A stretch of DNA of 41,672 nt from Methylophaga sp. (GTDB lineage Bacteria; Pseudomonadota; Gammaproteobacteria; Nitrosococcales; Methylophagaceae): assembly GCA_002733715.2 (NCBI GenBank), contig NVWQ02000028.1, positions 1 through 41,672 of the forward strand, read 5' to 3'. The notes beneath the pieces were generated by a model. It was not told the DNA's origin, searched no databases, and saw only the letters and a program-made list of their open reading frames with translations. Position 1 is the first letter of the stretch, and each line of letters opens with the position of its first letter. Positions 1 through 41,672 of this stretch are shown here, one piece after another. The position numbers were made by a program, and so were the translations under genes.

Positions 1-20
1 CTTCACTTGGATGAAACTTT

Positions 21-71
21 ACCGCTGCAAGTACCCACACATATTACTTGATATTATTTTTTTAAAGAGCG
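21..71 (-). promoter_or_regulatory. rRNA leader with boxA antitermination site
   Basis: Read on the minus strand, positions 71-61 give GCTCTTTAAA, close to the boxA core of rRNA leaders. It is followed by a GTGTGGGTACTTGC block (about 24-40) resembling the conserved segment after boxA in gammaproteobacterial rRNA leaders. The 16S gene itself is not in the window; it should begin beyond position 1. Confidence 0.75.
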
Positions 72-108
72 CTTTGATGAAACAATTTGTCTCAACAAAG
101 AAGCGAGA

Positions 109-165
109 ATTATACAGGCTCTCACGGGCCTGTCAAACTTTTATTCTTGTTTTTTTTCGTCAACC
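109..165 (-). promoter_or_regulatory. rRNA operon promoter with UP-like element
   Basis: On the minus strand there is a perfect -35 box TTGACA (131-136), a 16-base spacer and a perfect -10 box TATAAT (109-114). An A-rich stretch at about 137-165 looks like an UP element, and a GC-containing discriminator follows the -10 box. Transcription would run off the left edge of the window. Together with the boxA-like leader just downstream this is best read as a stable-RNA (rrn) promoter. In Pseudomonas the tyrZ gene likewise sits immediately upstream of a 16S gene, which agrees. Confidence 0.85.
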
Positions 166-258
166 AATATTACTGGCTGCCTTCAAGAAAAACGAGCATT
201 CTACAGCCTATTTCTAAATCGTCAACAGGAAGTTTTTCCCGATAAATAAGCTTATTAT

Positions 259-1458
259 CTAAATCGTTGTTACCTTTGCAAATTTTCTTTTTCCAACTTG
301 GATAATATGTTCATTTCCCTGGGTAACAACAAGATTTCTGTCGTCTATTTTCTGGCTATCTATCTTCACAGCGCCTTGCTTTATCATTCTAAACGATTCA
401 GAAGTGCTCACTGTTAGGCCTGTATCTTTTAAAACATTGGCAATTGCGAGACCTTCTGCACCCACGGTCAGTGTGATTTCAGCAATATCATCTGGGATCT
501 GTCCCTTTTTAAATTGATTCGCAAAGCCTTCTCGCGCTTGCTGGCCTTCTTCTTTACTATGGAATCTAGCCACAATTTCTTCGGCAAAGGTCTTTTTGAT
601 CTCAATTGGATTGGTTCCGGCAGCCACTTCATCACGCCATTGTTGAATATCTTCTAGGCTTCTAAAGCTGAGTAATTCAATGTAACGCCACATTAAATCA
701 TCAGAGATCGACATAAGCTTGCCGAAGATATCTTTGGGGCTATCATTTATACCTATATAGTTACCTAATGATTTAGACATTTTCTGAACGCCGTCCAATC
801 CTTCTAATATAGGCATGGTCAAAATTGATTGTTGTGGTTTGCCATAGGCTTTTTGTAATTCACGCCCCATCAATAGATTGAACTTTTGATCGGTCCCGCC
901 CAATTCAACGTCGGCTTCTAATTCAACTGAATCATAACCTTGTATTAAAGGGTATAAAAACTCATGAATCGCGATGGGTTGTCCACCTTTATAACGTTTA
1001 TCAAAATCATCACGTTCTAGCATTCTTGCTACAGTATGCTTCGAGGCCAAACGAATCATATCAGACGATGACATTTTATCCATCCAATGCGAGTTGAAAA
1101 CAACGGTTGTTTTCCCAGGATCTAGAATTTTGAATACTTGCTCTTGATAAGATTTAGCATTTTCTTGTACTTGCTCAGGTGTTAAAGGCTTGCGCGTAAC
1201 ATTCTTACCTGTCGGATCACCAATCATGCCCGTAAAATCACCAATCAAAAATAAAATTTCATGACCTAGATCTTGAAATTGTTTTAACTTATTTAATAGA
1301 ACCGTGTGACCTAAGTGCAAATCTGGTGCTGTTGGATCAAAGCCCGCTTTAATACGTAATGGACGACCTGTTTCAAGCTTTTCAATGAGTTCACTTTCAA
1401 CTAGTATCTCTTCTGCACCACGTCGTATGATTGCTAATGATTCCTGTACCGACAGCAT
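259..1458 (-). CDS. tyrS: Tyrosyl-tRNA synthetase (TyrZ-type, 399 aa)
   Basis: Class I aminoacyl-tRNA synthetase that charges tRNA-Tyr in the cytoplasm. The HIGH-type motif HLGH is at residues 48-51 and KMSKS at 226-230. The last roughly 65 residues read as an S4 RNA-binding domain. At 399 aa it matches the TyrZ-like branch rather than the 424 aa E. coli TyrS. The ATG start puts the conserved N-terminal helix at the beginning. It lies upstream of, and is transcribed toward, an rRNA operon promoter, and diverges from the M23 peptidase and anmK genes. This is the same order as tyrZ in Pseudomonas aeruginosa. Confidence 0.97.
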
Positions 1459-1580
1459 TTTTATTCACCTATAATTTCAATTTGCGGGCATATTATCACA
1501 AAACAGGTAAACAAAGGCTTCCATTCTTATGAAAATACTGCGAAAATGCGTCACTAACTGTTCAATAGTTGAGTTTACAC

Positions 1581-3164
1581 ATGAAGCAAAACAGACTGAT
1601 ACGCCCATCTAATCAAGTTAATATATTTTCTAACAAAGCTAGAAAGTTTGGTAAGACTCGTAACTTACTCGTATTATCGGTGCTTGCTTTCGCAGGTATT
1701 TCTATTACCTCAATGGTATTAGCAACTAATAAACCTATCGTAAATGCTACAAAATCTCAACTGATCGACCTACCAAACTTGCTAGCCGAAAATCAGAACA
1801 TTTCAAATAATACGCCTCAATATAGCGCCACATCAACTATGTCTGTCGCTAAGCAGCAGCTTGGCTCTACCAGCAGTTTCACCAGACTATCTGAATTAGC
1901 AATTGAGGAAACATCTGATAGTGCACCTATTGATGAAGAACAAATTGCTAATGCTGCACATGAAGCTGAATTAGCACTATTAGAACAGCAGGAAATTCTA
2001 GCTGCTCTTGATGATGTAGAGGTAGAAACAATCAACACCGCTAAATCAACAATTGATTGGCAAGAAATAACGGTGAAATCGGGTGATAATTTATCTCTTA
2101 TTTTCCCAAGAGTTGGATTATCTGCACGCGATGTATATAACGTTGCACAATTAGGGAAAGAGGTTAAACCATTACTTAACCTTAAACCCGGTCAAATTTT
2201 ACGTTTTTCAATCAAATCAGCAGAAGAAACAAAAACCTTAGATAAATTAGAGCTTGAATTATCAGCACTTCAAACCTTATCGATTACTTCAAGCGATAAC
2301 GGTTACCAAACATCTATGGAAACACGTGTTGTAGATTCACGCCAAACCCAAGCATCTGGCCAAATTGAAAATTCATTATTTGAAGCCGGCATTGAAGCAG
2401 GTCTGTCTGATAACATTATTATGGAGCTCGCTTATATCTTTGGTTGGGATATTGATTTTGCACTAGATTTACGCAAAAATGACAGTTTTACCATAATTTA
2501 TTCTGAAGAATATTTAGACGGTGAGAAAATTGCTGATGGTGATATTTTAGCAGCAGAATTTACTAACCGAGGCAAAACATACCGCGCAGTACGTTACACC
2601 GATAAAACTGATGTGACACGCTACTATGCACCTAATGGTGATAGCATGCGTAAAACATTTAGCCGTAGTCCTGTTCACTTTTCACGAATCAGCTCTCGAT
2701 TTAACCCTAATCGTAAACACCCCATATTAAAAACAAGCCGACCTCACAAGGGCGTTGATTATGCTGCGGCTAGGGGTACGCCAATTACTGCAACAGGTGA
2801 TGGTAAAGTAAGCTCTGTTGGAAGAAAAGGTGGCTACGGCCGCACTGTTGTTTTATCACACGGCGGCAAATACACAACGCTCTATGCACATATGTCTAGT
2901 TATAAAAAAGGTCTAAGAGCAGGCAAGCGTGTACAACAAGGCGATGTAATTGGCTACATTGGTAGTAGTGGTTTAGCAACTGGGCCACACCTACATTATG
3001 AATTCCGCGTAAATGGTGTACACCGCAACCCACTTACCGTAAGTTTGCCAAAAGCAGAACCTCTTGAGAAAAAATATATTGCCGATTTCAAACAAAAATC
3101 TGAATCTTTATTGGCACAGCTTGATCGTATTAGTGATACCAAACTGGCTTTAAACGACAACTAA
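1581..3164 (+). CDS. M23 peptidoglycan DD-endopeptidase with OapA/LysM-like domain
   Basis: Probable periplasmic zinc endopeptidase that cuts peptidoglycan crosslinks, of the MepM/YebA kind. The N-terminus is basic, followed by a single membrane segment at about residues 28-48 that would anchor the protein with a periplasmic body. A LysM/OapA-like domain lies near residues 155-215. The C-terminal M23 domain keeps the ligands H-x3-D in HKGVDYA (near residue 390) and H-x-H in HLHYEF (near 470). An in-frame TTG at 1569 gives four more residues, but the ATG at 1581 is preferred. It is followed by anmK after 13 bases, pairing wall hydrolysis with wall recycling. Confidence 0.93.
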   Translation: MKQNRLIRPSNQVNIFSNKARKFGKTRNLLVLSVLAFAGISITSMVLATNKPIVNATKSQLIDLPNLLAENQNISNNTPQYSATSTMSVAKQQLGSTSSFTRLSELAIEETSDSAPIDEEQIANAAHEAELALLEQQEILAALDDVEVETINTAKSTIDWQEITVKSGDNLSLIFPRVGLSARDVYNVAQLGKEVKPLLNLKPGQILRFSIKSAEETKTLDKLELELSALQTLSITSSDNGYQTSMETRVVDSRQTQASGQIENSLFEAGIEAGLSDNIIMELAYIFGWDIDFALDLRKNDSFTIIYSEEYLDGEKIADGDILAAEFTNRGKTYRAVRYTDKTDVTRYYAPNGDSMRKTFSRSPVHFSRISSRFNPNRKHPILKTSRPHKGVDYAAARGTPITATGDGKVSSVGRKGGYGRTVVLSHGGKYTTLYAHMSSYKKGLRAGKRVQQGDVIGYIGSSGLATGPHLHYEFRVNGVHRNPLTVSLPKAEPLEKKYIADFKQKSESLLAQLDRISDTKLALNDN

Positions 3165-3177
3165 ATCGAATCGTTCT

Positions 3178-4287
3178 GTGAGTTATTATATTGGTGTAAT
3201 GTCCGGTACCAGTCTAGATGGTATTGATGTGGCGATCACTACACTTGAGCCCTCAGGTGCATTTCAGTTTATCGCGGCACAAACATTTCCGTTCCCTGAA
3301 CAATTGCATCAAAAATTGCAATTATTGATAACGGATCAACACTGCAATTTACAAGACCTTGGTGAAATTGATATTGCTTTAGGCCAATTAATTGGCAAAT
3401 CAATTAACCAACTGCTCAACACACATCAACTATCTTCCAATGATATTGAGGCGATTGGTAGTCATGGTCAAACACTTTTTCATTCGCCTAGCGGTGAATT
3501 TCCATTCAGCTTACAAATTGGTGATGCAAATGTTATTGCCGAAATCACCGGAATTACTACAGTAGCTGATTTTCGTCAACGTGATATCGCTACCGGAGGC
3601 CAAGGTGCACCGCTTGTGCCTGCATTTCATCAGGCTTTGTTCAGTGCTGAAAATGAAGAGCGCGTTATCGTCAATATTGGTGGCATTAGCAATATTACCT
3701 TGCTCCCTGCATCATCAAACAAAGCCGTAATTGGCTTTGATACAGGGCCGGGGAATGCCTTATTAGATTATTGGACCACATTACATCTTGGCAAAGCTTA
3801 TGATGAAAATGGTCAATGGGCTAAATCTGGAAAATGCAATGAGAGCCTGTTGTCTATTTTTCTAAATGAACCGTATTTCGAACAAGCAATCCCTAAAAGC
3901 ACAGGACGTGAATTGTTTAATAAAGCTTGGCTTGATAATAAGCTTACTGAATACGCTAAAAAACCAGATCCTGCTGATGTGCAAGCAACATTAGTTGAAT
4001 TAACAGCTCTAAGCATTGCTGAAGATATAGAAAATTATACAACTTCAAATGGCAATGTATTTATCTGTGGTGGTGGTGCTCATAATGATTTTTTGCTCGA
4101 TCGCATACAATCATTGCTTAAGAATAAAAAAGTATCTACAACTGATGATTTAGGTTTGCACCCAGATTGGGTTGAGGCCTGTGCCTTTGCTTGGCTAGCT
4201 CATAGGTCAATCAATCAGCAAACGGGCAATTTAACTTCTGTCACAGGTGCTAAACATCCTGTTATATTAGGCGCTATTTACCAGTAG
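3178..4287 (+). CDS. anmK: Anhydro-N-acetylmuramic acid kinase
   Basis: Cytosolic kinase that opens and phosphorylates 1,6-anhydro-MurNAc to MurNAc-6-phosphate in peptidoglycan recycling. The N-terminal phosphate loop MSGTSLDGID (residues 8-17), the QIGDANVIAE segment and the GFDTGPGN motif near residue 188 are all present. The length of 369 aa equals the E. coli protein. The start is GTG. The TAG stop lies at the edge of a dispersed hairpin repeat. The upstream M23 hydrolase is probably co-transcribed. Confidence 0.97.
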   Translation: MSYYIGVMSGTSLDGIDVAITTLEPSGAFQFIAAQTFPFPEQLHQKLQLLITDQHCNLQDLGEIDIALGQLIGKSINQLLNTHQLSSNDIEAIGSHGQTLFHSPSGEFPFSLQIGDANVIAEITGITTVADFRQRDIATGGQGAPLVPAFHQALFSAENEERVIVNIGGISNITLLPASSNKAVIGFDTGPGNALLDYWTTLHLGKAYDENGQWAKSGKCNESLLSIFLNEPYFEQAIPKSTGRELFNKAWLDNKLTEYAKKPDPADVQATLVELTALSIAEDIENYTTSNGNVFICGGGAHNDFLLDRIQSLLKNKKVSTTDDLGLHPDWVEACAFAWLAHRSINQQTGNLTSVTGAKHPVILGAIYQ

Positions 4288-4368
4288 GTTGGAGTGATAC
4301 CCCCAACACTTCTAGCAAGTACAAGCACATTGATTTGTTGGGTTTCGTTCCTCAACCCAAGCTACTCG
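4284..4368. repeat. Palindromic intergenic repeat between anmK and gcvH
   Basis: The spacer between the convergent anmK and gcvH genes holds GTAGGTTGG at its left end and a hairpin TTGGGTT (4338-4344) / AACCCAA (4354-4360) around a TCGTTCCTC loop. This resembles the GTAGGTTGGGTT...AACCCAAC intergenic repeat family found across many proteobacteria. Both flanking genes end in TAG codons that belong to the repeat edges. It may also serve as a weak bidirectional terminator. Confidence 0.6.
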
Positions 4369-4745
4369 TCTAGTGAGTTTTCATACTCTTGTGCTGATAA
4401 CAATCCATCAATGTCACTGGCATTATCTGCTTCAAACTTAAATAACCAACCTTCACCGAATGAATCTTCGTTAATCAGTTCAGGTGAATCTTCTAATTCA
4501 GTGTTAATGGCTAAGATAACGCCATTTACTGGCATATAGATATCAGATGCTGCTTTTACTGATTCTAATAGCATGACTTGTTCTTTAGCCGAAAAGCGTT
4601 GCCCTACTTCTGGTAATTCGGCAAATACTAAGTCACCTAATAAATCTTGTGCATGATCGGTGATGCCCACTATCAGTTCACCAGAATCATCAGCTTTCAC
4701 CCATTCATGTGTGTCTACATATTTTAAAGAACTTGGGTTTTCCAT
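4362..4745 (-). CDS. gcvH: Glycine cleavage system H protein
   Basis: Lipoyl carrier protein that shuttles the aminomethyl group between the P, T and L proteins. The lipoylation site is Lys64 in LESVKAAS, with the usual Gly-rich C-terminal segment GEGWLFKF; 127 aa is normal for the family. The start codon overlaps the malQ stop by one base (TAATG), so it should be translationally coupled to malQ. No gcvT or gcvP is in the window. That makes its place as last gene of a glycogen operon unusual. It belongs to the ordinary GcvH type by sequence. Confidence 0.95.
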   Translation of the reverse strand: MENPSSLKYVDTHEWVKADDSGELIVGITDHAQDLLGDLVFAELPEVGQRFSAKEQVMLLESVKAASDIYMPVNGVILAINTELEDSPELINEDSFGEGWLFKFEADNASDIDGLLSAQEYENSLDE

Positions 4746-6193
4746 TAGTTTCGTCCATACAATGTATTTAAATTTTTCAATCTTGGGGCCACGCCTTCGC
4801 TGACCATATCCCAGTCAAAACGCCAACTCCAATTACCTTCTGTTGTTCCAGGTACATTCATTCTATGACTAGAATCTAAACCCAATAGGTCTTGCATAGG
4901 TACTACGGCTAGTCGTGAAGCAGTTGCGAGCGAAGCACGAATCAATAACCACGGCATTTCTTCATGTGAATCACCAAAATATTGATAAACACGCGCTTTC
5001 GTTGCATCATCAAGTGCTTCAAACCAACCCATTGTTGTATCGTTATCGTGTGTTCCCGTGTATGAAACACTGTCTGGAGTATGTTGATGTGGCAAATAAG
5101 GATTAGTCGCATCATCGCCAAAAGCGAATTGTAATATTTTCATCCCTGGCATAGCATATTTTTCACGCAAGGCAGTCACTTCGTCGGTAATAATACCCAA
5201 ATCTTCAGCGACTAAGGGTAATTCACCAAAGGTATCGACTAATTTGCTAAATAAGGCATCACCAGGAGCCGCCACCCATTCGCCATCAATCGCGGTTTCA
5301 CAACTGGCTGGAATTTCCCAGCATGCTTCAAAGCCTCTGAAATGATCAATGCGAATTAAATCAAATTGGTCTAACTGAGTTTGCATGCGTTGTTGCCACC
5401 ACAAGAAATCGGTCGACTCATGTTTGTCCCAACGATAAAGAGGATTACCCCAACGTTGACCTGTTTCAGAAAAATAATCAGGTGGTACACCTGCTACTTT
5501 TTCTGGTTGTCCTTCTTTATCTAATGTGAACAACTCCGGAGCAGCCCAGACATCTGCACTATCATGTGCCACAAAGATAGGCATATCACCAAATAATAGA
5601 ACACCACGTTCGTTAGCATAGTCTTTTAATGCATGCCATTGCTGGAAAAATAAAAACTGGCTGAAACGGCGTATATCTAATGATTCTTCGCGTTCTTCGC
5701 GTATTTTTGCTATTGCTTTTGGATGACGATCACGTAATTCTTCAGGCCAATGAAACCAAGCTGTCGTATGTTGTAAATGACGAATCTCACTGTAAAGAAC
5801 ATAGTCTTCAAGCCAATAGGCATTCTTTTGACAGAAGTCACTAAAGGCAGATTTTTCAAATGATGTGGCATTTGACATGAATTGGCGGTAAGCATGCACC
5901 AGCATAATTAAAAAACGTTCGCCTTTTAATGTCTCGTCATTAGCCCAAGATGCATTTTGAACCGTTTCCATGCAAATCAGCGTGGCATTACCTGCATGAG
6001 CAGATAAACACTGATATGGTGAGCCATCACTATGTGTGGGACCTAAAGGCAGCATTTGCCAAACAGACACCCCTGATTTTTGCAGAAAATCAACAAAACG
6101 ATAGGCATCTTCACCTAAGTTAGCTGAGGGTAAACTAGTGATATGTAGTAATACACCTGTACGACGTTGCTGGAAAACCTGAGCTTGGTTCAT
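4745..6193 (-). CDS. malQ: 4-alpha-glucanotransferase (amylomaltase, GH77)
   Basis: Transfers alpha-1,4-glucan segments between maltodextrins in the cytoplasm. Visible GH77 blocks are RRTGVLLHITSLPS near the N-terminus, the nucleophile region RIDHFRGF, the acid/base VAEDLG, and the conserved GTHDNDTT. The frame is open to 6289, but the ATG at 6193 is chosen. It places the conserved RRTGVLL block close to the start and leaves a 4-base gap after the GH57 stop, whereas the longer form would overlap that gene by 92 bases. About 482 aa, typical of bacterial MalQ. It works with the GH57 enzyme and GlgB on storage glucan. Confidence 0.94.
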   Translation of the reverse strand: MNQAQVFQQRRTGVLLHITSLPSANLGEDAYRFVDFLQKSGVSVWQMLPLGPTHSDGSPYQCLSAHAGNATLICMETVQNASWANDETLKGERFLIMLVHAYRQFMSNATSFEKSAFSDFCQKNAYWLEDYVLYSEIRHLQHTTAWFHWPEELRDRHPKAIAKIREEREESLDIRRFSQFLFFQQWHALKDYANERGVLLFGDMPIFVAHDSADVWAAPELFTLDKEGQPEKVAGVPPDYFSETGQRWGNPLYRWDKHESTDFLWWQQRMQTQLDQFDLIRIDHFRGFEACWEIPASCETAIDGEWVAAPGDALFSKLVDTFGELPLVAEDLGIITDEVTALREKYAMPGMKILQFAFGDDATNPYLPHQHTPDSVSYTGTHDNDTTMGWFEALDDATKARVYQYFGDSHEEMPWLLIRASLATASRLAVVPMQDLLGLDSSHRMNVPGTTEGNWSWRFDWDMVSEGVAPRLKNLNTLYGRN

Positions 6194-6197
6194 TTGT

Positions 6198-7928
6198 TTA
6201 TTCGCCGCCTCGACGCATTGTGCCGCCTTGTTCAATACCGCCACCGCCTTGTGATACAACATCAGAAAGCTCTTGGGGTACTTCTTCACCTAGCATTTGG
6301 TATAAGTTAGATAAGTGTAGGCGGAATAAACGTTCAAAATCACTCACGCTATCTGCAGAGTTATAATCGCCAAACCACCAGAACCAATCTGAGCCTTCAC
6401 ATATAGCCAGTTGTCTTGATAAGGCCAACGCTGTTTCAGCGTCAAATGTATTCTCTGCCATCACTTTATCATACGTTAATTTCGCTTGGCTTAATAAATC
6501 CCAACCACGGTTTTTATCAGGATCACCGATCCAAGTAGAAAACGAACCATAAACCCAACTACCTGCAACTAACTTAGGTAATGTAGCTGGCGACACATTA
6601 TTTTTCAGGCAATCTGAGAATGTGGTTAACTCCAATTCAGGATGTTCTGCTAATCTCGTATACAGTGCCTGCAAAAAATAGTAGCCATTATATGAATAAT
6701 ATTCCCATGCGTTTTCACCATCAAGGATCACCGAAACCACACGGTCATCATCACCCTCTGTACCTGCTTTTATCGTCAATAAATGATTAATAAAATCATC
6801 TACTGCATCATCAGCGCCCCATTTGGTATAGGTAAAGCCGATCAAGTCTGATAAACCATCATCACGGAAGAAGCATGCAGGTGTTGCACCCGGTAATTTA
6901 TACGGTTTATAAATGCTGGCATCTTGCATATCTGATGCATTAAAACTATTGCGTAATACATTTTCACCAGTAGCAGTCCATGTAAAACCATGACGGGCAA
7001 TTACTTTCATTGTCTCTTCAGATACTGCGCCTTCAGAAGGCCAACAACCTTTAGGACGGAAACCAAAGTACGATTCAAATACACGCAAGCCTTCTTCCAT
7101 ATGCCAATGCGCTCGTTCTTCACCACCTGGGTAATCAGTGATTTCAGGCAGAGCCGAATCTGGCATGGCTTCATGTGTAGTTTTGATATCTAACAATAAC
7201 GGAACAATCGGGTGAGCATACGGCGTGACCGATAATTCTACTCGACCTGTTTCAGCTAAACGACGGTAACGCGGAATAAGATCGGCTAATAACTCACCAA
7301 TCACTGTCATCAATTGGCGACGGTCATGAAAAGTAAATAGTTTTGCTTTTTTCATTAAGCTTTGAATGCGAACATCAGTTCGACGAACGGATTCACCTAT
7401 CCATGCCAAGTGATACCACACCACTAAATCAACCATAAACTGGTCGTTAATATAATTCAGACCTTCAGGATTTTCTAATAAATCACGAGCCATTGAAGCT
7501 AGTTTGGCAAAATGTGGGAAAGGTGCAATCAACTTTTCTTCATTGGCACGCAGACAATCACTAATCAGTTTGCTTCGCTCTTCCGCTTTTGCTGGTTGTA
7601 TAGGCGAATCTAAAGCCATTAACAAGGGATCTTTTAATCTGCCCGTACCTTTAAATCGTGAATTGACTTGCTCAGCATAATCGGCAATTTGCTCCAGCAG
7701 TGTTGGTGCAAAGTTTACAACTGCTTTAGCGCCTGGCACATTTTCTAAATGCCACGCCATATCGACATAATCTTTAATGACATGGAGATATGTCCAAGGA
7801 AGATGGTACATTCCGCTCATTGGATCACTATATTGCGGCTGGTGCATATGCCAGCATAAAACGACTTTTAACTTGTTGGACATGTTGTTAACTACTCTTA
7901 ATTCTTTTACGGTGGATTTATCACTCAT
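6198..7928 (-). CDS. Glycoside hydrolase family 57 (alpha-amylase/glucanotransferase type)
   Basis: A GH57-type retaining alpha-glucan-active enzyme of 576 aa. The N-terminal block WHMHQPQY is GH57 motif 1. GCWPSEGAVSEE is the GxxPxE-type motif 2, and VILDGENAWEYY resembles the later motif that carries a catalytic or ligand Asp. It begins 7 bases after the glgC stop and is followed by malQ after 4 bases, so it belongs to a glycogen operon. An alternative start at 7883 would remove 15 residues and begin at MSNKLKVV. Whether it is a hydrolase, branching enzyme or glucanotransferase cannot be told from sequence alone. No signal peptide is seen, so it is cytoplasmic. Confidence 0.88.
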   Translation of the reverse strand: MSDKSTVKELRVVNNMSNKLKVVLCWHMHQPQYSDPMSGMYHLPWTYLHVIKDYVDMAWHLENVPGAKAVVNFAPTLLEQIADYAEQVNSRFKGTGRLKDPLLMALDSPIQPAKAEERSKLISDCLRANEEKLIAPFPHFAKLASMARDLLENPEGLNYINDQFMVDLVVWYHLAWIGESVRRTDVRIQSLMKKAKLFTFHDRRQLMTVIGELLADLIPRYRRLAETGRVELSVTPYAHPIVPLLLDIKTTHEAMPDSALPEITDYPGGEERAHWHMEEGLRVFESYFGFRPKGCWPSEGAVSEETMKVIARHGFTWTATGENVLRNSFNASDMQDASIYKPYKLPGATPACFFRDDGLSDLIGFTYTKWGADDAVDDFINHLLTIKAGTEGDDDRVVSVILDGENAWEYYSYNGYYFLQALYTRLAEHPELELTTFSDCLKNNVSPATLPKLVAGSWVYGSFSTWIGDPDKNRGWDLLSQAKLTYDKVMAENTFDAETALALSRQLAICEGSDWFWWFGDYNSADSVSDFERLFRLHLSNLYQMLGEEVPQELSDVVSQGGGGIEQGGTMRRGGE

Positions 7929-7935
7929 ATCTGGT

Positions 7936-9204
7936 TTATCTGATATAGCGATAATTTTGTCCCAACATTTCTGGTGTAACTAATACAACACCCTCAGGTG
8001 ACATTTCATATTTTTCTGCATCTGCAATAGGATCTTCACCAATCACAGTGCCTTCAGGTACATCACAGCCTTTATCTAATACTACTTTTGTCAAACGGCA
8101 GTTACGGCCAATCGTTACTTCTGGCAAAATTACACAGTCATCAATAGTTGAGAAGCTATTTATCTTCACTTTAGAGAACAACACTGAATGTCTGACCGTT
8201 GAACCAGAAATAATACAACCACCTGAAACCATTGAATCAACGGCCATACCACGACGTTCTTCATCATCAAACACAAATTTTGCCGGTGGCAATTGCGCTT
8301 GATACGTCCAAATCGGCCAACTGTCATCATATAAATTCAATTCTGGTGTAACACCAATTAATTCAAGGTTAGCTGACCAGAAGGCATCAATGGTACCTAC
8401 ATCGCGCCAGTAACCAGGATCGTTACCTTGAACATCTTTGTATGGATGTGCGACCACTTTATAATTCTTAATTAATGAAGGAATAATGTCATGACCAAAA
8501 TCATGTGTTGATCCTGGCGTGTCGGCATCTTTAATTAATTGTTCGTATAAAAATGCAGCGTTGAACACATAGATGCCCATAGATGCCAACGCCATATCAT
8601 CACTGCCCGGCATAGGGTTTGGATTGGCTGGTTTTTCATCAAATTCCATAATGCGATAATCATCATCAACTGACATTACGCCAAATTCCGTAGCTTCTTT
8701 AAGAGAAACAGTTAAGCAACCAATCGTCATATCAGCATCTTTTGCCACATGTTCAGCAATCATGGTGCCATAATCCATCTTATAGATATGGTCGCCCGCT
8801 AAAATCACGATGTATTTCGCACCATGGTTTCGCAAGATATCAATATTTTGATAAACCGCATCAGCCGTGCCGGCATACCAACCTTGTTCAGTACGCTGTG
8901 AAGCTGGTAATAACTCTACAAACTCACCCATTTCACCACGCATATAACCCCAACCTTGTTGGATATGACGCATTAATGAGTGGGCTTTATATTGAGTTAA
9001 AATACCGATTCGTCGAATGCCAGAGTTAACACAGTTTGATAAGGGAAAATCAATAATTCTAAACTTGCCACCGAAGGCGACAGCTGGCTTAGCACGCCAA
9101 TCTGTTAACTGTTTTAATCGTGAACCACGTCCGCCTGCTAAAATTAGGGCTAGCGAATCTTTAGTAAGACGACTTACAAAACGCGTGCTATCATTATCTG
9201 ACAT
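7936..9204 (-). CDS. glgC: Glucose-1-phosphate adenylyltransferase
   Basis: Makes ADP-glucose from glucose-1-phosphate and ATP, the committed step of glycogen synthesis. The nucleotidyltransferase signature [10 protein letters not shown] (residues 21-30) and the following [15 protein letters not shown] are intact. The regulatory N-terminal Arg/Lys-rich part is present. A left-handed beta-helix hexapeptide region fills the C-terminus. At 422 aa it has normal bacterial length. It is the first gene of the glgC-GH57-malQ-gcvH operon and diverges from glgB across 101 bases. Glycogen synthase (glgA) and phosphorylase (glgP) are not in the window. Confidence 0.97.
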
Positions 9205-9305
9205 TGAAACTTCTCCGACTGAGTAATTATGACTTAGAAACTTCGGTATATCATACCTTAAAATTCGGATATTTTCAGCTTAACCTTTTAGATTAGGAAC
9301 GTAAA

Positions 9306-11477
9306 ATGACTGCTAAGCAACTGTTATCTGACGATATTATAAAAATCATTGAAGCAAGCCATCATGATCCGTTTTCTGTACTTGGTGCGCATCAAAATGG
9401 GGCGGAAACAACCGTTACTGTCTTCTTACCTGACACGCATAAAGCATGGTTAGACAATGACTTGATATTAAAGCGCCTTGAAGGAACGGATGTTTTTCAA
9501 TGGACCGGTGACACTAAAAAATTGAGCAAGCCTTATGTTGTTCATCGTTTAGCGGGCAATGGCGCACCTGTTAGCCGCCATGACCCTTATTGCTTTTTAC
9601 CGCAATTATCAGAGTTTGATTTACACCTATTTGCTGAAGGAAAACATTGGCATGCCTATCGAATTTTAGGCGCGCATGAGCATGTGGTCGATGGCGTTGA
9701 AGGTATATTATTTGCCACTTGGGCGCCTAGTGCACAACGCGTTAGTGTTGTCGGTGACTTTAATCAATGGGATGGCCGTCAGCACCCTATGCGCGTGCGT
9801 GGCAACAGTGGTGTATGGGAATCATTTATTCCTGGTATCGAAGCGAAAGAAATATATAAATATGAAATCAAAAATAATGATGGTTCGCTGCATTCAAAAA
9901 TGGATCCTTATGGACAACAAGCAGAATTACGACCTGCCACCGGCTCAGTTGTAGCAGCTGAAAGTAAGCATGACTGGCAAGATGCTGAGTGGATGTCAAA
10001 ACGTGAAAAAGCAGAATGGTTGCATACACCCCACTCTGTTTATGAAGTACATATGGGCTCATGGCGTCGCAATGATGATGGCGGCTTCTTAACCTATCGT
10101 GAAATGGCCGAACAAATGGTGCCCTATGTTAAAGAGTTAGGCTTCACTCATATTGAATTATTACCTGTCACTGAACATCCTCTTGATATTTCTTGGGGGT
10201 ATCAAACAACGGGTTATTTTGCCCCTACTAGCCGCTTTGGTAGCCCTGATGATTTCCGTTATTTTATAGATCAATGCCATCAAAATGATATCGGTATTAT
10301 CCTTGATTGGGTGCCAGGCCATTTCCCGAAAGATGCACATGGTTTGGCTCGCTTTGATGGTAGTGCACTGTATGAACATGCCGATCCACGTCAAGGTGAA
10401 CACCAAGACTGGGGCACATACATCTTCAACTATGGCCGAAGTGAAGTCACTAACTTTTTGTTATCTAGTGCTTTTTACTGGCTAGAAGAATTCCATATTG
10501 ATGGCTTACGTGTTGATGCGGTGGCATCAATGCTCTATCTTGATTATTCACGTGAAGAAGGTCAGTGGGTGCCTAATCAGCATGGTGGTCGTGAGAACTT
10601 AGAAGTGATTGAATTCTTAAAACATATGAATGTAGTGTTGCATCAAGAACATCCTGGTTGTTTAATTGCAGCTGAAGAATCAACTTCTTATCCAATGGTT
10701 TCTCGCCCAGTTTCAATGGGGGGCTTAGGCTTCTCAATGAAGTGGAATATGGGTTGGATGCACGATATTCTTGAATATATGAAGCAAGATGCAATACACC
10801 GCCAATATCATCATGATTCACTGACTTTTGGCCTACTTTACGCCTTTACTGAAAATTTTGTATTACCGTTTTCACATGATGAAGTGGTGCACGGTAAAAA
10901 ATCGATGGTAAACAAGATGCCGGGGGATGAATGGCAACGCTTTGCTAACTTACGTTTGCTTTACACAATGATGTTTACCTATCCCGGTAAAAAATTATTA
11001 TTTATGGGCTGTGAGTTTGCTCAAGGCACCGAATGGGACTGTGAAAGTACTTTAGACTGGTATACGCTCGATTATCCACTTCATAGCGGCATGAAAACAC
11101 TGGTTAGTGATCTAAATAAACTTTATACCAATACACCCGCATTATATCGCCATGAATTTGAGCCACAAGGTTTTGAGTGGCTAGATTGTAATGACCGCGA
11201 ACAATCAATATTAAGTTATATTCGTAGAGACGGAGTAGAATATGTCATTTCTATCTTTAACTTCACACCTGTACCTCGTGAAACTTATCGAGTAGGCGTG
11301 CCTGAATTAGGTAACTATAAAGTGTTATTGAACTCTGATTCTGAGTTTTATGGTGGTAGCAATATCGGTAATGATCACGAATTAACCGCACAGGATGTGC
11401 CTTGGTCAGACAAACCTTTCTCTATAGAATTGAACCTTCCACCTTTGGCGGGGGTTGTTCTCCAAAAAGTATTATAA
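9306..11477 (+). CDS. glgB: 1,4-alpha-glucan branching enzyme (GH13)
   Basis: Introduces alpha-1,6 branches in glycogen. The protein of 723 aa has the two N-terminal CBM48-like modules (N1 at about 10-110, N2 at about 120-220), a GH13 barrel, and a C-terminal beta domain. The catalytic nucleophile is Asp404 in [10 protein letters not shown], the acid/base is Glu457 in AAEESTSYP, and the transition-state Asp lies in [10 protein letters not shown]. The length is close to the 728 aa E. coli enzyme. It is transcribed alone, divergent from glgC, and ends at a strong bidirectional terminator shared with pgi. Confidence 0.98.
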
Positions 11478-11494
11478 GCTAAACGTGGAATAAT

Positions 11495-11533
11495 AAAAAA
11501 GGCGGATGAATTTATAATTCATCCGCCTTTTTA
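11495..11533. terminator. Bidirectional terminator between glgB and pgi
   Basis: A perfect inverted repeat, AAGGCGGATGAA (11499-11510) / TTCATCCGCCTT (11518-11529), around a 7-base loop. A runs lie on the left and T runs on the right, so it can stop transcription from both the plus-strand glgB and the minus-strand pgi. Confidence 0.93.
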
Positions 11534-11552
11534 GATCGTCAAGAGAGGACTC

Positions 11553-13196
11553 CTAATCGTGTCTTAAGTCTCTGATCATTTTAATCAAATTAGTAGTAGA
11601 GCTATCGTGCACACCAATTTTAGCATCGTCTTCTAATAGATCGGGCAAAATCACTTGAGCAAGCTGCTTGCCTAACTCAACACCCCATTGGTCAAACGAA
11701 TTTATATTCCACACCACCCCTTGCACAAATACTTTGTGTTCATACAACGCCACTAATTTACCCAACATTTCAGGTGTTAGTTTAGGGAAAATCAAGGTAT
11801 TGCTTGGACGATTCCCTGGGAATACTTTGTGCGGTAATAATGCCTCTAAGGTTTCACCTTCAAAGCCCTCTTTAACCAGCTCAGCACGCACTTCTTCAGC
11901 ATTTTTACCTTTCATCAAGGCTTCTGATTGTGCCAAACCATTGGCTAATAAAATCGATTGATGATCACTTTCTGGATAGTGACTATTTACAGGTAATACA
12001 AAATCAACAGGAATGAGCTGTGTGCCTTGATGTATTAATTGGAAATAGGCATGCTGACCATTTGTGCCGGGGGTTCCCCAGATAACAGGGCCTGTTTTAT
12101 AGCTAATACGTTGCCCTTCACGATTGGTCACCTTACCATTACTCTCCATATCTAACTGTTGCATATGGTTTGGAAATCGTGCTAATGAATGATCATAAGG
12201 CACTATGGCATGTGTTTGTGAACCAAAGAAGTTAACATACCACACTCCCAACATACCCATAATTACTGGCATATTCTGCTCTAAAGGTTGATTGCTGAAA
12301 TGGTTATCCATTGCATGGGCACCATCTAGCAGTCGTTCAAAATTTTCCATTCCTGTGTACAGAGCTATAGGCAAGCCTATTGCACTCCATAGTGAATAAC
12401 GGCCACCAACCCAATCCCAAATTTCAAACATATTGTCGGTATCAATACCGAACTCAGCCACGGCTTTAGCATTAGTTGAAACAGCCACAAAATGCTTGGC
12501 AACATCTTGTTGTGATCCTGCTTTTAAGAACCAAGATCGTGCTGATTCAGCATTGGTCAATGTTTCTTGCGTTGTGAATGTTTTTGATGCTATTACAAAT
12601 AAGGTTGTTTCTGGATTCAGTTTTTCCAGTGTTGTGCTTAAATCAGTACCATCAACATTCGATACAAAATGAACACTCATGCCTTTCACTTCATAAGGTT
12701 CTAATGCATCGCAAATCATTGCTGGACCTAGGTCTGAACCACCAATACCTACGTTAACAATATCCGTAATCTTTTTGCCACTGAAACCAAGCCATTCACC
12801 GCTATGCACCTGATCACAAAACTGTTTCATTTGTGCTAAAACAGCATTTATTGCTGGCATTACATCTTCGCCATCCACCATAATCGGTGTATTGCTACGA
12901 TTTCTCAATGCAATATGTAAAACGGCACGATCTTCCGTATGGTTGATCGCCTCGCCACTATACATTCGCTCTATCCAATTAGGCATGTCAACGGATTTGG
13001 CCAATTGGATTAATTTATCTATTGTCTCTTTGGTGATTCGATTTTTTGAATAATCTAGTAGTAGTCCATCACACTCAATTGTGAAACGCTTAAATCGTCC
13101 AGAATCTAGTGCAAATTCTTCGCGCATCGATGTATATTTAAGATCGGTATAGTGCCGGATCAACGATTGCCATTCTGGTATATTAATGGGTGTCAT
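11553..13196 (-). CDS. pgi: Glucose-6-phosphate isomerase
   Basis: Interconverts glucose-6-phosphate and fructose-6-phosphate. Family signatures include VNVGIGGSDLGPAM near the N-terminal third, GGRYSLWSAIGLP in the middle and the active-site region near GTPGTNGQHAYFQLIHQGT; 547 aa is nearly the E. coli length of 549. It lies 9 bases downstream of hisS in the same direction. That position is normally held by yfgM-bamB-der in many gammaproteobacteria. Being next to the glycogen locus, it connects storage glucan to central metabolism. Confidence 0.97.
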   Translation of the reverse strand: MTPINIPEWQSLIRHYTDLKYTSMREEFALDSGRFKRFTIECDGLLLDYSKNRITKETIDKLIQLAKSVDMPNWIERMYSGEAINHTEDRAVLHIALRNRSNTPIMVDGEDVMPAINAVLAQMKQFCDQVHSGEWLGFSGKKITDIVNVGIGGSDLGPAMICDALEPYEVKGMSVHFVSNVDGTDLSTTLEKLNPETTLFVIASKTFTTQETLTNAESARSWFLKAGSQQDVAKHFVAVSTNAKAVAEFGIDTDNMFEIWDWVGGRYSLWSAIGLPIALYTGMENFERLLDGAHAMDNHFSNQPLEQNMPVIMGMLGVWYVNFFGSQTHAIVPYDHSLARFPNHMQQLDMESNGKVTNREGQRISYKTGPVIWGTPGTNGQHAYFQLIHQGTQLIPVDFVLPVNSHYPESDHQSILLANGLAQSEALMKGKNAEEVRAELVKEGFEGETLEALLPHKVFPGNRPSNTLIFPKLTPEMLGKLVALYEHKVFVQGVVWNINSFDQWGVELGKQLAQVILPDLLEDDAKIGVHDSSTTNLIKMIRDLRHD

Positions 13197-13205
13197 AAAA
13201 TTCTT

Positions 13206-14462
13206 CTATTGTTTCAAATAATTAGCTAATGCATCCCAGGGAACAGTTTCCTGTTCGCCGGTTGCCATTGTTTTCACACCAACAATTTGTTGGTCTATCT
13301 CATCATCACCTAAAATCAGTGTCCAACGTGCTCCACTTCGATCAGCACGTTTGAATTGATTCTTAAAACTACCACCCCCGCAGTGGGTAATCAACTTCAA
13401 ATTTGGAATTTCATCGCGTAGCTGTTCAGCTAAAAGTAATGATTGCTTCGCAGCTCGTTCGCCCACGGCAACCATGTAGGCATCAGGGCTTGTTATCTCA
13501 GGCAGTGAGTCCATTTCTTCAAGCAATGCTATTAATCGTTCTAAACCTATTGCAAAGCCAATGGCAGTGGCTGCTCGTCCACCTAACTGCGCAACCAAGC
13601 CGTCATATCGCCCACCTGCACAAACTGTACCTTGCGAGCCTAAGTGATCCGTCACCCATTCAAACACAGTTTTGCTATAGTAATCTAAGCCTCGTACCAA
13701 TCGTGGATTAATTTCATAAGCAACCCCTGCATCATCTAATGTTTTGCACAGTGCTTCAAAATCTTGTTTTGACTCATCATCAAGATAATCCAAAAGTTTA
13801 GGTGCGGCATCATTAAGTGCCTGCATAGCAGGATTTTTGCTATCTAATATGCGTAATGGATTGCTATGAAGCCGTCTTTGACTATCTTCATCTAACTCAG
13901 TTTGATGTGCCTCAAAATAGCTAATCAGTACATCACGATAAGCCAATCGCGCTTCTGTAGAACCCAATGAATTGATTTGCAATGTTAAACCTGTCAAACC
14001 AAGTCGTTTCCACAATCGCGCGGTCATCATGATCATTTCCGCATCGATATCAGGCCCACTAAAACCATAGGCTTCAACACCTAGCTGATGAAATTGACGG
14101 TAGCGGCCTTTTTGCGGGCGTTCATGACGAAACATCGGTCCCATATACCATAAACGCTGGGTTTGATTGAGCATGCCATTTTGCATGGCAGCTCGTAAAC
14201 AGCCCGCCGTGCCTTCAGGACGCAAGGCCAGACTATCGCCATTACGGTCATCAAAGGCATACATTTCTTTTTCAACAATATCCGTCACTGCGCCAATAGA
14301 ACGACAAAATAACTCAGTTTTTTCAACAATAGGGAAACGAATTTCTTGGTAGCCATAGCCAGAAAGTACATCTTTTAAGGTCTTTTCTACTGCTTGCCAA
14401 TAGGGGGTTACATCCGGAAGAATGTCGTTCATTCCCCGAATAGATCGAATGATCTCTGCCAC
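13206..14462 (-). CDS. hisS: Histidyl-tRNA synthetase
   Basis: Class II synthetase that charges tRNA-His. Motif 2 with [11 protein letters not shown], the histidine-specific [15 protein letters not shown] and [13 protein letters not shown] segments, and a C-terminal anticodon-binding domain are all visible; 418 aa is typical. It is 2 bases downstream of ispG and 9 bases upstream of pgi, so it is part of the ndk-to-hisS transcription unit. A tRNA-His gene occurs elsewhere in this window, at 34414-34490. Confidence 0.98.
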
Positions 14463-14464
14463 GA

Positions 14465-15586
14465 TTAACTAATTTCCTTTATGGGTATAATTTTCTCTGG
14501 GTGGTTTACTTGTTGTTGACGCGCGATTCGAGCTCGAATCTCACGCTCTAATTCATCAACCATAGTCTCATTATCAACCTTATGGCTGGGTTTACCATCA
14601 ACATATAGTAGGTTTGGCTCACCACCTGTTAGGCCAATATCGGCTACTTTTGCTTCACCTGGCCCATTGACTACGCAACCTATCACTGCCACATCCATCG
14701 GTTCTAATATATCTTCTAGCCGTGCCTCTAATGCATTGACAGTTGAAATCACATCAAACTGTTGGCGTGAACATGATGGACAGGCTATTAAATTAATGCC
14801 TTTATTACGTATTTTTAGACTTTTTAGAATATCAAAACCCACACGAATTTCTTCAATAGGATCAGCCGCTAATGATACTCTGATGGTATCGCCGATACCT
14901 TCTGCCAGCAACATACCTAGACCGATGGCTGATTTAACTGAACCTGAGCGCAAACCACCTGCTTCAGTAATACCTAGATGTAGTGGCTGCTCAATTTGCG
15001 AAGCTAATTGACGATAGGCATGTACAGTCATAAATACATCCGATGCTTTTAAACTTACTTTAAAATCGGGGAAATTTAGACGATCCAAATGATCGATATT
15101 ACGCATTGCTGATTCAACTAATGCTTCCGGTGTCGGTTCACCATATTTTTTTTGTAAATCTTTTTCTAATGAACCCGCATTAACACCAATACGAATTGGA
15201 ATACCATGATCTCGTGCACTTTCCACCACTGCACGCACACGGTCTTCACGACCAATGTTACCCGGGTTAATTCGCAGGCAATCAACACCTAATTCAGCAA
15301 CTCGCAAGGCAATTTTATAATCGAAATGAATATCGGCAACCAATGGAATATTCACTTGCTGCCTAATCTTACCAAAGGCTTCAGCTGCATCCATACTCGG
15401 CACTGAAACGCGTACAATATCTGCACCGACATCTTGTAATGCCGTTATTTGAGCAACGGTTGCAGCGACATCACAGGTTTCAGTATTGGTCATACTTTGA
15501 ACGGCAATAGGTGCATCACCACCCACAGCAACATTACCTACCATTATCTGGCGTGACTTCCTTCTAATTATTGAAGAAGAGCTCAT
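14465..15586 (-). CDS. ispG: 4-hydroxy-3-methylbut-2-enyl diphosphate synthase (flavodoxin)
   Basis: The next-to-last enzyme of the MEP isoprenoid pathway, converting ME-cPP to HMBPP with a [4Fe-4S] cluster. Cluster cysteines are visible in [11 protein letters not shown] and in [11 protein letters not shown]. The N-terminal TIM-barrel block [15 protein letters not shown] is intact and 373 aa matches the short bacterial form. Its start overlaps the rodZ stop by 4 bases, the usual arrangement in this conserved cluster. Confidence 0.97.
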
Positions 15587-16590
15587 TCAGATGTTCCCCC
15601 TACCGAAAAGCGGGCTACGTTCGATCGCGTATAAGATGCAAGATCAAATTCATTGTTGTCATAACTCACTTTCACTGCTAAAGCATTGCCTAATAAGGCA
15701 TGTAATGGCCATTTACCCGTTAATTCAATGGTCTCACCTGCTAATACCATTTTATGAAGCAGTTTTTTATTGTTTCGATCACTTATTTCTACCCAACAAT
15801 CTTTTGAAAATTGCATAACAAGCATTTTTGTTTCTGTCACTATCTCTTGTTCATTTGTATTGAAGTCAGTATCGTCATTACTCACTAATTCATCTTGTTG
15901 AACAGGTTGAATAAGTTCTGCACCCTCAATGACTTCTGACGTGTCTTGTTCTAATAGTGCATCAGCTGGTTCATTTGTTTGTTGTTCTATTGCTCGCTCT
16001 TCAACTGCAGGTATTTCTATCACGCTTTCTGATTCAGTAACTATTATTTGCTCAGTTTCTATGGCAGGAAGCGGTTCTACAATGCTATTGCCAAAGCTAT
16101 CATTAACAGCTTGCTCATTTTCAATACCAAGAAAAGTTGAGTTTGCGGCGGCGTCTGATTGTTGTGCTTGATCCTGTATTTCTAACCAGTATTGATAGCC
16201 AAACCAAGCGGCGGCAACGAGTGCTACAATCAGCAATAATGATTTAAACCAAGCCGAACCTTCACTGCCAGCTCCTCCAGAACGTCTAAAACTGTCAATA
16301 GAAGGTTCTGTTAAGCTGTATTCCATGTTAAAAAGTGCCAACATTTCAGCATGCGGCAAACCAAGGAAGTTGACATAACTTGAAAAATAACCACGTGCAT
16401 AAGGCCGACCATGCAGTTTATCCCATTGATCAGATTCGAGGTAAACAATATTATCTTTAGTTAGTCTTAATTGTACTACCACTTCAGAAATAGTAATTTT
16501 CTTCGCCTCCCGAGCGAGGCGTAATCTTTCTCCTACCGTTGGAGAATAGCCACTATTTGTATGGCTGTTATCATCAGAAATTTCTGTCAT
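15583..16590 (-). CDS. rodZ: RodZ-like cytoskeletal membrane protein (HTH + DUF4115)
   Basis: Bitopic membrane protein that links MreB filaments to the wall-elongation machinery. An N-terminal HTH of the HTH_25 type occupies about residues 18-85. A single membrane span, [19 protein letters not shown], sits at about residues 115-133. An acidic, low-complexity periplasmic linker follows, with a C-terminal DUF4115-like domain at about residues 255-330. The linker is rich in Glu, Gln and Thr, as is common for the family. The position between pilW and ispG supports the call. Confidence 0.93.
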
Positions 16591-16591
16591 G

Positions 16592-17365
16592 TCAATACTG
16601 CCCCTGTCTTACTTCTCGTGCTTCATCTGAATCTGGGAACTGCCCTTTTAATAACAAAATATAACTAGCCACCTTATCTTGGCCACCTACTTTATGTTCT
16701 ATTTTAATAGCCAGCAATAAGGCCCGAGATGTCCAACGAGAAACAGCTCGATACCGCTCGATATAAGATTTCGCAGCCACATAATCAATATTTTGATAAC
16801 TGAGATCTGCCATTTTGAATAATGATTTTCTCAGATAAGGATTAAGTTGCAAAGCAGTACGGAAATATTTTTCAGCCAAGGTTGCATCTGGGATTTTATC
16901 AACACATAAGCCCGCATTTTCATACGCGTTTGCAGGGTTCGGATATAGCGGGTCAGAAATTGCGCTTAGAAAGTGTTGCTCTGCTTCAGAATAACGACCT
17001 TGCCCACACAATAGAACACCATAATTATTATGTGCTTCCGAATATTCAGGAGCACGTGCAATTGCTTGCTTAAAGTGATATTCAGATTTATCCATTTTTG
17101 CTAATCGCTGATAAAGCACGGCTATTATATTATGTGCTTCAGCCAGATTAGGATCTTGAGCTAGCGCTTTTTCTAATTTTTCTAAGGCAAATTTATACTC
17201 GCCCAATTTAATATATTCTGCACCTGCTGCCGCATTTATTGCCGCTGCCTTTGGATTTGGAGCTACGTGTTGCGTAGGTCGTACTGTTCCATTTCCCGTT
17301 GACTGACAAGCCGCAAGCGTTGCCAGTAATAAAAAAGCACTGCATCTAATAAAAAGTCGTTTCAT
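16592..17365 (-). CDS. pilW: Type IV pilus biogenesis/stability lipoprotein PilW (PilF), TPR
   Basis: Outer-membrane lipoprotein that pilots PilQ secretin assembly. The signal peptide ends in a lipobox LATLAAC with the lipidated Cys at residue 20. It is followed by tandem tetratricopeptide repeats, for example [36 protein letters not shown] and [16 protein letters not shown]. At 257 aa it fits the family. It overlaps rlmN by 4 bases upstream and rodZ follows after 1 base. It is identified by TPR lipoprotein architecture plus its place in the cluster; no pilus structural gene is in the window. Confidence 0.92.
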
Positions 17366-18459
17366 TGTGCCTGTAAAGCCTCCGCTTGCGCTATCCTTTG
17401 TGTTCGACGTGTCCGGTCTTGTACCTCACCGGCTAATTGTCCACAGGCTGCCACAATATCATCTCCACGTGTTTTACGCACGGTTGCGACTAAGCCTGCA
17501 TCAGATAATTGCTGTTGAAAGCGAGCGATTACCTTTTTTGACGAACACTTATAGCTAGTTCGTGGAAAAGGATTAAACGGAATTAAATTAATTTTAGTAG
17601 GCAAGTCTTTTAAAATTCGAATCAAATCTTTGGCATCTTGTACTGAATCATTAATACCTTCAAGCATTACATATTCAACAGTAATATGTCGCCGTTGTTG
17701 CACATCAACATAACGTTTGCAGGCCGCTAATAACTCTGCAATTGGGTATTTATCATTCAGCGGAATAATTTCACTGCGCAGCTTATCATTGGCTGCATGT
17801 AATGATATTGCCAAGCTGACATGACAATCTTCGCGCAGTTTATCGATCAATGGCACCATACCTGATGTGCTCAAAGTAACCCGCCGCCAGGAGATGCCAT
17901 AGGCTAAATCATCACGCATTAATTTCATTGCTGTAACAACGTTATTATAGTTTGCTAATGGTTCGCCCATACCCATCATCACGACATTAGTCACCAGGCG
18001 CTTACCTTTAGGGTCTTTACCTAAATATTCATTGGCCAACCATAATTGGCCAATAATTTCACTGGCATCAAGATTACGGTTGAACCCTTGCTGACCTGTT
18101 GAACAAAAAGTACATGCTAGAGTACACCCCACTTGCGATGAAACACATAGAGTGCCACGACCTTTTTCAGGAATATACACAGTTTCAATAGAATTACCGC
18201 AAGATAAACGAATAATCCATTTTCTGGTGCCATCTTTAGAGATATGTTCTTCTAAAACTTCTGGCAGCGTTATTTCAGCTGTTTCTACTAACTTTTGTCG
18301 CAAGACTTTGCTCAGATTAGTCATCTCAGCAAAATCCACCACACGATATTGATGGATCCATTGTGCTAGTTGACGCGCCCGGAAGCTTTTCTCTCCTATT
18401 TCAGCAAAAAAAGCTTCCAGACCATCAAGGTCTAACCCTGCAAGATTAGTGCGTGCCAT
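17362..18459 (-). CDS. rlmN: Dual-specificity RNA methyltransferase RlmN
   Basis: Radical SAM enzyme that methylates C2 of A2503 in 23S rRNA and A37 of some tRNAs. The CX3CX2C cluster motif is Cys112, Cys116 and Cys119 in [11 protein letters not shown]. The methyl-accepting Cys near the C-terminus is in AACGQLAG. The glycine-rich GMGEPLANY motif is present. The 365 aa length is typical. It lies 18 bases downstream of ndk and overlaps pilW by 4 bases. Confidence 0.97.
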
Positions 18460-18477
18460 TATTTAATTCAGCTTTAC

Positions 18478-18909
18478 TTAGCGAGTACGTGCGCAAAGTT
18501 GATCTTCAGTGAAGAAATATGCAATTTCACGTGCTGCACTTTCCGTTGAATCAGAACCGTGAGCTGCATTTTCATCGATACTTGTTGCAAAATCAGCACG
18601 AATAGTGCCTGCATCTGCATCAGCGGGGTTTGTAGCGCCCATAAGGTCACGGTTCGTTAATACTGCATTTTCACCTTCTAACACTTGAACCATTACTGGA
18701 CCAGAAGTCATAAAGCTAACCAGTGCTCCGAAAAATGGGCGTTCGCTATGCTCAGCATAGAAGCCTTCTGCTTGTTGTTGTGTTAAGTGAATCATTCGTG
18801 CAGCTACAATACTTAGCCCTGCTTTTTCAAAGCGTGAGTAAATATCACCAATCACATTTTTTGCCACAGCATCTGGTTTAATAATAGAAATAGTACGTTC
18901 GATCGCCAT
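18478..18909 (-). CDS. ndk: Nucleoside diphosphate kinase
   Basis: Balances NTP pools by phosphate transfer through a phospho-histidine, His117 in NAAHGSDS. The N-terminal [11 protein letters not shown] and the following [11 protein letters not shown] are textbook for the family, and 143 aa is the E. coli length. It is the first gene of the minus-strand cluster running to hisS and pgi. The promoter must lie in the adjacent spacer, part of which is occupied by a palindromic element. Confidence 0.98.
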
Positions 18910-18962
18910 TGTTCATCCTCAAAATTATAATAAAGTTAAATACAAAACATATCATTTTATCA

Positions 18963-19128
18963 TATATACCCGTGATCATTCACTCTGTGAAGATTCAGGG
19001 CAAAAATAGGAAGTCAGAGTAAGGCGTAATGCGCAGGTAATGACTAGTCCTTATCAAGCATTGCAACGCAGATCTGGCTTTCTAGCTTTTGGTCTGAAAT
19101 TTACAGATTGAATGATTATGGGTATATA
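18963..19128. repeat. MITE-like 166 bp palindromic element
   Basis: The ndk-nadK spacer (332 bases without a gene, 18910-19241) holds a unit with near-perfect terminal inverted repeats. TATATACCCGTGATCATTCA on the left (from 18963) pairs with the reverse complement of the right end (to 19128), with about 28 well-matched bases. The inner arms also pair imperfectly, down to a centre at GACTAGTC (about 19042-19049), so the whole unit could fold into one long hairpin. It has no coding capacity. A copy of the same terminus lies at 29734-29755. The rest of the spacer, 19129-19241, shows nothing clear except upstream sequence of nadK. Confidence 0.8.
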
Positions 19129-19241
19129 ACGCTTATATTAGTAGTTAATAAGCCTAGTCAGCGAAGAAACCTTTGCATAAACCAAAGTACCCGTTAGAAT
19201 GCATAAAATATTCCCTATATATCGGCAGGCTAATAGCAAAA

Positions 19242-20108
19242 ATGAGTCCCTCTTTTAAACGAATCGGCCTGTTTATCCGAAAGGATGATCCTGTTATGGA
19301 AAATGCGGTAATACGTATTACCGATTTTCTACGCACCCGCTCACTCAATATTGTTATCAACGAACCGATGGCTTTTTTGCCTGAATTAAATGTTGTTTCA
19401 ATTAATGATTTCCCTGAACGCTGTGATCTCACCATAGCTATTGGTGGCGATGGTACATTGTTATCTGCATCACGCGCATTATCAGGTTCCAACTTACCTT
19501 TAGTAGGTGTCAATGTGGGTCGTCTTGGCTTTCTAGCGGATGTCACATTATCTAAGCTTGAACAACAACTATCAGAAATTCTTGATGGTAACTACCGTGA
19601 AGATACACGTTTCTTAATGTATGCCACCATTAATAATTCTAAAGAACCTATAGGCAAAGCAATGAACGATGTGGTTGTTCATGCCCATCAAAGCCTACAT
19701 ATGATCGAGTTCGAAACCTATATCAATGGTCGCTTCCTCAATAGTCAGCGAGCGGATGGTTTAGTAATTGCTACGCCTACCGGATCGACTGCTTATGCTA
19801 TGTCTGCTGGCGGCCCTATTCTTGATGTTGATTTAGATGCATTGGTACTCGCCTCTGTTTGTCCCCACTCTCTAAGTAATCGCCCCTTAGTGATTGCTGC
19901 CAATAGTGTAATTGATATTATTTTAAGTGAAAATAATACTAATACAGCCATGGCAACCTGCGATGGGCGTCCAGGCCATATTATGCAACCTGGCGACTCT
20001 ATTCGTATTCAACGCGATACCAGCACAATTCAGCTACTGCATTTAGAAGATCATGATCATTATTCGATTCTTCGTGCGAAACTAGAATGGGGTAAAAAAC
20101 TAGCATGA
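19242..20108 (+). CDS. nadK: NAD kinase
   Basis: Phosphorylates NAD to NADP. The GGDGTLL motif is in AIGGDGTLLSASRA at about residues 68-74, and the second signature TPTGSTAYAMSAGGP is present. The frame is open from a TTG at 19173, but the ATG at 19242 (MSPSFKRIGLF) aligns with the usual NadK N-terminus and gives 288 aa, close to the family norm of about 292. It overlaps recN by 4 bases, the same nadK-recN order as in E. coli. Confidence 0.96.
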   Translation: MSPSFKRIGLFIRKDDPVMENAVIRITDFLRTRSLNIVINEPMAFLPELNVVSINDFPERCDLTIAIGGDGTLLSASRALSGSNLPLVGVNVGRLGFLADVTLSKLEQQLSEILDGNYREDTRFLMYATINNSKEPIGKAMNDVVVHAHQSLHMIEFETYINGRFLNSQRADGLVIATPTGSTAYAMSAGGPILDVDLDALVLASVCPHSLSNRPLVIAANSVIDIILSENNTNTAMATCDGRPGHIMQPGDSIRIQRDTSTIQLLHLEDHDHYSILRAKLEWGKKLA

Positions 20109-21778
20109 TTAGAGCCCTCAGCATTCGCAATTTAGCTGTTGTTGAAGATATCGAAGTTAACTTTGATATGGGCATGACCTCATTAACAGGTGAAACGGGC
20201 GCTGGAAAATCAATGTTAGTCGACGCGCTAAGTTTAGTGTTAGGCGACCGCGCTGATTCTAAAATGGTACGACAAGGCAGTGAGCGTGCCGAAATAGCGG
20301 CTAGCTTTGATATTAGCAATAATCCACCACTACAAAAATGGCTACTAGAGCAAGAGCTAGATGATGATGGCCAATGTGAATTACGCAGAACCATTAATAA
20401 AGAAGGCCGCTCACGTGCTTATATCAATGGTCGTGCGGTTCAATTAGCTCAACTTCGTGAAATCAGTATCCGCAGTATTGATATTCATGGTCAGCACGCA
20501 CATCAATCGTTAACACGCAGTGAAACGCAACGAGATTTGCTCGACACCGTGGCAGGTACTCAATCCTTATTAGCTGAACTCTCCGCACAATATCAACAAT
20601 TAAAAGCCACTCAGCAACAGTTAGATACGATAAAACAGCAATCTCAAGATCAAACAGCACGCCATGATTTATTAGATTATCAAGTTATTGAATTACAGGT
20701 ACTCAATCTCAGCCAAGATTATGTAGAACAACTTATTAAAGAGCATCAACAGCGCACTAATGCATCACAATTAATTGAAGCAGCCCAATCTGCACAACAT
20801 CAACTATTTGAACAAGAAGCAGGCGCTGCTTATTCATTAATAAGTCAGGCGTTAAATGAAATTACGCTTCATCAAGATATTGAACCGCAATTTGCGAATT
20901 TGGTTGAAACACTTAATTCAACCGTTATTCAGCTTGATGAAGTGTCAAATGAATTGCGTCATTATTTAGATAGTACCGATAATGATCCTCAACGATTACA
21001 ACAAGTTGAAACCGAGCTAGCAACATTACATGATCAGGCTCGAAAGCATCATATCGAAATTGAGCAATTACCGGCACATTTTGAGCAGCTTCAACAAGAG
21101 CTCGCTTCATTAGCCAATATCGAAATACATACTGAAGAACTGCAACAGCAACTAAATAAGCAAATGGCGGCATGTCGCGATTTGTGTGACAAAATTAGCA
21201 AAAAACGTCAACAAACAGCCAAACCTTTATCTAAAAAAATAAGCGAATCAATTCAAGAGCTCGCTATGCCAACTGGCCAGCTTGAATTTGTAGTGTCACC
21301 CATGCCAAATGACAACTTCAACGAAACAGGTTCAGATCAGGTTCAGTTGCTTGTTACCACCAATCCCGGTCAGCCTGCAGGCGAATTAGGAAAAGTCGCC
21401 TCTGGTGGTGAGTTAGCGCGCATTAGCCTTGCTATTCAAGTAGTCACCGCCAGCAGTCGAAGTGTCCCTACACTAGTATTTGATGAAGTTGACGTTGGTA
21501 TCGGTGGTGGTATTGCCGAGATTGTGGGCAATCATCTACGCAAGCTTGCCGAAAACCGACAAGTTATTTGCATCACCCATCTACCGCAAGTGGCTGCCCA
21601 AGCACATCAACAGTTACAAGTGAATAAAACCAACCTTAAAGACAGTACCCATATTGATATTACTGCACTTGATAAAGAACAACGTATTGAAGAAATTGCA
21701 CGGATGCTGGGCGGCGTTACTTTAACGGAAAAAACACGGGTTCATGCTGAGGAAATGCTCGAAAAATCAGCAGATTAA
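20105..21778 (+). CDS. recN: DNA repair protein RecN
   Basis: SMC-like ATPase acting in double-strand break repair. The Walker A is GETGAGKSM at the N-terminus, followed by long Gln-rich coiled coils in the middle. The C-terminal ABC signature is in VASGGELARISLA and the Walker B in LVFDEVDVGIGGG. Length is 557 aa, as usual. It follows nadK with a 4-base overlap. Its stop codon overlaps that of the convergent gene downstream, so no terminator separates them. No clear LexA box could be picked out upstream, because the upstream sequence is nadK coding. Confidence 0.97.
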   Translation: MIRALSIRNLAVVEDIEVNFDMGMTSLTGETGAGKSMLVDALSLVLGDRADSKMVRQGSERAEIAASFDISNNPPLQKWLLEQELDDDGQCELRRTINKEGRSRAYINGRAVQLAQLREISIRSIDIHGQHAHQSLTRSETQRDLLDTVAGTQSLLAELSAQYQQLKATQQQLDTIKQQSQDQTARHDLLDYQVIELQVLNLSQDYVEQLIKEHQQRTNASQLIEAAQSAQHQLFEQEAGAAYSLISQALNEITLHQDIEPQFANLVETLNSTVIQLDEVSNELRHYLDSTDNDPQRLQQVETELATLHDQARKHHIEIEQLPAHFEQLQQELASLANIEIHTEELQQQLNKQMAACRDLCDKISKKRQQTAKPLSKKISESIQELAMPTGQLEFVVSPMPNDNFNETGSDQVQLLVTTNPGQPAGELGKVASGGELARISLAIQVVTASSRSVPTLVFDEVDVGIGGGIAEIVGNHLRKLAENRQVICITHLPQVAAQAHQQLQVNKTNLKDSTHIDITALDKEQRIEEIARMLGGVTLTEKTRVHAEEMLEKSAD

Positions 21779-22110
21779 TCACTCATACATTTAACTGGAC
21801 TATTACACACATAGGCTTTATTCAAAAGCGGTAATATTCTATCAATCGGAATTAATAAATAACTATGTTCTTTACGATGATAAAGTTGTTGCCTTAATTC
21901 AATTAATTCATGCACAAGTTTATTAGCAATATTGGGGGCAATTAATGGGCCATCATAAAAATTTTCCCATAACCAATTGAGTTGAGGATATTGCTCATTA
22001 TCATTGATGAGTTCAAAAATACCTTCTTCATGGTGGTCTATAAAAGTACTGTCTTCCCCTAAATAAAAGTCAAAGGCCACTTTACTTCTGACATTTCTGA
22101 CAAATACCAT
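21775..22110 (-). CDS. Uncharacterised small protein downstream of fur
   Basis: I do not recognise this protein (up to 111 aa). It is acidic in its N-terminal half (FYLGEDSTFIDHHEEGIFELI), with a middle WLWENFYDGP patch and an amphipathic helix LVHELIELRQQLYHR, and no signal peptide or membrane segment. The ATG start lies 29 bases inside fur. A GTG at 22080, directly after the fur stop and preceded by an A/G-rich stretch, is a plausible alternative that gives about 101 aa. It appears co-transcribed with fur, and its stop overlaps the recN stop on the other strand. It could be a small regulator or accessory protein, but nothing in the sequence decides this. Confidence 0.7.
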   Translation of the reverse strand: MVFVRNVRSKVAFDFYLGEDSTFIDHHEEGIFELINDNEQYPQLNWLWENFYDGPLIAPNIANKLVHELIELRQQLYHRKEHSYLLIPIDRILPLLNKAYVCNSPVKCMSD

Positions 22111-22492
22111 AGATATACAAGCTATGATCGGTCATTTCAAAACCTTTATCTTTGGCGATAGCGCGTTGGCGTTTTTCAATCACTTCATCAACAAATTCTT
22201 CAATGTTATTACAACGCACACATAATAAGTGGTCATGATGAGTACCATCTTCTAATTCAAATACCGCGTGGCCACCATCAATGTTTAATCGTGAAACTAA
22301 ACCCGCCCCTTCAAACTGGGTTAAAACACGGTATACCGTGGCCAGACCAATTTCTTCGCCCATTTCTAGCATAGCTTTATAGACATCTTCAGCGCTGAGA
22401 TGCCGCTGTTCTGAATTTTCAAGGATTTCTAATACTTTTAGCCTTGGCAATGTAACTTTTAGGCCGGCTTTTCTTAAATCTTGGCTTTCCAT
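22082..22492 (-). CDS. fur: Ferric uptake regulator Fur
   Basis: Iron-responsive repressor with an N-terminal winged helix (KVTLPRLKVLEIL and IGLATVYRVLTQFE) and a C-terminal dimer and metal domain. Metal ligands HHDH lie at residues 85-88, with two CxxC pairs at Cys91/Cys94 and Cys131/Cys134 for structural zinc. The 136 aa length is typical. It diverges from bamE across 119 bases, the same fur/omlA arrangement as in pseudomonads. A possible operator could not be assigned with confidence. Confidence 0.97.
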   Translation of the reverse strand: MESQDLRKAGLKVTLPRLKVLEILENSEQRHLSAEDVYKAMLEMGEEIGLATVYRVLTQFEGAGLVSRLNIDGGHAVFELEDGTHHDHLLCVRCNNIEEFVDEVIEKRQRAIAKDKGFEMTDHSLYIYGICQKCQK

Positions 22493-22611
22493 GACGAATA
22501 CACTCTCTTAAAACTAAGGGCTATTAATGGTAACTTGCAAATGCAGGTTTCAAGTTATTTAGCTATAGCGTATCATTTCACTTTGGAAATTAATATAGAC
22601 ATTGAATATAA

Positions 22612-23160
22612 ATGAAAACTTTTCTCATTTGCATCCTTGCAAGTTGCACCCTATTTGTCAGCGCTTGTAATAAAGATAAAATCCCCGGCGTTTATCGTAT
22701 TGATATTCAGCAAGGCAATGATGTTACCCAAGATATGATTAATCAACTCAAGCCTGATATGACCAAAAATCAAGTTACCTACATAATGGGAACACCACTT
22801 CTAATTGACACTTTTCACCCCAATCGCTGGGATTATATCTACAGTTTCCACCCCGGTAATGGTAGCCGTGAACAACGTCGCATCACATTGTTTTTTGAAA
22901 ACGGACTATTAGATTATGTTGAAGGTGACACCCGCACCGTAGCGCGCGAAGACCTGCCTCAATCAAACAAAGAAAGTGCTAATGTTATTGTGCCGTTGAC
23001 TAAAAAAAAGACAGGATTCTTTCGAGGCTTGTTGAACACCATTGGTTTGGGGGAAACGGAACCTGATGTAATTACTGATGAGATAGAAAAAGAGGCCCTT
23101 GTCCCTGCGACTGACGAAGCGCTTGAAGAAACAGAGCAATCACTCGAAGAAGCGCTTTAA
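22612..23160 (+). CDS. bamE: Outer membrane assembly lipoprotein BamE (SmpA/OmlA)
   Basis: Small lipoprotein subunit of the BAM complex. The signal peptide ends in the lipobox FVSAC with lipidated Cys19. The SmpA/OmlA fold follows, with [18 protein letters not shown] and a WDYIYSF strand. The 182 aa length is greater than E. coli BamE (113 aa). The extra, acidic C-terminal tail of about 60 residues has unknown purpose, as in several non-enteric homologues. Its stop overlaps the convergent carbonic anhydrase stop by 4 bases. Confidence 0.94.
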
Positions 23161-23792
23161 TTTACAGGTTCAAACGCGCCAATTTGCGGATTAAAGTACA
23201 ACAGTTCACCGGTAGGAATATCAAAATACCAACCGTGCAAACTTAACGAACCCTGCTCTACTCGCTGACGAATCCAATCAAACCCCATTAAATTAGATAA
23301 TGATTCTAATATTGCACGTTGTTCACATGCTTTGATCTTATCTTGCGGCGATGAATCAGATAAATTATTAATCACCCAATCTTTTGCTGGTTTCGCAATA
23401 GAAACCCATTTATGGATAAACTGTGATTGAGTCTGCCCGTTACCACCATCAGTCCATAGCGCGTTGATACCTCCACAATTTGCATGTCCCATAATGATAA
23501 TATTTTCTACTTCTAGACCATTAACCGCAAATTCTAAGGCGGCACTCGTGCCATGGTGATTACCATCATGTTCACTCGGAGGTACTAAATTTGCCACATT
23601 GCGTACAATAAACAAATCACCCGGATCACAATCGGTCACAATGGCCGGGTCAACACGTGAGTCACAACACGCTATCATCATTGTTTTTGCGGGCTGCCCT
23701 GAAATCATACTGTCATAGAGCCGTCTATCATCACCAAAGTATTGTTGTTGAAAACGTTTGAAGCCATCAATCAGTTTCTGCGTGCTTGCCAT
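23157..23792 (-). CDS. Beta-class carbonic anhydrase
   Basis: Zinc enzyme interconverting CO2 and bicarbonate. The ligands and catalytic dyad are visible: Cys42-x-Asp44-x-Arg46 in CCDSRVDP, and His103 and Cys106 in GHANCGG. At 211 aa it is of the Can/CynT length. It follows the MBL-fold gene by 1 base and is the last of a three-gene operon beginning with the WY-repeat protein. A cytoplasmic location is inferred from the lack of a signal peptide. Confidence 0.95.
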
Positions 23793-23793
23793 A

Positions 23794-24432
23794 TTATCTC
23801 AAAAATTGTAAATAAGGATTACTGGCTAATTCTTGTGCCAGCGTTGTAACAGGTCCATGACCGCTGTGTACTTGTAGCTTACCAGATAATGTCATTAACT
23901 TTGCTAAACTTTTTTGTGCTAGCGCGGAATCACCCATTGGCAAATCAGTCCTACCTACACTGCCTGCAAATAAAGTATCACCCACAAAAATATCAGATTC
24001 ATTATAGTAGCAACCCTGACCGGGAGTGTGGCCTGGCGTTGAAATAAAGTGCAGCACCGTTTCGCCTAATTTAATCTCGTCTCCATCATCCACTAGCTGA
24101 TCAATTCGGCCACAAGGACGATTCATATGCGGTGCACCAAACCATGTTCCCTGCTCTGGTAATGTTTCAAATAAGGGTATTTCTAATCGAGGTAAATAGG
24201 TAGGGACATCAAATGCTTGCTGCAATGCTACTAATGCACCGGCATGATCTAAGTGCGCATGCGTCAGCAAAATCATCTGAATATCAGGGCTAGGCTGTAA
24301 CGCTTGCAAGCGTTCAACCAAATCATCACTTTCACCTGTGTCAATAATAGCACAGGCTCCCGTTGCCAAATCTTTAATTAAGTAGGTATTAACCTGAAAT
24401 GCCCCAACGGTGAGGCATTTAGTTTCAATCAT
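23794..24432 (-). CDS. MBL-fold metallohydrolase (glyoxalase II-like)
   Basis: Metallo-beta-lactamase fold protein of 212 aa. The metal motif T-HAHLDH (residues 57-63) and the later FISTPGHTPGQGCYY and HSGHGP segments are those of the hydroxyacylglutathione-hydrolase-like YcbL/GloB group. The substrate is not determined by sequence. The start forms an ATGA overlap with the stop of the WY-repeat gene upstream, so translation is probably coupled. Confidence 0.93.
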   Translation of the reverse strand: MIETKCLTVGAFQVNTYLIKDLATGACAIIDTGESDDLVERLQALQPSPDIQMILLTHAHLDHAGALVALQQAFDVPTYLPRLEIPLFETLPEQGTWFGAPHMNRPCGRIDQLVDDGDEIKLGETVLHFISTPGHTPGQGCYYNESDIFVGDTLFAGSVGRTDLPMGDSALAQKSLAKLMTLSGKLQVHSGHGPVTTLAQELASNPYLQFLR

Positions 24433-25151
24433 TTATTGCTGTCATACCACTTTTTCTGACCTTCACGTGTAGCTTCAAGATTGGCCTCATACCATTTTTG
24501 CTTTTCAGCTTTCTTACGTGTAAGAGCAAGATTAGCCCTATACCATTTTTGTTTGGCATCAGCATATTGATCTACATGCGTATTAGCTTCATACCACTTT
24601 TTATTGTCCATATTTGTGCGGGCAATTTCAAGGTTGGCCTTATACCATTTTTTCTTTTGTTCCATATGTGGATCAGCATAAATATTGGCTTCATACCATG
24701 GCTGACGGGCCTCTTTTTCTACTTGCTGATTAGCCTCATACCATTTCTGTTTCGCCGCTCTCGCTATTTCAAGGTTTGCTCTATACCATTTCCTCTTTGT
24801 TTCCATATGAGGATCAAAGTGTGTATTAGCTTCATACCATGGTTGACTTGTTTTATCTGTCGGTTGCTTGCTCGCCTCATACCATTTGGTACGCTCTTCC
24901 CTAATTGAATCTACCGCAACTTTTAAATTAGCTTCATACCACTTCTTCTTGGCATCTAAATGGCCAGCCAAATTAGCTTCATACCAAGGTTTACTAGTAT
25001 GTGTAGCCTTCTTATTGGTTTCATACCAATGTTCTTTCGGTAGTGTCGTCCCTACACTTTCATTAGCTTTGTACCATTTTTTACGACTTTCACGGGCAGT
25101 CTTTAAATTCGCTTCGTACCACTTTTCTTTTATATCCATTGTTGTTGTCAT
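24429..25151 (-). CDS. WY-repeat protein with 15 copies of a K/P-W-Y-E-A-N unit (unknown function)
   Basis: I do not recognise a family. The 240 aa protein is almost entirely a tandem array. Trp occurs exactly 15 times, at residues 11, 26, 42, 56, 71, 90, 105, 122, 137, 152, 169, 186, 203, 220 and 235, each followed by Tyr and mostly by E/K/R-A-N. The spacing is 14-19 residues, mainly 15 or 17. There is no Cys and no signal peptide; Lys is abundant. A larger unit of about 47 residues is duplicated (from Trp105 and from Trp152). The ATG at 25151 has a good GAGG ribosome site. It leads an operon with the MBL hydrolase and carbonic anhydrase. The reverse-strand frames are only shadows. Helical solenoid, ligand-binding array or repeat precursor are possibilities. 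Confidence 0.88.
   Translation of the reverse strand: MTTTMDIKEKWYEANLKTARESRKKWYKANESVGTTLPKEHWYETNKKATHTSKPWYEANLAGHLDAKKKWYEANLKVAVDSIREERTKWYEASKQPTDKTSQPWYEANTHFDPHMETKRKWYRANLEIARAAKQKWYEANQQVEKEARQPWYEANIYADPHMEQKKKWYKANLEIARTNMDNKKWYEANTHVDQYADAKQKWYRANLALTRKKAEKQKWYEANLEATREGQKKWYDSNK
24438..25127 (-). repeat. Degenerate coding tandem repeat (about 45-51 bp unit)
   Basis: The coding stretch shows repeated AAATGGTATGAAGC-type blocks on the minus strand (TTCATACCA on the plus strand), one per repeat. Units are mostly 45 or 51 bases, with intervening DNA diverged. The 141-base step between the two duplicated three-unit blocks suggests growth by unequal duplication. Confidence 0.85.
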
Positions 25152-25276
25152 TGTGTCTACCTCACTGGTAATTCATTATCTTAATAGTACATGATATAGA
25201 GAGGTAACTACAAGCAATAAAATGGCTTATTGCGGGCTAGATCTCAATCAAAGTTTTTTTAAAGATAGCTTATTTT

Positions 25277-25699
25277 TTATTCAAAACAATGCAGTTCAGC
25301 TTTTAACTGCTGCAACATACTAATTTTCTGTTCAACATTTAACATACGTCGGTTTTCTTTTTCTTCAACCATTGATGAATACGTTAAATAGCCTAATCCG
25401 AGCAATCCTCCTACAATTGGAATTGAATCCGCTGTGATCAGGGTAACCGCCATGGTATTAGTGTTGTCTTCATAAAACTTATCTTTATAGGTGTAACGAT
25501 AAGGATGCAAATAGCGAATGGTGTTATCTAGCTCAATACAATTTAACTGTTTTTGTTGCTGTGTCGCTTCAACTATCGGTGGTTCGAAGTAAATAGGCTC
25601 AATGGATATCGGTGGCATCGGAACATCGGCTTCAACTACAGGTAAAAATAACATTAAGTTAACGGCCGCTAAGCAAGCTATACCTCGTATAGTTTTCAT
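25277..25699 (-). CDS. Uncharacterised exported protein downstream of the sensor kinase
   Basis: I do not recognise this 140 aa protein. The N-terminal 24 residues look like a signal peptide (MKTIRGIACLAAVNLMLFLP...EA). A Pro-rich stretch PMPPISIEPIYFEPPIVE follows. A hydrophobic segment SIPIVGGLLGLGYLTYSS may be a membrane span near residues 91-108, and a charged helical C-terminus ends the protein. Two Cys in the mature part (residues 54 and 138) could form a disulfide. It starts 31 bases after the pdsS-like kinase stop on the same strand, so it belongs to that operon. No LPxTG-like motif is seen. Confidence 0.75.
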   Translation of the reverse strand: MKTIRGIACLAAVNLMLFLPVVEADVPMPPISIEPIYFEPPIVEATQQQKQLNCIELDNTIRYLHPYRYTYKDKFYEDNTNTMAVTLITADSIPIVGGLLGLGYLTYSSMVEEKENRRMLNVEQKISMLQQLKAELHCFE

Positions 25700-25730
25700 T
25701 GTGATAACACTCCATAAATTTATCGTATGA

Positions 25731-27845
25731 TCATGTTATCGGCAACTCAATCTGAAACTCTACTCCTTGTTGCCAATTTTGAGCGACAACTTGCCCGCCA
25801 TGCTGCTGCACAATAAGTTTGACAATATATAAACCTAAACCTAAATGAGGGATCTTCGACTGAGTAACTGCTTCACGAATAGAGACCATAGGTTGAAATA
25901 ATTGTTGTTCCATATTTTCAGGTAGTGATGCTCCTGAGTTTTTGACTATAAGAATAGCGGTGTTTAATTTATGAGGCTTTTCAAGGCTTATCACTATTGA
26001 TGTTTCAGGCAGGTGAAAATCAACTGCATTCGCAATCAATTTATCTAGCATTTGTACAATTAACTCTTGGCAACCTTTTATCTCAATAGCGTCTTCTGCT
26101 AAATTAAATTCAAATGAGACGTGTCGATGAAGATCTTGGTAAACAGGTGCAACATCTTTTAATAAGGCCGTTAAGTTAAACACTTCTAACGCTACAGTAT
26201 TAACGGTTTGTTCTAGCCGGCTTGCTTCACTCATTCTCGCGATAATATTATTGAGCCGTTCGCTACCTGAGCGGGCACGATCAATATAAACTTGGCTATT
26301 TTCAGGTGATTGCTCCAAGTGCTCTAGTGAAGTCCTAATCACCGCAACCGGAGTGCGTAATTCATGTGTCAATCGTGATGATAACGCTTCTAAATAATGG
26401 GTATATAAACCCAACCGTTCAAAAAGCTGTTCAAACCCTTGCCGTAACTCACCTATCTCATCATATTCAGCACGTTGCTTGAGCACACCAGACATGCGGC
26501 CATCGCCACTCACTATGGCAGAAACATCACGATTTAATCGCCTAATCCTAAAAGAAAGTCGGCTCGCAAAACCAATGAGAACAATGAAGGCTACAGCCAT
26601 CACCCATAAACTAGTATTGAGTAAGGTTTTCACCGCTTTATTCTGTAAGCCCATTATAGTATTGGTGTTTTTTTCTACAACAACAACACCTACATTTATC
26701 CCATCTAATAAAATAGGTTGAGCTGCCACAATAACAGTTTGCTCACTACCTCCTATCTGTCGACGTTCTGTAGCTGCTTTGCCCATTAGTGCTGTTTGTA
26801 CCGCATCACCCTTAAAAACAGCCCGCTCGTGTCGCAATGATTCATCATCTGATACCGCAATTTCTAAAAACAAGTTATAAAAAAAATCTAGCAATGAATT
26901 TAACGGTTGTTCGGCAACTAATACTTCGCCTTGCCCCGCACTTGCAACCGTGTTGCGATTATTATCTATCAACCAAATTCTGGTTCCCTCTGTCGCCATC
27001 TCTGACAATACTTCTGCAAGCTGCGTGGAGGGCAATAGCAAATCAGCAAAAAGTGCACTATCACGTACATCTCCTATTCCAATAACTTGGGGTTCTGCTT
27101 CATTTTTATCAACATCAATAACGGCTATCGCTATCGACGAATCAATCATTTCTTCCGGTAAAGCAAGTTCTAAGCGATAGCCATATAATGATAACTGCCA
27201 TGCAGCTTTAATACCGTTTTGTCTTCCTATTACTACTGGGTCGAGATAACTTCCTATGTATTCAAAGGCATTGATTTGACCTGGTGCGCTTGCTGATAAT
27301 AAATAACGACGGACACGCTGTTTGTTATCCACAACAGCCAAAACAATGGCATCACCACCATGTCGATTTTGTATGCGTGGATCACGAAATACTATCGAAT
27401 CATCAACCACATCCAACATCATTATTAAAGATCGTTGTTGTTTCGCCCATAAATAGCGCGCTGTCACATCTTGTGGATCAATTTTATGTCCATAGGACAA
27501 TTGGTTCTCAACTGGAAATGTCTGCATTAAACCTTTGAGATCTGCCCATTCACTTTGGTAGCCATCAATCACAATCGGGCTAGCAAGCATCGATACAGCT
27601 ATTTTTTCTGTCCGGGTCTTATGCTCTAAAAGCTCAACGCGTTCAATTAACGGCTCAGCATGTTGTGCTATCAATATGGCGCTGGCTTTAGCAATAGTTG
27701 CCATTGATTGTGCTTGTTGCTGCTGCAACAAATCTTCCATTGCTTGGATATAACGCACACCCAACCAAGGTAAAAGCAGCAAAACTAATGAAACCAGTAA
27801 TAACTTGCTTCGTAACTTTAATTTTATTGCAGGCCAAATACTCAT
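25731..27845 (-). CDS. pdsS: Sensor histidine kinase of the proteobacterial dedicated sortase system type (PdsS-like)
   Basis: A 704 aa membrane kinase. The first membrane span is at about residues 14-31. A large periplasmic sensor region follows, with a CBM9-like block VIDGYQSEWADL, then a second span near residues 405-425 and a HAMP-type linker. The HisKA domain has phospho-acceptor His494 in LTHELRTPV, and the HATPase domain ends in GLGLYIVKLIVQQHGG. The size and CBM9-like sensor match the dedicated-sortase-system kinases of marine proteobacteria (TIGR03785, from memory of the family). It lies 9 bases after the response regulator gene. Confidence 0.88.
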   Translation of the reverse strand: MSIWPAIKLKLRSKLLLVSLVLLLLPWLGVRYIQAMEDLLQQQQAQSMATIAKASAILIAQHAEPLIERVELLEHKTRTEKIAVSMLASPIVIDGYQSEWADLKGLMQTFPVENQLSYGHKIDPQDVTARYLWAKQQRSLIMMLDVVDDSIVFRDPRIQNRHGGDAIVLAVVDNKQRVRRYLLSASAPGQINAFEYIGSYLDPVVIGRQNGIKAAWQLSLYGYRLELALPEEMIDSSIAIAVIDVDKNEAEPQVIGIGDVRDSALFADLLLPSTQLAEVLSEMATEGTRIWLIDNNRNTVASAGQGEVLVAEQPLNSLLDFFYNLFLEIAVSDDESLRHERAVFKGDAVQTALMGKAATERRQIGGSEQTVIVAAQPILLDGINVGVVVVEKNTNTIMGLQNKAVKTLLNTSLWVMAVAFIVLIGFASRLSFRIRRLNRDVSAIVSGDGRMSGVLKQRAEYDEIGELRQGFEQLFERLGLYTHYLEALSSRLTHELRTPVAVIRTSLEHLEQSPENSQVYIDRARSGSERLNNIIARMSEASRLEQTVNTVALEVFNLTALLKDVAPVYQDLHRHVSFEFNLAEDAIEIKGCQELIVQMLDKLIANAVDFHLPETSIVISLEKPHKLNTAILIVKNSGASLPENMEQQLFQPMVSIREAVTQSKIPHLGLGLYIVKLIVQQHGGQVVAQNWQQGVEFQIELPIT

Positions 27846-27854
27846 TAATAACCG

Positions 27855-28553
27855 TTATTTTTGTTGCTCGATCCAACGGTATCCCAGACCATATACCGTT
27901 TCAATTGCTGAGAAATCTGCATCAACTACTTGGAATTTTTTACGAATTCGTTTTATATGTGAGCTAATCGTGTCTTCGTCAACGTAAATATTGGCCGCCT
28001 GCATTAATTGCTCTCGTGTTTTAACGTGACCCACAAAACGCACTAGGGCATGCACTAACCAAAATTCTGTAACAGTCAAAGCTACTGGCTTATTATTAAA
28101 ATTTACTGCCATCCTATCAGCATCTAATACTAAATCACCTTGAATAATTAAATCTGCTTCTTTAGCGGGTATTTTCCTTGATTCTAATCGGCGAAATAAT
28201 GCAGCAATGCGCGCTTGCAAATGTGATAAGCCAATATCCTTAGTCAAATAATCATCCGCACCAAGACGAAATCCAGACACGGTATCTAACTCATTATCAC
28301 GAGCAGTAAGAAAAATAATGGGGAGCGTTTCTGACATGGCTCTTAGATCGCGGCATAAATCAAAGCCACCTTCAGGTTCATCATTAAGACCAATATCAAT
28401 AATGGCTAATTCGGGCAGTCGCTGCTGAAAGGCATCATAGGCAGATTGCCTATTTGCATACGTGCTCACTTCATACCCTTGGCGTCTTAACGCTTCGGCA
28501 TAATTATCTCTAATATCAGGCTCATCTTCAACAATTGCGATCCTACGCCCCAT
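27855..28553 (-). CDS. pdsR: OmpR-type response regulator (PdsR-like)
   Basis: A 232 aa two-component regulator. The receiver domain has the acidic pair in IVEDEPD, phospho-acceptor Asp53 in LAIIDIGLND, and the Thr/Lys switch residues in FLTARD and LTKD. A C-terminal winged-helix DNA-binding domain follows, with VTVTEFWLVHALV-like helices and ISSHIKRIRKKF. It is first in an operon with the pdsS-like kinase and the unknown exported protein. It diverges from the OmpA-like gene, which is a probable target. The name rests on resemblance to the dedicated-sortase regulator family and on the neighbours. Confidence 0.88.
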   Translation of the reverse strand: MGRRIAIVEDEPDIRDNYAEALRRQGYEVSTYANRQSAYDAFQQRLPELAIIDIGLNDEPEGGFDLCRDLRAMSETLPIIFLTARDNELDTVSGFRLGADDYLTKDIGLSHLQARIAALFRRLESRKIPAKEADLIIQGDLVLDADRMAVNFNNKPVALTVTEFWLVHALVRFVGHVKTREQLMQAANIYVDEDTISSHIKRIRKKFQVVDADFSAIETVYGLGYRWIEQQK

Positions 28554-28748
28554 TATTTTCTCCCATTGCCATATTTCTGCCTTATTTTATCACCACATTG
28601 CCAAGATCACGACGCGTTGTTGCCACTTCACTGCGGTTAAATAGTCACCACTCGGCGCAGAAATGGAGTTCAACACCCTCCTCTATTTGCACAGTTCCAT
28701 GTGTCATGGATGACCCGCTGAACCAATAACAACCACAAGGATCTTATT

Positions 28749-29489
28749 ATGCATACAAAAACACTATTATGTAGCTTATTACTCATTGCTAGCCCTGCAA
28801 TTATGGCAAACCCAATTTACCAGCCTGAATCCGCTAGTAGTTCACATCATGAAGCAACTGCTGGCGGTGTAGGTTTAGTTGCCGGCACCCTTATTGCCGG
28901 TCCATTTGGCGCTATTATTGGTGGCTCTCTAGGTGTTATGGCAGGCAACCAACAAAGTAAAGCTGAAACTATAACAGAGCAACAACATTTTATTGCAAAA
29001 CTTGAGTCCGATATAGATCTTATAACGACCGAATTATCGCAATCAAAATTACACGTTTCTCAATTAGAATCTAACCACCAGCAGCTACAAAATGAATTTA
29101 ATCAGTCACAGCAAACCTATGGCGACGATATTCAGCAATTTATAACTAGTTATCAGTTTGATGTCTATTTTCTAAGCAATAGTGATGCTATTGATTCACA
29201 TGCTCAGCAAGGATTGTTAAAACTAGCTGAGTTATTAAAAAACAACCCTAGTATTGAAGCAAGTATTGAGGCGCATAGTGATTGGCGCGGTAGTAATGAT
29301 AATAATTACAAATTAGCAAGAACTAGACTTGATTCTATTGAAAAACATTTATCTTTGAAAGGGGCAAATAGCTCACAATTATTGACTACAAATTATGGTG
29401 AAAGCAAGAATGTAAATAATGGGTCATGGGGAGAAGAGTTATTTTATGACCGAAGAGTAACAATTACATTAAATTTCTTTGGGGGGTAG
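28749..29489 (+). CDS. pdsO: OmpA-family protein, sortase-system PdsO-like
   Basis: A 246 aa exported protein. The signal peptide is cleaved near ASPAIMA-NP. A Gly-rich hydrophobic segment AGTLIAGPFGAIIGGSLGVMAG (glycine-zipper type) follows, then a coiled coil near residues 80-120. The C-terminal OmpA/MotB-like peptidoglycan-binding domain has the block IEASIEAHSDWRGSNDNNYKLARTR split around residues 175-200. This architecture matches the sortase-associated OmpA-like PdsO proteins. It diverges from pdsR with 195 bases between, which holds no gene. Confidence 0.86.
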   Translation: MHTKTLLCSLLLIASPAIMANPIYQPESASSSHHEATAGGVGLVAGTLIAGPFGAIIGGSLGVMAGNQQSKAETITEQQHFIAKLESDIDLITTELSQSKLHVSQLESNHQQLQNEFNQSQQTYGDDIQQFITSYQFDVYFLSNSDAIDSHAQQGLLKLAELLKNNPSIEASIEAHSDWRGSNDNNYKLARTRLDSIEKHLSLKGANSSQLLTTNYGESKNVNNGSWGEELFYDRRVTITLNFFGG

Positions 29490-29850
29490 CGTTAGTATGA
29501 GTCAGTATTGTTCGATACTGATTTAATATACCAAAGTGAAATGAAGTTGCAGATATTTTAACAAAGCCCGTCATTGATCCTTCGGTTACTACGTTTCCGC
29601 GAAAGCGGGAATCCAACGATAGTAGCTATTTACACTGCCCATGGAGCACCGTATAACCAAGACTCCGGCTAAGCTTGTGCTCAGCTTGACTGGGTAAGCC
29701 TGCCGGAGTGACGGAAGGAATAAGAATGCACACATTGAATGATCACGGGTATATACCCAAGCTACTTGAAGATGGATGATTCAGCATGGTAAAGTATCTT
29801 TGCTATGGAACGCTACCTACAACTTATTTACTCGTTACGGAGCTATAATA
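29490..29850. repeat. Gene-free spacer with composite dispersed repeats
   Basis: No gene is seen in these 361 bases, and at least three repeat fragments are present. One is a CCGTCAT...GTGACGG boundary pair (about 29573-29715) enclosing a hairpin TTTCCGC-GAAA-GCGGGAA. The second is a stem ACTCCGGC (29662-29669) / GCCGGAGT (29702-29709). The third is a terminus TTGAATGATCACGGGTATATA (29735-29755), matching the end of the 166 bp element at 18963-19128. It runs directly into TATACCCAAGCTACTTGAAGATG, itself like a repeat family seen in other gammaproteobacteria. These look like nested small mobile or palindromic elements. Confidence 0.7.
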
Positions 29851-30150
29851 ATGACTGATTATACCTACGATGAAAAGCGTAATTTTGCCAGAATGAGCAT
29901 CGATACGCAGATCGCATATACCGTCAAAGGTTCATCTGATACGACTCATCATGGGACTAGCCATGATCTTAGTGCAACAGGGCTGGCAATGACAACTGAT
30001 TATAAACTTGCAGTGGGCGATGAAATAGAAATTGTGATGAATGCGGCTGATGAGCGCCTTCCACCTTTTGTTGCAGATGGCAATGTACTACGTGTTGTTA
30101 AGAACGATAATAAAACGTTTGATGTTTCAATTTCATTAACCGTTAAATAA
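29851..30150 (+). CDS. PilZ-domain protein (putative c-di-GMP receptor)
   Basis: A single PilZ domain of 99 aa. The c-di-GMP contact motif R-x3-R is in RNFAR near the N-terminus, and the D-x-S-x2-G motif is in DLSATG. The frame is open to 29776, but the ATG at 29851, with GGAG eight to ten bases upstream, is the likely start. The gene stands alone between the repeat-rich spacer and the convergent coq7. It may control motility or envelope polysaccharide, but its partner is unknown. CheV lies nearby. Confidence 0.9.
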   Translation: MTDYTYDEKRNFARMSIDTQIAYTVKGSSDTTHHGTSHDLSATGLAMTTDYKLAVGDEIEIVMNAADERLPPFVADGNVLRVVKNDNKTFDVSISLTVK

Positions 30151-30154
30151 GGTT

Positions 30155-30799
30155 TTAAATCCAATAACTTGATTTGGTCATAACCTTAGACATAAGGCCC
30201 ATAACTAATTTAACAGGTTTTGGAAGTTCTGCCCCTCCCGCTTCCAACGCAATCGTGCCGTGACGAAGTTCATCAATTTTCATTTGTTCTAAGATCGCGC
30301 GGCTTTTATGATCCTGTTCACTCAGAGTGTCTAAATGCTCTTCTAAATGCTGCACAACTTGTTTTTCTGTTTCAGCAACAAAGCCCAAGCTCCATTTATC
30401 ACCTATTTTTCCCGCTACTGCACCGATGGCAAATGAACCGACATACCATAATGGATTTAAAATACTTGTACGACCATCAAGTTCATTAATCCGCTGTTGA
30501 CACCAAACTAAGTGATCATTCTCTTCTATTGCGGCCTGCTCCATTGCATCCCTGACTTGGGGTAACTTAGCCGTTAGTGATTGTCCTTGATATAAGGCTT
30601 GTGCAGACACTTCACCCGCATGGTTTACTCGCATCAATCGTGTTGAATATGTTTGTTCTTTTGGAGATAAACTCTCGGTGCGTATTCCTTCACTCGGGAT
30701 AGGGCGAGCCGTAGTCTCTGGCCGCCCAAATAACGTTTTAATGGCCCTGTCCGCCCCAACAATCAAATTATCTAGCGTGGTTAGTTGATGAATTATCAC
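30155..30799 (-). CDS. coq7: 3-demethoxyubiquinol 3-hydroxylase, Coq7 type
   Basis: Di-iron monooxygenase of ubiquinone biosynthesis. Ligand motifs are visible: Glu in GEVSAQALY, ExxH in EENDHLVW, Glu in ETEKQVV and ExxH in DELRHG, set on a four-helix-bundle pattern over 214 aa. This is the Coq7 solution, as in Pseudomonas and other non-enterics, in place of the flavin enzyme UbiF. It ends 5 bases from the convergent PilZ gene. The cheV terminator lies between this gene and cheV, so coq7 must have its own promoter. Confidence 0.96.
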   Translation of the reverse strand: MIIHQLTTLDNLIVGADRAIKTLFGRPETTARPIPSEGIRTESLSPKEQTYSTRLMRVNHAGEVSAQALYQGQSLTAKLPQVRDAMEQAAIEENDHLVWCQQRINELDGRTSILNPLWYVGSFAIGAVAGKIGDKWSLGFVAETEKQVVQHLEEHLDTLSEQDHKSRAILEQMKIDELRHGTIALEAGGAELPKPVKLVMGLMSKVMTKSSYWI

Positions 30800-30865
30800 A
30801 TTCTGCTCCTGCTAAAATGGCTCTTAAATACAAGTATTCTACCTAATCATAAAAGATGAGGATAT

Positions 30866-30892
30866 AAAAAAGGCCTAATAACGAGGCCTTTC
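30866..30892 (-). terminator. Rho-independent terminator of cheV
   Basis: Read on the minus strand, AAAGGCCT (loop CGTTATT) AGGCCTTTTTT forms a tight GC stem followed by a T run. It lies 32 bases past the cheV stop. Confidence 0.9.
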
Positions 30893-30923
30893 TAATACTT
30901 ACATCAACTAAGTTTTAATAAAT

Positions 30924-31883
30924 TTAGTCAGAATTTGAAGCTTTATCAAAAAACTCTTTTAATGTCTCGGCTAAAACTTTGGGTTGGAATTTGGGTACAT
31001 AAGCATCTGCTCCAACATTTTTACCCATACTCATATTGGCCGCAGCGGTTAAAGATGAGTGCATAATAACCGGCAGTTTTTTCATTCGCGGATCAGCCTT
31101 AATTTTCTGAGTTAATACATAGCCATCCATTTCTGGCATTTCCACATCCGTTAATACAAGCTCAATTTCACTAGTAATATCTTGTCCCTTCTCTTCACAT
31201 TTCTTAGCTATATTATTTAGCATTTTCCATGCTTCAGCGCCGTTTACGGCGCTGCGATGTGCAACCCCCAAATGATCAAGTGCTTTAGTAATCTGAGAAC
31301 GAGCTATCTTAGAATCATCAGCAAATAATATAGAATGCTTGCCTTCTAGCTTATCAATGCCGTCAAAAAGATTACCTTCTTCATAAAAACCACTCGCATC
31401 TGCTAATACTTTCTCAACATCCATAATCATAACTAATCGTTTATCTGCCAATTCAGAAACTGCAGTAACCAAACCACCTAATCGTTTTGACAATAATGGT
31501 GGCGGCGCTTTCACCTGTTCCCAGTTTAATCGTTGAATAGTATCAACAGCATTCACCAAAAATCCTTGTACATGGGTATTATATTCAGTAATCATTAAAA
31601 TTTTAGGTTCATCTTTTGATTTTAATTTACAAAATTTTTGTAAATTAATAATGGGAACCATGTCGTTTCGTAGACTAACAAAGCCTTCTATCCCGTCTGG
31701 CATTTCTGGCGCACTGGTTATTTCAGGAATATTTAATACCTCCCGCACTTTAAAGACATTAATGCCAAAAACTTCATCTCGCCCAGTCTCATCATTTGTG
31801 CCGAGACTAAATAATAAAACCTCCAAATGATTTGTGCCCGCCAATTTCGTACGTTCATCAATGGAATCAATCAGTGTAGCCAT
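30924..31883 (-). CDS. cheV: Chemotaxis protein CheV (CheW domain + receiver)
   Basis: Coupling protein of 319 aa. An N-terminal CheW-like domain of about residues 15-170 contains VREVLNIPEITSAP and GFVSLRNDMVPIINL. The C-terminal receiver (about 185-315) has the acidic pair in FADDSKIA, phospho-acceptor Asp246 in LTDVEMPEMDG and the conserved Lys in YVPKFQP. It links chemoreceptors to the kinase and may dampen signalling by phosphorylation. It is a stand-alone gene with its own terminator, and no other chemotaxis gene is in the window. Confidence 0.95.
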   Translation of the reverse strand: MATLIDSIDERTKLAGTNHLEVLLFSLGTNDETGRDEVFGINVFKVREVLNIPEITSAPEMPDGIEGFVSLRNDMVPIINLQKFCKLKSKDEPKILMITEYNTHVQGFLVNAVDTIQRLNWEQVKAPPPLLSKRLGGLVTAVSELADKRLVMIMDVEKVLADASGFYEEGNLFDGIDKLEGKHSILFADDSKIARSQITKALDHLGVAHRSAVNGAEAWKMLNNIAKKCEEKGQDITSEIELVLTDVEMPEMDGYVLTQKIKADPRMKKLPVIMHSSLTAAANMSMGKNVGADAYVPKFQPKVLAETLKEFFDKASNSD

Positions 31884-32140
31884 GTTAATATTCTCTATAA
31901 TTCGTTAAATTTAATGCGCCTTGCCGCTTTTTCGGCAATTATTGCCAGCTAGCTAATAATCTAGCATTCATTACAGCGTTCTTACATCAAGCACTTTTAC
32001 CGTGCAAAAAGCACGCCGTATTTGCTGATAATCCAGAAAATATTAGGTTTTCGATGATTTAGGTATAGAATGACAACTTATGCCAAATAGAACCGCCGAA
32101 CATTATCTGCGGTTTTCAAAAAATAAAGACAATTATACTC

Positions 32141-34306
32141 ATGACCAAGAAAAAATCTCACGATCCTTATTCTAAACGCGAAGCGGACAAATATGACAAT
32201 CCTATCCCCAGTCGCGAATTTATTTTAGAACTTCTAAAACAAAACAATCGGCCTTTATCACGTCGTAGCATTTCAAAACTGCTTGGTATAAAAGGTGAAG
32301 AACAAACTGAAGCGCTTCGCCGTCGCCTAAGAGCGATGGAACGCGACGGCCAATTATTACGCAACCGTAAGAATGCTTACGGTGTTATCTCTAAGATGAA
32401 TCTCATCACTGGGCGAGTGATGGGCCATTCCGATGGCTATGGCTTCCTTATCCCAGATGAAGGTGGTGATGATTTATTTTTAAATGATCGCGAAATGCGT
32501 GTCGTTTTACATGGCGATAAAGTAGTGGCTAGAGTGACCGGAACAGACCGCCGTGGTCGCAAAGAAGGGGCTATCGTTGAAGTTATCCAGCATGGTAACG
32601 AACGTATTGTGGGTCGGCTTATCGCCGATGCGGGCATGTTTTACTTAGTCCCTAATAATCGTCGCATTAGCCAAGATATTTTAGTTCCGCCTTCTGCGTT
32701 AATGGATGCAAAAGAAGGCCAAATTGTTGAGATAGAAATTACTGAACATCCTAATAAGCATCGCTCTCCTTTAGGTAAAATAGTCAATGTACTAGGTGAC
32801 CACATGGCGCCGGGAATGGAAATTGATATTGCCCTGCGTGCCTTTGACTTACCTCATGTTTGGCCTATTGATGTGTTAAAACAAGCTGAAGGTTATGGTA
32901 AAAACATTCCAGAATCAGCTGTTGAAGGTCGCTTAGACTTACGCGCCCTTCCTCTTGTTACTATTGACGGCGAAGACGCGCGTGACTTTGATGATGCTGT
33001 TTATGCTGAGCAACTTAAATCAGGTTCTTGGAAGCTATGGGTCGCTATTGCTGACGTATCTTCTTATGTCGAATCTAATTCAGCACTGGATAAAGAAGCG
33101 CATCAGCGTGGAACCTCAGTCTATTTTCCGAGCCAAGTTATTCCCATGCTACCCGAGGTGCTATCGAATGGATTATGTTCACTAAACCCTGACGTAGATC
33201 GTCTTTGCATGGTGTGTGAAATGGTGATCAATACCACCGGTGAAATTGAATCTTATCAATTTCATCAAGCCATAATGAATTCAAAGGCACGACTTACATA
33301 TACTGACGTTGCCGCAATGTTAGTTGATAATGACCCAACATTACGCCAAAAATATAACGCCGTTTTACCTGGTTTAGAAACCATGTATGACTTATTCAAA
33401 GTCATGTTAACAACACGGGACCAGCGCGGCGCTATTGATTTCGCCATGACTGAAACGCAATTTATTTTTGATGATAATCGTAAGCTAAAAGCCATTACGC
33501 CACGTGAACGTAATGATGCTCATCGTTTAATTGAAGAATTTATGGTTGCTGCAAATGTGGCTGCCGCTCGTTTTTTGCTTTCACACCAGCTGCCCACTTT
33601 ATTCCGTGTTCACGAAACACCTTCCGAAGAAAAACTTTCGGGATTACGTGATTTCTTAGGTGAATTAGGTTTATCTATAGGCGGCGGTAGCGAACCCACA
33701 CCGGCACATTATGCCGAACTACTTAATAAGGCCAAGAAACGACCTGATGCACACCTTATCCAAACCGTGATGCTACGTAGTTTAAAACAAGCCGTTTATA
33801 GCCCTGATAATGCAGGTCACTTTGGTTTAGCTTTAGATGCTTATGCACATTTCACTTCACCCATCAGACGTTACCCAGATCTATTAGTTCATCGCGCTAT
33901 TCGACATATTATTTCAAAGAACAAGAAGAGCTGGCCTTTGTCACATGAAAACATGCTGCAGTTAGGCGAACATTGCTCAATGACATCACGCCGTGCAGAT
34001 GAAGCAACACGTGATGTAAGTGATTGGTTAAAATGTGAATTTATGCAAGACCGCGTTGGCGAAGTTCATGAGGGCATCATCAGTGGCGTGACAGGTTTTG
34101 GCTTGTTTGTTGAATTAAGTGATATGTATATAGAAGGCCTAGTGCACGTTACCTCTCTCAAAAATGATTATTATCAGTTTGATTCTGGTGCGCACCGTTT
34201 AACCGGTGAAAGATCAGGAAAAGCTTACCGTCTTGGTGATAAAATTCAGGTAAAAGTTGTTCGTGTCGATCTTGATGAAAAGAAAATTGATTTGGAACTG
34301 GTTTAA
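32141..34306 (+). CDS. rnr: Ribonuclease R
   Basis: 3'-5' exoribonuclease of the RNase II/RNB family, acting on structured RNA and in quality control. Domain order is an N-terminal HTH, cold-shock domains from about residue 85, an RNB catalytic domain with DGEDARDFDDAV (Asp276 and following acidic residues), and a C-terminal S1 domain ending at the protein end. Its 721 aa is shorter than E. coli RNase R (813 aa). The difference lies in the missing basic C-terminal tail. The 257-base gap before it has a small hairpin (32091-32096 / 32109-32114) but no clear regulator. Two tRNA genes follow. Confidence 0.96.
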   Translation: MTKKKSHDPYSKREADKYDNPIPSREFILELLKQNNRPLSRRSISKLLGIKGEEQTEALRRRLRAMERDGQLLRNRKNAYGVISKMNLITGRVMGHSDGYGFLIPDEGGDDLFLNDREMRVVLHGDKVVARVTGTDRRGRKEGAIVEVIQHGNERIVGRLIADAGMFYLVPNNRRISQDILVPPSALMDAKEGQIVEIEITEHPNKHRSPLGKIVNVLGDHMAPGMEIDIALRAFDLPHVWPIDVLKQAEGYGKNIPESAVEGRLDLRALPLVTIDGEDARDFDDAVYAEQLKSGSWKLWVAIADVSSYVESNSALDKEAHQRGTSVYFPSQVIPMLPEVLSNGLCSLNPDVDRLCMVCEMVINTTGEIESYQFHQAIMNSKARLTYTDVAAMLVDNDPTLRQKYNAVLPGLETMYDLFKVMLTTRDQRGAIDFAMTETQFIFDDNRKLKAITPRERNDAHRLIEEFMVAANVAAARFLLSHQLPTLFRVHETPSEEKLSGLRDFLGELGLSIGGGSEPTPAHYAELLNKAKKRPDAHLIQTVMLRSLKQAVYSPDNAGHFGLALDAYAHFTSPIRRYPDLLVHRAIRHIISKNKKSWPLSHENMLQLGEHCSMTSRRADEATRDVSDWLKCEFMQDRVGEVHEGIISGVTGFGLFVELSDMYIEGLVHVTSLKNDYYQFDSGAHRLTGERSGKAYRLGDKIQVKVVRVDLDEKKIDLELV

Positions 34307-34330
34307 ATTTAGCTTACTTACCCAAAATGC

Positions 34331-34358
34331 TTGACCTAAAAAATAAAGGACGTAGAAT
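34331..34358 (+). promoter_or_regulatory. Promoter of tRNA-His
   Basis: A -35 box TTGACC (34331-34336), a 16-base spacer and a -10 box TAGAAT (34353-34358) lie 24 bases past the rnr stop and 56 bases ahead of tRNA-His, giving a near-consensus sigma-70 promoter. Confidence 0.7.
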
Positions 34359-34413
34359 ACACAGCTTAACTTTACAGGCACATCTTATTTGGGTCTGTTA
34401 GTGCAAAGACAAT

Positions 34414-34490
34414 GGTGAGTGTAGCTCAGTTGGTAGAGCCCCGGATTGTGATTCCGGTTGTCGTGGGTTCGAGCCCCATCATTCACCCCA
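34414..34490 (+). tRNA. tRNA-His (GTG)
   Basis: The cloverleaf is complete, with the histidine-specific extra G at the -1 position opposite C73 and an encoded CCA end (34488-34490). The anticodon GTG is at 34448-34450 in the loop TTGTGAT between CGGA-type stem arms. The T-loop is GTTCGAG. Confidence 0.96.
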
Positions 34491-34518
34491 TTTCTTTTAA
34501 GATTATATGAGTTTTTCC

Positions 34519-34547
34519 TTGCCTTGCAGCAAGGTCATCCGTATAAT
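34519..34547 (+). promoter_or_regulatory. Promoter of tRNA-Thr
   Basis: A -35 box TTGCCT (34519-34524) and a perfect -10 box TATAAT (34542-34547) at 17-base spacing lie in the 70-base gap between the two tRNA genes. The expected start falls just ahead of the second tRNA, so tRNA-Thr probably has its own promoter. Confidence 0.7.
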
Positions 34548-34560
34548 TTGCGTTCTTCAA

Positions 34561-34636
34561 GCCGGTGTAGCTCAGTTGGTAGAGCATCTGATTTGTAATC
34601 AGAGGGTCGTAAGTTCAAGTCTTATCTCCGGCTCCA
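34561..34636 (+). tRNA. tRNA-Thr (TGT)
   Basis: The 76-base cloverleaf GCCGGTG...CTCCGGC has an encoded CCA and an anticodon loop TTTGTAA with anticodon TGT between TCTGA and TCAGA. The T-arm GTAAG/CTTAT contains one G-T wobble. A rho-independent terminator follows 19 bases later. Confidence 0.95.
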
Positions 34637-34655
34637 ATATATGTAAGAAATCTTG

Positions 34656-34690
34656 AAGCCTTAACTGCTACAACAGTTAGGGCTTTTTTA
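34656..34690 (+). terminator. Terminator after the tRNA genes
   Basis: AGCCTTAACTG (34657-34667) and CAGTTAGGGCT (34673-34683) form an 11-bp stem with one G-T wobble, followed by a run of T residues on the plus strand. Confidence 0.9.
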
Positions 34691-34711
34691 TTGACTAGTT
34701 TTCGGGAATGA

Positions 34712-35506
34712 TCAGTGCACAAATTTCTCAAGTGAACTGTCATTCTCATGAATGAGAACAAGATCACAATCACCGGAAACACCCTCACTCGCTGGGGTCA
34801 GAGATAACTGGTTCTGGCAGCCTTGCCTTAGAACAGCCAGCTGGAAAATTCGGTAGTGGTGCTTGTTGGCAAAAAGCTGAATATCTTTGAAACCAGTTCC
34901 AAAGCGTTGTAAATGCTCCTGAATGTATTCTACCGCGATGATCGGTTTTGCCTGTTCTATAATATTTTCCATCCCCACGAGAACACCAATTTCGGCACCT
35001 TCAACATCGATCTTAATGAATCGGGGACTAATATCAATAAGTTCTTCGTCACCGACCTTAATCTCAACGGTAATAGCAATAGTCCATTCTTCGGAATAGT
35101 GAAGTGGCTTCAGACTTCCCTCACCAGTGTTGATCTTGGGGAAGTAAAGGGTTGTTTCACCTGAATGTTCATGAAGAGCAAAAGGCTTAATCTCAACATT
35201 GGTAATATTATTGATTTTCATATGCCGTTCAAATTTTTCTCGCGGCAGCGGATTGGGTTCAAACGCATATATTTTACCTTTATTACCTGTCTTCGCACGC
35301 GCGGCAAGGGTGAACATGCCAATGTTACCGCCAATATCGACAACAATATCATCAGGTTTAATCACCTCATCGATTAGCAATTGCGTCGGTAAATCATACC
35401 AACGCTTCAGAAAAAATGCCAAACGTTCTGACCAATGGGAAAGGTCTAATTCCATAAGGTAGCCGTGTCGCTTTCCTCTTATTGTTTTTTTTCTGCATCT
35501 TGCCAA
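34712..35506 (-). CDS. FkbM-family methyltransferase, main part (frame-interrupted gene)
   Basis: SAM-dependent O-methyltransferase of the FkbM family, which often modifies surface or secreted glycans. The SAM-binding block VVDIGGNIGMFTLAA, the acidic AFEPNPLPREKF after it, and FIKIDVEGAEIGVLVG are visible. The frame begins at an unconvincing TTG inside what should be the N-terminal domain. The missing N-terminus (about 47 residues) is in another frame at 35479-35625. The two meet at a run of eight A residues (35485-35492 on the minus strand). It sits between the tRNA terminator and the rhamnose-linked regulator, with no partner gene. Treat the complete gene as 34712-35625 with one frame break. 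Confidence 0.85.
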   Translation of the reverse strand: MARCRKKTIRGKRHGYLMELDLSHWSERLAFFLKRWYDLPTQLLIDEVIKPDDIVVDIGGNIGMFTLAARAKTGNKGKIYAFEPNPLPREKFERHMKINNITNVEIKPFALHEHSGETTLYFPKINTGEGSLKPLHYSEEWTIAITVEIKVGDEELIDISPRFIKIDVEGAEIGVLVGMENIIEQAKPIIAVEYIQEHLQRFGTGFKDIQLFANKHHYRIFQLAVLRQGCQNQLSLTPASEGVSGDCDLVLIHENDSSLEKFVH

Positions 35507-35625
35507 AAGCCGTCATTCTCATAGGACCCCACGAAGTATTCGTACACTTTCCCCCACCCCGGTAGCTCATTTTCTATATAAGGGCGCAACATAGAAATGA
35601 TGAATTTTTGCGAAATATTGCTCAT
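35479..35625 (-). pseudogene. 5' part of the FkbM methyltransferase gene, separated by a frame break
   Basis: The ATG at 35625 has an upstream GAGG-type ribosome site. It opens a frame reading MSNISQKFIISMLRPYIENE, then ELPGWGKVYEYFVGSYENDG and FWQDAEKK. This resembles the usual FkbM-family N-terminus (PGWG...Y..FVGSY). It ends at TAA (35479-35481) just past A8. One extra A, or a -1 slip on A-AAA-AAA, joins it exactly to TIRGKRHGYLMELDL of the downstream frame. Sequencing error, phase variation and programmed or transcriptional slippage all remain possible. Confidence 0.8.
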
Positions 35626-35782
35626 ATAATCTCAGCCTCAGGCTAACGAATTTGAAGAAGTTTAGAGTGTACCAATCTTGCCTAAAATTAACTAGGGCTA
35701 ACATATTGGTATACATGGCTTTATACGTATAGAGTTAGTGGATGTATCCAATCTAGTTTTTTGCAGATGTGCTAAATTGTAA

Positions 35783-36643
35783 TCAAAGATGCAATCTAGC
35801 CACCACCTCATTGCCAGTACCTTTGTATTCTAGCTCATCGAAACTGAGCTTATTTGAAATAGCAATCCCTCGGCCATGGGGATCCATTAATCTGGTCGGA
35901 TCGAACTCCATATATTTTTCCCAATCAAATCCTGCGCCTTGATCTTTTACAGTAACTGTAATCATGGTCTCTAGTAACTGAAAGTGTACGGTCACGCACC
36001 TGTCTTTGTATTCAGACAAATTCAATCTTCGTTGTATTTCTTGGCTAAGCGTTCCCTGCACAGTAAATGCTGTTTTTTCAGCATAATCAATCGCTAAATT
36101 ACCATGTTCTACAGCATTAACCATTAACTCCGTCAATCCGGTAATAACTTTATGTGGTTCTGGATAATTTTCACTCAATAACGACGCTAATGCATGTGCC
36201 TGATGAATTGTTTTAAGTTCAAATGTTGCCTTAGTCATTAACCCTAAACCAATTCTATTTTTAACTCTGTGTTTATAACTAAACTGGTGTCTAACCGCAG
36301 AATCTACAACCGTTATTAAAAGTGCTTTATCCAAAGGTTTGCTGATGTAATATTGCGCTCCAGCATCACTATTCTCACCGCCCTCTGTTTGCAAAATAAC
36401 AGTGCAATGTAGTTCATCATGTTGCATTATTTTTTTTGTGAGTTCTACACCATCCATTTCAGGCATCACTTTATCTAATAAAACCACATCAAATTTATCA
36501 GGGTCATTAGTTAATAATTCCCAAGCAGCAATACCACTATCAGCCATGCTTAGTTGGTAATTTTGACCATCTAGTATGTCAACGATCAGATCGACATTGC
36601 TTGATTCATCATCAACAATCAATATTTGTGATTTTATATCCAT
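35783..36643 (-). CDS. Receiver domain fused to RsbW-like HATPase
   Basis: A 286 aa regulator. The N-terminal receiver has acidic Asp11/Asp12, phospho-acceptor Asp57 in LLDKVMPEMDG, Thr86 and Lys102 in ISKPLD. The C-terminal half is a HATPase_c_2 fold with N-box ELMVNAVEHGN, G1-like VKDQGAGFDW and a GRGIAI motif. It lacks a HisKA domain, so it resembles anti-sigma or serine-kinase switches rather than a classical histidine kinase. It lies 12 bases after pmm and is the last gene of the nucleotide-sugar operon. The partner sigma factor, STAS antagonist or phosphatase is not in the window. Confidence 0.9.
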   Translation of the reverse strand: MDIKSQILIVDDESSNVDLIVDILDGQNYQLSMADSGIAAWELLTNDPDKFDVVLLDKVMPEMDGVELTKKIMQHDELHCTVILQTEGGENSDAGAQYYISKPLDKALLITVVDSAVRHQFSYKHRVKNRIGLGLMTKATFELKTIHQAHALASLLSENYPEPHKVITGLTELMVNAVEHGNLAIDYAEKTAFTVQGTLSQEIQRRLNLSEYKDRCVTVHFQLLETMITVTVKDQGAGFDWEKYMEFDPTRLMDPHGRGIAISNKLSFDELEYKGTGNEVVARLHL

Positions 36644-36655
36644 TCAAAAACCTTA

Positions 36656-38152
36656 TCAGCTCAATTTAGAAAAATTTCTAAGAACATCTATTGCTTTTAT
36701 ATTCAATTCTTCAGCTTGCTGCTGACTATCTGACTCAGTGTAACAACGAAGTTCAGGGGCATTTCCCGATGGGCGCAAATGCACTATATCGTTATTCTTA
36801 AATGTGATTCTTAAACCATCCGTTGTATTTATACTTTTAGGTTCTCCTACCATATTAAAATAGGACTGAATAGTCACGTTCTGTTCATCCATATCACCTT
36901 TTGTTAGTTTACTGATGATTTTTTGACTTAACAATGTAGAAAATTCCTTAATTCTATCGCTATGCGTATAACGCTGGGGCAAAGTCATAAGTAATTCAGC
37001 AATCGTGAGTTGTTCTTGCTTGGCCAATAAGATAATCGCTAAAGGCACAATAACCGCATCGCGTGTAGGCAATGGCGATAAAATATTGTCATTTTGTTTA
37101 AGTGGCGTTTGTTGCAAGAAGCCACCATTAGCTTCGTAACCTACAACGTGTTTGCCACTGCCAGCAGCAGCGGCTTGCATGGCTTCAATAACATAAGGCG
37201 AGCCTATTTTTGTTCTGATCACCTCCGTAAAGTAGCCACTTTTTTCTACTGCTGAATTGCTGCTCACAGGTGTAATAACACTCTCGGCACCTAGATATTT
37301 TGCACATAATATCCCTGCTACATCGCCTCTCAGCCAATTGCCTTTTTCGTCACTGACAAGTGGCCGGTCACCATCGCCATCTGTTGAGATAATGCAGTCA
37401 AATTTATACTGTTCGCTCCATTGTTTTGCTAAAGTGATATCTTCAGGGCGAATAGCTTCGGTATCAACAGGCATAAATGTATCGGTGCGAGCCAGCGAAG
37501 TGACATTAGCACCTAATTTCTGCAAAATACTTTTTAAACAATCACGTGAAACCGATGAATGTTCATATAAACCAAGTTGTTGTCCTTGCAAACAATTCGG
37601 AGGTAAAAAGTCGATAAAACGCTGAACATAGTTTGTTTCAGCATTAGTATCTACTGCCGCTAAACAATCTGTTTGAATGAGATTCGCATTTAAAAACAAG
37701 TCTTTAGGAACCGTAACTTGTTGAGCCCTAATCCCCTCTTCATCTGGCTTTAAAATTTCACCCAATGGTGTATTAAACTTAATGCCGTTTCTATCGTCGG
37801 GTATATGGCTTCCGGTTACCATGATCGAGGGAATTGAATGTTTCAAGCCATATAAAGCAATCGCGGGAGAAGGGATATTGCCGGCATTAATAGGCTCAAA
37901 CCCCATGTTCAAACACGCAGCCGCAGCAGCGTTCATTATTCTAGGCGTACTAGAACGCAAGTCACCCGCTATGCCAATTTTTGTTGTTTTGGCAATCAAT
38001 TTTTGTTGCTGAAGATATTGTAAAAAAGCAGTCACGTAAGCAAAACAGACTTCATCGGTCATATCTGCCACCAAACCACGTACTCCGCTGGTGCCAAAAT
38101 TTACCCCGCTTCGGTCCATCAGGTCATTAATATCAATTTTGATAGCTGCCAT
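36656..38152 (-). CDS. Phosphomannomutase / phosphoglucomutase
   Basis: Alpha-D-phosphohexomutase of 498 aa. The phosphoserine loop is [10 protein letters not shown] with Ser115, the metal loop [11 protein letters not shown], the sugar-specificity loop GYEANGGF and the phosphate-binding loop [15 protein letters not shown]. It interconverts hexose-1- and hexose-6-phosphates. Which of mannose or glucose it prefers cannot be told here. Its start overlaps the rfbB end by 20 bases. In this operon it could supply glucose-1-phosphate to RfbA, or mannose-1-phosphate for GDP-mannose. Confidence 0.94.
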
Positions 38153-39182
38153 CCTCTATATGCTGGCACCAAACTTGATTATCAAGGTACCATTGCACTG
38201 TCTTGCGAATACCCGTATCAAAGCTCTCTTGCGGCGTCCAATTAAGCTCTTTCGCTATCTTACTAGCATCAATTGCATATCGAACATCATGACCTGCACG
38301 ATCCGTTACAAAGGTAATCAAATCTTGATATTTATCGACGACACCTTTAGGTTTGTTCGGTGCTAACTCTTCAAGCAATTCACAAATCGTTTTAACCACC
38401 TCAATATTCTGTTTTTCATTATGGCCGCCAATATTATAGGTTTCAGCTATCTTGCCCGTTGTGGCAACAAGCACTAATGCACGCGCGTGATCTTCAACAA
38501 ATAACCAATCTCTAATTTGATTGCCTTTGCCATAAACAGGTAGTGGTTTACCCTGCAGTGCATTTAGAATCACCAAAGGGATCAGTTTTTCAGGAAAATG
38601 AAAGGGCCCATAATTATTAGAACAATTAGTGATAATTGTAGGTAACCCAAAAGTACGCTGCCATGAGCGCACAAGATGGTCAGAGCTGGCTTTACTGGCC
38701 GAATAGGGTGAGCTTGGGGCATAGGGTGTAGTCTCAGTGAATAAGTCATCTGTACCTTCTAGATCACCATACACTTCATCTGTTGAAATATGATGAAAGC
38801 GAAAATTCGCCTTCTTGTTTGCTTCGAGTGCAGCCCAATAATGTCGAGCCTGTTCTAATAAGTTATAAGTGCCCACAATATTGGTTTGGATAAACTCACC
38901 GGGGCCATCAATCGAGCGATCAACATGTGATTCAGCGGCAAGATGCATAATAATATCTGGCTGATGTTGTTCGAGAACGCGATTAATTTCTTGTGCATCA
39001 CAAATATCTACCTGTTCAAAGGCATAGCGCTCGTTATCACTTACTGAAATCAATGATTCTAAATTGCCGGCATAGGTTAATTTATCGACATTCACCACTT
39101 TATGAACAGTGTCATTAATCAAATGTCTGATAACGGCTGAACCAATAAATCCTGCTCCACCCGTGACTAAAATAGTTTTCAT
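38133..39182 (-). CDS. rfbB: dTDP-glucose 4,6-dehydratase
   Basis: Second enzyme of dTDP-L-rhamnose synthesis, a short-chain dehydrogenase/reductase. The NAD-binding [11 protein letters not shown] is at the N-terminus and the catalytic [15 protein letters not shown] is present, with the substrate TDEVYGD motif before it. The frame is open to 39233, but the ATG at 39182 is used. It begins MKTILVTGG and forms an ATGA overlap with the rfbD stop, giving 349 aa, close to the family norm. Confidence 0.96.
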
Positions 39183-40069
39183 TCTGAATTTTCCTGTAGT
39201 ACGCTTAAGCAGTGTTGTAATGAGTCTTTCCAATACGGAATAGTTAAATCATAACGCTGCTTAATTTTAGCTTTATTCAATAGGCTGTAATGAGGTCGAG
39301 TAGCAGGTGTCGGGTAATCTTTCGTTTCGATTGGACTGACATCGCACGTTATTCCACTCAGTTCAAATATTGTTTTGGCAAAATCATACCAACTGCATAC
39401 GCCTTCATTGCTGTAGTGAACAAGTTCACTACTAAAATTCTGTTGAAATGCTTCATTTTGCACAATAGTCATTATTGCTTGGGCTAGATCAGTAGCGTAA
39501 GTTGGTGTGCCCACTTGATCAAAGATAACATTTAATGAATCACGGTCATTCGCTAGCCGCAACATTGTTTTAACAAAATTATTGCCAAATTCAGAATACA
39601 CCCAACTAGTTCTGAGAATAAGGGCATTATTTTCCATTATTCTCAATACAGCTTGTTCACCCTTGAGTTTTGTTAGGCCATAAACACCTTGTGGTGCAAC
39701 ATCATCCGTTTCAATATAAGGCCTGTATTGTTGGCCATTGAATACGTAATCAGTTGAAATATGGATTAATTTAGCTTGCTGTTGCTTGGCTATTTCAGCT
39801 AATTGTTCAACTGCCAAATGATTTATAGTGTCGGCTAATTCAGATTCAGATTCGGCCTTATCAACTGCGGTATGTGCTGCACAATTAATAATGAGATCAA
39901 ACGAATTCTGTTGAAAATAGTTGCTGATACTGTTGTTATCGCTTAGATCCAATTCACCGCGTGTAGCAAATATTATGTCGTAATTATTATAATCTTTTGC
40001 TATTTTTTTGAATGACTGCCCAAGCTGACCGTTACTACCCGTCACTAAAATAGCATTAACCTCAGTCAT
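39179..40069 (-). CDS. rfbD: dTDP-4-dehydrorhamnose reductase
   Basis: Final enzyme of dTDP-L-rhamnose synthesis, reducing dTDP-4-dehydrorhamnose with NADPH. Nucleotide-binding [11 protein letters not shown] is at the N-terminus. The extended-SDR motif YGLTKLKGE carries the catalytic Tyr and Lys, and the STDYVFNG motif matches the family; 296 aa is normal. It overlaps rfbC by 8 bases and rfbB by an ATGA. Confidence 0.96.
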
Positions 40070-40637
40070 AGTAATTCACTTTGTAATCGAAACACGTTTC
40101 TAATTCAGCCAAACTTGGTTGCTTAGTGTCTTTTTCCGACAAGCTCAATGAGTCTTTGGCTAATAACCAATCAATATTCAGTTCAGCATCATCAAAAGCT
40201 AATCCTCGATCACATTCTGGCGAATAATAATTATCCACTTTATAGGCAAATGTAGCCGTTTCAGTCAGCACAATAAAGCCATGGGCAAAACCACGAGGAA
40301 CAAACATCTGCTTTTTATTTTCACCACTTAATTCAACAGCCACATGCTGGCCAAACGTTGGGCTACCACGGCGAATATCGACCGCCACATCTAATACGCG
40401 GCCATCAATAACACGAACAAGTTTGCTTTGTGCATGTGGTGCTAATTGAAAATGCAAACCTCGGAGCACGCCTTTAGATGATTTAGACTCATTATCTTGA
40501 ACAAAATTGACTTTATAACCTAAAGCTTCTTCAAGCATATCCTGACGAAATGTTTCAATAAAATAACCTCGATGATCACCATGAACCTTGGGTTCAATCA
40601 CAAAAACATCAGGAATTGATTGGGGAATAAACTGCAC
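40062..40637 (-). CDS. rfbC: dTDP-4-dehydrorhamnose 3,5-epimerase
   Basis: Cupin epimerase acting on dTDP-4-keto-6-deoxyglucose. Blocks seen are DHRGYFIETFRQDM, the active-site His in GVLRGLHFQ, and RGFAHGFIVL; 191 aa is only slightly longer than most. It follows rfbA by 2 bases. The operon order rfbA-C-D-B differs from the enteric rfbB-D-A-C. Confidence 0.97.
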   Translation of the reverse strand: MQFIPQSIPDVFVIEPKVHGDHRGYFIETFRQDMLEEALGYKVNFVQDNESKSSKGVLRGLHFQLAPHAQSKLVRVIDGRVLDVAVDIRRGSPTFGQHVAVELSGENKKQMFVPRGFAHGFIVLTETATFAYKVDNYYSPECDRGLAFDDAELNIDWLLAKDSLSLSEKDTKQPSLAELETCFDYKVNYYD

Positions 40638-40639
40638 GT

Positions 40640-41521
40640 TTAGATACCTTCTTCAGCACGTTTTAACAAATACTGTCCATACTGGTTTTTGGCTAAAGGC
40701 TTCGCTAATTCAATAAGCTGTTGTTTATTGATATAACCTTGTTCAAAAGCTATTTCTTCTAAACAGGCCACTTTTAAACCTTGCCGTTTTTCAATCGTTT
40801 CAATAAATTGAGCCGCTTCTAATAAACTTTCATGAGTCCCCGTATCGAGCCAGGCATAACCGCGCCCCATTAACGTCACTTTTAAACGTTGCTCAGCAAG
40901 ATAGGCCTGGTTTACCGAAGTAATTTCTAATTCACCACGCTCTGAAGGGGTAATATCTTTCGCTTTTTGAATTACATCATTCGGGTAAAAGTACAATCCC
41001 GTTACCGCATAATTACTTTTCGGCTGATTTGGTTTTTCTTCAATACTAATAACGTTACCCGTATCATCAAACTCAGCGACACCATAACGTTCAGGATCAG
41101 CCACCCGATATCCAAAAACAGTGGCTTTATTTTCAGTTTGTGCGTTAGTGACTGCTGTAGCCAATAGCTCTGTTAAATCATTACCATGATAAATATTATC
41201 ACCTAACACTAGGCAAACATCATCATTACCAATAAAGTCTTCACCAAGTATGAACGCCTGCGCTAGGCCATCAGGAGATGGCTGTATGACGTATTCAAAC
41301 GTCATTCCTAGTTCAGCACCATCACCTAATAAACGTTGAAAACTGCTTTGATCTTCAGGAGTCGTAATAATGAGAACTTCTTTAATCCCCGCTAACATCA
41401 GAACAGATAAAGGGTAATAGACCATCGGTTTATCATAAATAGGAACAAGCTGCTTTGAAACTCCCCGCGTTATCGGATACAACCGTGTGCCTGATCCACC
41501 GGCTAATATAATACCTTTCAT
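40640..41521 (-). CDS. rfbA: Glucose-1-phosphate thymidylyltransferase
   Basis: Makes dTDP-glucose, the entry to dTDP-rhamnose. The nucleotidyltransferase signature [15 protein letters not shown] is at the N-terminus, followed by [19 protein letters not shown]. The frame is open to 41539, but the ATG at 41521 (MKGIILAGG) has an AAGAGGAAG ribosome site right before it, gives 293 aa and matches the family start. It is the first gene of the operon. Confidence 0.96.
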
Positions 41522-41592
41522 GCTCTTCCTCTTAATCACAATTTATTCTAATGATACCAATATACCTAAGTAAAATCAGCTTGAAGTTTTTA

Positions 41593-41672
41593 CCGGAGCA
41601 AACCACAGCCTGTCATCTCAGCCAAAGCAAACCACAGTATGTCATCTCGACCAGAGGGAGAGATCTTGAAAC
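41593..41672. repeat. Two-copy direct repeat and palindromic fragment upstream of rfbA
   Basis: AGCAAACCACAG..TGTCATCTC occurs at 41597-41619 and again at 41626-41648, a 29-base period with two differing bases in the middle. The second copy leads into GTCATCTCGACCAGAGGGAGAGAT, a hairpin-like motif resembling the TCATCTCGAC...GAGAGATCT intergenic repeat seen in many bacteria. The element is cut by the window edge. Confidence 0.6.

Follow-up and report, generated by a model that had tools for sequence, protein, structure and literature searches.

The stretch of DNA analysed here (41,672 nucleotides; referred to below as the window) contains genes for a PdsO-like protein, a response regulator, a sensor histidine kinase, a small exported protein and a WY-repeat protein, and their coordinates (Table 1) confirm the gene order given in a preliminary description of the locus. 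The first three had been described as resembling the accessory components of the proteobacterial Pds (dedicated sortase) system. When scored with the NCBIfam profiles and their curated cut-offs, the regulator exceeded the cut-off of its family and it will be referred to as PdsR, whereas the kinase and the OmpA protein fell below theirs. As the Pds family is nevertheless the best family for each of them, they are named PdsS-like and PdsO-like, respectively. The kinase match covers the entire TIGR03785 profile (1-703/703) and outscores that to the next family by about 400 bits, and the PdsO-like protein has an OmpA C-terminal domain, with a signal peptide and a glycine-rich stretch judged by eye.

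Table 1. Features of the regulator locus in the window and of the target-sortase locus on contig C35 of the same genome (G000).
Feature	Position	Strand	Remarks
WY-repeat protein gene	24429..25151	-	neighbour only, no Pds part
Small exported protein gene	25277..25699	-	neighbour only, no Pds part
pdsS-like sensor histidine kinase gene	25731..27845	-	704 aa; TIGR03785 561.9 bits, below cut-off 612.2
pdsR, OmpR-family response regulator gene	27855..28553	-	232 aa; TIGR03787 373.2 bits, above cut-off 335.7
Proposed PdsR operator (24-nt box)	28579..28602	+	towards pdsO; PWM scan and exact pattern
-10-like hexamer TTAAAT of pdsO promoter	28637..28642	+	58 nt from box start
pdsO-like gene	28749..29489	+	246 aa; best family TIGR03789, 132.2 bits (below cut-off 152.2); PF00691 OmpA
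Spacer with short dispersed repeats	29490..29775	none	LonB-like protease gene here in four Pds relatives
Second box copy	G000:C35:7199-7222		upstream of target gene; PWM scan and exact pattern
vWA/VIT target gene	G000:C35:7591-9435		TIGR03788 792.9 bits, above cut-off 551.65
Class GN sortase gene	G000:C35:9630-10151		TIGR03784 214.2 bits, above cut-off 158.25

The CBM9-like sensor that had been proposed for the kinase is supported by its predicted fold. A Pfam search of the kinase did not find CBM9 at E 0.1; an AlphaFold2 model of residues 30-420 (mean pLDDT 84.5) matched the CBM9 structures 7nwo (Foldseek E 2.8e-7) and 7nwn (Z 16.6, 167 residues, rmsd 2.7). The CBM9-like part adjoins a PAS/CACHE-like part, for which the extracellular domain of WalK was a match (Z 12.4, 137 residues, rmsd 4.1). 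The modelled structure thus supports a periplasmic region in which a CBM9-like part is combined with a PAS/CACHE-like one.

In Gram-negative bacteria, sortases are uncommon and have received little attention. None is found in the window, nor is a target, as stated earlier, and the suggestion that the sortase part lies elsewhere was borne out by a search of the genome, where the single class GN sortase and the single target scoring over the cut-off are both on C35. Counterparts of all five Pds components are therefore present in this genome, with the sortase, target and regulator above their cut-offs. The His, Cys (TLVTC) and Arg motifs can be recognised in the sortase, and the target ends in LPQTATS, a hydrophobic stretch and RWRKA, an LPxTG-like sorting signal; we take these motifs and this signal to have their usual roles. 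In each of the 11 family genomes that have a typical target-sortase pair, glutathione synthetase is its neighbour. Glutathione synthetase was rejected as a general Pds partner, as it gave no tblastn match at 1e-5 at 35 sortase loci from other lineages.

The separation of the regulators from the sortase is not peculiar to this genome. PdsR was detected in 10 of the 57 genomes of the family, and all ten also contain the sortase, always on a different contig (Fisher p 1.5e-9); in one of them (G007) the sortase is frameshifted and scores below the cut-off, while the regulators and both boxes described below are kept. Even with the contigs abutting, the regulators and the sortase would be at least 10.7-166 kb apart in these ten genomes, and in none of them do the two lie in one neighbourhood, an arrangement that is usual for Pds systems but not required. 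In an eleventh genome (G010), the end of pdsS is found at a contig edge. The split is old, being common to all ten PdsR-bearing genomes of the family, and we infer that pdsO and the target-sortase pair already lay apart when the two genera sampled from the family diverged. In the 369 genomes of the class to which the window belongs, a PdsR-type regulator is present in 71, the sortase is also present in 42 of these 71, and the two are within 15 kb in 23. The premise that the regulators normally lie beside the sortase is thus weaker than was assumed. The compact form, in which pdsO-target-sortase is divergent from pdsRS, is seen at L062, L072, L094 and L095. Outside the family, many PdsR genomes have no detectable sortase: 64 distant PdsR loci were without one in the stretch examined, and 50 of these 64 were searched genome-wide. 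In these counts L062 is placed in the sortase class, and target assignments for G281, G388 and L112 are left out.

The two loci are connected by their promoters. A 24-nt box, GCC(A/T)(C/T)A(A/T)T...TC(G/A)..A..T..(C/T)C, in which GCC and the final (G/other)CC are 21 nt apart, lies in the pdsO-pdsR intergenic region of every family genome with PdsR (10 of 10), and also upstream of the target-sortase pair in 11 of 11 pairs with a readable promoter. When a PWM trained only on the ten pdsO/pdsR intergenic sites was scanned over 432,678 bases, the 11 target promoters ranked straight after the training sites (17.9-31.7 bits), the next best site scoring 11.4 bits and shuffled target upstreams reaching a maximum of 12.3 bits. 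In the target promoter on C35, TGTAAT begins 58 nt from the box start, just as the -10-like hexamer of pdsO does, and a hexamer with at least four of six matches is found at this offset in all 21 family promoters, although in five of them, including the pdsO promoter of the window, offset 58 is tied with another offset. In the 2.83-Mb genome of the window, the exact pattern has exactly two matches, at pdsO and at the target gene. Two matches were likewise found in each Pds genome, except for one extra match in G002 (G002:C83:28290), for which the two-locus model does not account, and a single match in G010; ten Pds-less relatives had no match. Because the sites themselves served to define the pattern, the information lies solely in how seldom the pattern matches elsewhere. 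The PdsR-less genome G021 was left out as a negative control because the 67-283 nt that its contig has ahead of the target are too few for a verdict, and G193 and G236 because less than 125 nt precede the first aligned target residue. This promoter box shared by both Pds loci is new; literature searches at the level of records gave no mention of regulation by PdsRS or of such a box or 58-nt promoter. On sequence grounds, PdsR is predicted to bind the box as its operator.

Outside the family, the box was identified (>12 bits) at 67 of 77 PdsR loci, and 61 of these 67 sites are followed by the hexamer at offset 58. The site upstream of pdsR outscores the rest of the locus in 68 of the 77, and nine have no standout box. 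At split target loci with no other regulator nearby, the best box of the locus is at the start region of the target in 12 of 12 cases; it is weak (9.6-11.4 bits) in three, and two lack the hexamer at offset 58. Where another regulator is nearby (n=6), five loci have no box above 9 bits and one has a weak box. In genomes without a PdsR match, a box-like site was seen at one of nine readable target promoters (G444, 71% complete, 19.5 bits). The box faces pdsO together with a glutathione S-transferase (GST) at 20 of the 77 PdsR loci and GST at 22, and at none of the 77 do GST and the sortase occur together within 6 kb.

These observations bear on the other explanations that may be offered for this locus. 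One could suppose that PdsRS is an orphan pair that no longer controls the sortase here, and that another OmpR-family regulator uses the box at the target promoter. Binding of the box by PdsR is deduced from sequence, and the genome does contain further OmpR-family regulators: 24 places, PdsR included, match TIGR03787 at 1e-3. However, the box goes with PdsR, as the Pds-less relatives and the standout sites upstream of pdsR in other lineages indicate, and we regard this explanation as unlikely. A new output in the adjacent exported protein and WY-repeat operon, which had been raised as a possibility, is even less likely. In 10 of 10 Pds genomes these two genes come after pdsS and share its strand, so that read-through from pdsRS is possible, but the exported protein is found in 51 of 57 family genomes, mostly PdsR-less, and the WY-repeat protein in 53 of 57, irrespective of Pds, whereas PdsR is limited to ten. 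Their genes also directly adjoin each other in 5 of 5 Pds-less loci read, and no exact box precedes them in the window. As family-core genes, they were rejected as the Pds output, and this reading is very improbable for the window's genome.

A third explanation, that a deletion next to 29490 removed the sortase part and that the pair on C35 was acquired later and is unrelated to it, is the least probable of all and is largely contradicted. The spacer had been called repeat-rich; short dispersed repeats are indeed present, and pieces of 25-58 nt recur in the loci of relatives, but only two short imperfect direct repeats and one weak inverted repeat were found. One gene is also missing here relative to four Pds relatives. 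However, this gene is that for the LonB-like protease, and neither sortase nor target lies in the interval in the eight readable Pds relatives (nine were read; the contig of G019 ends shortly after pdsO), on which grounds a sortase deletion at this place was rejected. Further, the sortase is on the pdsR contig in none of the ten family genomes having both, and in two genera the C35-type pair is found in a constant setting, close to glutathione synthetase and ApbE. Overall, the observations of the preliminary description are partly confirmed and its interpretation is partly supported.

In our view, the window very probably contains the regulator half of a complete Pds system present at two loci, in which the PdsR box would drive both pdsO and the target-sortase pair. 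From its families and fold, the most likely role of PdsS is to sense a signal of envelope or glycan type by means of its CBM9-like/PAS-like periplasmic part; it would then phosphorylate PdsR. PdsR, in turn, may bind the conserved box and activate two sigma-70-type promoters of the same geometry, one for pdsO beside the regulators and the other for the target-sortase pair on C35, which has its own copy of the promoter. At the LPQTA signal, the vWA/VIT target would be joined to the envelope by the sortase, and PdsO would serve as an outer-membrane/peptidoglycan accessory. The box is shared by both loci in the same orientation, its spacing is fixed and it is rare genome-wide; as the same rare promoter switch is present at both places, the two halves of the system, though apart, still look connected. 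For a broader reading the chances appear evenly balanced: PdsRS may be a switch that senses the envelope, acts through a single, very conserved promoter (box, 58 nt, -10) and is not dedicated to sortases, its output being swapped between lineages among pdsO-target-sortase, the same set split over two loci, pdsO with GST, or GST alone. The two genomic copies of the operator and their fixed spacing make Pds control directly testable, and promoter sequence is shown to reveal that genes scattered over a genome belong to one system. The results also bring to light many genomes where no sortase can be detected for the "dedicated" regulators, which face GST instead.

All five counterparts of the Pds system (TIGR03784 sortase, TIGR03788 target, TIGR03785/TIGR03787 pair and TIGR03789 PdsO) are thus found here. 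Unlike in the compact Pds form, the regulators and pdsO are at one locus and the target and sortase at another, each with its own promoter copy, and in contrast to the curated systems the kinase and PdsO score below the cut-offs. Activator-dependent sigma-70 promoters of the OmpR/PhoB family provide a comparison class for the promoters; the likeness lies in an OmpR-family regulator beside a divergent promoter and a box that precedes a -10-like hexamer by a fixed distance, whereas the particular box pattern and the strict 58-nt spacing are distinctive here. The PdsRS loci facing GST, found in this analysis, are alike in regulators, box and spacing, but differ in that the box faces pdsO and GST, or GST.

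The draft genome is 2.83 Mb in size and the window makes up the whole of its contig C26 (41.7 kb). In the window, the gene order reported in a preliminary description, viz. pdsO divergent from pdsR and pdsS, which lead on to genes for an exported and a WY-repeat protein, was confirmed, and it is retained in all nine relatives that were read. The assignment to families of the proteobacterial dedicated sortase (Pds) system stood in full for PdsR and in part for the kinase and PdsO, both of which score below the cut-offs although for each the best family is a Pds one. Among the best 80 of 553 matches, the nearest named relatives of PdsR are from Methylophaga sp. NORP53 (94% identity) and from HyVt-379 and 42_25_T18 (84% each), which makes Methylophagaceae the probable family. 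Residues 30–420 of the kinase were modelled with a confident fold, in which a PAS/CACHE-like part adjoins a main part matching CBM9 carbohydrate-binding modules; the CBM9-like sensor proposed earlier is therefore supported at the level of the predicted fold. Upstream of pdsR in another family genome (G001, locus L036) there is an insert with inverted ends that appear similar by eye.

Coordinates of the features discussed (G, genome, G000 being the source genome; C, contig; L, locus stretch)
Feature	Location	Strand	Remark
pdsO-like	28749-29489	+	divergent from pdsR
pdsR	27855-28553	-	sole one of the three window Pds proteins above the NCBIfam cut-off
pdsS-like kinase	25731-27845	-	followed by the exported-protein and WY-repeat genes
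Exported protein	25277-25699	-	without Pfam/NCBIfam match at the E-values used
WY-repeat protein	24429-25151	-	without Pfam/NCBIfam match at the E-values used
Box, pdsO side	28579-28602	+	putative operator, 24 nt
Box, target side	G000:C35:7199-7222		second copy
Dispersed repeats	29490-29775		short; reappear among family loci
Frameshifted sortase	G007:C29, near 9755-10129		locus L052; below cut-off
Glutathione S-transferase	L069:8222-8881		faced by the PdsR box
Repeat-rich stretch	L207:10557-14286		repetitive ORFs

The preliminary description had found no sortase or target here and offered three readings: that they lie elsewhere, were lost near 29490, or that the regulators have a new output. 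The first is the answer. A search of the rest of the genome revealed on contig C35 a vWA/VIT target, which scores 792.9 bits against a cut-off of 551.65, directly followed by a class GN sortase, which scores 214.2 bits against one of 158.25 and contains the His, Cys and Arg motifs. The C-terminus of the target consists of LPQTATS, then hydrophobic residues, then RWRKA; the Pds parts list is complete. The split is also conserved, as PdsR is present in 10 and a sortase in 12 (11 over the cut-off) of the 57 family genomes compared, and all 10 genomes with PdsR have a sortase, each time on a different contig. In the 11 family genomes with a typical pair, glutathione synthetase adjoins target and sortase, and ApbE is near. 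In G007 the sortase gene is frameshifted, perhaps through a fault in the assembly, and the regulators, the target and the two boxes of this genome seem undamaged. Of the two genomes with a sortase and without a PdsR match, one (G010) has a contig that opens with the C-terminal 154 residues of a pdsS-like kinase and continues with the exported-protein and WY genes; its pdsR therefore lies beyond the contig edge. The other, G021 (locus L051, contig C3), has a diverged pair whose target is without an LPxTG-like end.

Loss of the sortase near 29490 is not borne out, as the gene missing there is a LonB-like protease gene. Four Pds genomes (G001, G002, G004 and G009) carry this gene in the interval from pdsO to PilZ, and relative to them it is therefore the missing one; it is absent from this interval in the window, G018, G007 and G006, other ORFs occupy the interval in G005, and the contig of G019 ends too soon to be read. 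In five Pds-less relatives the exported and WY genes come after PilZ, immediately in two and with a LonB-like protease gene in between in three. A new output through these two neighbouring genes was likewise rejected, since of the 57 family genomes 51 encode the exported protein and 53 the WY-repeat protein, and the majority of these are without PdsR; the two form a near-universal, family-core pair. The repeat-rich stretch in L207 resembles, by eye, a CRISPR array followed by a Cas6f-like ORF.

The sortase locus and the regulator locus share a 24-nt box, which is present in the pdsO/pdsR intergenic region of 10 genomes and upstream of the target in 11. When a PWM trained solely on the ten pdsO-side sites was scanned over both strands of 22 family loci (432,678 bases), the training sites were followed by 11 target promoters (17.9–31.7 bits), each oriented to the target, and no site in the remaining sequence was above 11.4 bits; shuffled target upstreams reached at most 12.3 bits (200 first-order Markov samples each). 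For the twelfth pair (G021), no box was found, but so little of the contig precedes the target that this absence carries no weight; G021 was therefore left out as a negative control. The spacing is fixed: in 21/21 family promoters a −10-like hexamer (TTTAAT, TTAAAT, TGTAAT or TGAAAT; at least 4/6 matches to TATAAT) starts 58 nt from the first base of GCC at the box start (offset 58); it outscores every other hexamer in 16 of them and shares first place in five. The box is also rare. A whole-genome search of 21 genomes gave 22 exact pattern matches, of which 10 are at pdsO, 11 at the target and one is an additional match in G002; the 10 Pds-less relatives have none. Because the pattern had been fitted to the sites, what is informative is its near-absence elsewhere. 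One-mismatch matches occur at a similarly low level in Pds and Pds-less genomes.

Outside the family, 77 PdsR loci, mostly gammaproteobacterial by record title, from the best 80 of 553 relatives and biased to near ones, were scored with a PWM built on the full set of 21 family sites. In 68 of them the top-scoring site of the 500 nt upstream of pdsR outscores everything else in the locus, and 61 of the 67 sites above 12 bits have at least 4/6 TATAAT matches at offset 58, compared with at most 28% at other offsets (45–79). In these same 77 loci the box faces glutathione S-transferase (GST) alone (22), PdsO and GST (20), PdsO alone (11), PdsO, target and sortase (4), target and sortase (8), sortase only (1) or nothing recognised (11). 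Counting those with pdsO in between, L069 and 41 further loci have a box facing GST (confirmed by Pfam for two proteins, identified by tblastn for the others). Among 22 genomes lacking a sortase match, a box pattern occurs exactly once in 20 and not at all in two, with one extra one-mismatch match; the letters matched agree with those of the boxes beside pdsR in the 77 loci.

An even sample of 369 genomes from the class contains 71 (58 over the cut-off) with a PdsR-type regulator and 55 (48) with a sortase. The two occur together in 42, lying within 15 kb of each other in 23; 29 have PdsR alone and 13 sortase alone. With both cut-offs applied, 28 of 58 PdsR genomes have a sortase, which in 17 is no more than 15 kb away. 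A contig break may account for some of the cases in which the two are separate. At a completeness of 95% or more, 41 genomes have an over-cut-off PdsR, and 16 of these are without a sortase match. In a searched subset of 50 of the 64 PdsR genomes lacking a nearby sortase, eight have one elsewhere (E 1e-10), five over the cut-off.

Twenty-three sortase loci came from genomes with a PdsR-type match elsewhere, 18 with a verified target; contrasts among sortase loci by PdsR or regulator were defined post hoc, after the data were seen. In 10 of the 12 target loci without another regulator match, the highest-scoring box of the locus is found at most 300 nt upstream of the target; in the other two it starts 9 and 36 nt past the alignment-extrapolated start, and the true start is therefore further down. 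Scores are 9.6–38.0 bits, three being weak, and the hexamer is present at offset 58 in 10 of these loci. The six loci with another regulator nearby (three being sub-cut-off PdsR matches) gave one weak site (G150, 10.0 bits) and, in the remaining five, no box over 9 bits. Of five sortase loci without a target, three have no box and two have one before a below-cut-off sortase: 251 nt before it with TTTAAT at offset 58 (L172, genome G137), and about 340 nt before it without a hexamer (L186, genome G388). Nine of the twelve sortase loci from genomes without a PdsR match have a target whose upstream sequence is readable, and one of these nine has a box-like site (19.5 bits, in G444). G193 and G236, in which less than 125 nt precede the first aligned target residue, were excluded as negative controls. 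In eight loci from genomes without a PdsR match (L195, L196, L199, L200 and L203–L206) there is a different response regulator with a kinase, which suggests a second sortase-linked two-component type.

The new element is the putative PdsR operator. If transcription starts 7 nt after the hexamer, the box would lie at about −70 to −47, the usual ground for OmpR-family activators. We infer that PdsS would sense an envelope or glycan-like ligand, and that phosphorylated PdsR would bind the box and activate both the pdsO and target-sortase promoters; the sortase would then anchor the target, with PdsO as a probable accessory. The preliminary observation is largely sound, and in comparison with the Pds system the present case is a split variant rather than a new kind of system.
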